Shown here piece after piece: positions 1-46,859 of a stretch of 46,859 nucleotides of DNA. The notes beneath the pieces are model-generated. The model saw nothing but the letters and a program-made list of their open reading frames with translations, had not been told where the DNA came from and ran no database searches. The position numbers and the translations under genes were made by a program. The stretch is from an uncultured Verrucomicrobiota bacterium (lineage in GTDB: Bacteria > Verrucomicrobiota > Verrucomicrobiia > Opitutales > Opitutaceae): assembly GCA_903904685.1 (NCBI GenBank), contig CAIVDS010000019.1, forward strand, positions 1 through 46,859, given 5' to 3'. How positions within the stretch are numbered: position 1 is the stretch's first letter; every line of letters starts with the position of its first letter.

Positions 1-95
1 AACGAAAAAAGCTGAGCCACCGCCGACTCGCGGCGTGAACCGCGATAGCGGAACTGACCGCGCCAACGGCGGTTGGCTCCGGCGACTTGTTAGGC
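1..95 (-). other. Truncated integron attC recombination site
   Basis: Read on the minus strand, the segment begins with an R''-type core GCCTAAC (95-89) and continues into a long imperfect dyad. GAGCCA at 14-19 pairs with TGGCTC at 74-79, and the inner CCGCC/GGCGG arms also pair. The last three bases of the window (3-1) read GTT on the minus strand, which is exactly the start of the partner core GTTRRRY. The site therefore appears cut at its recombination point by the window edge. It lies just after the stop codon of the cassette gene, where an attC belongs. Family knowledge: IntI recombinases act on the folded bottom strand of such sites. The missing half-core cannot be checked here. Confidence 0.75.
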
Positions 96-102
96 TCATG
101 TG

Positions 103-597
103 TCATGCTGTCGCCACGATTTGCGGCGGAACACTGGACTCAATCATGCGATTGATGTCTCTCGCCATGCTGCGGACATAAAGAAGCCAGATAACAAACT
201 TGGCGATGATAAACAAAAATCCGAGAAACGGAATCCATACCACAAACCATGCAATGATGGACATGATGGCAAACGTCACGCCTAAACCATACGAACTCGG
301 ACGCCCCGTGGCCTTGCTAACATCTTCCGCCAATCCGGCGTATGAAGGGAAATACCAGTAAAAATTGAAGAATGGGATAAATAGAAAGCCCACGGCTTTG
401 CCCGGCGTGGTGCGTCTGAATCTCTCTGGCACAGCTTGCCACATCTGATAATGCAGAATGGCACTGAAAACTAAAGCCAGCACCGCCAATGGCAAGGTAA
501 GCAGGCTCACTATTGGTATAAGGTCAACGAGCAGTGACAAGCCCACGGTGCATGATACCAGAACTATACATAATGTCGGATTGATTTTCTTATTCAT
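103..597 (-). CDS. Integron cassette gene: small multi-spanning membrane protein
   Basis: This is a 164-residue protein with four hydrophobic segments, at about residues 8-28, 31-49, 105-128 and 125-143, and a central polar stretch containing FRRTTPGKAVGFLFIPFFNF. That motif resembles small membrane proteins of unknown function seen in many Verrucomicrobiota and Planctomycetota. The start chosen is the ATG at 597, because anything further upstream would run through the attI junction and into the integrase. The stop lies 7 bases before the attC core at 95, and the start lies about 20 bases after the other core at 616-622, so the gene fills a canonical cassette. It is read away from the integrase, as first cassettes usually are. 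Its function is unknown. No Shine-Dalgarno sequence is visible. Confidence 0.75.
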   Translation of the reverse strand: MNKKINPTLCIVLVSCTVGLSLLVDLIPIVSLLTLPLAVLALVFSAILHYQMWQAVPERFRRTTPGKAVGFLFIPFFNFYWYFPSYAGLAEDVSKATGRPSSYGLGVTFAIMSIIAWFVVWIPFLGFLFIIAKFVIWLLYVRSMARDINRMIESSVPPQIVATA

Positions 598-615
598 AAA
601 TGTGCGTGTGTATGA

Positions 616-622
616 GCCTAAC
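616..622 (-). other. attI / first-cassette junction core (GTTAGGC)
   Basis: The minus strand carries GTTAGGC here, identical to the core that ends at 89-95. The two identical 7-mers bracket the cassette gene and set the cassette boundaries. Sequence to the right (about 623-700) lies between the junction and the integrase and should be attI. No second simple site could be delimited by eye. A minus-strand TTGTCA near 685 might belong to a cassette promoter, but no convincing -10 box was found. Confidence 0.65.
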
Positions 623-736
623 CTGTGAGTGAGCAACGCGGGGTGGTGCCTATCATGTCGCATAACGTGGACTTGATCTGCACCGTGACAAGGTTTTCTT
701 CTGAGTATGAAGGGGTAAAGACGCTTGCTCTCTGCC

Positions 737-795
737 GTCGGGTTGCTAAAGCGACTGCAATGACGCCGCCTACACCGTCGGGTTCGCAACCCGAC
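737..795. repeat. Paired GTCGGGTT...CGAC dyads in the integrase leader
   Basis: Two 19-base dyads lie 40 bases apart, start to start. The second (777-795) is an almost perfect hairpin, with GTCGGGTT and AACCCGAC around a three-base loop. The first (737-755) keeps the same left arm, but only its terminal CGAC matches on the right. They sit directly before the chosen integrase start. The look is that of a REP-type repeat, or of a structured leader that could control integrase expression. No function can be shown from sequence alone. Confidence 0.5.
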
Positions 796-798
796 AGC

Positions 799-1779
799 AT
801 GCTTGCCTCCGTCCCCGGCAAGGTCAAACCGCTGTCCGAGCGGATGCGGGAGACTTTGAGGAGAGGCCGCTACAGTTACCGGACCGAGGAGGCTTACCTG
901 ATGTGGTGCCGACAGTTCGTGGAGTTTCACGGCGGAGTGTCGCCGATGCGGCTGGGGGAAAAGGAAATCACGGCGTTTCTGAACCATCTGGCGACGGAAC
1001 GGCGGGTGGCGGCGAGCACGCAAAACCAGGCGCTGAACGCGCTGCTGTTTCTGTATCGCGAGGTGTTGGAACGAAAGCTGGGCGAGTTCGCGGGCCTGAT
1101 GCGCGCACGGCGCCCGCCGCATTTGCCCACGGTGCTCTCGCGGGACGAGGCGCGGCGGCTGCTCGACGCGATGGACGGGACGGCGCGGCTCATGGCGCTG
1201 CTGCTCTATGGCAGCGGGCTGCGGCTCAACGAATGTCTGCAACTGCGCGTGAAGGACGTGGACTTGGAGCGGCGGCAGATCACGGTGCGATCAGGCAAGG
1301 GCGGGAAGGACCGGGTGACGCTGTTGCCGGTGGTGGCGGCGGGGCCGCTGCGCGAGCATCTGGCACTCGGGCGGAAACTCTTCGAGCTGGATCGGAAGGC
1401 CGACCAGCCCGGGGTGGCGCTGCCGTTTGCGCTGGAGGCGAAATATCCCAACGCGGGCAAAGAGTGGGGCTGGTTCTGGGTTTTTCCCGCCAAAGGGGAG
1501 TCGCGTGACCCGGTCTCGGGCGTGACGCGGCGGCATCATGTGCATGAGGTGTTCATCCAGCGTGCGATCAAGGCGGCGACGGCGCGAGCCGCGCTGACGA
1601 AGCCGGTGTCGGTGCATACCTTGCGGCACAGTTTCGCCACGCACCTGCTGGAGGCGGGGCGCGACATCCGCACAATCCAGGAGCTGCTCGGCCACAGCGA
1701 CGTGAGCACCACGATGATTTATACCCATGTCTCGAACATGGGGGGCCTCGGCATCGCGAGTCCGGCGGATGGTAACTGA
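799..1779 (+). CDS. intI: Integron integrase (IntI-type tyrosine recombinase)
   Basis: This enzyme recombines attI and attC sites to insert and excise cassettes. An N-terminal SAM-like DNA-binding domain (residues ~10-95, with RYSYRTEEAYLMW) is followed by the catalytic domain with R142, the GKGGKDR lysine region (~167-171), H273-x-x-R276, H299 and the nucleophile Y308. The decisive mark is the insert around residues 206-230 containing KYPNAGKEWGWFWVFP, the extra domain that separates IntI from XerC/XerD. The reading frame is open from 625. The ATG at 799 is preferred because the earlier part crosses the dyad repeats, and because it gives a 326-residue protein of normal IntI length. All catalytic residues are present, so the enzyme looks intact. 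It diverges from the adjacent cassette, as in typical integrons. Confidence 0.9.
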   Translation: MLASVPGKVKPLSERMRETLRRGRYSYRTEEAYLMWCRQFVEFHGGVSPMRLGEKEITAFLNHLATERRVAASTQNQALNALLFLYREVLERKLGEFAGLMRARRPPHLPTVLSRDEARRLLDAMDGTARLMALLLYGSGLRLNECLQLRVKDVDLERRQITVRSGKGGKDRVTLLPVVAAGPLREHLALGRKLFELDRKADQPGVALPFALEAKYPNAGKEWGWFWVFPAKGESRDPVSGVTRRHHVHEVFIQRAIKAATARAALTKPVSVHTLRHSFATHLLEAGRDIRTIQELLGHSDVSTTMIYTHVSNMGGLGIASPADGN

Positions 1780-2073
1780 CGGCGAAACCGGAAGGATGAA
1801 GGGTGAAACTTGAAACCGGAGCGACGGCGGCCGCGACTAAGCTGCGCCATGCGGTTTGGGAAGGCGGGAGGGTGCGGATGAAGAGGGAAGAGTGAAAGCG
1901 GAGGGCGGAGTCGGAAGACCTGAAACTTGAAGGCTGAAACCTGAAGGGGGAGAGGAAGACGGTGGACGAAAAAACGGGCACCGTGGCGGCGTCGTTCAAG
2001 TTGAGAGTTCAAATTGAAAGGGTGCAGCGCAGATGCCCGGAGATCGCCGTCCACCGGCTTCGTTTTGGCGTTG
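1780..2073. other. Spacer with GA-rich repeated words
   Basis: There is no credible gene here. The stretch carries variants of the words tgaaacttgaaa and gttgagagttcaaa (around 1800-1830, 1918-1950 and 1998-2020). The same word family recurs in other spacers of the window. The open frames seen on both strands are compositional. Confidence 0.5.
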
Positions 2074-2796
2074 TTACCTGGCGGGGTGGTCGGCGAGGAG
2101 CTTGAAGGCGACGCGCACGGCGGCGTTGGTCGTGCGCGAGCAGGGCCAGATCGCGTCCACCGCATATTGGATGTGGCGGCGCATTTGGGCGATCACCTTC
2201 ACCTTGGCCTCGAACAGGGAGTGCGCGATGGTGATGCCCACCTGGTCGTCGGTCTGCGTGGTCTGCGCGGCGACATACGCGTCGCGCGCGGCTTGCAGCG
2301 CGGCGATATCCTCGGGCTTCACGTTGTCGAGGGGCTCGGCGGCGAGGCGGTTGAGGATGGCCTGCGAGCTGCTTTTGAGGAGCGTGCGGCTGGAGGAGAA
2401 CTGCACGCCGATGTAGTAAGTGGCCCGCAGGGGGTCCTTGAGGTCGGCATACTTGAGCTTGGCGCAGGCCTGCACGACGGCGATGCATTCGAGGAGGGTC
2501 GCCCTGCGCTTTTGCTCGGTGATGGTCGTGCTCTTCCTCTTCGCGCTCTTGTCGCCCGCATCGGTCATGTAGCCGTTGGCCTCGACGATCTTGGCGGTGA
2601 GATCGGCGACGTAGGCGGCGTCGATGCTTTTGGTGGCGAGGGCGGCGGCGTAGGTCACGCTGGAGGCCTCGGTGGCGACCTCGTCGGCGAGGTTGATCTC
2701 GTCGATGAGCTCCTTGTTGATGAAGGCGTTGACGTGCGTGGGCGTTTCGGGGGTGGGATCGGAGGGCGCGGGGGCCGGTGTGGTGGTATCACTCAT
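2074..2796 (-). CDS. Hypothetical protein, alanine-rich and helical
   Basis: This 240-residue soluble protein was not recognised. It opens with a Pro/Thr/Ala-rich tail (residues 2-20) and then is predicted by eye to be almost entirely alpha-helical, with many Ala, Lys and Glu residues and no signal peptide or membrane segment. The ATG at 2796 was chosen because codon use degrades upstream of it and the upstream extension is rich in Pro/Arg. It stands alone on its strand, with the integron on one side and a 1.3-kb gene-free stretch on the other. It could be a lineage-specific structural or phage-like protein, but nothing in the sequence shows which. Confidence 0.6.
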   Translation of the reverse strand: MSDTTTPAPAPSDPTPETPTHVNAFINKELIDEINLADEVATEASSVTYAAALATKSIDAAYVADLTAKIVEANGYMTDAGDKSAKRKSTTITEQKRRATLLECIAVVQACAKLKYADLKDPLRATYYIGVQFSSSRTLLKSSSQAILNRLAAEPLDNVKPEDIAALQAARDAYVAAQTTQTDDQVGITIAHSLFEAKVKVIAQMRRHIQYAVDAIWPCSRTTNAAVRVAFKLLADHPAR

Positions 2797-3327
2797 GACG
2801 GGTGTTGGTTTTGATAACGTTGCGGGGTTGATCTGATCTTGGGCGTAGTTGCCCAAAGGGGAGCGCCGCGGCGGCGCGGCGGAAGGGTGAACGCGGTGGA
2901 CGGTCGGACGGTAGGCGGTGGCCGGAGGGGTAGAACTCATCCCCGTTAGCAGCGAAAGGCGGGGAAACACAGCAAAACATGCGCAACTTGCATTTTCCCA
3001 GTGGTTTAGAAGCTCACCTTCCTTGTCTGTTCAGCAATCGTTGGCGCCATGAGGCTTCCGATTCATACGGATAAGCCGGCGGTGAATCCGGACTGCGCAG
3101 GAGCGAAGGCGGACGCCGCGATGGCGTAGTTCAAGTTGGCAGTTGAAGTGCAAGGACGGGGACTGACGGAAGCGGAGGGCGCAAACAGGAAGGGTGAATG
3201 GTGAAGAGCGAAGGGAGAAAGCGGAGAGCCGGTAGCCGACTGCTCGCTGGCGGACGGTTTTGGGTTTCCGGCGACTCCCGACTGTCCATTGGCGATGATG
3301 GGCCCGCCATTGGTGCATGCCGATTGC

Positions 3328-3810
3328 GTAAAAACCATTTCCAATAATCCGAAAATGGCTTCCGCCAATCCTAAAAAGGATTCCTACAAGCCGACTATGG
3401 CTTCCGAACTTACTTATTGGGCTTCCGAACCTCCTTCTACGGCTTCCGATCTTCCTTCTATGGAACCCGAACTTACTTCTACGGAAGGCGATGTTCCTCC
3501 AATGGAAGGCGATGTTCCTTCTATGGAAGATGAACTTACTTCTATGGATTCCAATCTTCCTTCTACGGAAGACGAACTTGCTTCTATGGATTCCGATGTT
3601 CCTTCTACGGATTAAGAATCACCGAAAATGCTTCCCGAATCTCCGTTGGCGAAGTCCTTTTTTGCTTCGATGAAGACATTTTCTCCTTGTTTGGAAGCAG
3701 TTTGCGCGGCTGCGATGGGTTTTCGTCCGTCGGGGCATTCCCAGAATGGTCCGGTCATGCCGGTTTGCCGACTGTCAAAGCCGGTTGGGGCTCCGTGAAG
3801 GCCGGTTTTC
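3328..3810. repeat. Array 1 of degenerate 21-bp tandem repeats
   Basis: From 3328 the sequence divides into 21-base units with no insertion or deletion: 3349-3369, 3370-3390, 3391-3411 and so on, to at least 3642. Typical units begin CCTTCTATGGATTCC and end GATGTT. Columns 2, 9 and 10 (C, G, G) are almost invariant. The phase weakens at 3643-3747 and reappears as GCCGGTT at 3759, 3780 and 3801, again 21 bases apart. Because 21 is a multiple of three, a 108-codon frame runs through (3289-3615) with seven-residue acidic Ser/Thr repeats. It has no recognisable start signal, and the second frame is also partly open. The array is probably non-coding. Confidence 0.8.
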
Positions 3811-3964
3811 CCAACGGTGGGAGTTTACCGACCCTCGGCGGAGGGTGCGCGTTCACCGGGCAATAGCGAAGGGAGCCAAGGGGGCCGATCCGGCGGGAGC
3901 GGCAGGCGCACGGTGTCCCCGCCCACGGGCGGAGACCCCAAACCATAGAGCATTTTCAGTAAAA

Positions 3965-4062
3965 CTTAGCCGCTGATAGGCTAAGCGGAGGTAGGACCTC
4001 CAGGTCCGTCATGATGATCGTGCGGGGAATGCCTTTGGATCGGACGGGGAAGTCCGACCTCC
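3965..4062. repeat. REP/MITE-like palindromic element
   Basis: A 7-bp hairpin (CTTAGCC 3965-3971 with GGCTAAG 3979-3985) is followed by a larger inverted repeat. The left arm from 3987 reads GGAGGTAGGACCTCC, and the right arm ending at 4062 reads, on the other strand, GGAGGTCGGACTTCC. Both arms continue into GTCCG. The arms enclose about 28 bases. The left arm contains its own small hairpin (GGAGGT/ACCTCC, 3987-4001). This architecture fits a REP-type or miniature mobile element. It lies 87 bases downstream of the stop of the oxidoreductase gene, so it might also act in mRNA 3'-end formation. Confidence 0.6.
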
Positions 4063-4148
4063 TTTACGGCTACAGTTTCACTTGAAACGCTCTAGCCCCG
4101 GTTCAACCAACCCGTTCCGTTGGCACCACGCACAAAGATGTGTTCGGT

Positions 4149-5207
4149 TTACTTGATGCGCACTTCCTTGCCGGTCTTGGCGGAGACGTAGATCGCGTCG
4201 AGGATTTTTTGGATAGCGAGCGACTCGGCGGGTTTCACATACGGCTCGGCCTTGCCGAGGAGCACGTTGATGAAGTGAACCATGCGGTTGCCGTCCACGA
4301 GACCGGGGAGATGGTTGACCAGTTCCGTGCTGTAGCCGTGAACGCCGTTGCGGAAGAGCTGCAGCGGGGGGAACTTGATGCCGGCCTCGGTGCCGAAGAG
4401 CTGCGTGCCGTTGTTGTCGCCTTCGGGTTGATGCGCGGCCCATGAGGTCTCCAGCAGCACGGTGCGGCCGCTCTTGAGCTTGATGAGAGCGACCGAGAGA
4501 TCATCCACGTCGAACTTGGCTTTGGGATCGATCTCGCTCTTGCCCCAGTTGCCATCGCCCAGGCCGCGCGGGCCGAATTTGGCGTAGGTCTGGCCGCTCA
4601 CGGCGGCGGCATCGAACTCGCCCATGAGGTAGAGGCAGCGGTCGAGCGCATGCACGCCGATGTCGTAGGTGCCGCCGCCGCCGGCGAATTGTTTCTGGGT
4701 GAACCAGGAGCCGATGCGGGGAATGCCGGCGCGGCGGCACCACGCGGTCTTCGCGTGATAGACATCGCCGAGCACGCCCTTGGCGATGAGTTGCCTGGCG
4801 GTCTGCACCTCGGGAATGAAGCGCTGATTCTGGCCGACCATGAGGAGGACCTTTTGCTTCTTCGCCTCGGCGACGAGCTTGGCCGCGTCGGCGGCGTTGG
4901 TCGCCATGGGCTTGTCGAGCATGACGTGCTTGCCGGCCTTGAGGGCGGCGAGCGCGACGGGGGCATGCAGGTAGTTGGGCAGCGCGATGGAGAAGACGTC
5001 GATGTCGGCGCGCTTCAGGAGTTTTTTATAATCGGTGACGAGTTCGGGAATGTTGAACTTGTCGGCGGCCTCGCGACCGCGCTCGGGCGAGACCTCGGCG
5101 ATGGCGACGACCTTGGCGGCCGGATGCTGCCTGAAGGAATTGATGTGATCGTGACCGATGGCGCCGGCGCCGATGACCGCGATGTTGAAGGAGTCTTTCT
5201 TTTTCAT
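4149..5207 (-). CDS. Gfo/Idh/MocA-family NAD(P)-dependent oxidoreductase
   Basis: This 352-residue cytoplasmic enzyme probably oxidises a sugar, inositol or a related polyol. The N-terminal Rossmann fold starts at residue ~8 with IAVIGAGAIGHDH (GxGxxG type). The family's EKP region appears as LDKPMA near residue 97, and the C-terminal alpha/beta domain begins around residue 125. The GGGTYDIGVHALD stretch, with its conserved Asp and His, lies in the substrate pocket region. The start is the ATG at 5207, placed just before the Rossmann beta strand. A TIM-barrel isomerase ends 29 bases upstream on the same strand, so the two form an operon. Such pairs are common in Verrucomicrobiota sugar degradation. 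The exact substrate cannot be told. Confidence 0.85.
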   Translation of the reverse strand: MKKKDSFNIAVIGAGAIGHDHINSFRQHPAAKVVAIAEVSPERGREAADKFNIPELVTDYKKLLKRADIDVFSIALPNYLHAPVALAALKAGKHVMLDKPMATNAADAAKLVAEAKKQKVLLMVGQNQRFIPEVQTARQLIAKGVLGDVYHAKTAWCRRAGIPRIGSWFTQKQFAGGGGTYDIGVHALDRCLYLMGEFDAAAVSGQTYAKFGPRGLGDGNWGKSEIDPKAKFDVDDLSVALIKLKSGRTVLLETSWAAHQPEGDNNGTQLFGTEAGIKFPPLQLFRNGVHGYSTELVNHLPGLVDGNRMVHFINVLLGKAEPYVKPAESLAIQKILDAIYVSAKTGKEVRIK

Positions 5208-5236
5208 GGGGAAGGAGTGTGGAGTTCGGTTGCCGA

Positions 5237-5974
5237 TCAGGCTTTGCCCCATTTCTTGAGCTGTTCGAAGGAGCGGCGCACGGATTCGAGGGGGGCGAAA
5301 TTATATTTTTCGACCTCGACGACATACCAGTCGACGGCGCCGATGCTTTCGACGGCGGAAAAGACCTCGGTGAAGTTGACGGGACCGCCGCCGATTTCCT
5401 TTTCGTCCTTGAGATGGATGAGCTTGATGCGGCGGCCTTGCTCGCGGATGAAGGCGCCGGGGTTCTTGCCCCCGACGTGAACCCAGAATACGTCGGCCTG
5501 ACAGAGGAGGTTGCGGGGGGAGGCGGCGTCGAGGATCCAGTCGAAGGCGCGGCGGCCATCGACGATCTTGAGTTCGAAATCGTGGTTGTGATAATGAAAT
5601 TGGATGCCGTGCGCACGGAGGCGCGCGCCGATGGCGTCGAGCTCTTCGCCGAACGCCTGGCAGGCGGAGGCGGTTGCGAGCAGTTCCTTGGGGAAACCCG
5701 GGCAGATGACGTCGGTCGTTCCGAAGCGGAGCGCGTCGCCGATGACTTGGTTCGGGGTGTTGCGGAGCGCGTCGATGCCGACGTGCATGCCGGAGACCTT
5801 GAGGCCGGCGTCGGCGATCGCTTTCGCGGCCCCGGCGGCATCAAGGTTACCGTAGCCGGCGGTTTCCACGCCAGTGTAGCCGATTTTGGCGACGTCGGCC
5901 ACGGTGGCGGCGAAGTCGGTCTTGGTGAGGTCGCGCAGCGAGTAGAGTTGCAGGGAGACGGGGATTTTGCTCAT
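5237..5974 (-). CDS. Sugar phosphate isomerase/epimerase (TIM barrel)
   Basis: This 245-residue protein belongs to the AP-endonuclease-2-like TIM-barrel family that includes hydroxypyruvate isomerases, inosose dehydratases and sugar epimerases. It starts with ISLQLYSLRD-type sequence (SLQLYSLRDLTKTDF), has GYTGVETAGY in the second strand region, and carries probable metal ligands in FHYHNHDFEL (residues ~132-141) and LIHLKDEKE (~192-200). It has no signal peptide. It is the first gene of the two-gene unit with the downstream Gfo/Idh/MocA enzyme, so the pair probably performs successive isomerisation and oxidation of one sugar. The ATG at 5974 fits the family start closely. Confidence 0.85.
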   Translation of the reverse strand: MSKIPVSLQLYSLRDLTKTDFAATVADVAKIGYTGVETAGYGNLDAAGAAKAIADAGLKVSGMHVGIDALRNTPNQVIGDALRFGTTDVICPGFPKELLATASACQAFGEELDAIGARLRAHGIQFHYHNHDFELKIVDGRRAFDWILDAASPRNLLCQADVFWVHVGGKNPGAFIREQGRRIKLIHLKDEKEIGGGPVNFTEVFSAVESIGAVDWYVVEVEKYNFAPLESVRRSFEQLKKWGKA

Positions 5975-6099
5975 GGGATTAAACAGGGATGATTTGCGCA
6001 GTAAGCCTATCAGTTCATTAAGGACGGCGGGAATCCTTTTCTTTGAGATTCGACCGAAACGGCGGTGACGTTGAAAACAGGTTCGAAACAGGCAGGCGT

Positions 6100-9000
6100 T
6101 CAAATCCTCGCGAGCTTTCGTCCGTGGAGCATCGCGAAGATCACGGGCGTGACGATAAGGATGTGAACCAGCGACGACAGCATGCCGCCGATGACGGGGG
6201 CGGCGATGGGGCGCATCACTTCGATGCCGGTGCGCGTGCTCCAGAAGATGGGCAACAATGACGCGACGGTGGTGGCGACGGTCATGACCTTGGGGCGCAG
6301 GCGGAGGCGCGCGCCGGCCTTGATGGCGATGACGAGTTCGGAGCGGGTGAGCTCGCGTCCGAGTTTGGCGCGCAGCGCGACAACCGACTCCTCCAGGTAA
6401 ACGACCATGACGATGCCGGTCTGGATGGCGGTGCCGAAGAGTGCGATGTAGCCGACCCACACCGCCGCGCTGAAATTGTAGCCGAGGATCGACTGGAGAA
6501 TCACGCCGCCGGTGAGCGCGAAGGGCACGGCGAGCAGCACGTGCGCCGCCTCGCCGACGCTGCGGAACGTCATCACCAGAAGGAGAAAAATGATCGCGAT
6601 GACCGCGGGGAAAACGATTCGCAGCGTCTGCCGCGCATGGATCAGGTTTTCATACTGGCCGGAGTAGTCGATGGTCATGCCGGGGACGAGTTGCACATCG
6701 CGGGAAACGCGCGCCTTGATTTCGTCCACGAAGCCGCCGAGGTCGCGGCCGAGGACGTTGGCCTGCACGAAGACGCGCAGGCGGCCGTTCTCGCTTTGGA
6801 TTTCGCTGGGGCCGAGCACGCGCTTGATGTCGGCGACCTGCCGGAGCGGCACCATCGGGCCGGAGGGCGTCGGGATTAGCAGATCGCCGAGCTTTTCCAG
6901 ATCGTCGCGGTCCGCGCGGTCGAGACGGACTTGGATGGGCCAGCGCTCGCGGCCTTTGATGGCGGTGGTGACGGACTTGCCGCCGATGCCGGTTTCGATA
7001 TAACGAAAAACGTCGCCTACGCTCAGGCCGTAGCGGCCCATGACGTCGCGTTTGACGGCGATTTCGAGGTAGGGCTTTCCGAGCGAGCGAGAAGGCGCGA
7101 CGCCGGTGGCGCCGGGGATGGCCGCGATGACGCGGGCGATTTCAAAGGCCTTGGTCTGGAGTGCGTCAAGGTCATCACCGAAGAGTTTGACGCCAACCTG
7201 CGCGCGAATGCCGGTGCTCGTCATCAGAATGCGATTTTCGATGGGTTGGAGGAAACCAGGGATGTAGCCGGGGATCTGCGTGAGACGTTGGGAAAGGTCG
7301 GCGATGATCTGATCCTTCGTGATGCCGGGGCGCCATTCCGCGGCGGGTTTCAGCATGATGGTGGTCTCGATCATCTCGACTGGCGCGGGATCGGTGGCGG
7401 TGTCGGAACGGCCGAGCTTGCCGGCGACGGAGGCGACCTCGGGGTAGCTGCCGATGGTTTTGTCCTGCCATGCCATGATGCGTTTCACCTCGGTGAGCGA
7501 GGTCGAGGGCAGCAGCACTGGCATGAAGAGGAGCGAGCCCTCATCGAGCGTGGGCATGAACTCGGAACCGAAGCCGTCGAGGTGGGCGACCAGATGCGGA
7601 GCGACGGGCTCAAGGCGATTCAGCACGGGTTTCGGCAGGCCGAATGCTAGGACGCAGGCGAAGGCGAGGAGCGCGAAGGCGAGGCTGAGCACGCTTTTGC
7701 GGTGGGTGAGCGCCCAATCGAGAGCGGGATCGTAGAGCTTGAGCAGGCCTTGCATGAGCCAGTTTTTGCTCTCCGGCTTGAACGGACCGCGCACGAGCCA
7801 GGTGCAGAAAACAGGCACGGCGGTGATGGCAAGGACGACCGCGCCGAGGAGGGCGAAGGACTTCGTATAGGCGAGCGGGTGGAAAAGTTTTCCTTCCTGG
7901 CCGGAAAGCATGAACACCGGCACGAAGGCGAGGATGATGATCATCATCGAAAAGAACATCGGGCGTCCGACCTGCGTGGCGGCCTCGAGCGTGTGTTGAA
8001 ACACCTCCGGCGGAGTGAGTCGGCGGTTCAGTTCCTCCTCGGCGCGTTCGCAGTGGCGGATGACATTTTCCGTCATGACGATGCCGGCATCCACGAGCAC
8101 GCCGATGGAGATGGCGATGCCGGTGAGCGACATGATGTTCGACGGGATGCCGAACTCTTTCATCAGGATGAACGCGATCAAGATCGAGGCGGGCAACGGC
8201 AGCGTGACGATGAGGATGCTGCGGAAATGGAAGAGAAACAGGATGTGCGCGAGCGTCACCAGGATGATCTCCTCGGTGAGCGCGTGCTTGAGCGTATCGA
8301 TGGCGCGGGAGATCAGGTCGCTGCGGTCGTAAAACGACTCGACGGTTACGCCTTTGGGCAGGCCGGGGGCGAGCGCGGCGAGGCGGGCCTTGACGTCTTG
8401 GATGACTTTGTAGGCGTTTTCGCCGTAGCGCATGACGACGATGCCGCCGACAACTTCGCGGCCGTTCACGTCGAGCGCGCCGCGTCGGAAATCGCCGCCG
8501 ATCTGCACGGTGGCGAGGTCGCGCAGGTAGAGGGGCGTGCCGCCGCGGGCCTTGACGGGGATGGCTTCGAGATCGGCGGGCGAGGTAACGAGTCCGACAC
8601 CGCGCACGACGAACTCAGCTCCGTTTTCCTCGATGGTTTTCCCGCCGACATTGGCGTTGCTCGCGCCGACGGCGTCCATGACGTCGCCGAGGGTGATGCC
8701 GAATTGCTTCAGTTTCAGCGAGGAGACTTCGATCTGATACTGGCGCACGAAACCGCCGATGCCTGCGATCTCGGCCACGCCGGGAACGGAGGCGAGTTGG
8801 TAGCGAACGTAGGTATCCTGCAGCGTGCGCAACGAGCCGAGATCGTGCGCGCCGGAGGTGTCCTTGAGGTAATATTGGTAAACCCAGCCGAGGCCGGTGG
8901 CATCGGGGCCAAGGCGGGCGACGATGCCCGTGGGGAGGAGTTCGCCGAGGGAATTGAGCCGCTCAAGGACGCGGGTGCGGGCGAAGTAGTTGTCGATGTC

Positions 9001-9309
9001 GTCGCGGAAGATGACGGTGATGAAGGAAAATCCGAACATCGACGAGGCGCGCACGGTTTTCACGCCGGCGAGTCCCTGAAGCGAGACGGAGAGCGGGTAG
9101 GTGATTTGGTCCTCGACCTCCTGCGGCGAGCGACCGGGCCAGTCGGCGTAAACGATAACCTGATTTTCCGAGAGGTCGGGGATGGCGTCGACCGGGGTGG
9201 TGCGAAGCGCGACCACACCCCAACTGCAGAGGGCGATGAGGGCGGCGACGACGAGGAAACGGTTGTGCAGCGACCAGCGGATGATGAAGGCGATCATGGG
9301 GACGTGCAT
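6100..9309 (-). CDS. cusA: CusA/CzcA-type heavy-metal RND efflux pump
   Basis: This is the inner-membrane, proton-driven pump that exports Cu(I)/Ag(I), or possibly divalent metals, through a tripartite complex. At 1069 residues it has full RND length. One membrane helix near the N-terminus (residues ~13-35) is followed by a porter domain containing the TTPVDAIPDLSENQV signature. Further helices follow at ~345-560, with GVLVDAGIVMTENVIRH as the probable proton-relay helix; then a second porter domain, and last helices with FGTAIQTGIVMVVYLEESV. The latter variant is usual in the copper/silver (CusA) branch. It is the last gene of the operon, starting right at the adaptor gene's stop (9310-9312). 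The metal is inferred from the whole operon. Confidence 0.9.
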   Translation of the reverse strand: MHVPMIAFIIRWSLHNRFLVVAALIALCSWGVVALRTTPVDAIPDLSENQVIVYADWPGRSPQEVEDQITYPLSVSLQGLAGVKTVRASSMFGFSFITVIFRDDIDNYFARTRVLERLNSLGELLPTGIVARLGPDATGLGWVYQYYLKDTSGAHDLGSLRTLQDTYVRYQLASVPGVAEIAGIGGFVRQYQIEVSSLKLKQFGITLGDVMDAVGASNANVGGKTIEENGAEFVVRGVGLVTSPADLEAIPVKARGGTPLYLRDLATVQIGGDFRRGALDVNGREVVGGIVVMRYGENAYKVIQDVKARLAALAPGLPKGVTVESFYDRSDLISRAIDTLKHALTEEIILVTLAHILFLFHFRSILIVTLPLPASILIAFILMKEFGIPSNIMSLTGIAISIGVLVDAGIVMTENVIRHCERAEEELNRRLTPPEVFQHTLEAATQVGRPMFFSMMIIILAFVPVFMLSGQEGKLFHPLAYTKSFALLGAVVLAITAVPVFCTWLVRGPFKPESKNWLMQGLLKLYDPALDWALTHRKSVLSLAFALLAFACVLAFGLPKPVLNRLEPVAPHLVAHLDGFGSEFMPTLDEGSLLFMPVLLPSTSLTEVKRIMAWQDKTIGSYPEVASVAGKLGRSDTATDPAPVEMIETTIMLKPAAEWRPGITKDQIIADLSQRLTQIPGYIPGFLQPIENRILMTSTGIRAQVGVKLFGDDLDALQTKAFEIARVIAAIPGATGVAPSRSLGKPYLEIAVKRDVMGRYGLSVGDVFRYIETGIGGKSVTTAIKGRERWPIQVRLDRADRDDLEKLGDLLIPTPSGPMVPLRQVADIKRVLGPSEIQSENGRLRVFVQANVLGRDLGGFVDEIKARVSRDVQLVPGMTIDYSGQYENLIHARQTLRIVFPAVIAIIFLLLVMTFRSVGEAAHVLLAVPFALTGGVILQSILGYNFSAAVWVGYIALFGTAIQTGIVMVVYLEESVVALRAKLGRELTRSELVIAIKAGARLRLRPKVMTVATTVASLLPIFWSTRTGIEVMRPIAAPVIGGMLSSLVHILIVTPVIFAMLHGRKLARI

Positions 9310-10560
9310 TTATTTGGGCATGTCGGCCATGTCGTGCGCGGGGGCGGCATCCTGTCCGGCGTGCGCTATCTGGGCCTGACCATCGATTAGCAGGGCACCT
9401 TGGATGACAACCGTATCGGCGGCCTCAAGGCCTCCGAGGACTTCATAGGCGTCATCACCTGCACGACCGAGTCTGACCGGACGTGTCTCGTAGGCATGGC
9501 CGCCGTGATCCACATAAACCACGGGAGTGTTGCGGGTGAACAGCACGGCGCTGCGGGGAACAAGCAGGGCTTCGGGCGACTGGCTGACGACGCGGGCATA
9601 GGCGGTCTGGCGATGGCGGAGGTGGCGGTCGGCGTTGTCGAGGAGGACGCGGACCTTGGCGGTGCGGGTCGTTGCGTTGAGGTTGGGATCGATGAAGGCG
9701 ATCGGCGCGGTGAACGTCTCGCCGGGCAGCGAAGGCACGGTGACTTCGACGCGAGTGGCGGCTTTGAGTGCGGGGAAGTCGGCTTCGTAGGCGTCGAAGA
9801 TGAACCACATCACCTTGAAGTCGCCGACGGCGAAGAGCATCTCGCCGGCCTTCACGTAGCCGCCCTCGTAGGCTGTCGGGCTGCGCTCGACCACAGTGCC
9901 GGTCTTCGGCGCGAGAATTTCGGTGTCGCGCGAAACATCTCCAGGGGCGGCGAGGGCGGCGATTTGCGCATCGAGCAGGCCGAGCCGGCGGAGTTTTTCA
10001 CGCGCGGCGGAAACGAGCGGCGAGTTGGGCGTGGTGGTGGCGAGGGCGTGGAATTCCTGACGGGCGGTGAGAAGCTCTGGGCTATAGAGCACGGCGAGCG
10101 TCTGACCCGCGGTGACTTCGACACCTGTGGTATTTACGAGAAGTTTTTCGATGCGGGCATCGGTGTAGCTGGAGAGGTAGCGGTGGCGGGTTTCGTCGTC
10201 GTCGATGACGCCGGTGACGCGCAGGGTGCGAACGAGCGGGGCGCGGACGACCTTGGCGGTTTGCACGTCCAGGGCGGTGGCCGCGCCGGGCGACAGCGTG
10301 ATCAGATCGGCGCTGGTGGCGACGCCTTCTTCGTCTTCATAAACGGGCACGAGTGTCATGCCGCAGATGGTGCATTTGCCAGGTTTGTCGGACTTGATCC
10401 ACGGGTGCATCGGCGACTGGTAGAACTTGATTTTGCGCGCGGTGGACGATGTGTCTGCGGCTGCCGCCGCAACGGGCGACGGATGCCTGGCGGCGAACCA
10501 ACCGCCGGCACCGGCGAGGGCGGCGACGAGGACGAGAATGGAAATGGTTTTGGCGTTCAT
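9310..10560 (-). CDS. cusB: CusB-type periplasmic adaptor with heavy-metal-binding domain
   Basis: This membrane-fusion protein links the inner-membrane pump to the outer-membrane channel. It is 416 residues long with an N-terminal membrane/signal segment (residues ~5-24). A heavy-metal-binding motif follows at ~47-75 (YQSPMHPWIKSDKPGKC, then CGMTLVP), with Cys and Met ligands suited to copper or silver. Hairpin, lipoyl-like and beta-barrel domains follow (RIEKLLVNTTGVEVTAGQ, APKTGTVVERS, GGYVKAGEMLFAVGD). The C-terminus is rich in His/Met (AHAGQDAAPAHDMADMPK), another possible metal-binding tail. Its start overlaps the stop of the upstream cusC-like gene by four bases (ATGA). Confidence 0.9.
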   Translation of the reverse strand: MNAKTISILVLVAALAGAGGWFAARHPSPVAAAAADTSSTARKIKFYQSPMHPWIKSDKPGKCTICGMTLVPVYEDEEGVATSADLITLSPGAATALDVQTAKVVRAPLVRTLRVTGVIDDDETRHRYLSSYTDARIEKLLVNTTGVEVTAGQTLAVLYSPELLTARQEFHALATTTPNSPLVSAAREKLRRLGLLDAQIAALAAPGDVSRDTEILAPKTGTVVERSPTAYEGGYVKAGEMLFAVGDFKVMWFIFDAYEADFPALKAATRVEVTVPSLPGETFTAPIAFIDPNLNATTRTAKVRVLLDNADRHLRHRQTAYARVVSQSPEALLVPRSAVLFTRNTPVVYVDHGGHAYETRPVRLGRAGDDAYEVLGGLEAADTVVIQGALLIDGQAQIAHAGQDAAPAHDMADMPK

Positions 10561-11822
10561 GGCGTGACATCCTGACTGGTGAGAAAACAAAGTTCGGCGG
10601 AGGCGAGCGCCTGCTCGGCACGGATGTCGGTTAGCTTCAATTCCGTTTCGAGGAGCGATTGCTCGGCCATGAGCACGGAGGGGAGTTGGGCGCGACCGGT
10701 TTCGTAGTCTCGCCGGGCGGCGTCGGACGAGGCGCGGGCGAGCGGAACGAGTTCGTCCTGGTAGCGTTTGACCTGCGCATAACCTGCGGTGGCTCGAGCG
10801 TGGGAGGAGGCGACCATGCCGGTGATCTCGGCCTCGCCGGCTTCGGCCTCGGAGCGGGCGGCGGAGAGGCGGCTCAGCGCCTCGCGGCGTTCGCCGTCGG
10901 TGCGGCCGGATTGAAACCACGGAAGCGTAAACGAGATGCCGGTATCGTAGCTTCCGATACCGTCGCCGGAGCCTCTCATTTGACGGGCGGTGATCGAGAA
11001 CTCGGGATCGATGGCGCGGTTTTTGCGGACGACGGCGAGGCGGGCCTGCGCGGCGCCGACTTGTTTGAGGGCGACGGCGATGTCCGGGCTCATCGCCCGG
11101 GCGCGTGCCACCGCGTCGGGCAGGCTGAGGGAGGGCGCGATGGGGGCAGGAAGAGAGAGGTTTCCGATGGGCGTCTCGACGGAGCGGATCATGAGGGCGT
11201 TGAGCGCCGAGGATTCCTGGGCGCGTATCGAATCGAGGTCGTTACGGTCGGCGTCGAGTTGCGCGAGCCGCGTTTGGAGGGCGAGCAACTCGACCTGGAG
11301 GCGCAGGCCGGTTTCATAAGACTGGCGGGAGAGCGCGAGGGTTTGCGCGAGATTCTCGCGGAGGCGTTGGTTGACGACGAGGCGTTCATCGGCTGCGGCA
11401 AGGCGGGTGAACGTTGTGCGCGCTTGGTTGAAAAGCATCCATTCGCGCCGGCGGGTCTCGGCGTCGGCGATGCCGGCTTCGGCCTCGGCGGCCTTGGCAC
11501 GGAGTTGATTGCGCCCACTGAGGGGCAGTTCTTGGTAGACGGAGACTTCGAGCTCGTTGTAAGTGTTTAACTTGGTTGTGGCGGCGTTGCCCGGGGTGTC
11601 GCCGCGTTTGAGGTCGATGCCGAGGCGCGGATCAGCCCATGCTTTTCCCTGCGCGACACGGGCTCGTGCCGCGTCGGCGGTGGCTCGTGCAGCGTTGAGG
11701 GCGGGGTGGTGGTCGCGAATCGCCGTGAAAACCTCCTTCAGTGTGAGTGGTGAAGAGGTTTCGGCGAAACCAGATCCGGCCCCAAAGAGCAGGGCCGGAA
11801 TAATGAGACTCCAAAAGCGCAT
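10557..11822 (-). CDS. cusC: TolC-family outer membrane efflux protein (CusC-like)
   Basis: This is the outer-membrane channel of the metal efflux complex: 421 residues with a signal peptide (residues ~1-20, ending near GFAETSS). Two internally repeated helical halves are typical of TolC proteins, for example LTLKEVFTAIRDHHPALNAAR at the start of the first and LPDAVARARAMSPDIAVALKQ at the start of the second. No lipobox cysteine is evident at the signal cleavage, unlike some CusC proteins. It follows the small TRASH-like gene by 10 bases and overlaps the adaptor gene by four, so translation is probably coupled. Confidence 0.88.
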   Translation of the reverse strand: MRFWSLIIPALLFGAGSGFAETSSPLTLKEVFTAIRDHHPALNAARATADAARARVAQGKAWADPRLGIDLKRGDTPGNAATTKLNTYNELEVSVYQELPLSGRNQLRAKAAEAEAGIADAETRRREWMLFNQARTTFTRLAAADERLVVNQRLRENLAQTLALSRQSYETGLRLQVELLALQTRLAQLDADRNDLDSIRAQESSALNALMIRSVETPIGNLSLPAPIAPSLSLPDAVARARAMSPDIAVALKQVGAAQARLAVVRKNRAIDPEFSITARQMRGSGDGIGSYDTGISFTLPWFQSGRTDGERREALSRLSAARSEAEAGEAEITGMVASSHARATAGYAQVKRYQDELVPLARASSDAARRDYETGRAQLPSVLMAEQSLLETELKLTDIRAEQALASAELCFLTSQDVTP

Positions 11823-11832
11823 GGGTGGCGGT

Positions 11833-12090
11833 TTATTTTTTGTCGGCTTTGGAGGCCGCTTCAGCCGCGTCGAGCTTGGCGAGATATTTGGCGGGATCCT
11901 TGTTGAATTTTCCGATGCAGGATTTGCAGCAGAACATCACGAGGCGGTCGGGCTTGCCCATGTCGTTTAAGGCTTCGCCGGAAACGACGCAGGTGGTGAG
12001 CGGGTAGGCGTCGACGGATTTGCCGGCGGCGCTGACGGTGGCGGCAAGGCTGAGGAAGGACAGGCAAAGGATGAGGATAAGTTTGTTCAT
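11833..12090 (-). CDS. Small periplasmic TRASH/YHS-like metal-binding protein
   Basis: This 85-residue exported protein leads the copper/silver efflux operon. A signal peptide covers residues ~1-22 (ILCLSFLSLAATVSAAGK). The mature part contains TTCVVSGEALNDMGKPDRL followed by VMFCCKSCIGKFNKDPAKYL, with Cys spacing like the TRASH/YHS metal-binding fold. In related operons such proteins are thought to sense or shuttle copper in the periplasm; here that is inference. The ATG at 12090 gives a clean signal peptide, and the upstream in-frame ATG at 12108 would spoil it. A palindrome at 12113-12137 lies just upstream. Confidence 0.78.
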   Translation of the reverse strand: MNKLILILCLSFLSLAATVSAAGKSVDAYPLTTCVVSGEALNDMGKPDRLVMFCCKSCIGKFNKDPAKYLAKLDAAEAASKADKK

Positions 12091-12112
12091 GTGGTGGGTT
12101 ATACGCATGGGG

Positions 12113-12137
12113 CAGGGGAATCCCTCGTGATTCCCTG
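12113..12137. promoter_or_regulatory. Palindrome upstream of the metal efflux operon
   Basis: The sequence CAGGGGAATC, five bases, then TGATTCCCTG forms a nine-pair stem with one bulged G. It ends 23 bases before the ATG of the TRASH-like gene. A dyad in this place could be the operator of a metal-responsive regulator, or a hairpin in the 5' leader. No regulator gene of the MerR, CopY or two-component type is present nearby, so this stays tentative. Confidence 0.3.
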
Positions 12138-12315
12138 AAAATAAAAAGAGGTATTTGCAGGAAGAGCGTATCGACCGCCATCAATGATATGACATTGACG
12201 ACCGCGCCGACCACGGCCTGATGGTGCGGGCAGTGGATGTCGGTGTGTGCCCGGTGGCCATCCTGCCCAAGGCCGCAGGCCAAGCGCGACATTGCCGCGG
12301 CGCGTTGATTTTAAA

Positions 12316-13812
12316 ATGAACACATCCACCACGCTTACTCCCGATTGGAATGCCACGCCTGCGCCCTTGCGCCACACTTGGGCGCCATTGGCCAATATCG
12401 ATCAATTCCGATGGCTCTCACGCGGCGATGTTCAGCGCCAGCTCGCCATGGCCCGCGACGAGCTCGGCGTGCGCCATGTTCGGGCCGCCGCCATGTATTC
12501 ACCCGAGATGGCTGTCTGGGATCATGATCTCGTTGACTGGAGAAAACCCGCCAAGGAAAGAACAAAACGGGCCAATTGGCAGCTCATTGATCTGTCGATC
12601 GAAGCGATTTTCGAACTCGGCCTGAAGCCCGTCTACACGACGTGTTTTACTCCAGTCGGCATGACCGATGACACCACTGCTTGCTGGCCTGATCGTAACC
12701 CCACGGGCATGCCTCGCGATCTGAATCAGTGGACCGAGTTTGTCTCCTCCGGCCTTCGCCATCATCTCGCACGCTATGGTCGCGACGAACTCCGCTCCTG
12801 GTATTTCGAATGCTGGAACGAGCCCAACCTCAAAGGCCACTTCTTCGGCGGCACAAGGGAGGATTTCTTCCAACTTTGGGATGCTACTTGGCGCGCCTTC
12901 AAATCCGTGGACCCGGGACTGCGACTTGGCGGACCCTCGACGGCGAGAGCCGAGTGGATTCCCGAGTTCCTCGACTGGACAGCGAAGCATGGCACCAGCC
13001 CGGACTACCTGATCGCCCATGTTTACAACAACGACTCCGAAGGTCAGCCGCTCTCCCCCTTCGACGGTCCTGCTTCGCATAAAGTCAAAAATTCTCCCCA
13101 CTTCGCCAGCGGAGTCATCCGTGGCACCCGCCGGGAACTCGTCCGCCATGGGTTTGCCGGCGAAATGCATTGGAACGAGTGGGGCCGTTCTTGGTTCCTT
13201 CACGACCCGTTTAGGGAGACCGCGCTTGAAGCCGCGTTTATCGTCAAGACCATGGTCGAGGTTTCGCAGGAGGCCGACCACTTTGCCTTCTGGTGCCTCT
13301 CTGACATCTATAACCAAGGTGGTTTTCAGTCCTCCGAGTTTCAGGGAAACTATGGCCTGCTCAGCCTTCACGGCCTGCGCAAACCAGGTTGGTTTGCTCA
13401 CATGATGCTGCAACGCCTCGGCATGGCGCGTGTGCCCATGAACGGTGGCGACGACCTGATCAATGCGGTGGCCACTCGTGACGGAGCCGAGTTTCGCGTG
13501 CTCGTTTACGCCTATCCCGAGAAACACGATGCCTCGCCTGATATCGTGACCGTGCGAGTGGCCTTGCCGCCGGGCTGTGTCCGTGCTCCCCGGCTTTTTC
13601 GGCTAGGTGCGATGGAGAACAATATCGTGACAGCTTGGAAATCGCTTGGTTCACCGGCTTATCCGACGCGCACGCAACTGGGCGAGTTGCAGGCAAAGAA
13701 TACACTTGAGGCAGTATCAACCGACCATGTCACAATCGAAAAGGGTTACGTTGTTTTCAGGATCGAGCGTGCGGGTATAGGCTTATTGGAGTTCCACACT
13801 GGAGAGTGTTAA
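12316..13812 (+). CDS. Glycoside hydrolase family 39-type glycosidase
   Basis: This 498-residue retaining glycosidase is probably a beta-xylosidase or related GH39 enzyme. The (beta/alpha)8 barrel carries the acid/base motif WNEP with E169 (FECWNEPNLKGHFF) and a probable nucleophile E288 in HWNEWGRSW. Both are placed as in GH39. A beta-sandwich-like C-terminus follows from about residue 390. No signal peptide is seen, so it probably acts on imported oligosaccharides in the cytoplasm. The ATG at 12316 follows an AT-rich TTTTAAA run. The last codons and the stop fall in GGAGAGTGTTAA, which looks like the terminal repeat of an adjacent IS fragment, so the original C-terminus may have been altered. 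Confidence 0.82.
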   Translation: MNTSTTLTPDWNATPAPLRHTWAPLANIDQFRWLSRGDVQRQLAMARDELGVRHVRAAAMYSPEMAVWDHDLVDWRKPAKERTKRANWQLIDLSIEAIFELGLKPVYTTCFTPVGMTDDTTACWPDRNPTGMPRDLNQWTEFVSSGLRHHLARYGRDELRSWYFECWNEPNLKGHFFGGTREDFFQLWDATWRAFKSVDPGLRLGGPSTARAEWIPEFLDWTAKHGTSPDYLIAHVYNNDSEGQPLSPFDGPASHKVKNSPHFASGVIRGTRRELVRHGFAGEMHWNEWGRSWFLHDPFRETALEAAFIVKTMVEVSQEADHFAFWCLSDIYNQGGFQSSEFQGNYGLLSLHGLRKPGWFAHMMLQRLGMARVPMNGGDDLINAVATRDGAEFRVLVYAYPEKHDASPDIVTVRVALPPGCVRAPRLFRLGAMENNIVTAWKSLGSPAYPTRTQLGELQAKNTLEAVSTDHVTIEKGYVVFRIERAGIGLLEFHTGEC

Positions 13813-13970
13813 CGAAAGCTGCATAATACGATGGCGGCGGTGATGAAATTGGACGAAGGCGAGATAAGAGCGGGCGAGTTTGTCGTAACGTGTGGCGACA
13901 CAGAGGCAGTCGAAGAGTTTCCGGAAGTAGTTTTCAATTTTGTGCCTGGGTTTGTAGAGTTCGGCCGGGC
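13809..13970 (-). pseudogene. IS5-family transposase fragment, C-terminal end
   Basis: The minus strand encodes the tail of a DDE transposase (KPRHKIENYFRKLFD, then ATRYDKLARSYLAFVQF), with the IENxFxxL and RY(D/E)K motifs of IS5-type elements. A single extra T shifts the frame after FVQF. Correcting it restores ITAAIVLCSFR and a stop at 13809-13811. Everything upstream of the C-terminal 55 or so residues is missing. The end overlaps the stop of the GH39 gene. Confidence 0.7.
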
Positions 13971-14081
13971 AGCTCCCCCCCCGAGGGCCTGCGATTTTTA
14001 GGCGAAGGGATGACCACTACGATGCCGGCGTCGATCAAGTCTGGGCCGATACGCTGTCGTGCCGCTGGCCTTCTTCAGGGT

Positions 14082-14375
14082 GCGCGCAACCGGCGGGCAA
14101 GCCGGCCGGAGCAGGACGAGCGGCTGTTTATGGAGGCACCGCTGTGGTTGGCGCGCACGGGAAGTCCGTGGCGGGATTTGCCGGGGGAACTGGGGCGGTG
14201 GCACAACGTCTACATCCCTTGCGACCACTCGCGTTATGCCCGGCGCAACCTCGTGGAACGCTTCTTCAACAAGCTAAAACAGTTCCGCCGCATCGCCACC
14301 CGCTACGAAAAGCATACCCTCCCCTTCCTCGCCATGCTTCACACCGTCTCCGCCTTTATCTCAATCAGGAATTAG
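14082..14375 (+). pseudogene. IS5-family transposase with internal deletion
   Basis: An open frame joins the N-terminal motif of IS5-type transposases (LFMEAPLWLARTGSPWRDLP, then ELGRWHNVY) directly to the C-terminal motif (RRNLVERFFNKLKQFRRIA, then TRYEKHTLPFLAML). The catalytic DDE core between them is deleted, so the product cannot transpose. It points towards the UroD-like gene, while the neighbouring fragment at 13809-13970 is on the opposite strand, so two different IS copies have met here. A likely terminal repeat, GGTCGCGTTCACTAA on the minus strand, lies just after the stop. Confidence 0.7.
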
Positions 14376-14385
14376 TGAACGCGAC

Positions 14386-15408
14386 CTAGCTCTTCGTTTC
14401 AAAAGCAGCCTGGGCGAGCGCTTCGACATTCTCCGGAGGAACATTGGGCAAGATCGCCTCATGGCTCGGGCTGACGATGAGGTTCGGGCCCAGCAGCCGT
14501 TTCACCCGATGCACATCGGCGCGGATTTCTTCTGGCGTTGCGTTTGTCATGAGTTCCTGGGCGTCGATCCCCCCCATGAACGTGATGCGCCCCTTGAAGT
14601 CGGCGGCCAGGCGTTCAGCCTCCATGTCGCGCGCGAGCGCCTGCAACGGATGCAGGCAGTCTACCTTGGCTGCGATCAAACGCTCGATGACGGGGTGGAT
14701 CGAGCCGCACGAGTGCAGGAACACTTGATGACCGTGGCGATGCCCCTGCTCGGTGAAGCGCTGGAACCACGGCATGATGAATTCTCCGAACTGGTCCGGC
14801 CCGCAAAGCAATCCCAACTGGCTGCCGAAATCGTTGCCGAAGAAAAAACCGTCCACCAGATCCCCGGCAGCGGCGAAAAAACGTTCGTTGGCTTCGTAGT
14901 AAAACCCGCAGACCTTGTCCGTGGCGGCGCGGACGACCTCCGGGTCCGTGAGCATTTTGACAAAATAGTCCTCCATTCCGAATAGGTCGGAAAGATTATG
15001 AAAGTAGCATGTCCAGAAGCCGCTGAGCCGATAGACATCGCCCGCTCCCCGCAAGTCCCGCAGGCAAGAGTCGAAGTTCAAATAGTCTGGATTGGGCCAC
15101 GGAAACCGCTCGATTTCCTCTACCGTCTCGCAGTGCGCCAACGGGCCGACACTGCCATGCAAATTGCGGTCAAGGCCAGAATTGAACAGCGCGAGGCCGC
15201 TGGGATCCTGATAAGCGCCTTTGTAAAACTGCGGGCAAATCCAGCTCACGTCGTCGCCCAATTTTCGTCGCAGTTCTAATTCGGAATTCGTGCCGAAATA
15301 GCGGTGGAGAATCGGCCATGTGTCGGGATGCGGATTGCCGAGCCAGAATCCGCAGCGCTCCACATTCTCGCCGGCAACCAGTCTCTTTATCAATTCACGT
15401 TTATTCAT
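14386..15408 (-). CDS. Uroporphyrinogen decarboxylase-fold protein (MtaA/UroD-like)
   Basis: This 340-residue cytoplasmic protein belongs to the UROD/MtaA superfamily, but it is not a classical HemE because the heme-enzyme N-terminal RQAGR motif is missing. It shows FLHSCGSIHPVIERL around residue 235 and FMGGIDAQELMTNATPEEI around 285, both typical of the methyltransferase-like or sugar-catabolism-associated UroD paralogues abundant in Verrucomicrobiota and Planctomycetota. The His-x-Cys in the first motif may bind zinc. The start is the ATG at 15408, just after an AT-rich segment. It stands alone behind IS remnants and its substrate is unknown. A role in methyl transfer or carbohydrate metabolism is inference. 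Confidence 0.78.
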   Translation of the reverse strand: MNKRELIKRLVAGENVERCGFWLGNPHPDTWPILHRYFGTNSELELRRKLGDDVSWICPQFYKGAYQDPSGLALFNSGLDRNLHGSVGPLAHCETVEEIERFPWPNPDYLNFDSCLRDLRGAGDVYRLSGFWTCYFHNLSDLFGMEDYFVKMLTDPEVVRAATDKVCGFYYEANERFFAAAGDLVDGFFFGNDFGSQLGLLCGPDQFGEFIMPWFQRFTEQGHRHGHQVFLHSCGSIHPVIERLIAAKVDCLHPLQALARDMEAERLAADFKGRITFMGGIDAQELMTNATPEEIRADVHRVKRLLGPNLIVSPSHEAILPNVPPENVEALAQAAFETKS

Positions 15409-15728
15409 AATGGATGAAGCAGGGATCGGGACGCATTTTATTAATTTATAATGAAGACGTGGCAACTTAGGGGATACTCGAAATAATCCTATTATTTTTT
15501 GGGGTAATGCCCTGTGGGTTTCCGCCGCCGTGAGCGGCTGCAACCGAAGATTAGGCTGATTGCAGCTTTATTAAGCGGAGGCCCGATGGCCATAACGAAA
15601 GTCAACTTTCTCGGTTCGAAAACGGGCAAGACGATCAAAGCCCTAGGATGTTTCATCCCGCGTCGCCGTGCAGTTTTTTTAAGCCATCGGTAGACATTGG
15701 GGCGAACTCACGCCATGGTCACTTTCTT
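15409..15728. other. Divergent intergenic region
   Basis: The region lies between the divergently transcribed UroD-like and aldo/keto reductase genes. The half next to the UroD-like gene is markedly AT-rich (about 15425-15500, with TTTATTAATTTATAATG and TAATCCTATTATTTTTTG), suggesting promoter sequence for the minus-strand gene. No well-spaced -35/-10 pair, operator or RNA could be delimited. Confidence 0.4.
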
Positions 15729-16715
15729 ATGACCATGGAATACCGCTCCCTCGGCCGCTCCGGCCTCAAAGTCTCCGCGCTGTCCTTCGGCGCCTGGGTT
15801 ACCTTCGGCAAACAAATCGGTGATCCCGTCGCCAAAAAACTCCTGCACACCGCCTACGATGCTGGGGTTAATTTCTTCGACAACGCCGAGGCCTACGCCG
15901 ACGGCAAGGCCGAGCTCGTGATGGGCGACATCCTCAAAAAAAGCAGCTGGCGCCGCAGCAGCTACCTCGTTTCCAGCAAGGTTTTCTTTGGCTGGGAAGA
16001 CGACAAGCCCAACCAGGTTGGCCTCTCTCGCAAGCACATCGTCGAGGCCTGCCACGACGCGCTCAAACGCCTGCAGGTTGACACTCTCGACCTCTACTAC
16101 TGCCACCGTCCCGATCCTTCCACACCTATCGAGGAAAGCGCACGCGCCATGCACGACCTCATCGTGCAGGGCAAGGTCCTCTACTGGGGCACGAGCGAGT
16201 GGTCCGCCGCCCAGCTCACCGAAGCGTTCGCCGTTTGCGACCGTCTCGGCCTGCACGCGCCTGTCACCGAGCAACCTCAATACAACCTCCTCCACCGCAC
16301 CCGCGTCGAAAAGGAATACGCCACACTCTACAAGGCGCGCGGCCTCGGCACCACCATCTGGTCGCCTCTCGCCAGCGGCCTGCTCACCGGCAAATACAAC
16401 GACGGCGTGCCCGCTGGCTCCCGCCTCGACACCCCCGGTATGGAGTGGCTCCGCGACGCCGTCCTCGGCAAAGGCTCGAAACCCAAACTCGCCGCCGTCA
16501 AAAAATTCGCCGCCATCGCCAAGGATCTCGACACCACCCTGCCCCGTCTCGGCCTCGCCTGGTGCCTCAAAAATCCGCATGTCAGCACGGTCATCCTCGG
16601 CGCCTCCCGCGCCGAACAGCTCGTGGAAAACCTCGGCGCGCTCGACGTCGTCTCCAGACTCACGCCCGCCGTGCTCAAAAAAATCAACGCAATCTCTGCC
16701 GCGGTCGCCGAGTAA
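15729..16715 (+). CDS. Aldo/keto reductase (Kv-beta/YghZ-like)
   Basis: This 328-residue NADPH-dependent oxidoreductase is of the AKR type. The N-terminus (MEYRSLGRSGLKVSALSFGA) and the catalytic tetrad are visible: Asp in FFDNAEAYADG, the Tyr four residues on, Lys in VSSKVFFGW and His in YYCHRPDPS. The cofactor-binding end, STVILGASRAEQLVENLGAL, is also present. The insert LRDAVLGKGSKPKLAAVKKFA resembles the subgroup related to potassium channel beta subunits and YghZ. The substrate is unknown. The ATG at 15729 is used; a second ATG six bases later is equally possible. It is followed after 99 bases by the E1 dehydrogenase gene on the same strand. Confidence 0.88.
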   Translation: MTMEYRSLGRSGLKVSALSFGAWVTFGKQIGDPVAKKLLHTAYDAGVNFFDNAEAYADGKAELVMGDILKKSSWRRSSYLVSSKVFFGWEDDKPNQVGLSRKHIVEACHDALKRLQVDTLDLYYCHRPDPSTPIEESARAMHDLIVQGKVLYWGTSEWSAAQLTEAFAVCDRLGLHAPVTEQPQYNLLHRTRVEKEYATLYKARGLGTTIWSPLASGLLTGKYNDGVPAGSRLDTPGMEWLRDAVLGKGSKPKLAAVKKFAAIAKDLDTTLPRLGLAWCLKNPHVSTVILGASRAEQLVENLGALDVVSRLTPAVLKKINAISAAVAE

Positions 16716-16814
16716 AAGGCTCGAGGACGGGAATCTCGCTGCAACGCCTTCCGCCGCGCCCCAAATCTATCGCTTGCCCACGCCCCGCGCCGCCCTCACC
16801 GTCAGGCTTTGGAC

Positions 16815-18851
16815 ATGGCTTTCCCGACACCTCCCGCCATCCTCTCCGAGCGCAATCTGAGCGCCGGCGAGCTTGATCAAAACCCGCCCGCCGCTCTCCT
16901 GCGTCTCTACGCATGGATGTATTTCGCGCGCACCGGCGACAACCGCATCCTCGACCTCTTCCGTCAGGGCCTCATCCGAGGCACCGTCACCGGCGGTCAG
17001 GGCAACGAAGGACTCATCATTCCCCTCGCCCTCCTCGCCGACAAGTCCATCGACGTGGTCTCCTGGACGCACCGCGATTTTGGCGGACATCTGATCTGGA
17101 GCGACCACCTCTGCAACCACCTCAACCAATATTTCGCCAACGCCGGCAGCCCCACCCACGCCCGCGAGGGCAACGTGCACCACGGCGATGTTAAAAACCG
17201 CTCGCTGCCGATGATCAGCCATCTCGGCGCGATGCTCTCCAACGTCATTGGCATGACCGATTCGCAGCGCCGCCTCGGCAAGCCCGCCGTGGGCTTCACC
17301 TTCTTTGGCGACGGCAGCTCCAGCACGGGAGACATCCACGAGTGCCTCAACCTCGCCTCGCTTCTCTCGCTCCCGATCATGTTCGTGATCGAGAATAACA
17401 AATACGCCTACTCGACTCCCGTCAGCGAGCAGTTTACCGTCGGCACCGAGCTTTGGAAACGCGCTGCCGGCTACGGCGTGGAAGGCTTCGCGCTCGATGC
17501 CACCGGCGATATAGCCTCCATCACCCGCACGCTCGCCGCCGCCATCGGCAAGGTCCGCGCCACCTCGCGCCCCGTGCTCATCGAGGCACACACGCTCCGC
17601 TTGCGCGGACATGCCGCCTACGATACCTGCGATTATCTGCCGTCAGGCGCATCCGACGCCTTTTTCGCCGCCGATCCGCTGCCCAAGTTCCGCGCCCAAC
17701 TCGTCGCAGCCGGCCACACCGCCGCCCTCGAAAAAATCGAGGCTTCGCTCAGCGCCTACCTCGAAGCCTGCATCCAGATTTCCCTCGCCGTGCCGCGCCC
17801 CGAACCCGGCACCATGCTGGCCGACGTTTTCGCTCCCGACGCCCCCGCCCTCCCGTGGAAGGCCGCGCCTTCCGCACCCGAGCAGCTCACGATGGCTCAG
17901 GCAATCAACCACGCCCTCCGCAAGGTCCTCGCCGAACGCCCCGAGTCGCTCATCCTCGGCCAAGACATCGGCGTTTACGGCGGAGCTTTCAAGGTCACCG
18001 ACGGACTCTTGAAGGACTTCGGCCGCGCCAAGGTCTTCAACACCCCGCTCTGCGAAAGCGCCTGCACCGGCTACGCCATCGGCCTCGCCCTCAACGGCCA
18101 CCGCCCGATCGAGGAATTCCAGTTCGCCGATTTCTCCACCGAGGCCGTCACCCAGATCACCCTCAACGCCGCCACCTATCACTTCCGCGCCGGAGCCAAG
18201 GTTCCGCTGGTCTTCCGCCTACCCGCCGGCGGAGGCCTCACCATGGGATCGTTTCATTCGCAGGAATTGGAGTCCCTCTTCCTCTCCATGCCCGGCATTA
18301 AGGCGATTTATCCGAGCACCCCGCAGGATGCCTTCAACGCCATCCTCGCCGCCTACGAGGACAACAATCCCGTCATCATTTTTGAGCACAAGGGGCTCTA
18401 TCGTCGGGGCAAACACGCCGTCGTGTGGGATGCCAACTACCGCGACGTCTGGCAGCCCAAACGCCTCCATGCGGGCGACTACGCGACCTTCGTCACCTAC
18501 GGCGAGATGACCCTGCCCGCCCTCGAAGCCTGCGCCTATTTCGAGAGCGAATACGGAAAGTCCTTCGAGCTCTTCGATCTGCGCGGCCTCGCCCCTCTCC
18601 GGCTTGATACCATCAAGGCCTCCCTCGAACGCACGCACCGACTCGTCGTGTTGCACGAGGGTCGCCGCACCCACGGCTTCGGCGCCGAGCTCGTCGCCCG
18701 CCTCACCGAGGAGCATTTCTTCTCGCTGGAAGCCGCCCCGCTCCGCATCGCCTCGCTCGACATGCCGGTGCCCTTCGCTCCCGAGTTGGAAATGACCTAT
18801 CGCCCGACCCGTGACAGCCTCATCGAAAAAATCGCCGTCTGGATCGGATAA
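16815..18851 (+). CDS. 2-oxoacid dehydrogenase E1, alpha and beta subunits fused
   Basis: This 678-residue thiamine-diphosphate enzyme decarboxylates pyruvate or a branched-chain 2-oxoacid and passes the acyl group to an E2 lipoyl enzyme. Residues ~1-335 are E1-alpha, with the ThDP motif FGDGSSSTGDIHECLNLASL through IENNKYAYSTP. Residues ~350-678 are E1-beta (TMAQAINHALRKVLAERPES, GQDIGVYGGAFKVTDGLL, LCESACTGYAIGLALNG). Most bacteria make the two chains from adjacent genes; here they are one polypeptide. The ATG at 16815 is preferred over an in-frame TTG at 16809. No E2 or E3 gene is in the window, so the substrate is unresolved. The next gene, kdsC, starts three bases after the stop. Confidence 0.88.
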   Translation: MAFPTPPAILSERNLSAGELDQNPPAALLRLYAWMYFARTGDNRILDLFRQGLIRGTVTGGQGNEGLIIPLALLADKSIDVVSWTHRDFGGHLIWSDHLCNHLNQYFANAGSPTHAREGNVHHGDVKNRSLPMISHLGAMLSNVIGMTDSQRRLGKPAVGFTFFGDGSSSTGDIHECLNLASLLSLPIMFVIENNKYAYSTPVSEQFTVGTELWKRAAGYGVEGFALDATGDIASITRTLAAAIGKVRATSRPVLIEAHTLRLRGHAAYDTCDYLPSGASDAFFAADPLPKFRAQLVAAGHTAALEKIEASLSAYLEACIQISLAVPRPEPGTMLADVFAPDAPALPWKAAPSAPEQLTMAQAINHALRKVLAERPESLILGQDIGVYGGAFKVTDGLLKDFGRAKVFNTPLCESACTGYAIGLALNGHRPIEEFQFADFSTEAVTQITLNAATYHFRAGAKVPLVFRLPAGGGLTMGSFHSQELESLFLSMPGIKAIYPSTPQDAFNAILAAYEDNNPVIIFEHKGLYRRGKHAVVWDANYRDVWQPKRLHAGDYATFVTYGEMTLPALEACAYFESEYGKSFELFDLRGLAPLRLDTIKASLERTHRLVVLHEGRRTHGFGAELVARLTEEHFFSLEAAPLRIASLDMPVPFAPELEMTYRPTRDSLIEKIAVWIG

Positions 18852-18854
18852 ATT

Positions 18855-19367
18855 ATGAAAGCCCTCATCCCCTCCTCCCGCTGGGCCGCCATCCGTCTTT
18901 TTGCCATGGACGTGGATGGCATTCTAACCGACGGCATGGTTCACATCTCCTCCGATGGCGTGGAGACCAAGCAGTTCTCCGTTCTCGACGGCATGGGACT
19001 CGTACGCCTGAACAAAGCCGGCATCGCCACCGCGTGGATCAGCGGTCGAGCCTCCGGCGCCACCACAGTGCGCGCCACCGAGCTCAACATCCCACATTTG
19101 GTCCAAGGCCGCTCCGATAAAATCACCGCGCTCCAAGAACTCGCCGTCGCCCTCGTCTTGAAGCCGGACCAATGCGTTTACATGGGCGACGACGATATCG
19201 ACGCAGCCGCGATCCGCTGGGCCGGAATCGGCGTCACCGTGCCCGACGCCATGCCTGCCGCGATGACCGCCGCCGATTACATCACCCGCCGCTCCGCAGG
19301 TCATGGCGCCGTGCGCGAAGTGTGTGAACATATCCTCTCCGCCCAGGGTCATACGTTCCCCGCATGA
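18855..19367 (+). CDS. kdsC: 3-deoxy-D-manno-octulosonate 8-phosphate phosphatase (KdsC-type HAD)
   Basis: This 170-residue HAD-superfamily C0 phosphatase removes phosphate from KDO-8-phosphate in lipopolysaccharide core synthesis. The catalytic pair D19/D21 lies in MDVDGILTDG, the conserved GMGLVRL and WISGRASGA follow, and the acidic motif is YMGDDDIDAAAI. There are no extra cap domains, as expected for KdsC. It opens a tight chain, since its last codon and stop overlap the start of the lptC-like gene by four bases. Co-translation with the LPS export genes supports the LPS role over other HAD-III phosphatases. Confidence 0.88.
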   Translation: MKALIPSSRWAAIRLFAMDVDGILTDGMVHISSDGVETKQFSVLDGMGLVRLNKAGIATAWISGRASGATTVRATELNIPHLVQGRSDKITALQELAVALVLKPDQCVYMGDDDIDAAAIRWAGIGVTVPDAMPAAMTAADYITRRSAGHGAVREVCEHILSAQGHTFPA

Positions 19368-19825
19368 AACCCTCCGTCCAAGACCCTGTTCTCTTGCTCG
19401 TTCTCTTGCTCGTTCTCTCCATCTCCGTCTCCGTCTCGGCCCAGTCGTCGCCCGAGGTGAAAAGCAGCGCGCCCGTCAAAAACTTCCGCCTGCCCACCTT
19501 CAATAAGGAGGGCCGGCGCACCACGTTTCTCCGTGCAGGCGAGGCCGTCATTGTCAGCAACACCCGGATCGACGTGAAGGGCATGAACCTCACGATGTTC
19601 ACCAACGACGATTCCGGACGCATCGAAAGCGTGCTCCTGAGCCCCTCGGCCACCGTCTTGACCGAGCAGAAAATCGTCAATGGCCAAGAGTCCGTGCGCT
19701 TCATCCGCGACGACGTCGAGGTCACCGGGGAGCAGTGGACCTACCTGCACCAGCAGAAAAGAGTTTTGATTGAAAACAACGCCCGCGTCACTTTCCGCGA
19801 CGAGCTGAAAGACATCCTTAAATGA
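19364..19825 (+). CDS. lptC: LptC-like LPS export periplasmic protein
   Basis: This 153-residue protein has an N-terminal hydrophobic signal/anchor (residues ~8-26, a Leu/Val/Ser run ending SAQSS) and a beta-strand-rich remainder (TRIDVKGMNLTMFTNDDSGR, SVRFIRDDVEVTGEQWTYL). This fits the single beta-jellyroll fold of the LptC/LptA family. Family assignment rests mainly on position: kdsC precedes it and lptA and lptB follow, each overlapping by four bases. The DNA of the signal peptide contains a short direct repeat (ctcgttctcttg twice). It would take LPS from the inner-membrane transporter and hand it to LptA. Confidence 0.72.
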   Translation: MKPSVQDPVLLLVLLLVLSISVSVSAQSSPEVKSSAPVKNFRLPTFNKEGRRTTFLRAGEAVIVSNTRIDVKGMNLTMFTNDDSGRIESVLLSPSATVLTEQKIVNGQESVRFIRDDVEVTGEQWTYLHQQKRVLIENNARVTFRDELKDILK

Positions 19826-20457
19826 ATCTCCGCACTTCTCGCTTCCTCCTCGGGTTGCTGGTCCCCGCCCTCATGCTGGTCGCGATCGCCGCATCGGCCG
19901 CCGACGCCGACAAGCAACCCGCCGCCCTGACCGGTCCTGTCATCCCCACCGTCATCACCAGCAAAAAACTGGAGATGTGGAGCACCGACACCGAGACGCA
20001 TTCCATCTTCGACCAGAATGTCGTCGTCACCGGCAGCAACATGAAGATCACCTGCGACCACCTCGACGTGCTCGCCGGCCGTCTGGGCGACAAGGACGCC
20101 ACGGTGGGCAAACTCGACAAATTCAAGACTCTGGTCGCGACCGGCAATGTCCACATCATCCAGACCGACCGCGACGTCACTTGTGGCCGCGCCGATGTTT
20201 TCCCGGGTGAAAACCGCGTCGTGCTCACCGAAAGTCCCGTCGTGATCGACAGCTCCGGTCCCTACGTCGCCCGCGGCACCCGCATCATCCTGCTCCGTGG
20301 CGAACGCCGTCTCTTTGGCGACAACATCGAGATGACCGGTCCGCCCATCAAAGACCTCGGCTTCGACAAGAACAAAACCATGCAAGCACCCGCCGCCGAT
20401 TCGACCGTTCCCGTCGGCGAAACGCCTTCGACCCTGCGCCGCGACACGAGCAAATGA
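19822..20457 (+). CDS. lptA: LptA/OstA-like LPS transport protein
   Basis: This 211-residue exported protein has a signal peptide at residues ~1-27 (LLGLLVPALMLVAIAASAAD). The beta-strand repeats typical of the OstA/LptA fold follow: ITSKKLEMWSTDTETHSIF, NVVVTGSNMKITCDHLDVL, LVATGNVHIIQTDRDVTCG, VLTESPVVIDSSGPYVARG and RIILLRGERRLFGDNIEM. In the family, polymers of this fold bridge LPS across the periplasm. A low-complexity tail (residues ~190-211) follows the fold. It lies between the lptC-like gene and lptB, with four-base overlaps on both sides, so the four genes are surely one operon. Confidence 0.82.
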   Translation: MNLRTSRFLLGLLVPALMLVAIAASAADADKQPAALTGPVIPTVITSKKLEMWSTDTETHSIFDQNVVVTGSNMKITCDHLDVLAGRLGDKDATVGKLDKFKTLVATGNVHIIQTDRDVTCGRADVFPGENRVVLTESPVVIDSSGPYVARGTRIILLRGERRLFGDNIEMTGPPIKDLGFDKNKTMQAPAADSTVPVGETPSTLRRDTSK

Positions 20458-21200
20458 CCGCGCCCGCCGCCACCGCCATCGCGGAAATCGCCACCGCCAG
20501 CCTCGTCAAGACCTATGGTCAGCGCACCGTCGTCAACGGTGTCGATCTGCGCGTCCATGCGGGCGAGATCGTCGGCCTTCTCGGCCCCAACGGCGCAGGC
20601 AAGACCACCACATTCTACATGGTCGTTGGCCTCGTGCCCGCCACCCAAGGCAACGTTACCCTGAACGGCCGCGACATCACTCACCTGCGCATGCACGAAC
20701 GCGCACGCCTCGGCCTCGGCTACCTGCCGCAGGAACCGTCCACCTTCCGCAAACTCACCGTCACGGAAAACATCCTCGCCATCGTCGAGGCCATCGGCGT
20801 CCCGCGACGCGAACGCACCGCCATCGTGCAACGGCACTTGGAAGAACTGCACCTCACGCAGGTCGCCCGGCAACCCGCCTACACCCTTTCCGGGGGTGAA
20901 CGCCGCCGCCTCGAAATCGCCCGCGCACTCGTCACAGGTCCGAAGTTTCTGCTGATGGACGAGCCCTTCGCTGCCATCGATCCCATCTCTGTCTCCGAGG
21001 TGCAGAAAATCATCCTCGATCTCAAGGCGCGCGGCATCGGCGTGATCATTACCGACCACAACGTTCGTGAAACCCTCCGCATTGTTGACCGCGCCTACCT
21101 CATCCACCAAGGCCGCGTCCTCACCCAAGGCACCGGCGCCTTCCTCATCAACGACGCCCAAGCCCGCGAGTTCTATCTCGGCAAAGATTTCAACATGTGA
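20454..21200 (+). CDS. lptB: LPS export ABC transporter ATPase LptB
   Basis: This 248-residue ATPase powers LPS extraction from the inner membrane with LptF/LptG (not in the window). Walker A GPNGAGKTTT is at residues 44-53, the Q-loop is GYLPQEPSTFRKLTV, the ABC signature is LSGGERRRLEIARAL, and Walker B LLMDEPFAAIDPISV is followed by the switch His in ITDHNVRETL. Each of these is characteristic of LptB rather than of other ABC ATPases. The N-terminus carries about 14 extra Ala/Thr-rich residues. The start overlaps the stop of the lptA-like gene. Confidence 0.93.
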   Translation: MTAPAATAIAEIATASLVKTYGQRTVVNGVDLRVHAGEIVGLLGPNGAGKTTTFYMVVGLVPATQGNVTLNGRDITHLRMHERARLGLGYLPQEPSTFRKLTVTENILAIVEAIGVPRRERTAIVQRHLEELHLTQVARQPAYTLSGGERRRLEIARALVTGPKFLLMDEPFAAIDPISVSEVQKIILDLKARGIGVIITDHNVRETLRIVDRAYLIHQGRVLTQGTGAFLINDAQAREFYLGKDFNM

Positions 21201-21295
21201 AGCGGGAAATGGAAAATCAGGCATACATCATCGGAGTTTCCACGCCCGCCCGGTCCTGATTCCCTGATTTACCCCTAAACCACACCCGCATCCCC

Positions 21296-22300
21296 ATGCA
21301 AAAAGCCATCCACGGCATCACGGTCGCGCACTTCTTCGAAACCTATCGCGAAAAACTCAAGCTTGAGCTCGTCACCGGGGCCGACGGCCTGCACCGCCTC
21401 ATCCGTGAGGGCTCCATCAACCGTCCTGCGCTCGCCCTCACCGGATTCTTCAAATATTTCGCCAACAAACGCATTCAAATCCTCGGTGCCTCCGAGATGA
21501 CCTATCTCAAAACCGTTGGCCAGCGTCAGCAGATGGAGATCATCACCGAGATGATTGATCGCGGCGTGCCTTGCATCGTCCTGACCCGCAATTTTCATCC
21601 CACGCATCCGCTGCTGGTGGTCGCACAGGAGCGCAATCTCCCTGTTTTTCGCACGCCCATGATTACCATGAACTGGGTGAATCTGGCTACGCTGTGCATC
21701 GACAATGAATTTGCCCCTTCCTGCACGGAGCACGCCACCACCCTCGATGTCAGAGGGCTGGGCGTGATGCTGCGCGGAGACTCCGGCGTCGGTAAAAGCG
21801 AATGCGCCCTCGCCCTCGTCGAACGCGGTCATTCGCTCGTCGCTGACGATCTGACCGTTATCAAACTCCTCGACGAACGCGAACTCATCGCCTCCAGCAA
21901 CCCGCTCAATCGCGGCTACATGGAATGTCGCGGCATCGGCATCATCAACGTCGCCGAGATGTTCGGCATCAAAAACGTCCGCGCCCAGAAACGCATCGAT
22001 ATGGTCATCTCCCTGCGCGAATGGACGCCCGACGTCATCGAGGAGCGCACCGGACTGGAGGAAAACTACTACGATATCCTCGGCATCAGCCTGCCCCATG
22101 TGGAACTCTATGTGCGACCCGGGCGTGACATCGCCCGCCTCGTCGAAGTCGCCGCGCTGGTGCAGGCGTTAAAGAAAATGGGGCACGATCCCGCTAAGAC
22201 TTTCAACGACCGGCTCATCGAGTTTATGAGTCACAAGGCCGATGAAAAAACGCGCACAATCAAGCCCATCGAACGCCATGACCCATCCCCCGAGGCGTAA
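21296..22300 (+). CDS. hprK: HPr kinase/phosphorylase
   Basis: This bifunctional enzyme phosphorylates and dephosphorylates a regulatory serine on HPr. It is 334 residues long. The N-terminal domain covers residues ~1-130, the P-loop GDSGVGKS is at 161-168, and the HprK signature is GYMECRGIGIINVAEMFGI near 203-222, followed by IDMVISLREW. It lies 95 bases after lptB on the same strand. An lptB-hprK neighbourhood is frequent in Gram-negative bacteria, normally with rpoN, hpf and ptsN between them. Those are missing here, so the regulatory partners must be encoded elsewhere. Confidence 0.92.
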   Translation: MQKAIHGITVAHFFETYREKLKLELVTGADGLHRLIREGSINRPALALTGFFKYFANKRIQILGASEMTYLKTVGQRQQMEIITEMIDRGVPCIVLTRNFHPTHPLLVVAQERNLPVFRTPMITMNWVNLATLCIDNEFAPSCTEHATTLDVRGLGVMLRGDSGVGKSECALALVERGHSLVADDLTVIKLLDERELIASSNPLNRGYMECRGIGIINVAEMFGIKNVRAQKRIDMVISLREWTPDVIEERTGLEENYYDILGISLPHVELYVRPGRDIARLVEVAALVQALKKMGHDPAKTFNDRLIEFMSHKADEKTRTIKPIERHDPSPEA

Positions 22301-22415
22301 GCCGGACGGCAGCCGTTTCGTCAGCAAGTCGCAGGCCTCTCATCTCAGGCTAGTCTCCAACACCACTCAACTGGTTTGCAGGTGACGTTGGCCACCAAGC
22401 GCGCCAACATACGGC

Positions 22416-22574
22416 ATGAAATTACTGATCGGACTGTGCTCGACGATTTTGAGCTACGCCGTCTGGTATCTGGCGTATCCGCTCGGTTTCATGTGGGCTT
22501 TTTTCCTGAGCAGCATCGGCGCCCTCGCGGGTGTTTGCTTAGGATGGAAGCTTGGCCGCTACTTCGGGCTTTAA
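22416..22574 (+). CDS. Tiny membrane protein, 52 residues
   Basis: An ATG-started frame encodes 52 residues with two hydrophobic helices, MKLLIGLCSTILSYAVWYLA and, after YPLGF, MWAFFLSSIGALAGVCLGWK, and a basic C-terminus GRYFGL. The amphipathic break and the positive residues after the second helix look like a real small hairpin membrane protein. The function is unknown. Its last 36 bases overlap, on the opposite strand, the 3' end of the next gene (22539-23531). No clear Shine-Dalgarno sequence is present. Confidence 0.55.
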   Translation: MKLLIGLCSTILSYAVWYLAYPLGFMWAFFLSSIGALAGVCLGWKLGRYFGL

Positions 22575-23531
22575 GCCGGTCCGATAGCCTCTGATCTCCT
22601 TCAGGGCGACATCGTGATAGCTACGCTCCGTCTGGGCCACGACCATCTCCAATTTGTCGGTCTCCACGCTATGCGCCATCGCATAGGCGTGAAGCTGGCT
22701 CCAAGCCTCGTGCACATAGCTCTGAGTCCGGCTGGTATGCCGTCGGGCTGATTCCTCCACCCTAAGCCGAAGGGCGTCCATCTCGCGAGTCATCAAATCT
22801 TCACACGCGGCGATCACCCGATCAAACTCGGCTTGAGCCACGTCGGCCGAAAGACCGACGATCCGTGAAACCACTCCTGCATAATCCTCATGCACCAATC
22901 GAGGCATGGGATCGTTAAAAACCGTCTTCCCCAGCATATTGCCGTGCTCTTCCGCGATGGCGTTGGTCGCCACGATCTCCTGCTCGACCCGCAAAGCGGC
23001 GGCGTGGGCATCCTTGATCTCCTCGTATGTAGCCATTGAAAACACCTTGCGGGTCCGATCATAACCAGCTGCCGCGGTGTTGCGGGCCGAGCCAAGCGCA
23101 CGGATAAAAACATCTACATAGCTCTCAAAACGGGTGATCGCTATCTTCCAATCGGCCGTGAACCGTTCTGAAACCAGTCCTATTCGATATTCTGCGCAGT
23201 GTGTGCGCATCCAGCTTTCGAGCATCACCTCGGACTGCTTGAACACATAGTCGCGCAATCGGCTGTTCGTGATCAGCGCTTGATCGACGGCTTCCAACTC
23301 AACCTTCGCAGTGGCGGCGGCGCCTTTGAAAACTTCTCGCGTAGGCTTGGGGCGAAGAAACAAAAACGGCGGTTGGGTTTCACGCACGATCTCCAATCGG
23401 GCCACCTGCTTCTGACGCTTTTGCTCCAATTGCTTGATGTTGTGCTCCAGATAAGCCCCGCGCGCAAAAAGATCCTGCAACTCGCCAGAGACCATTTGCA
23501 CGGCCTCGGTCAGGTTAAAAGAGCGCATCAT
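22539..23531 (-). CDS. Hypothetical protein, coiled-coil-like
   Basis: This 330-residue protein was not recognised. It is strongly charged and predicted by eye to be helical throughout, with heptad-like stretches such as residues ~28-50 (EHNIKQLEQKRQKQVARLE) and the segment around VIAACEDLMTREMDALRLRV. There is no signal peptide or membrane segment. Two adjacent ATG codons at 23531 and 23528 are equally good starts. Codon use is less GC-biased than in the neighbouring genes. It overlaps the tiny convergent membrane protein gene and stands alone otherwise. A structural or phage-tail-like role is possible, but nothing seen here shows it. Confidence 0.65.
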   Translation of the reverse strand: MMRSFNLTEAVQMVSGELQDLFARGAYLEHNIKQLEQKRQKQVARLEIVRETQPPFLFLRPKPTREVFKGAAATAKVELEAVDQALITNSRLRDYVFKQSEVMLESWMRTHCAEYRIGLVSERFTADWKIAITRFESYVDVFIRALGSARNTAAAGYDRTRKVFSMATYEEIKDAHAAALRVEQEIVATNAIAEEHGNMLGKTVFNDPMPRLVHEDYAGVVSRIVGLSADVAQAEFDRVIAACEDLMTREMDALRLRVEESARRHTSRTQSYVHEAWSQLHAYAMAHSVETDKLEMVVAQTERSYHDVALKEIRGYRTGLKPEVAAKLPS

Positions 23532-23714
23532 GATTTTATGGTTTTAATTACAATTGGCATATGATGACAACATCAAGGTTCAATGCCCGTGGCGTAAGCC
23601 CCAAAATGTTTTCCCTTATGAAACGGCTTATCAGCCCTGTGCGGTTGACGCCCCGACGACTCTTGCACACATTCTCTCTTCTGCTCTCGGAAAAACCGTC
23701 TCACCGCAACCACC

Positions 23715-24347
23715 ATGGCCTACGAACTCCCTAAACTTGCTTACGCTTACGACGCTCTCGTCCCCCACATCGATGCCAAGACGATGGAAATCCATCACTC
23801 CAAGCATCACCAAGCCTACATCACCAACGTCAACAAGGCGCTTGCCGACGCCGGCGTGACCGCGCCCGACTGCGTGTGCGATCTCATCGCCGATCTTTCA
23901 AAAGTCCCCGAGGCCATCCGCGGTGCCGTGCGCAACAACGGCGGCGGCCATGCCAACCATTCCTTCTTCTGGAAGATCATCGGCCCGGGCAAGGGTGGCG
24001 CCCCCAAAGGCAAACTCGCCGAGGCCATCACCTCGACCTTCGGCGGTTTTGATAAATTCAAGGAAGAGTTCGCCAAGGCTGGCGCGACCCGCTTCGGCTC
24101 CGGCTGGGCTTGGCTCGTCGTCACCGCCGACAGGAAGCTCGCCGTTGGCTCCACCGCCAACCAAGACAGCCCCATCATGGGCAAGGCCGTCGCCGGCATC
24201 GAAGGCAAACCCGTCATCGCCCTCGATGTGTGGGAACACGCCTACTACCTCCATTACCAAAACCGCCGCCCCGACTACATCGCCGCCTTCTGGTCCGTCG
24301 TCGATTGGAACGTCGCCGAGGCCAAATACCTCAAGGCCATCGCCTGA
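23715..24347 (+). CDS. sod: Superoxide dismutase, Fe/Mn type
   Basis: This 210-residue enzyme converts superoxide to oxygen and peroxide. Metal ligands are visible: His27 in [12 protein letters not shown], the His of HANHSFFW, and Asp and His in [20 protein letters not shown]. There is no signal peptide, so it acts in the cytoplasm. The choice between Fe and Mn (sodB or sodA) cannot be made safely; the residues after [13 protein letters not shown] do not settle it. The ATG at 23715 starts the family's typical [10 protein letters not shown] strong intrinsic terminator follows at 24371-24401. Confidence 0.95.
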
Positions 24348-24370
24348 GCGTCCCCGCGCTCGATCCTCTC

Positions 24371-24401
24371 AAAGCCGCTCCCATCTCGGAGCGGCTTTTT
24401 T
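24371..24401 (+). terminator. Intrinsic terminator of the superoxide dismutase gene
   Basis: AAAGCCGCTCC, a CATCT loop and the complementary GGAGCGGCTTT, followed by further T residues, form a GC-rich stem with a T-tract 24 bases after the stop codon. Confidence 0.9.
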
Positions 24402-24472
24402 CGCCCGCAAAAAAGCGAGCCAGTGACGACGCGCCTTTTGCTTAAAAATCAGCCCGTCAATGCCGGATCGCC

Positions 24473-25669
24473 TCAGGGATTCCACACGCTAACCTGCGAT
24501 GCCTGGCGCAGGGACGGCGGACTCAGGCGCGTGCTCTTGCCGGTTTCTGTATCCAGAAGGCAGAGACTGCGGCTATTGGCTGCGCGCTCGGTATAAACCA
24601 GATGGCGGCCATCGGCCAACCATGAGGGCTCGACCGCGTCCATCGGCGCCTTGGACACAACCTTCGTTGGGGTTTTCCCCGAAAAATCATAGGTCGCGAT
24701 CTGAAACCCGCGGCTGCTGCGCACCGTAAAGGCTATCTTGTTGGGATCACCCCGGCTCCAGTCCGGCTCCGCGCAATAGCCACTGATCGCCGTAGGCAGG
24801 CGCTGGGCGCTGCCTCCTGCGACCGCCATCACGTAAAGCTGCGGACTGCCGGCGGCATCCGAGGTGAAGACCAATCGCGAGCCGTCAGGCGAAAAACAGG
24901 GCGAAGCCTCGACCGAGGGCGTGCGCGTCCGGCGGGAAACCTGACGGCCCTGGGCGTTGCAGACATAGATCTCCGGGTTGCCCTCCCCGGACAGCACCAT
25001 CGCCACCTGCGAACCATCGGGACTGAAACGCGCGCCGCTATTCGTGCCTTTGAAGCTCACGAAGGTCGTGCGCTGGACCGTATTCAAATCGATCAGGAAG
25101 ATGTCCGGAAAGCCCGACTTATAGAAACTCGTGTAGAGAATTTTCCCACCGTCCGGCGACCAGCGCGGCGTCATCGCCTGAGCGTTGTCGTGAGTGATCT
25201 GCTTCACTTCGCCGAAAAACAGATCACTGGTGAACACCTCGGGGTGCCCCGAGTAATCGCTGATGAACGTCAGGCGCGAACTGAAAAAGCCCTTGAGCCC
25301 GCTGGTAGCCTTGACCGCGAGATCGGCCGCACGGAAGAAGGCGTTGCGCATGCTCGTGCCGGCGGCGACCTGCGAGAGTACATTCGCGCCGCCTTTGGTG
25401 ACGTTGACCTGCACCTGCGACGGCGCCACTTGAGAGAACTGAATGTCGTAGGCGCCTCCCGTGGTGACGAGACGATAGCGGCCATGGGCCTTGAAGGCGA
25501 GATTCGCCAGCGTGTTAATCTCGGGCGTGCTGCCGGAGACATGGACGGCGATCGTGTGCAAATCGGCCGAGATGAAAAGATCACCAAGATCATGAGGATC
25601 GCGTTGAGCCGATGCGGTGGCGGCCGTGAGCGCGATAGCCAGAACGAAAAGACGGATGAAGGTATTCAT
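24473..25669 (-). CDS. tolB: TolB-like periplasmic beta-propeller protein
   Basis: This 398-residue exported protein has a signal peptide (residues ~1-22, ending ATASAQR), an N-terminal alpha/beta domain (~23-130) and then WD40-like PD40 repeats. The repeats include MTPRWSPDGGKILYTSFYKS, GARFSPDGSQVAMVLSGEG, ASPCFSPDGSRLVFTSDAA and the SYNEPDWS-like CAEPDWSRGDPNKIAFT. Family knowledge: TolB works with Pal and TolA in outer-membrane integrity. No pal, tolQ, tolR or tolA gene is in the window. The ATG at 25669 begins the signal peptide. It is transcribed divergently from the mrp gene. Confidence 0.85.
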   Translation of the reverse strand: MNTFIRLFVLAIALTAATASAQRDPHDLGDLFISADLHTIAVHVSGSTPEINTLANLAFKAHGRYRLVTTGGAYDIQFSQVAPSQVQVNVTKGGANVLSQVAAGTSMRNAFFRAADLAVKATSGLKGFFSSRLTFISDYSGHPEVFTSDLFFGEVKQITHDNAQAMTPRWSPDGGKILYTSFYKSGFPDIFLIDLNTVQRTTFVSFKGTNSGARFSPDGSQVAMVLSGEGNPEIYVCNAQGRQVSRRTRTPSVEASPCFSPDGSRLVFTSDAAGSPQLYVMAVAGGSAQRLPTAISGYCAEPDWSRGDPNKIAFTVRSSRGFQIATYDFSGKTPTKVVSKAPMDAVEPSWLADGRHLVYTERAANSRSLCLLDTETGKSTRLSPPSLRQASQVSVWNP

Positions 25670-25776
25670 GGCAAAAGAGGGATGAATAATTACGAGGGTG
25701 CAGGGCATTTCTATTTACTCCCTGCCCGTCCTTAACAACGTAAAACCTTTCCCGTTCCAAATTTTATCTGCACACC

Positions 25777-26859
25777 GTGACACCCGAAGACATCAAAGAG
25801 GCACTCAAACAAGTAAAATATCCCGGCTTCAGCCGTGACATCGTTTCATTTGGACTGGTGCGCTCGGCCGCCCTGATAGATGGCACGGCCAGGATCTCGC
25901 TGGCCCTTACCACCTCCGACCCAAAAATCCCCCTGCACCTCAAGCAGGAGGTCGAAAAATGCCTCCGCTCCCTGCCCGGCGTTAAAACCACCCTTATCGA
26001 CGTGGCCGTCACTCCAGCAGGCAAGCCTGCGGCCGCCGGTGGCAATCTCGGAGGCAACGCCTCCGCCCCCAAGACCATCAAATACGCCGTCGCCATCGCC
26101 TCGGGCAAAGGCGGTGTCGGCAAAAGCACCTTCGCCGTCAACCTCTCCTGCGCACTCTCCCAACTCCTCACCGCCCAAGGCCGCCCCGGTCGCGTCGGCC
26201 TGATGGACTGCGACATCTACGGGCCTTCGGTGCCATTGATGATCGGACTCGAAGGCCGCCCGCTCGTCGAGGGTGACAACTTCCTGCCCATGGAAATACA
26301 CGGCGTCAAAGTCATGAGCATGGGTTTCTTGGTGGACGATAACACCCCCGTTGTCTGGCGCGGCCCGATGATCATGAAGACCATCCAGCAATTTGTCCAA
26401 AACGTGAAATGGGGCGAGTTGGACATCCTGATCGTCGATCTGCCCCCCGGCACTGGCGACGCGCAACTTTCCCTGGTCCAAACTCTCCCGCTCGACGGTG
26501 CGGTACTCGTCACCACGCCGCAACTCGCCGCCACCAACGTCGCCCGCAAAGGCGGCCTGATGTTCCAAAAGGTAAACGTCCCCCTCCTTGGAGTGGCGGA
26601 GAACATGAGCTACTTCCTCGATCCTTCAGGCCAAAAACACGCCCTCTTCGGCGAAGGCGGCGGACAGAAAACCGCCGATTCGCTCGGCACCGTCCTCATC
26701 GGCCAGGTACCGCTTATCCAAGAGATCCGCGCCGGAGGCGATGCGGGCAACCCGGTTGTGATCAGCTCGCCAAACAGCGTCGCCGCCAAAATCTTTCGCG
26801 ACATCGGCGATAACATTCTTTCCCAACTCGCCCGCAAAGTCGCACCGGCAACCATTTGA
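25777..26859 (+). CDS. mrp: Mrp/NBP35-type P-loop ATPase
   Basis: This 360-residue ATPase belongs to the iron-sulfur carrier (Mrp/ApbC) group. An N-terminal MIP18/DUF59 domain (residues ~1-80) precedes the deviant Walker motif GKGGVGKSTFAVNLSCAL (~112-129), the MDCDIYGPSVPLMIGL switch and the DLPPGTGDAQLS motif. The paired cysteines normally found after ENMSYF are replaced: the sequence reads ENMSYFLDPSGQKHALFG, so the usual CxxC cluster-binding site seems absent. Translation starts at GTG 25777, because no ATG fits the DUF59 start better. It may therefore be a non-canonical carrier or act in another process. Confidence 0.85.
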   Translation: MTPEDIKEALKQVKYPGFSRDIVSFGLVRSAALIDGTARISLALTTSDPKIPLHLKQEVEKCLRSLPGVKTTLIDVAVTPAGKPAAAGGNLGGNASAPKTIKYAVAIASGKGGVGKSTFAVNLSCALSQLLTAQGRPGRVGLMDCDIYGPSVPLMIGLEGRPLVEGDNFLPMEIHGVKVMSMGFLVDDNTPVVWRGPMIMKTIQQFVQNVKWGELDILIVDLPPGTGDAQLSLVQTLPLDGAVLVTTPQLAATNVARKGGLMFQKVNVPLLGVAENMSYFLDPSGQKHALFGEGGGQKTADSLGTVLIGQVPLIQEIRAGGDAGNPVVISSPNSVAAKIFRDIGDNILSQLARKVAPATI

Positions 26860-27101
26860 TCGCACCGCCTGCGGTCTTCGCATTAAACTCAGTGAACTGC
26901 GGGCATTGACAGACACTGCTCCAGACTTAACCTTAAGAAACAATATGGTTTCAACGAACGAAGATGCCTTCTTGATTTTGTGCCTGCGACACGATTTCGG
27001 GAGCACCGTCAGAAAACAGGACGTATTGGAAACGCATATCATGAGAGAAAAATACATCCTGCCTGTCTGAACCAATATATTCCGAATCCACCGTGGTTGC
27101 C

Positions 27102-27371
27102 ATGACTTTACCCGCCAAACTAGAACCCGAACAGTCTTCCAATGAATTTGTGAAGCAATCGGGCCTCTATCAGGAATTTTTAGCCGAACGGGAGGAAATC
27201 CTCCGCCACAAATGGATCGAATCAGAACGGTTAGGCTACGATATCGGTTTTGAACGCGCCCTCCTTGACTGGATTCGCAAGCATCGCGAAAGCTGGCGGG
27301 CCGCCCGCCGCTCGCAGGGATCCTACGCTTCCGGCGGCTCGATCAGCCATCCTTCGCCCACGAAACACTGA
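27102..27371 (+). CDS. Conserved-looking small hypothetical protein
   Basis: This 89-residue soluble protein contains a dense helical core, LYQEFLAEREEILRHKWIES, continuing as ERLGYDIGFERALLDWIRKH, and then a basic Arg-rich tail (SWRAARRSQ). The conserved-looking Trp/Glu/His pattern suggests a real gene; short proteins with this core seem common near Verrucomicrobiota housekeeping genes. No function can be assigned. The ATG at 27102 was chosen; a GTG nine bases upstream is possible. A possible -35 box (TTGACA, 26906) has no good -10 partner. Confidence 0.6.
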   Translation: MTLPAKLEPEQSSNEFVKQSGLYQEFLAEREEILRHKWIESERLGYDIGFERALLDWIRKHRESWRAARRSQGSYASGGSISHPSPTKH

Positions 27372-27391
27372 CGGCTCTCACATACAGGCAC

Positions 27392-27417
27392 AAAAAAGCC
27401 GACCCGAAGGCCGGCTC
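27392..27417 (-). terminator. Intrinsic terminator of rpmG
   Basis: On the minus strand AGCCGGCC, a TTCG loop and GGTCGGCT, followed by TTTTTT, make a strong tetraloop hairpin with a T-tract, 26 bases after the stop of the L33 gene. Confidence 0.85.
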
Positions 27418-27443
27418 TGAAAACTAAAAACGCCTGATGCGCG

Positions 27444-27611
27444 TTACTTGATCTCTTTGTGCAGCGTGTGGCGCTTGAGGAAGGGGTTGTATTTCTTCTT
27501 CTCAATGCGCTCGGTGACGGTCTTTTTGTTACGCTTTGTGAGGTAACGGGAGACAGGTTTACCCTCTTTACGAGCTTCGGTGCATTCTAGGGTGACGACT
27601 TCTTGTGCCAT
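27444..27611 (-). CDS. rpmG: 50S ribosomal protein L33
   Basis: This 55-residue basic protein of the large ribosomal subunit is recognised from [19 protein letters not shown] and the C-terminal [15 protein letters not shown]. Only one cysteine (Cys10 in TLECTEARK) is present, so it is the zinc-free form rather than the four-cysteine type. The ATG at 27611 starts MAQEVVTLE. It lies alone on its strand with its own terminator; secE, nusG or the other usual neighbours are not adjacent. Confidence 0.93.
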
Positions 27612-27884
27612 GGTTTTAAAAGGTTGAAGGGTCAGACAAAAGCCTGCGCACCGTCTGGTGCAACCTCAAAGTTTCGGAAAACACGGGGCCACACAGGCCA
27701 GTTTATATCCGGCGTGCAATCGTCCCTCATTCTTGCGAAGCGACAACCATGTGCGTTCCGCCGACTTTGAATTTGAGTTGGTAAATCCACCGCACCCCCA
27801 TTTCTTTTACGAAACACTTTCAGCGCAAGCGAGTCGTATCGACGGACGCCCGCTATCCCCATTCCTCCTTTTATTCAAAAACCA

Positions 27885-28847
27885 ATGATTACCGGTCCCA
27901 CTTGGTCCCAGAAACTTCGCGACGAAATCGGCAAGGCTGTCATCGGCCAGGATGCCGTGATTGAACGACTCCTCGTGGCCCTCCTCGCCAACGGCCATGT
28001 CCTCCTCGAAGGCATGCCGGGGCTCGCCAAGACCCTGCTCATCAAATCGCTCGGCACCGCCCTCGGCGTGCAGTTCGAGCGCATCCAGTTCACCCCCGAT
28101 CTGCTGCCCAGCGACGTTGTCGGCACGATGGTCTTCTCACCAAAAGACGGTGCGTTCACCCCTCATCGCGGCCCGATCTTCGCCAACCTCGTCCTTGCCG
28201 ACGAAATCAACCGCGCCCCCGCCAAGGTCCAAAGCGCCCTGCTCGAAGCCATGCAGGAGCGTCAGGTCACCATCGGCGGACACACCCATCCGCTGCCCAC
28301 GCCGTTCTTCGTGATGGCCACGCAAAACCCCGTCGAACAGGAGGGCACCTATCCGCTGCCCGAGGCACAGACCGACCGCTTCCTGTTCAAGCTGCTCGTC
28401 GATTACCCGACTGCCGCCGAGGAGACCACCATGATGCAACGCTGGGGCCAAGTTACCCGCCAGCCCGCCCTCGAACCCGTGGCCAACGGTGCCGAGCTTC
28501 TGGAACTGCGAGGCGAAGTGGACAAGGTCCACCTCTCGCCCGCCGTACAAGGCTACATTCTCGCCTTGGTGCGTGCCACCCGCGCCCTCGCCGAACCGGC
28601 TGTCGGCAAAAAACGCTACCTCAATTTCGGCGCCTCACCGCGCGCCTCGCTCGCACTCTATCAAGCCTCCAAAGCCATCGCGTGGTTGCGCGGCCTCGAC
28701 TACGTGAGCCCATCGCTCGTTCAGGACATCGCGCCCGACGTGCTTCGCCACCGCGTTGGCCTGACCTACGAAGCCGAGGCCGAAGAGATCACCAGCGACC
28801 AGCTCATCGCGCAGGTGATCAAACAAACCCACGTGCCAGAAGTCTGA
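27885..28847 (+). CDS. MoxR-family AAA+ ATPase
   Basis: This 320-residue AAA+ chaperone is thought to remodel or activate the VWA proteins encoded downstream. Walker A is GMPGLAKT (residues ~43-50), Walker B is VLADEINRAPAKVQSALLEA, sensor 1 is FFVMATQNPVEQEGTYPLPE and the arginine finger region is EAQTDRFLFKL. The C-terminal helical lid contains RYLNFGASPRASLALYQASK, a MoxR hallmark. It is the first gene of a five-gene operon (MoxR, DUF58, BatA, BatB/C, BatD/E) and is followed by the DUF58 gene after seven bases. Confidence 0.93.
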   Translation: MITGPTWSQKLRDEIGKAVIGQDAVIERLLVALLANGHVLLEGMPGLAKTLLIKSLGTALGVQFERIQFTPDLLPSDVVGTMVFSPKDGAFTPHRGPIFANLVLADEINRAPAKVQSALLEAMQERQVTIGGHTHPLPTPFFVMATQNPVEQEGTYPLPEAQTDRFLFKLLVDYPTAAEETTMMQRWGQVTRQPALEPVANGAELLELRGEVDKVHLSPAVQGYILALVRATRALAEPAVGKKRYLNFGASPRASLALYQASKAIAWLRGLDYVSPSLVQDIAPDVLRHRVGLTYEAEAEEITSDQLIAQVIKQTHVPEV

Positions 28848-28854
28848 TTCCGCT

Positions 28855-29790
28855 GTGGCTCTCAGCTCTAGCCTCTCAGTCCTCAACTCTGGCGGCGACA
28901 ATACCGCCACCGCCGCCCCATTGGCCTTCCTCCGCCAGCTCGAATGGCGCGTGCGCCACGCCGTTGAAAACGTGCTCAACGGCGAATACCGCTCCGCCTT
29001 TCGCGGACGCGGCATGGAGTTCGATCAGGTCGTCAAATACGAATTCGGCGATGACGTGCGCGACATCGACTGGAACGTCACCGCGCGCCTCGGCGAACCC
29101 TACCGAAAAAAATTCGTCGAAGAGCGCGAGGTCACCGTGCTCATCGTTTTTGAAGACACGCCCAGCCTTCAGTTCGGCTCCGGCGCACAGTCCAAGCGCG
29201 AAGCCCTCCTCGAACTCGCCGGTCTCGTGATGATGCTCGGCGCCGTCAACCGCGACCGCGTGGGCTTCGTCCATGCCACGCCCGCAGGCTACACCTTGCG
29301 CGAACCGGTGCGCGGACGCGGTGCCATCCTTCACGCCGCAGCCAGCCTGCTCGGCGCCCCCGCGCCCGCGCTGTCGTCTGACGCTCCTGCTTCCGGGCTC
29401 TCGACTCTCCCCTGGCGACTCATCGCCCGCGCCGCGCCGCGCCACAGCGTGCTCATCCGGCTCGGCGACTTTCCTCCGCGCATCGAACCCGAAGGCTGGA
29501 CCGTGATTAAACAGCGTTACCAGCCCATGGGATTCCGCGTGGAAGATCCGTGGGAACGCGCACTGCCCGACGAAGACACATTCGCGGCCTACGATCCCGT
29601 GAGCGAACGTCTTGTCACTTTGGAAAACTCTCCCGCCGGCCGCGCGGCACATGCCCAATGGCGCGACGAACGCGAGTCCGGCTGGAAGACGCTTTTCCCC
29701 GATGCGCTCAGCCGGCTGACGGTTGGCACCGACGAAAACCGGCTGGATGCCCTCGTGCGGTTTTTCCACGCCCGCATGTGCAGACGATGA
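28855..29790 (+). CDS. DUF58-domain protein
   Basis: This 311-residue protein carries a DUF58 core with FRGRGMEFDQVVKYEFGDDV followed by RDIDWNVTARLGEPYRKKF, the family signature near residues 50-85, within a VWA-like fold. It has no membrane segment. Translation probably begins at GTG 28855. The first ~17 residues (ALSSSLSVLNSGG) come from a CT-rich word (ctctcagctctagcctctc) that also occurs in spacers of this window, so the start may lie further in. A second such word occurs at ~29400. The gene overlaps BatA by four bases. In other bacteria this operon is linked to stress and envelope functions. Confidence 0.87.
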   Translation: MALSSSLSVLNSGGDNTATAAPLAFLRQLEWRVRHAVENVLNGEYRSAFRGRGMEFDQVVKYEFGDDVRDIDWNVTARLGEPYRKKFVEEREVTVLIVFEDTPSLQFGSGAQSKREALLELAGLVMMLGAVNRDRVGFVHATPAGYTLREPVRGRGAILHAAASLLGAPAPALSSDAPASGLSTLPWRLIARAAPRHSVLIRLGDFPPRIEPEGWTVIKQRYQPMGFRVEDPWERALPDEDTFAAYDPVSERLVTLENSPAGRAAHAQWRDERESGWKTLFPDALSRLTVGTDENRLDALVRFFHARMCRR

Positions 29791-30824
29791 ACGTCACCCT
29801 CCAGTCCCCCCTCTGGCTTTTCGCGCTCATTCTCATTCCAGTGATCCTGTGGCTGCGCGGCCGACGTGCGATTGCCGTGCTGCTGGTGCCGTTCGCCGCT
29901 GCTTGGCACCGCCCTTCGCTCGCCTCCTCATCCCGCTGGCCGACGATCTTGGCCGTGAGCGGGCTCGTGTTGCTCATCGTCGCCCTCTCCCGTCCTCAAC
30001 GTATCGAGGATAAACATGAGGTCCATTCCGAAGGCTACGACCTCATGCTCTGCATCGATCTTTCCGGATCGATGCTCGCCGAGGACTACGAAAAGAACGG
30101 CGAACCGCTTAACCGCCTGCAGGCGATCAAACCCGTCATCCAGGCCTTCATCGACCATCGGCCCAATGACCGCATCGGTGTCGTCGTCTTCGCCGGCCGC
30201 GCCTATACGCTGGCCCCGCTCACCTTCGACCACGACTGGCTCGCGCAACAAGTTTCCCGCCTCAAAATCGGCCTCATCGAAGACGGCACGGCCATCGGTG
30301 ACGGACTCGGCATCGCTCTCACCCGCCTTGAACAAGCCGCCCGCGAACAGGACAACCGCCGTAAAGGCGCCTTCATTGTTCTCCTGACCGACGGCGCCAA
30401 CAATCGCGGCACCCTCACGCCCGCGCAAGCCACCGAGATTGCCAAAAGTCGGGGCGTCCCGGTTTACACCATGGGAGCGGGCAGAGACGGCCTCGTGCCC
30501 TTCCCGGTATTCGATGAAAACGGGAAACGTGCCGGCACCCGCACCATCATGGCCGATCTCGACCCCAACGCTCTCATCGCCATCTCCCAAGCCACGGGCG
30601 GACACTATTTCCGGGTCGATGACACCCATGCCATCGAATCCGCCTTCAAAGCCATCGACCAAACCCAGAAGATCGAGTTTCAGGCCAAAAGCTATCTGTT
30701 GACCACCGAACTGTTCGGATGGTTCGCCGCCCCGGGACTCGCATGCCTTCTGCTGGCGACGCTCGTTTCTTCTTTCGCTCGGCGCTCCACGATCACGGGA
30801 CTAAATCCGGAGGTTGCCAAATGA
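29787..30824 (+). CDS. batA: BatA-type VWA membrane protein
   Basis: This 345-residue inner-membrane protein has two N-terminal helices (residues ~9-24 and ~50-67), then a von Willebrand factor A domain with an intact metal-ion site: DLSGSML (DxSxS), the Thr of EDGTAIGDGLGIAL, and LLTDGANNRG. A third helix lies near the C-terminus (~308-330). The VWA domain should face the periplasm, where it would bind other proteins. The ATG at 29787 overlaps the DUF58 stop (ATGA). It is part of the Bat operon, described first as 'Bacteroides aerotolerance', whose precise role remains unsettled. Confidence 0.88.
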   Translation: MNVTLQSPLWLFALILIPVILWLRGRRAIAVLLVPFAAAWHRPSLASSSRWPTILAVSGLVLLIVALSRPQRIEDKHEVHSEGYDLMLCIDLSGSMLAEDYEKNGEPLNRLQAIKPVIQAFIDHRPNDRIGVVVFAGRAYTLAPLTFDHDWLAQQVSRLKIGLIEDGTAIGDGLGIALTRLEQAAREQDNRRKGAFIVLLTDGANNRGTLTPAQATEIAKSRGVPVYTMGAGRDGLVPFPVFDENGKRAGTRTIMADLDPNALIAISQATGGHYFRVDDTHAIESAFKAIDQTQKIEFQAKSYLLTTELFGWFAAPGLACLLLATLVSSFARRSTITGLNPEVAK

Positions 30825-32740
30825 TCTTCTATTGGCCCCACGCTTTCTGGCTGTTGCTTATCCCGCTCGCCCTCCTTGCGCGCGACCTGCTTCGCCATCG
30901 CATCGCGTCGGCCGACGCACACCCGAAGATCCAACGCGCCAAGGCTCGATACTCGTCTTTGGTCATTGACCATTCATCCATCCACGGCGCCGGCGCACCG
31001 CGTGTTCGCATCTTCTGTTACCTCGGTCTCGCCGCCGCCACGGCCGCGCTCGCCCGGCCTCAGTTGGGGAAACTAGAAGAGCCCGTTTTCGATCAGGCGC
31101 GCGAAATCCTCATCGCGCTCGACCTCTCCCGCAGCATGCTCTCGACCGACGTAAAACCGTCGCGCCTCGACCGCTCGCGCCTTCTCATCACGAGCCTGCT
31201 GGAACAACTCAAAGGCGAACGCGTCGGCCTGGAGGTTTTCTCCGGCACCGCGTTTTTACAAAGTCCGCTCAGCGCCGATTACGAGATCCTCAGCGAGTTT
31301 CTCCCCCAGCTTGGTCCCGATTTCCTCCCCGAAGGTGGCACCAACTACAAGTCCCTGCTCGAAACCGCGCTCTCAGCTTTTAGCTCTTCGGGATCGGCCG
31401 ACCGCTTTCTCATCATTCTCAGCGACGGCGAAGCCGATGCCGACGACTGGCACGCCCAAGTCGCCGAACTCAAAGCCAAAGGCATCCGCGTTCTCGGCCT
31501 CGGCGTCGGCACCGACGAGGGTTCCATGATCCCCGACGGCAGCGGCGCCTTCATGAAGGATGAACGCGGCGCCGTGGTCCTCTCCAAACTCAACAGCACA
31601 ACCTTGCGTGAACTCGCCGACAAAACCGGAGGCGTTTGCACCGACGCCAGCGCTTGGGTGGACCTCGCCCAACTCATCAAAACCACTGTCGATCAGGGTA
31701 AGCGCGGTGACTTCCACGAAACCAGCCGCGTGCGCCTCGCCGAGCGTTTTCAGTGGGCGCTCGCCCCGGCGTTGTTGTTTTTCGCCCTGAGTTTCTGGCG
31801 CGAGTTTCCTATCCGTCCAAAACCACGCGCGATCAAGCTCGGGCTGAAGCGGTCGGCGTCAACCGCTACCGTAGCCATTCTTGGTCTGTTATACGCCCTG
31901 CTATGGCCATCGCCCGCATCGGCCGCCGCGAAAACCGCCACGCCCCCTTCCGACGACCCCTTGACGGCCCCGCTCACCAAACTCGTCGGCCAACTCGCCG
32001 GCCGCGACAATGTCGAGGCCCGTGACTACGCCGAATTTGCCCGCTCCACGATTACCTACGGCGAACGTCTCACCGAGACGCAGCAACCCGTCCCCGAAGG
32101 GCCGGTCAACGACGCCCTCGCCGCCCTGACCGCCGGACAATCCCTCGACGCCAAGTCCGCCGACTGGCCGGACCTGCGCAAAAAACTCGAAGCCCTCCTC
32201 CAAAAGAAAACTCCTCCCGCACAGAAACAACCGGACAAACCCCAGCCGGAAAAAAACAAATCCGATCAGAAAAAAGACGATAAAGACAAAAAGCAGGATC
32301 AGAAAAATCAGGACTCCAAAAACGACAAGTCCCAAGCGCCCGATCAGAATCAGGACAAAAAATCGCCGGAAAAAAACCAGGGGCAATCGTCCAAAAAAGA
32401 CAAAGGCGACGGCGACTCCGCTTCCAAGCCTGACTCGCAACCGAACAGCCAACCCAAGCAATCCGCGTTCGGCGACATGAAGGACGATAAAGACAAAAAA
32501 CAAGACGCGTCCGCCCAACTCAAACCCTCCGATGAGCCACCGCCGCCCTCGCCTGGTGAAATGCAACAGGTCGGCGGCTCTCCTGTCAAAAAATCCGGCG
32601 ACACTTCGCTTGATCCCAACCTCGCCGTCCCTCTGCAAGAACTCGACCAAGTCCGCCAGCAGGACTCCCCCGCGCGCCTCTTTCAACTCCTTCAAGACCC
32701 GCAGTCTTCCCCTCCCACTCACAAAGGTCACAACTGGTGA
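30821..32740 (+). CDS. batB: BatB-BatC fusion: VWA domain plus TPR/Lys-rich tail
   Basis: This 639-residue protein has an N-terminal helix (~6-20), then a VWA domain with DLSRSMLSTD (intact DxSxS), the Thr of EGGTNYKSLL, and LSDGEADADDW. A membrane helix follows (~300-320) and another at ~355-375 (ATVAILGLLYALLWPSPASA, signal-peptide-like). The remainder resembles BatC: a short helical repeat (EARDYAEFARSTITYGERL), then an extremely Lys/Asp/Gln/Pro-rich disordered tract (~450-575) and an end LQELDQVRQQDSPARLFQLL. An AGG-type ribosome site precedes the ATG, which overlaps BatA's stop. A VWA insert at ~47-60 (SSLVIDHSSIHGAG) looks compositionally inserted. Confidence 0.85.
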   Translation: MIFYWPHAFWLLLIPLALLARDLLRHRIASADAHPKIQRAKARYSSLVIDHSSIHGAGAPRVRIFCYLGLAAATAALARPQLGKLEEPVFDQAREILIALDLSRSMLSTDVKPSRLDRSRLLITSLLEQLKGERVGLEVFSGTAFLQSPLSADYEILSEFLPQLGPDFLPEGGTNYKSLLETALSAFSSSGSADRFLIILSDGEADADDWHAQVAELKAKGIRVLGLGVGTDEGSMIPDGSGAFMKDERGAVVLSKLNSTTLRELADKTGGVCTDASAWVDLAQLIKTTVDQGKRGDFHETSRVRLAERFQWALAPALLFFALSFWREFPIRPKPRAIKLGLKRSASTATVAILGLLYALLWPSPASAAAKTATPPSDDPLTAPLTKLVGQLAGRDNVEARDYAEFARSTITYGERLTETQQPVPEGPVNDALAALTAGQSLDAKSADWPDLRKKLEALLQKKTPPAQKQPDKPQPEKNKSDQKKDDKDKKQDQKNQDSKNDKSQAPDQNQDKKSPEKNQGQSSKKDKGDGDSASKPDSQPNSQPKQSAFGDMKDDKDKKQDASAQLKPSDEPPPPSPGEMQQVGGSPVKKSGDTSLDPNLAVPLQELDQVRQQDSPARLFQLLQDPQSSPPTHKGHNW

Positions 32741-35256
32741 ATCCGATGCTCCGCCTCTTCCCACGTCTTCTCTTCCTGCTTTTTCTTGTCGTCATGCTCC
32801 ACGCGCAGTCGGTGCGCTGGGAGCCGTCCGACGGCACCCTCGCGCTCAATCAACTGAGCGAGCTCAATCTCGTTTTTGACCAGTGCGAACCCAAGGGAAC
32901 GGTTACCCTTCCAACCGTCATCGGGCTCGCCTTTGGCTCACCGTCACGCTCCGAACAAAGTTCGTTCAACATCATCAACGGCAGCGCCTCTCACTCCAGC
33001 ACCGTCACGCTCACCTACCGCGTGCGCCCGGCGACCCGGCAGACTATCACCATTCCCGACTTCGACGTCGCCACCGACAAAGGCCGCAAGCATGTCGCGT
33101 CCGCCACGTTCGAAATCGGCGCCGCCAGTGTCGGCCAGGCCAACCTCTCCTTGGATGCCGTCGCCCGCTCCGCCTTCACGCTGCCGTCCGATTCCGTCTG
33201 GGCCGGCGAGGTCTTCCCGTTGAAATACACGCTCAACGTCTCCAAACGCTACCTCTACAACCTCAACAAAGACTTCGATTGGGTTTCCACCCCGCTCGCC
33301 ATCGAAGCATGGCCCAACCCCGAGCAAATCGAGGCCGTGCTCAACGAGGAAACCCGCGTTTCCGTGATCTACAAAACCCGCGCCACCGTCAAAAACCCCG
33401 GGCAGGTCACCCTCAATCCCGCCACTCATTTGGTTAACATCACCACGGGGAATTCACCCTTCGGCATGTTCTCGCGCCCGAATCTCGAACAATTCGCGAT
33501 CACCACCAAGCCAACCACGCTCACCGTTCGCCCGCTCCCCGCCCCCGCCCACGCCGGCTTCACCGGCGCGGTCGGCCAGTTCACACTCGATTCCGCCGTC
33601 GTCCCCGCCAGCGCCTCCGTCGGCGAACCCATCACATGGACGCTTACCCTCAAAGGAACGGGCAATTGGCCCGATCTTTCAGGTCTTCCGGCGCGCAGTG
33701 TATCAAAGGATTTCCGCATAGTGCAGCCGCAGGCCAAGCGCACGCCCAAGGACAACAGTCTTTTCGACGCCTCGCTCACGGAGGATATCGTGCTGATTCC
33801 AACGAAACCCGGCCCCTACACCCTCGGCACAGTCGCATTCAGTTACTTTGATCCCAAGACCGGCGCCTACCAAACGATCACGACCGAGCCCGTCACCATC
33901 AACGTGACGCCGGGCGCCGCCAGCACCCAGCCCTCAACCTCCAGCGCTCAATCCTCGACGCCTGCCACCGTCGGCAACTCAAGCCCGACTCCCCCCCCTG
34001 CGGTCAGCCCCCAACCGCCCTCCTCCATCCCGCGCGATCCGTTGCCTTCGGCCTCCTCGGCCGTCGCGCCGCTCTCGGCGTCCGCGCTGCGCCTCGCGTT
34101 GATTTCCTCCATGGCATGCCCGCTGCTGGCCTGGGCGTGGCTCGCCATGCGCCGGGCCCGCGCCACCGACCCGCGCCTGCCCCAGCGCATGGCCCGCTTG
34201 CGTCTGGCCTCCACCCTTAACTCCCTGCGCAACGCCACCGACAACGAGCAAATCACCGCCCTCCTCCAGCAGTGGCAGTGCGACACCGCCCTCCTTTGGG
34301 AAATCGCCACAGCCGTCCCCACCGCCGCCCAATTCCCCTCAGAAGACTGGGCTGAACTCTGGACCGAGTCCGAACGCGTGCTATACCGCGCCGGCACCAA
34401 CCTGCCGCACGACTGGATCTCGCACGCCCAGCAATCCCTCGCCGCCAAGCGCGTGCCGGCGTTCTCCGCCTTCCAACTCTTTCTGCCGCGCAACCTCCTT
34501 CCCTGTCTGGCCGCGTTGTTCCTCTCTGCCTTCATCCTGATTCCTTCATCCTTCGCCGCCGATGATCGCTCAGCCTATGCCAAGGGTGATTTCGCCGCCG
34601 CAGCTTCCATCTGGCAGGACGCGTTGAAAGCCAACCCGCTCGACTGGAGCGCGCATCACGATCTGTCGCTGACCCTCGTGCAGCAAAACCAATGGGGCCA
34701 AGCTGCGGGTCACGCGCTCGCCGCCTTCGTGCAACGTCCCGACAACGCCTCCGTGCGCTGGCACCTCGGCTTCGCCATCAAAGGCGCGGGGCTTCGTCCG
34801 GCTGAGGTCGCTCCGTTCATCGAGCCCGATGCTTTGCACTCGCTCGCCCTCATGGCCTCCCCGTCCTGCTGGCAATTCACCTTGATCGCCAGTGCATGGA
34901 TCGCCGCTCTCAGCCTCGGCCTCTGGCTTTGGTCTGCGTATGGCGGGCCGCGTTGGTTCAAGCCAGCTGCTTGGAGTCTTCTCGTCATCACCACCTTGTT
35001 CGCCACGACGTCCGGCACCAGCCTGCATCTCTACGGCACGCTGGCCGACAACCGCGCCGTGTTCGTCGTCAAGTCTTCGACGCTCCGCTCCATCCCGACA
35101 GACCTCGATACTCCGCAAAAATCCGCGCCGCTCACGGCGGGCCTCATCGCCGTCACCGACAAAACCTTCCTCGGCTGGCAACGTATCGCCTTCCCCAACG
35201 GCCAGACGGGCTGGGTCCGCGGCGAAGATCTCATCGCGCTCTGGGACGCTCCCTGA
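32737..35256 (+). CDS. batD: BatD-BatE fusion: oxygen-tolerance protein with TPR and SH3b end
   Basis: This 839-residue protein has a signal peptide (residues ~1-23), then BatD-type beta-sandwich repeats (RWEPSDGTLALNQLSELNLV and GQFTLDSAVVPASASVGEPI). A Pro/Ser/Thr-rich linker follows (~395-440) with a membrane helix (~452-470). A second signal-like helix (~590-610) leads to a TPR region (AYAKGDFAAAASIWQDALKA). Two further helices (~705-755) precede an SH3b-like end (LRSIPTDLDTPQKSAPLTAG, WQRIAFPNGQTGWVRGEDLI). The last part corresponds to BatE. Translation starts at GTG 32737, overlapping the previous stop, or at ATG 32746. It is the last gene of the operon and converges directly on the LOG gene, since the two stops are adjacent (TGATCA). 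Confidence 0.84.
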   Translation: MNPMLRLFPRLLFLLFLVVMLHAQSVRWEPSDGTLALNQLSELNLVFDQCEPKGTVTLPTVIGLAFGSPSRSEQSSFNIINGSASHSSTVTLTYRVRPATRQTITIPDFDVATDKGRKHVASATFEIGAASVGQANLSLDAVARSAFTLPSDSVWAGEVFPLKYTLNVSKRYLYNLNKDFDWVSTPLAIEAWPNPEQIEAVLNEETRVSVIYKTRATVKNPGQVTLNPATHLVNITTGNSPFGMFSRPNLEQFAITTKPTTLTVRPLPAPAHAGFTGAVGQFTLDSAVVPASASVGEPITWTLTLKGTGNWPDLSGLPARSVSKDFRIVQPQAKRTPKDNSLFDASLTEDIVLIPTKPGPYTLGTVAFSYFDPKTGAYQTITTEPVTINVTPGAASTQPSTSSAQSSTPATVGNSSPTPPPAVSPQPPSSIPRDPLPSASSAVAPLSASALRLALISSMACPLLAWAWLAMRRARATDPRLPQRMARLRLASTLNSLRNATDNEQITALLQQWQCDTALLWEIATAVPTAAQFPSEDWAELWTESERVLYRAGTNLPHDWISHAQQSLAAKRVPAFSAFQLFLPRNLLPCLAALFLSAFILIPSSFAADDRSAYAKGDFAAAASIWQDALKANPLDWSAHHDLSLTLVQQNQWGQAAGHALAAFVQRPDNASVRWHLGFAIKGAGLRPAEVAPFIEPDALHSLALMASPSCWQFTLIASAWIAALSLGLWLWSAYGGPRWFKPAAWSLLVITTLFATTSGTSLHLYGTLADNRAVFVVKSSTLRSIPTDLDTPQKSAPLTAGLIAVTDKTFLGWQRIAFPNGQTGWVRGEDLIALWDAP

Positions 35257-35862
35257 TCACCAAGGACGCAGGCCCGTCCCTTTGTTTTTCGCCTGCCAGA
35301 ACGGATCGGACGCATACCCGTCCTTCTTCTCCAGTTGCGACCACACCTCGTCCACCGTGGCCGCCACAGCCAGCAGGTCGCTCAGACCGGGCGACTTGAA
35401 TTTCTCGCTCACCATGCGTTCGAAGAACCGCAGCAGGTCGTCGTAAAAGCCGTCCTGGTTCACGAGCACGAGCGGCTTCGTGGAAAGATTCAGGTAATGC
35501 TCCGTCATGATTTCGGTGAGCTCCTCCAGCGTGCCGATGCCGCCCGGCAGCGTCACAAACGCGTCCGCCCGCTCCGCCATAATGCGTTTGCGCTCACGCA
35601 TGTCGGCCACCACCACGAGTTCGTCTGCCTCGCGGAACGCCAGCTCGCGTTCGGTCATGAAATTGGGGATCACTCCCACCACGTGGCCGCCGGCGGACTG
35701 CACGCTGCGCGCCACCACGCCCATCAGCCCCACATTTCCGCCGCCGTAAATCAATCCCCAGCCACGCGAGACCATCTCGCGCCCGAGTTGCCCGCCCGCC
35801 TCGTAATACTTGGAATCCAGTTTCGCGCTGGAGGAGCAATAGACGCAGAGGAGCTTGGGCAT
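35257..35862 (-). CDS. LOG-family protein (TIGR00730-type)
   Basis: This 201-residue protein belongs to the lysine-decarboxylase-like LOG family, which hydrolyses nucleotide 5'-monophosphates and in some organisms makes cytokinins. The signature PGGIGTLEELTEIMT is complete, and GGGNVGLMG follows the N-terminal CVYCSSSAKLDSKYYEAG. The ATG at 35862 begins MPKLLCVYCSSS. It is convergent with the Bat operon with no spacer and divergent from gluQ. The exact substrate is unknown. Confidence 0.9.
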   Translation of the reverse strand: MPKLLCVYCSSSAKLDSKYYEAGGQLGREMVSRGWGLIYGGGNVGLMGVVARSVQSAGGHVVGVIPNFMTERELAFREADELVVVADMRERKRIMAERADAFVTLPGGIGTLEELTEIMTEHYLNLSTKPLVLVNQDGFYDDLLRFFERMVSEKFKSPGLSDLLAVAATVDEVWSQLEKKDGYASDPFWQAKNKGTGLRPW

Positions 35863-35957
35863 GACGTAAAGTTGAGAGCCGGGAGTTGAGAGTTGAAAGT
35901 TAAAACTTACGCTTGGAACTTTCCGGGACACTCCACTCTCATCTCTCAACCCTCAAC

Positions 35958-36788
35958 TTGTCCTCGCCCCCCTACATCGGCCGCCTGGCCCCCTCGCCCA
36001 CCGGTTACCTGCACCTCGGGCACGCCCGCACGTTTTACGTGGCGGCGGAACGCGCCCGCGTTGTCGGCGGACGCCTTCTCCTGCGCAACGACGACCTCGA
36101 CGCCACCCGCTTCCGCCTCGATTTCGTGGAGGCCATGAAAGAAGATCTCCGCTGGTTGGGCTTCGCGTGGGAGGAGCCGATGACTTCGCAAAGCCAGCGC
36201 CTGCCCCTCTACCGTGCGTCCCTGGCGCAGTTGCACGCCGCCGGTCTCATCTTCCCTTGCCACCGTTCGCGGCGCGACGTGCTCGACGCCGTCTCCGCTC
36301 CCCACGAAGGCGGGGACAACGACGAGCCCGTCTACCCCGCGCATTTCCGTCCTCCCGCCGATGCGCCGCTTCCTCCACTCGACGCCTCGTTCAACTGCAA
36401 CTGGCGTTTTCGCGTGCCGGATGGAGAAACCATCGCCTTCATGGACGCTCTTTTTGGCCCGCAACGCGCCGTGGCCGGGCGCGACTTCGGCGACTTTCTG
36501 GTGTGGCGCAAGGACGATGTCCCCAGCTACCAGTTCTCGTGCGCGGTGGACGATGCGCTCATGGGCATCACCGAAGTCGTGCGCGGGGCCGACCTCATCC
36601 GCTCGACCTTCCGCCAACTCCTGCTCATCCGCGCCCTCGGGCACGCTGCGCCTTCGTATTGCCACTGCCCGTTGATGCTCGACGACAAGGGCGAGCGCCT
36701 CGCCAAACGCCATGACGCGCTGAGCCTGCGTACGCTGCGTTCCCAAGGCGTGACGCCGGCAGAAATCATCGCCAAGTTCTCCGCATGA
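35958..36788 (+). CDS. gluQ: Glutamyl-Q tRNA(Asp) synthetase
   Basis: This enzyme glutamylates queuosine at the wobble base of tRNA(Asp). It is a 276-residue truncated GluRS-like enzyme with APSPTGYLHLGHART (HIGH motif), DDLDATRF and a KMSKS-like GERLAKRHDALSLR, but no anticodon-binding domain. The start is uncertain: no ATG is available. A TTG at 35958 gives MSSPPYIGRLAPSP, matching the family start. The frame stays open upstream to TTG 35913, but that part is CT-word spacer sequence. The end overlaps the start of the mog gene by four bases. Confidence 0.87.
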   Translation: MSSPPYIGRLAPSPTGYLHLGHARTFYVAAERARVVGGRLLLRNDDLDATRFRLDFVEAMKEDLRWLGFAWEEPMTSQSQRLPLYRASLAQLHAAGLIFPCHRSRRDVLDAVSAPHEGGDNDEPVYPAHFRPPADAPLPPLDASFNCNWRFRVPDGETIAFMDALFGPQRAVAGRDFGDFLVWRKDDVPSYQFSCAVDDALMGITEVVRGADLIRSTFRQLLLIRALGHAAPSYCHCPLMLDDKGERLAKRHDALSLRTLRSQGVTPAEIIAKFSA

Positions 36789-37309
36789 TCACCATCGGCG
36801 TCATCAATGTTTCCGACCGGGCTAGCGCGGGCGTCTATGAAGACACTCCCGGCAAAGCCTGCGTCGAACTGCTGCGCGGCTGGCTCACGACCCCCTTCGA
36901 GGTCGATTACGCCGTCATCCCCGACGAGCAGGCGCTCATCCAAGCCGCGCTCATCCGCATGGCCGACGAGGCCCATTGCGCGCTCATCGTCACGACGGGC
37001 GGCACCGGACCCGCGCTGCGCGACGTCACGCCCGAGGCGACCGAGGCCGTCTGCCAGAAACTGCTCCCCGGCTTCGGCGAACTCATGCGCGCCGCGTCGT
37101 TGAAACACGTTCCCACCGCGATCCTCTCGCGCCAGACCGCCGGCATTCGCAACCAGACCCTCATCGTGAACCTCCCCGGCCGCCCGAAGGCCATCCGGGA
37201 AAATCTGGAGGCGGTTTTCCCCGCCATTCCCTACTGCATCGACCTGATCGGCGGCCCGCGCCTCGAAACCAAGGACGCCGTCATGAAAGCTTTTCGCCCG
37301 AAAGGGTGA
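36785..37309 (+). CDS. mog: Molybdopterin adenylyltransferase (MogA-type)
   Basis: This 174-residue enzyme adenylates molybdopterin before molybdenum insertion. The family motifs are ISDRA-like NVSDRASAGVYEDT, TTGGTGPALRDVTPEA and LPGRPKAIRENL. It starts at ATG 36785, overlapping the gluQ stop by four bases, so the two are co-translated although their pathways differ. No other molybdenum-cofactor gene is in the window. MogA is preferred over MoaB because of the VTPEA motif, but the distinction is not firm. Confidence 0.88.
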   Translation: MITIGVINVSDRASAGVYEDTPGKACVELLRGWLTTPFEVDYAVIPDEQALIQAALIRMADEAHCALIVTTGGTGPALRDVTPEATEAVCQKLLPGFGELMRAASLKHVPTAILSRQTAGIRNQTLIVNLPGRPKAIRENLEAVFPAIPYCIDLIGGPRLETKDAVMKAFRPKG

Positions 37310-37329
37310 CCGCCTCCCTTCCGCGCCCC

Positions 37330-37689
37330 TCACACTTTCGGATTGCGCCAGTCCGGCGGCAAGATCGACGCCACGCCGTGGATCGTCATCCGGTAGTAGA
37401 GCCAGAAAACCACTCCGCCCAGGAGCACGAGGAAAAACACCTCGCCCAGCTCGCCCGCGCCGCGCCGGCTGCCCGCATGCAGCGAATGCACGATCCGCAC
37501 GACCAACGGCGCCAGCACGAACGCCACCAGCGACGACCCCGCCAGCACCAGAAAGATGACCGCCGCCGTGCGCAGCAACGGCTCGTCGATCACCCCCGCC
37601 TTGTAGGCCACGATGTTGTTGATCAGATTCAGCAACAGAAGGCAGCACGGTAGCACGTAGTAGTTTCTGAGCACGGCGTTTTTGTTCAT
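37330..37689 (-). CDS. Small hypothetical membrane protein
   Basis: This 119-residue protein was not recognised. It has three hydrophobic segments (residues ~11-28, 41-66 and ~83-100) and ends GVASILPPDWRNPKV. The first segment is preceded by NKNAVLRNYY. It lies convergent to mog and divergent from the DUF5069 gene. The ATG at 37689 is the only start giving an N-terminus typical of membrane proteins. The function is unknown. Confidence 0.65.
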   Translation of the reverse strand: MNKNAVLRNYYVLPCCLLLLNLINNIVAYKAGVIDEPLLRTAAVIFLVLAGSSLVAFVLAPLVVRIVHSLHAGSRRGAGELGEVFFLVLLGGVVFWLYYRMTIHGVASILPPDWRNPKV

Positions 37690-37813
37690 GGCGGACGGGT
37701 AAAACGCACCGTGATTCGGCAAATTCCCCGCCGGTGTCAAATGCCGCGCCGCGACGACCCGTTCATCCCGGTTGCCTTTGCGCCGAATCGCGGTTCATAA
37801 CACACGACCTCCC

Positions 37814-38260
37814 ATGATTAACTTCTCCGCTCCCGATCTCACCCAGCATCCTCCCCGCAGCGTCCGCGTCCGCCTCGGCGGCTACGCGCACCTCCCCCGC
37901 CTGCTCGACAAGGCCCGCGCCGTCATCGCCGGCAAGGGCGGCGAGTATCATTACAACTGCCCGCTCGACCAGCTCTTCTTCGAGTTCACCGGCATCAACG
38001 AAGCCGCGATGCTCGCCGCGATCAAAACCGGCAAGACCGACGTGCAGATCCTCGAATGGGTCAACGCCACCGCCAAGCGCCTGCCCCACGAAGTCGCCTC
38101 CTGGTCGTCCTGGCTCGAACAACGCGGCCCCGGCGGCGCCGATGGCCATGAGTGGATCGCGTCGGTCATCAAGGGCAACAACTCCGAGCGCGACGACATC
38201 CGCTCCTTCGCCGACCTGCTCGATCTCGACGACTACCTCAGCTACGGCGGCAAAGCCTGA
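37814..38260 (+). CDS. DUF5069-domain protein
   Basis: This 148-residue soluble protein is of a type frequent in Verrucomicrobiota and Planctomycetota. The recognisable opening DLTQHPPRSVRVRLGGYAHL, then LPRLLDKARA and YHYNCPLDQLFFEFTGI, fit DUF5069. The function of the family is not known. The ATG at 37814 follows a C-rich stretch with no obvious ribosome site. It is a single gene; the following 700 bases hold the second repeat array. Confidence 0.8.
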   Translation: MINFSAPDLTQHPPRSVRVRLGGYAHLPRLLDKARAVIAGKGGEYHYNCPLDQLFFEFTGINEAAMLAAIKTGKTDVQILEWVNATAKRLPHEVASWSSWLEQRGPGGADGHEWIASVIKGNNSERDDIRSFADLLDLDDYLSYGGKA

Positions 38261-38400
38261 ACCGAAGCGAGCGTTGGGGATTGAGCGGCCCCGCCCCGCC
38301 GATCCCCCGGAGCCTCATCCGAGTCCTCCACACGCCCGACCGGCTTGCCCGGTGTCTGCACGCTCCTTGCCAACCGTCTGACGGCAAGCCCGCAAGGAAG

Positions 38401-38799
38401 AAAAACCATCCCCAACACGCTAACGGGACATACCAATAGCGTAATCCCTCGCATCAATAGCGGAATCTCTCTCATCAGTGGAATAATCTCTCTCATCAAT
38501 GGAACAATCCTTCACGACAGAAGCGGAATCCCTCACATCAGTGGAACAATTCCTCGCACCAGAAGAGGAATTTCTCTCATCAGAAGAGGAATCTGTCACG
38601 TCAGAGGAGTAATCTCTCGCGTCGGAAGCGGAGAAACTCTCGCCTGAAGCGTAATTTGTCATGACAGAAGCGGAAAAACTCTCGACAGAGCCCTAACCGG
38701 ACACGTCAGCACGCTAACCGGACACGTCAATGGCCTAATGGGACACGCGCTAATGGCCAAACCAAACATGGCTCTTAAAGAAAGCGACACCCAGACAAC
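38401..38799. repeat. Array 2 of degenerate 21-bp tandem repeats
   Basis: From 38401 to at least 38757 the sequence divides exactly into 17 units of 21 bases, with two weaker units to 38799. Units look like AATCTCTCTCATCAGTGGAA plus one base, with A1-A2, C8, C10 and C13 best conserved. No indels disturb the phase. Frames are open on both strands across much of the array (seven-residue Ser/Asp/Glu/Arg-rich repeats on the minus strand, Ile/Ser/Gly-rich on the plus strand). This is expected from a period divisible by three and argues against a protein. Confidence 0.82.
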
Positions 38800-38990
38800 G
38801 GAGAGCATTGCGCCTTTACACGGATCGGTTCCCGCACAACGCTGGCTTGCAAGACGGATTTCCCTGATTCGACGTCCAATGGCCTGTCTCATCCGCTCAA
38901 AGCTCAAGTGCAGTGACCCATCGCCTGTCCTGAAAATATAAATTGAGAAAACTCGCTGCGGCTCCTTGGCTACGCGCATAGTCCAAATTT

Positions 38991-39215
38991 ATGGACACAA
39001 AAACACTTAATAAAATCTGTTTCACTATTTGCATTGTGTGCATCGTGGCTGGCATCGTGCTTGGGATTGCACTTATTTGGGGTTCACATGACAGTGAGGT
39101 TGTGTGGAAAGGTTTAGGCACAGTTTCAGTTTTATTTGCAGGTTCCTTGCTGACATTAGCTGTAAGCAAAGCTTACACTCAAAAAACTGGTTCCAAATCA
39201 CATGATACTGCCTAA
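38991..39215 (+). CDS. Small two-helix membrane protein
   Basis: This 74-residue protein has two membrane helices, ICFTICIVCIVAGIVLGIAL (residues ~9-28) and LGTVSVLFAGSLLTLAV (~42-58), separated by WGSHDSEVVWKG, and a polar C-terminal tail. The function is unknown. The gene is noticeably more AT-rich than its neighbours, with poly-A/T runs around the start, which suggests a different origin. It starts at ATG 38991. It follows the repeat array by about 190 bases and is isolated. Confidence 0.6.
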   Translation: MDTKTLNKICFTICIVCIVAGIVLGIALIWGSHDSEVVWKGLGTVSVLFAGSLLTLAVSKAYTQKTGSKSHDTA

Positions 39216-39386
39216 GAAGCAGGGATGAGTAGCGTCGAGCCACAGGGGTTCAGGCGAGTTTGATCAATGACCGAGAACCTGACCGCCAAAGCACGTCGTG
39301 TTGGCTCGCCGTCGCAGTGAAGGACGGCGGCGGAGAAAGCCGATCCCGCCTTGCTTTCGACCAAGCTTTTGGCAAACCGTCATTTT

Positions 39387-40547
39387 ATGACGCCCAATGC
39401 ATTCACCTCCCGTCAACTCACCCTGTCGGACCTGACGCTGCCCAAGGAAAAAACCTACGGCACGATCGTGCTGGTCTTCTCGATCCTCGTCTGGCTCGTC
39501 CTGGCGATCAGCCTGGTGGGGGCGTTTTATGCGGGCCTGTTCGCCCTCATCGTTTGGCTGGGACACGGCTTGCTGGGCGCGCATTTGCGGGCCGAGTCGG
39601 TGCGGGTGACCGAGCGCCAGCTGCCCAAGCTTGACGAGACGTTTGCGCGCGTGTGCGGGAAACTCGGTGTCGCCCCCGTTCCTCGTCTTTACGTGCTCCA
39701 GGCGGGCGGCGCTCTCAACGCCTTCGCCGCCAAATTCTCGGGGCGCAATTTTGTCGTGGTGAACTCGGACCTGCTGGAAGCGTTCGGCCTCGACTCGGCG
39801 GAGATGGAATTCATCCTCGGCCACGAGCTCGGCCACCTGAAGAGCAACCACATCTTCAAGCGCGTGCTCATGGCCCCCGGCATCCTCCTGCCGCTCATCG
39901 GCCCGGCCTACCTGCGCGCCTGCGAGGCTTCCTGCGACCGGCACGGGGCGTTCGCCGCCAGCGATCTTCGGGGAACGACGCGCGCCCTGCTCGCCCTCGG
40001 CGGCGGCAAGGCCCACGGCCGCATCCTCGACGCCGATGCCTTCGCCGAGCAGCACACCGACGACCGCGGCTTCTTTGTTTCGTGGCACGAACTCTCGTCG
40101 GCCTATCCCACCCTTTCGCAACGGGTCGCCAAGATGCTGGCGCTCGACAACCCCAAGTTCGACACCAAGCCCAAGCGTCATCCGCTGGCCTATGTGCTGG
40201 CGTTTTTCACGCCCGGAGGACGGGCCAGTTCGGGCGGCGCCAACGCGCTGGTCTTCGTCGTGATCATCGGCCTGCTCGCCGCGATGGCCATCCCCGCGTT
40301 CTCAAAGGTGCGGGCCAATGCGCAAACAATGGCCTGCATCAACAACGAGCGCCAGATCGCCGCGGCGGTGCAGCAATACACGCTGGAAAACGGCAAGGCC
40401 CCGACCGCGCTCGCCGATTTTGCAGGACCGGGCAAGATACTGACATCGTTTCCAGCCTGTCCTGCGCACGGCCATTATCAGATCGACCCGCAAAGCGGCG
40501 GCGCGGTCAAGATCACCTGCTCGGTGCATGGCGAACATACGTATTGA
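39387..40547 (+). CDS. M48-type zinc metallopeptidase fused to pseudopilin-like segment
   Basis: This 386-residue membrane protein has an N-terminal helix pair (residues ~25-58), then an M48-type catalytic domain with the zinc motif HELGHLKSNH (HExxH) after EMEFILG, and a later Glu candidate in CEASCDRHGAFA. From ~290 a new hydrophobic segment, ALVFVVIIGLLAAMAIPAFS, is followed by KVRANAQTMACINNERQIAA, the pattern of the N-terminal helix of type IV pilin-like proteins. The leader peptide and the conserved Glu5 of true pilins are lacking. A short C-terminal domain with Cys pairs (FPACPAHG, ITCSVHGEH) follows. The ATG at 39387 was chosen. Confidence 0.8.
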   Translation: MTPNAFTSRQLTLSDLTLPKEKTYGTIVLVFSILVWLVLAISLVGAFYAGLFALIVWLGHGLLGAHLRAESVRVTERQLPKLDETFARVCGKLGVAPVPRLYVLQAGGALNAFAAKFSGRNFVVVNSDLLEAFGLDSAEMEFILGHELGHLKSNHIFKRVLMAPGILLPLIGPAYLRACEASCDRHGAFAASDLRGTTRALLALGGGKAHGRILDADAFAEQHTDDRGFFVSWHELSSAYPTLSQRVAKMLALDNPKFDTKPKRHPLAYVLAFFTPGGRASSGGANALVFVVIIGLLAAMAIPAFSKVRANAQTMACINNERQIAAAVQQYTLENGKAPTALADFAGPGKILTSFPACPAHGHYQIDPQSGGAVKITCSVHGEHTY

Positions 40548-40764
40548 GGCCGGTTTCAGGCGGGGGAACCCGGCTCGGGTTTAAGAGAGAAACCCGGAAC
40601 CCAAAAAACCCTGATTGGTTCACGGGCGGACCGAAGGAATCGGGCCGTTGTTCGATGATTCGAATGGTCGCTTCGCGAGCGTCCAATCCCGTTGAATCAA
40701 CAATCGGCGGCGTGACCCATTCCTGCTTCACCCTCCCATGAGCGTGGCAGAGAAACTGTGCGGC

Positions 40765-41052
40765 TTACTTTTCGACTTTTTCCAGCTGGCCGTCGGCCGT
40801 GACCTTGACCTCGATTTCCTTGCCGTCGGCCTGTTTGCCCTTGGCTTCGTAAACGACGCGGCCGTCGTCCTTGGTCTCTTTTTCGACCTTGGTAAAGGTA
40901 ACGCCGGGCGCATTGGACGTGATCGCGTTCCGGACGACCGTCGGGCAGTCGGAGAACTGCATGTCCATTTCCTTTTTACAGCCGGAAACGGTCAAAAGCA
41001 GACCAGCCGCCAGCGCGAGGAGCCCCGAACCGATCTTTGTACGTGTATTCAT
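40765..41052 (-). CDS. Small PepSY-like lipoprotein
   Basis: This 95-residue protein has a lipoprotein signal peptide ending in LTVSGC, so Cys25 should be lipidated, followed by KKEMDM. The mature part resembles the PepSY/BLG-type fold: PTVVRNAITSNAPGVTFTKV, then VYEAKGKQADGKEIEVKVTA and DGQLEKVEK. Such proteins bind peptides or inhibit proteases in some families; here the role is unknown. The start is the ATG at 41052. It lies alone on the minus strand, convergent with the M48-pseudopilin gene. Confidence 0.75.
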   Translation of the reverse strand: MNTRTKIGSGLLALAAGLLLTVSGCKKEMDMQFSDCPTVVRNAITSNAPGVTFTKVEKETKDDGRVVYEAKGKQADGKEIEVKVTADGQLEKVEK

Positions 41053-41345
41053 GATGATATCTTTGGATTAAATGACGGCGCGGATGAGTTCCGCTACCAT
41101 GGACGCGGATAATAGCTTCGTTCTCCCCCGCCATCCATGGGGTGTTCACGGCAGGATACAGGGCTCATGCCGAAGCGGACAGACCAAGGGGAATCCACGA
41201 CTTCCGCATGCATTGATAAGCCCTATCCTCGTAAAAAGGGAAACTTCCCTCTTGCCCCACCCGCCAAAAATCTGAATAAACTGACCGTTTCGTGGCCCGC
41301 GAGGTGCGGGCTGCGTGAGATCGACCGACCCGCAAACATTTACGC

Positions 41346-43115
41346 ATGCATAGTTTTTCCGAGCAATGTCTCGATATGGCCCGCTCCATTCTGGGCCACA
41401 ACCTTGATTCGATCCAGCCCGACGGCAGCGTTCTTCCCGCCCCCGGAGAAGAACCCCGCCCCGATGAACCGGGCCACGTCGCCTATGCGCTGGGCGAGTA
41501 TTATCGCGCCACCGGCGAGACTACGCTCAAGGGCTACGATCTCATCGATCTCACCGCCCGCTGCGTCACCGCGCAGATGTTCACCGAGCCCGCCACGGAA
41601 AACGGCCTCGCCTACGCCGCGCTCGGCCTCCTGAGCTTCGGCCCCTCCAAGGAACGCAATCCCGTCTGGGAACGCCTCGTCGAAGAGACGCAGGTCCGCA
41701 TCGACAAGCAACTCCTCCACCGCAGCGACCACGACAACCACTGGCAGGCGTTCAACATCGCCAAGGCCGTCGCGCGCTACAGCTTCGGCCTCTCCAAGAA
41801 GGACGAAACCTCCCGCCTCATCGAGCGCATGGTCGAGCGCATCAACCAGACCAGCTCCAACGGCTTCTTCGACGACTCGACCACCGGCCTCGGCGGCAAC
41901 TTCAATCTCTACGGCGTGATGACGTTTGTCTTCGCCCGTTCCGCGCTGCAGCTCCACGCCAACAGCGGCGTGCGCGACCGCAAGCTCCCCACCCTCCGCA
42001 CCTACGCCGAGAAGTATCTCAAGATCATTCCCGATCTCGTCCGCGCCGACGGCCTCGGCTGGGCGTTCGGCCGCGCCGCCGGCGCCTACGGGCAGATGCA
42101 CCTCATCTCGCTCGTTCTCCAAGGACTGCGCGACGGCTGGATTCTCGAAGAGCAGAAGTCCAAATACTACGACGTTCTCCGCCGCCTGTTCGTGTTTTTC
42201 TATCAGACGTATCTCGACCAGGAGCACGGCTTCCTCGACCTGCGCGACGACGAGCGCACCGCCTTCGGCCATCACACGACCCGCATGGCCAACTTCGACG
42301 CCGCGCGCTATCTCACCCAGTGGTCGCGCCTCGCCAAGACCGTGCATATGCCCGTTTCCGCCAAGCCCGAGCTGGCCAAGACCGTCGGACGCTTTGTCAT
42401 GTTCGACAAGTCGAACCGCAAGGAGCAGGGCCTCTTCCTCTATCGCGATGCCGAAAGCGGCCTCCACGCGCAGATCCCGCTCATCAGCTCCGGCTCCCAC
42501 CTCACGAGCGACTCCCTGCCCTTCCCGCACTGTCCCGGCGTGTTCGACTGGCCAAACAACGTCTACATGCCCGTCATGCTCCCCGAGCTGACGTTCAATG
42601 TCGGCGGCGTCTCCCAGGTCACCCTGCCCGCCTTCTACGGCAAGAACTGCGTCACCGGCCTCGGCCCCAAGAACAGCTTCTATTTCAAATACGAGCAGCC
42701 CGAGCTCATCAACACCGCCGAAGAAATCCTCAAGAACCTCGGCAGCGTGAAGGTTCAGTGGAATTTCTCCGGCTCCAAGGTGAGCTGCGAATTCGCCTAC
42801 AGCGTGAAGCAGCAGGTCGAGCTCACCAAGTTCCGCTACGTGCTCGCCATCGCCGCCCCGCACTCGAAATACCATGTCAACGGCGCCCTCGCGCTCGGCC
42901 TCGAAGGCCATCGCTGCACCGTGCAAAAAGACGATTTTCAGGGCATCTGGCAGGAGACCGAGGTCGTCAGCGCCGATCCGACCCACCGCACCAACTACGG
43001 GAAGATCCACTACCTCCAGCACCTCGTGCGCGACCACACGCTCATCATGCGTCCAGGTCAGGTTTACCGCCTCGTCGTGAACTTCGATCCCGACGTCGCC
43101 CACGTCGACGGCTGA
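41346..43115 (+). CDS. Hypothetical protein, possible alpha/alpha-toroid fold
   Basis: This 589-residue soluble protein without a signal peptide was not recognised as any named family. The first ~340 residues are a series of helical hairpins (ITVTGE-like [60 protein letters not shown]) reminiscent of (alpha/alpha)6 toroid enzymes of carbohydrate metabolism. The rest (~370-589) appears beta-rich ([38 protein letters not shown]), as in lyases or phosphorylases with a C-terminal sandwich. Catalytic residues cannot be fixed. It precedes hisF by 17 bases and may share its transcript. Confidence 0.7.
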
Positions 43116-43132
43116 GCCGCGCTCCGCCTCTC

Positions 43133-43894
43133 ATGCTCTCCCGCAGAGTCATTCCCTGCCTCGACGTGACCAACGGCCGCGTGGTCAAGGGCGTGAAGTT
43201 TCTGGAGCTGCGCGATGCCGGCGATCCCGTCGAGTCGGCCAAGGCCTACGACGCCCAGGGAGCCGACGAACTCGTCTTCCTCGACATCACCGCCTCCAGC
43301 GATGGTCGCGGCATCATGCACGATGTCGTCGCCCGCACCGCCGAGCAGTGCTTTATGCCCCTCACCGTCGGAGGGGGTCTTCGTTCGCTCGCCGACATCG
43401 AGGCCATGCTCAAGGCCGGCGCCGACAAAGTCTCGCTTAACACCTCCGCGATCAAAGACCCGCAGCTCATCGCCGCCGCCTCGCGCCGCTTCGGCGCGCA
43501 ATGCATCGTCCTCGCGATCGACGCCCGCCGCGAACCCAACCAGGACAAGTGGCGCGTCTTCACCCACGGCGGACGCCACCCCACCGAGCTCGACGCCGTC
43601 GAATGGGCCAAACAAGCCGTCGCACTCGGCGCAGGCGAAATCCTCCTCACCAGCATGGACCGCGACGGTACCAAGATAGGTTACGACTGCGCCCTCACCC
43701 GCCGCGTAAGCGACGCCGTCACCGTGCCCGTCATCGCCAGTGGCGGCGCCGGCGAACTCTCCCACTTTGCCGATGCGATCACGGAAGGCCACGCCAGCGC
43801 CGTGCTTGCCGCGAGCCTCTTCCACTTCGGCACGCTCACGATCCCGCAGGTGAAAGACTACCTCGCCGGCCAAGGCCTGCCCGTGCGCCGCTGA
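43133..43894 (+). CDS. hisF: Imidazole glycerol phosphate synthase subunit HisF
   Basis: This 253-residue cyclase subunit of histidine biosynthesis partners with HisH. The (beta/alpha)8 barrel starts [20 protein letters not shown], with catalytic Asp11, and carries the second catalytic Asp in [29 protein letters not shown] and [16 protein letters not shown] are further phosphate-binding motifs. No hisH or other his gene is nearby. The ATG at 43133 matches the family start. It follows the unknown 589-residue protein by 17 bases. Confidence 0.96.
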
Positions 43895-44254
43895 TGCAAA
43901 GCCAACGGAGGTCAGACTACGCGGTTGGATCTTGGCAGCTAAGAGGTTGCGCCTTCACAGGGGGGAAACGGCCTTGCATTTATAAGAATTCTTTACCACC
44001 AATCAGCCGTGAGCCTATTGATGTTATGAAACAGGTTTTACGGCTTTCTCTGAGTTTTTATCGTTTTTCACCTCTAAAAACCGCCTTTTCTCACCTGCCA
44101 ACCTTCAAAAATTCCCAGCTGCACTGCCCTTCGATGATTTTGTAAACCTACCACATTGACATACCTTTCGCCAATGTGCCTGTGCCAAGTCAGGAGTAAC
44201 CTGTGTTACAAGGTGAGGCGAAAACACAAATCCCAAGACTACAACTAGATCATC
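43895..44254. other. Intergenic region with possible leader of the barrel gene
   Basis: There is no gene. A TTGACA box (44156-44161) has no good -10 partner at normal spacing. Two small dyads, CATTG...CAATG (44154-44176) and GTAACCTGTGTTAC (about 44195-44208), lie within 100 bases of the start of the outer-membrane gene and may belong to its leader. The rest, about 43910-44140, shows nothing definable. Confidence 0.35.
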
Positions 44255-44908
44255 ATGAATACAAAACTCAAACTAATCGCCGTTGCAGCATTTCTTGCGC
44301 TCGGTGTTTCCTCATACGCCCAGCAGGCCTTTGTTCGCCCGGATATCGGCTATTCCTATACAACCGCCAAGGCTAATCTGTTTACCGGAGCCACGAATGT
44401 CAAAATCGGCGGTGCATTTAGCTACGGTCTCGACGCTGGTGCGGCATTCGGGGACCAAAATGAGCATGAGTTGAGCCTGTCGCTCAATATCGCCGATTAC
44501 AGTCTCAGGCAATCGGGCACTGGGCTCGTTGGGCCAGGTGCCACTACCGATAGCGCGAAATTGACGGTGAAAACAATACCAGTCATGCTGAATTATCGTT
44601 ATCTCTTTGGCGCCAAGACTGATTCCGTCCGCTTCTACTTGGCTCCTTCGCTCGGATACACATGGGTAAAGGGCAGATACTACTCGGCCAGCACCAGTGC
44701 ACCCCCGGGACCCTTTGTTACGACAGTAAAAAACGCAAGTTCATCGAAGACCGATTTTACGTTGGGCATGGGCTTTGGCGCTGAAATCAATCTCGCCGAC
44801 AATGTGGACTTGGACCTCGGGTATCACTATACGAATAGCCAGTCCTATCAGGGTGGTCCCCGTCTCAATGTCCATACCGTCAGTGCTGGTGTTAGTTACA
44901 AATTCTAA
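44255..44908 (+). CDS. Outer-membrane beta-barrel protein
   Basis: This 217-residue exported protein has a signal peptide (residues ~1-22, LIAVAAFLALGVSSYAQQ) and alternating amphipathic strands (ELSLSLNIADYSLRQ, IPVMLNYRYLFGAKTDSV, FTLGMGFGAEINLADNVDL). It ends in ...SYKF, the C-terminal Phe that marks outer-membrane barrels for BAM assembly. It probably has eight strands, like small OmpA/OmpW-type or opacity-like proteins; the function is unknown. It is less GC-rich than the neighbouring hisF. A strong terminator follows 140 bases downstream. Confidence 0.8.
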   Translation: MNTKLKLIAVAAFLALGVSSYAQQAFVRPDIGYSYTTAKANLFTGATNVKIGGAFSYGLDAGAAFGDQNEHELSLSLNIADYSLRQSGTGLVGPGATTDSAKLTVKTIPVMLNYRYLFGAKTDSVRFYLAPSLGYTWVKGRYYSASTSAPPGPFVTTVKNASSSKTDFTLGMGFGAEINLADNVDLDLGYHYTNSQSYQGGPRLNVHTVSAGVSYKF

Positions 44909-45047
44909 GAAAACCTGATCGGAAGTTAGAGAGCCTGATCACTTCACTGTCGCTCTCGGACTCCATTAACTGGGGGTAACGCTGGAGAGACAAGGCTCAA
45001 CGGGTGTGAATCATTTTCAGGCGATCAACGCCCTTTAGTTTAACCAC

Positions 45048-45082
45048 AAGCATGCGACCTCACCAAGGTCGCATGCTTTTTT
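45048..45082 (+). terminator. Intrinsic terminator after the outer-membrane gene
   Basis: AAGCATGCGACCT (45048-45060) pairs perfectly with AGGTCGCATGCTT (45066-45078) around a five-base loop and is followed by TTTT, giving a 13-bp stem. Confidence 0.92.
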
Positions 45083-45230
45083 GGCCGAGCACTACGCCCC
45101 GCCTGAAGGCGCGATAATACTGCCTAAGACTAGGGAAAGGGCCTTAACGGAAATAACGAAAACGTCAGGCGTTTCCAAAATTTAAGATCGCAAGTAGCGG
45201 CGTATTCGCATCAATTTTGACAACTCCATC

Positions 45231-45308
45231 ATGGCTCATATTTTACTGATTGATGACCACGAGAATTTACGAGAGGTGCTTGGCATTTTTCTCAAGGAGC
45301 AAGGGTGA
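45231..45308 (+). pseudogene. Truncated response regulator (receiver-domain N-terminus)
   Basis: An ATG opens a frame encoding MAHILLIDDHENLREVLGIF, then LKEQG and a stop. This is the first beta strand, acidic pair and helix of a receiver domain. The phosphoacceptor Asp and everything after are lost. The break lies 28 bases before a palindromic element, so insertion or deletion by a mobile element is a probable cause. Confidence 0.65.
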
Positions 45309-45335
45309 CGGGATACACTTTTTCGAGCCACCCGA

Positions 45336-45519
45336 AGAGTTAGTCCGAGCGATGAGATGAGGTGCGGTATAGGTTGTGGTTTGTCGTTCTCCGGCGGAGG
45401 GAGGCCCGTAGGGTATTGAGCGGATGCGTGCAGGCCGCCAAGCCGGGCCTGCCCTCCACCACGGCTTGCCAACCCAAACCACAACCAACATACCCCAATC
45501 AACCGCTCGGACTAACTCT
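45336..45519. mobile_element. MITE-like palindromic element
   Basis: The ends are near-perfect inverted repeats: GAGTTAGTCCGAGCG at 45337-45351, with its complement at 45504-45518. An inner 11-bp pair (GGTTGTGGTTT 45372-45382 with 45476-45486) continues the fold. The centre has another 7-bp hairpin (45430-45436 with 45446-45452). No transposase is encoded. The element resembles a miniature inverted-repeat transposable element; a structured RNA is an alternative. No clear target duplication was found. Confidence 0.6.
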
Positions 45520-45576
45520 CCATCAGGACTACTTTTGTCGTTCAACTCAAATAGTCCCGTTTTGGGATGTTTTCAG

Positions 45577-45604
45577 TGGTGCGGTCGCCGGGAATCGAAT
45601 TCGG
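45577..45604 (-). other. tRNA 3'-end-like fragment (possible att remnant)
   Basis: The minus strand reads a T-arm-like segment (TTCGATTCC inside CCGAATTCGATTCCCGG), then CGACCGCACCA with an encoded CCA. No matching 5' acceptor strand (GCGGTCG) is found within 80 bases, so this is not a whole tRNA. Two of five T-stem pairs are mismatched. A tRNA 3' end left by an integrative element is possible. Confidence 0.35.
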
Positions 45605-45767
45605 ATTATATTAATGTACAGGAAGATGCATGATCGTGCAGCATGTTGAATTCACGTGAATTGAAAAATAGAAATTCATAAACGTTTTAAGCGTGCTGCG
45701 CAGGAAAAAGCAGCTCTACACGATTTTAGTGCCAGGAAACGTCAGGAAAATCGGCGGTGAATTCAGG

Positions 45768-45836
45768 CTACTTTCCTACCCCGGCCCTCACCAGAAAATG
45801 ATCCGTCCACAGCGCCTTGAGCGTGTCGTTCGGATG
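45768..45836 (-). pseudogene. Duplicated 3' end of an endonuclease/phosphatase-like gene (copy 1)
   Basis: The minus strand encodes HPNDTLKALWTDHFLVRAGV and a stop (45768-45770). Bases 45785-45836 match 46534-46585 at 50 of 52 positions. The Asp-His pair in WTDHFLV is typical of the C-terminal motif of the endonuclease/exonuclease/phosphatase superfamily. This copy keeps the natural end of the gene, whereas the other copy keeps sequence upstream. Confidence 0.6.
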
Positions 45837-45868
45837 TCAACATACGAGGACGACGATTGCCACTGAAG

Positions 45869-46135
45869 CTAGCGTCGGTTCTTTAAAAATGACTGCACCT
45901 CATCATGGGTGCCGCAAAGATGAAATACGAGCGCCCTGCCTTCGCGTTGGAAAATCAGCCTTAAATCCAAACCGCAACGGCACTCCATGAATGGAGGTAT
46001 GCGCCGTAGGCCAACCCCGGCATGCAGGTGAGGTTGCCCATAGGCCATTCCCGCAGCCTTCATTGACGCCAGAATCTCGGAACGGCGAGCAGCTGGGATG
46101 TTTTTAAGAAAACGAGGTGTGGCCAGCAGATTCAC
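45869..46135 (-). CDS. RelE/ParE-like toxin
   Basis: This 88-residue toxin belongs to a type II toxin-antitoxin pair. The compact alpha/beta layout of RelE/ParE toxins can be followed: an N-terminal helix (RFLKNIPAARRSEILASMKA), then LRRIPPFMECRCGLDLRLIF and the final VFHLCGTHDEVQSFLKNRR. Translation appears to start at GTG (46133-46135), overlapping the antitoxin stop (GTGA), which would couple the two. The antitoxin gene comes first, the usual order for regulation. Whether it cleaves mRNA or poisons gyrase cannot be told. Confidence 0.72.
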   Translation of the reverse strand: MNLLATPRFLKNIPAARRSEILASMKAAGMAYGQPHLHAGVGLRRIPPFMECRCGLDLRLIFQREGRALVFHLCGTHDEVQSFLKNRR

Positions 46136-46434
46136 GGGATAAGATCGGCCTCGCTAGCGATTGGGCGAAGCTTTCCGGCCCGCCTTGCCTGTGCCGTCTC
46201 CCTGCGCATGGCCCCGCCCGCCTTCACCGCCTGCGTCGGCGACAGGCCGTATTCACCGGAAAAATAGGACGCGTCAGACTCGGTAACCGCGAAAGGCAGC
46301 CCCCGGCGGTTCACGAGTTGGGTCAACGCCATTGAAACGAACGAACCTGCGTCAAGCCCAAGGCTTTTGAGCACCGCGTCACTATCACGCTTCAGGTTTT
46401 TATCTACACGCGCCCGCAATTGAATGGTTGGCAT
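46132..46434 (-). CDS. RelB/DinJ-family antitoxin
   Basis: This 100-residue antitoxin has a ribbon-helix-helix opening (TIQLRARVDKNLKRDSDAVL, then KSLGLDAGSFVSMALTQLVN and RRGLPF), the classic RelB/DinJ N-terminus. A C-terminal tail that would wrap the toxin follows (residues ~60-100). It overlaps the toxin start by four bases. The ATG is at 46434. Direct repeats upstream are candidate operators. Confidence 0.82.
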   Translation of the reverse strand: MPTIQLRARVDKNLKRDSDAVLKSLGLDAGSFVSMALTQLVNRRGLPFAVTESDASYFSGEYGLSPTQAVKAGGAMRRETAQARRAGKLRPIASEADLIP

Positions 46435-46480
46435 GACTCAAAAGTGTTCAAATCGACTCAAGTGTCAAGTTTGACGAAAA
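46435..46480 (-). promoter_or_regulatory. Promoter/operator region of the toxin-antitoxin operon
   Basis: A minus-strand TTGACA lies at 46468-46463. Seventeen bases on is ACTTTT, a weak -10. Two direct repeats, GACTCAAAAGTGTTCAA and GACTCAAGTGTCAA (plus-strand reading, from 46435 and 46455), overlap the promoter and are likely ribbon-helix-helix operator sites. Confidence 0.4.
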
Positions 46481-46533
46481 AGCGGATATTGCAGCGAGAT
46501 GCCCCCGCTTCCCAGTGACCCTACTCCCCCCCC

Positions 46534-46740
46534 CCCTCACCAGAAAATGATCCGTCCAGAGCGCCTTGAGCGTGTCGTTGGGATGCTTGGGCAAGGGCGG
46601 TCGGACGATCTCCACGGCGTTTAATTCCCCTGATGTGAAGATGTGATCGAATGCCCGCCTGCTGAGATGGGTCGGTGCGTAATCGGTCAGGGCTGCGGAG
46701 TCTTCCAACGGCAAACATGGTGCGGCAGATCGAACCCTCA
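46534..46740 (-). pseudogene. Broken endonuclease/exonuclease/phosphatase-like gene (copy 2)
   Basis: A frame encodes LPLEDSAALTDYAPTHLSRR, then AFDHIFTSGELNAVEIVRPP and KALWTDHFLV. It contains DHIF and DHFLV motifs as in the C-terminal half of DNase-I-like phosphodiesterases. The N-terminal part with the catalytic metal site is missing. After WTDHFLVRG a run of G residues leads into unrelated sequence and the antitoxin promoter. The natural 3' end is found 700 bases away at 45768-45836. Confidence 0.55.
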
Positions 46741-46808
46741 TGGAAGAAATGAAACAGCCCTGTAAGCAACCGCTCACAGGGCGTTTCACTGGACCGAAAC
46801 GTCCCCTG

Positions 46809-46859
46809 TTACTTTTGCCCGTGCACTGTGCCGTGCAGCGTGGCCACTTCGTCTGCGTG
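46809..46859 (-). CDS. Partial C-terminus at the window edge
   Basis: The minus strand at the end of the window is open and encodes ...HADEVATLHGTVHGQK before a stop (46811-46809). Sixteen residues are too few to identify a protein, and the frame could be spurious. Confidence 0.2.
   Translation of the reverse strand, partial: HADEVATLHGTVHGQK

Follow-up and report, generated by a model that had tools for sequence, protein, structure and literature searches.

Dispersed arrays of 21-bp direct repeats upstream of two gene families in an Opitutaceae genome are candidate rows of protein-binding sites

Tandem arrays of 21-bp units precede the members of two unrelated gene families in the genome of an uncultured Opitutaceae bacterium, and we tentatively propose, with a probability of roughly 0.4, that these arrays are rows of direct candidate binding sites controlling the gene downstream, by analogy with known repeat rows. 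One of the families encodes 106-aa proteins that resemble winged-helix repressors of the ArsR/MarR/SmtB kind; the other, here called X, is all-helical and matches no named family. The stretch of DNA that we analysed (46,859 nucleotides; the window) corresponds to contig C19 in a genome of 3.2 Mb and 114 contigs (G000); C numbers denote its contigs and other G numbers denote other genomes. About 23 array loci with about ten groups of unit sequence are known in this genome, and no single unit sequence is common to all copies. The total comprises 7 winged-helix loci (with C96 and C100 merged), 10 X loci (with C63 and C43 merged) and 6 others (array 2 of the window, C112, C35, C21:73.6k, C58 and C91, the last at a contig end), and depends on these merges. 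The list is probably incomplete, because most of the genome was searched by similarity alone. Units lie head-to-tail without spacers in intergenic DNA at many loci, the exception being C113, where the repeat is partly coding.

Table 1. Arrays and neighbouring features of the window
Feature	Position	Strand	Description
X gene paralogue	2074-2796	-	Downstream of array 1; start set from homologues (2970 in the ORF list)
Array 1	3328-3691	-	13 scored 21-bp units, group gamma; strand is the direction of gene X
Gfo/Idh/MocA oxidoreductase gene	4149-5252	-	Pfam PF01408, E 1e-32; 3' end faces array 1
DUF5069 gene	37772-38260	+	Pfam PF16798, E 2e-43; 3' end precedes array 2
Array 2	38422-38757	+	16 in-register 21-bp units, group alpha, orphan array
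57-codon ORF	38768-38941	+	Starts 10 bp past the last in-register unit of array 2
74-aa ORF	38991-39215	+	Weak phage-holin-like match, Pfam PF16081, E 0.0021
M48 peptidase gene	39351-40547	+	Pfam PF01435, E 4.6e-16; first clear gene downstream of array 2

An earlier note on this DNA had described array 2 as seventeen or more units of 21 bp; the array is real, but 16 in-register units are readable. None of the 16 contains an indel, and a weaker 21-bp periodicity spans 38398-38785. The lag-21 match of array 2 reaches 0.74, whereas none of 2000 shuffles exceeds 0.46, and Tandem Repeats Finder detects the array as well. Its units are degenerate, with a mean pairwise identity of 0.56 across all 16 (0.24-0.90), and the end units are unlike those of the core. 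We set the plus strand by homology, since array 2 matches arrays preceding X and winged-helix genes; its BLAST paralogues in its own genome lie on C112, C114, C63 and C39/C99, and array 2 shares its unit type with arrays that precede X genes and, in one case, a winged-helix gene. C39 and C99 overlap at the array by exactly 141 identical bases and were therefore counted as one locus. Within the window, neither an X gene nor a winged-helix gene follows array 2, which we thus call an orphan, and a comparison with a plasmid collection gave no match. The 57-codon ORF, which has an earlier in-frame ATG at 38738, is doubtful as a real gene; no kinship to X or winged-helix genes was detected, and PHROGs gave no match. 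The PF16081 match of the 74-aa ORF scores 18.7 bits, below the cut-off of 27.8. Flanks fetched for homologues of the DUF5069 gene in relatives contain no lag-21 array.

Array 1, which shares the 21-bp period and lies about 35 kb from array 2 as first described, reaches a lag-21 match of 0.77 (0.45 in shuffles). Weak 21-bp periodicity carries on into both of its flanks, and its BLAST paralogues in the genome are on C35, C21 and C58. The X gene downstream matches no Pfam, NCBIfam, PHROGs or PADLOC family at threshold. The two arrays had been presented as relatives whose best unit pairs agree at about 12 of 21 positions and whose profiles should recognise each other. We found a best pair of 13/21 at any rotation, with a median of 13 in column-permuted controls as well; mean unit matches were 7.64 versus 7.69 in controls. 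Profiles of the two families scored below most permuted controls (p 0.93), and those of the window arrays, in gene-ward orientation, gave a z of -0.07. Sequence kinship between arrays 1 and 2 is thus at chance on either strand and in all rotations, and we rejected it. The proposed opposite orientation is correct: the minus strand of array 1 corresponds to the plus strand of array 2, because array 1 reads toward X on the minus strand and array 2 is assigned to the plus strand through its relatives. Both arrays do adjoin a gene 3' end, as had been pointed out, but this is incomplete: each array also precedes a co-directional gene or ORF, the next one along, and it is the side facing that gene or ORF, not the gene 3' end, that carries the array pattern. 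What survives of the suggested dispersed family with a function or amplification mechanism is a dispersed class, supported by paralogues and fixed orientation, but without arrays 1 and 2 as relatives of each other.

The arrays at C21:11.4k, C114:23.3k and C39 each precede a gene for a 106-aa protein; these proteins are paralogues that begin with MSETNP. A protein search found 8 places in the genome, 5 of them gene-first, and 1 (G006) in 12 other members of the genus. All 8 have an upstream array, with lag-21 matches of 0.70-0.94 and at least 4 unit types; the G006 array is weak (0.51), though lags 42 and 21 rank top there. Between array and gene lies a conserved leader of ~100 bp, which is conserved just before the start, ends in a T run and has A/T phasing near 10.5 and 21 bp. 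Among three proteins queried against Pfam, two pass the cut-off (HTH_20, HTH_5 and HTH_24 for one, MarR_2 and HTH_24 for the other) and the third has no match; the NCBIfam ArsR model matches below its cut-off, and the PDB entry NmtR matches with an E of 4e-5. The structure model is poor (pLDDT 57.6). Genes upstream of the winged-helix loci include those for RecD2 (C39), a RecJ-like protein (C96), a formyltransferase (C56) and methionyl-tRNA synthetase (G231). We scanned six neighbour ORFs from 5 of 7 winged-helix loci, some of them cut short and two on the other strand, and judged the others by eye, without finding a motor NTPase; the six encode two GDSL lipases, PanE, an aldo-keto reductase and two proteins without a family, and no conserved downstream partner gene is present among them.

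Family X was first seen beside arrays at C114 and in the window, and a search found it at 11 places in the genome and at one each in G010, G011 and G003. We set aside C43, which begins at a contig end, and C4, a fragment with stops. All 9 places with a usable flank, 7 of which were found gene-first, have an array upstream (lag-21 match 0.68-0.90). These arrays are mostly of unit types unseen before and stop ~220-630 bp short of the gene. Contigs C63 and C43 probably adjoin, as C63 breaks off within the beginning of an X gene, ~220 bp past its array, and C43 begins 2 bases before X codon 2. A remnant of the X C-terminus follows the array on C112. At the X locus of C113 (L141 / L121, before 45909), a 21/42-bp repeat enters the coding N-terminus, giving a heptapeptide repeat rich in Pro, Ser and Thr. 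The X array is clear in G010 (0.75) and weak in G003 (0.52), and that of G011 is stronger at lag 20 (0.71) than at lag 21 (0.57); G243, which has an X fragment, has no array there. X is present in 4/372 genomes sampled from the order, and none was found in viral contigs. Its structure model (pLDDT 81.7, pTM 0.56) gave nothing usable in a fold search, the best E being 0.11.

A lag scan covered 492 kb of the genome, a biased selection with the known arrays among it. It gave 16 hits at lag 21 (a few of them borderline or split), 12 at lag 42 and at most 4 at any other lag, and contained two new arrays of different sequence, C21:11.4k and C114:23.3k. Among 317 genome tiles of 1200 bp, 6 reach 0.65 at lag 21, all within five known arrays, and each of 14 other lags is reached by 0 or 1 tile. 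In relatives, 4/320 tiles reach 0.65 at lag 21, all in G002, and two of these are 7-bp-based repeats. The 7-bp-based GAGCT-type arrays of G002 (L093 6171-6517 and L092 17630-17867; lags 14, 21, 28 and 35) are a separate kind of repeat, and the same genome has a 39-bp array with units ~96% alike (L088 10759-11073). Contigs C31, C39, C63, C91, C96, C99 and C100 terminate in or beside arrays, as expected of strain-variable arrays or assembly confusion.

We compared all arrays against each other (27 arrays, 351 pairs, 60 column permutations each). A z of at least 5 was reached by 27 pairs, every one on the gene-ward strand, and by none on the opposite strand (highest 4.3); the strands of orphans were assigned by homology, so only pairs of gene-bearing arrays test orientation independently. 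Group alpha comprises the X arrays of C114 and C63, the arrays of C112 and the window (array 2), and the winged-helix array of C39; group beta, the winged-helix arrays of C99, C114 and C31 and the X array of C24; group gamma, the X array of the window (array 1), C35, C21:73.6k and C58; and group delta, the winged-helix arrays of C100, C96 and C56. The X arrays of C9 and C14 form a further group. Alpha and beta unit types each occur before both winged-helix and X genes. The X types of C98, C9/C14, C94, C26 and C113 have no winged-helix partner in what was searched, and group gamma matches the winged-helix arrays only weakly, at C56 (z 3.3-3.9). Gene-ward of the gamma array C21:73.6k lie genes for a cytosine methylase and an Eco29kI-type restriction enzyme (L020 3279-5155). 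When 13 representatives of the groups were compared, similarity on the gene-ward strand did not significantly exceed that on the opposite strand (p 0.09), so that descent of every unit type from one ancestor is not supported.

The rows consist of roughly 7-25 direct units, mostly asymmetric; dyad symmetry is mostly absent, with C98, G010 and G003 as exceptions. Fitted spacings equal 21 bp in 320 of 329 cases and are not multiples of 21 in 4, in a fit that cannot place overlapping units, favours 21 and imposed 21 on G011. Steps of 20 bp occur now and then, in C99, C98 and C9. On the sense strand of 17 arrays, A/T content has a faint 7-bp sub-period (lags 7, 14 and 28 positive, ~2-3 standard errors). 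Phased bends were rejected, as the arrays lack A/T phasing bar a slight AAA/TTT excess at lags 10-11. Columns within units covary strongly with their neighbours, and group alpha also has some pairing-like excess, which we read as block inheritance of unit variants.

Neither window family was found by BLAST in 17 relatives, and another member of the array 2 family had no match in 12 members of the genus, so both sequence families look lineage-specific; the expectation that such arrays would recur in related genomes holds instead for other 21- and 42-bp arrays beside the same gene families. The winged-helix family is rare, occurring in 2/372 sampled genomes of the order with a narrow profile and in 8/250 of the family with a wider one, G000 and G006 included. 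All three homologues in genus g13 have a period-42 (2x21) array just upstream, with lag-42 matches of 0.65, 0.73 and 0.67; lags 42 and 63 are present and lag 21 is at background. A further homologue has a weaker array (G443, 0.55), that of G392 has none, and that of G283 has just 143 bp of flank and resembles another ArsR protein. A GTDB scan returned one locus, from a Verrucomicrobia bacterium, with a protein as in G006 and identical to it over the 100 bases compared.

Arrays change much faster than their flanks at two loci of this lineage. C96 and C100 share the end of a recJ-like upstream gene (RecJ_OB) and the downstream gene, and are probably one locus in two versions, because the recJ part matches in full only in C96 and in C100 only from its first base. 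They differ at 1/101 positions in the left flank, 59/273 plus one unit in the array, 4/105 in the leader and 1/143 in the gene, a divergence of 22% for the array and 1-4% for the flanks. None of the C96 units recurs unchanged in C100, the best matches differing at 1-5 positions; all unit pairs that differ at up to 6 positions, a non-independent set, together contain 220 transitions and 76 transversions. Between C56 and G006, the upstream formyltransferase region is 85.5% identical and the leader and gene 75%, and the array between these shared regions does not align. Hypervariability is not a general rule, however: the 42-bp array of g13 is 83-92% conserved between three species, like its flanking genes, with one 21-bp length difference.

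Under the binding-row proposal, winged-helix proteins of this family would occupy adjacent units, spaced by two helical turns, and together form a nucleoprotein row that would control the promoter downstream, in a manner like the autoregulation of iteron or centromere systems. On this view, array 2 would be a remnant or a predicted site row acting in trans, most likely for the C39 protein, whose own array is of the same type. The proposal draws on the resemblance of a winged-helix protein, direct asymmetric units, two-turn spacing and upstream placing to iteron and centromere rows. It is supported by the presence of arrays at all winged-helix and assessable X places against a low background, by the 3/3 arrays of g13, by unit types shared between families, by the 27 gene-ward pairs and by the 320/329 spacings. 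It is weakened by X types without a winged-helix partner, by G010, a genome with an X gene and its array in which no winged-helix match was obtained, and by the distance at which X arrays end before the gene, promoter position being uncertain. G392 without an array, array 2 without an adjoining X or winged-helix gene, the poor winged-helix model, and the lack of a partner NTPase or shared downstream gene in the part tested also count against it. So does symmetry, because ordinary ArsR dimers bind dyads. The presumed recognition-helix region is the most variable part of the protein (entropy 1.22 vs 0.55), yet, with n=7, similarity between arrays tracks how closely the proteins are related outside this helix (r 0.86) and not the helix itself (r 0.38, p 0.08, partial correlation -0.39). 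The arrays of C99 and C114 are almost of one type although 5/12 helix residues differ. Co-variation of helix and array is thus not supported, which weakens the binding-row proposal further.

The main rival is neutral inheritance of the period, in which an ancestral 21-bp array was passed on with duplicating cassettes as a neutral or selfish minisatellite, slippage or unequal exchange kept the period, and the arrays are inert; we consider this possible, though doubtful. That array groups follow cassette phylogeny (the same r of 0.86) fits such descent, as do the 20-bp steps and the lag of 20 in G011, and a period is easily inherited without a need for selection. By eye, C91 seems to have a formyltransferase-like tail before a delta-type array, like a segmental duplicate, and the BrickBuilt elements of Porphyromonas show that dispersed intergenic minisatellites exist (PMC4596501). 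Against inert arrays count their occurrence at all 17 assessable winged-helix and X places, the 42-bp arrays conserved between species of another genus, the use of one unit type before two unrelated gene families, and the mere 4/329 spacings off the 21-bp frame despite wide unit differences, in a fit that favours 21. Mobile cassettes or MITE-like elements, with the array as body and genes as passengers, would also explain copies at many loci, the flank sequence that gamma and alpha copies share beyond the array and the 5' ends common to C99, C114 and C56; homologues of the DUF5069 and RecD2 genes in relatives with flanks lacking a lag-21 array fit insertion but also loss. We consider such elements quite improbable, as the ends of homologous copies differ between groups and an unsystematic look noticed no transposase or terminal inverted repeats.

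It is improbable that the arrays work at the RNA level, as transcribed 5' leaders that are structured or processed (an attenuator or sRNA array). The fixed orientation toward the gene, the conserved winged-helix leader with its T run and the better-than-shuffled sense folding of some arrays (C39, -3.1; C63, -4.5; G010, -3.3; G003, -5.0) would suit an RNA, but 27 arrays (first <=252 bp) fold on average close to their shuffles (mean z -0.87 sense, -0.95 antisense), the consensus structure of the leader, at -2.9 kcal/mol with compensatory change in 2/11 pairs, is weak and Rfam has no match in the window at gathering score. Neither array folding nor the leader consensus supports this reading. That the arrays encode heptapeptide repeats throughout (21 bp being 7 codons) is very remote: the C113 repeat enters coding sequence, one alpha frame is interrupted by just one stop across five copies (in array 2) and two gamma frames contain 1-2 stops across four copies, but every frame of array 2 has at least one stop in 104-105 codons, no frame is stop-free in the five alpha copies, many other unit types contain TAA or TAG by eye, and codon-position variation gives the open frames no advantage. 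As no frame is open through the array in all copies, we rejected a coding repeat. Multi-copy addressing, in which winged-helix paralogues would each have their own fast-changing 21-bp row and X genes and orphans such as array 2 would carry the same code, seems unlikely. One chromosome would then contain several insulated protein-array circuits that turn over their codes within the population, as a bacterial analogue of satellite and centromere-protein co-evolution.

Plasmid iterons with a winged-helix Rep likewise have direct asymmetric repeats of ~20 bp, about two helical turns apart, and the Omega unit is 7 bp. Unlike iterons, the arrays described here come without a replication protein that we could see and in many unit types in one chromosome. 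A similar arrangement is TubR-tubC of type III plasmid partition, which also places a small winged-helix gene beside an upstream direct-repeat row, and whose TubR also represses its own operon (PMC5016525). The arrays here differ in having no TubZ or other motor in the part tested, and in their many chromosomal copies of 21-bp units whose sequence differs by locus. The same review describes parS1-3 of pSM19035, where one regulator, Omega, acts on repeat rows over several promoters with an affinity that depends on unit number; Omega is plasmid-borne and ribbon-helix-helix, whereas the protein here is winged-helix (PMC5016525). BrickBuilt of Porphyromonas gingivalis comprises 19 dispersed intergenic arrays of 23-nt units with leader and tail, for which promoter elements are reported; it is a minisatellite-MITE, one named repeat with inverted-repeat ends, and not about ten unit sequences beside two gene families (PMC4596501). 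In the literature searched, we found no report of 21-bp tandem repeats in Verrucomicrobia, and the Opitutaceae tandem-repeat matches listed appear unrelated.

Tandem arrays in bacteria typically consist of a single repeat sequence that has spread by copying. In the present arrays the sequence is replaced but period, place and orientation persist, beside two unrelated gene families and across genera. A common context emerges for the 106-aa regulators and for protein X, which occurs at 11 places in this genome and belongs to no known family. If nothing reads the arrays, they would be a clean case of period-preserving repeat turnover; if a protein reads them, the many natural array-protein pairs would make the evolution of DNA-binding specificity directly testable.
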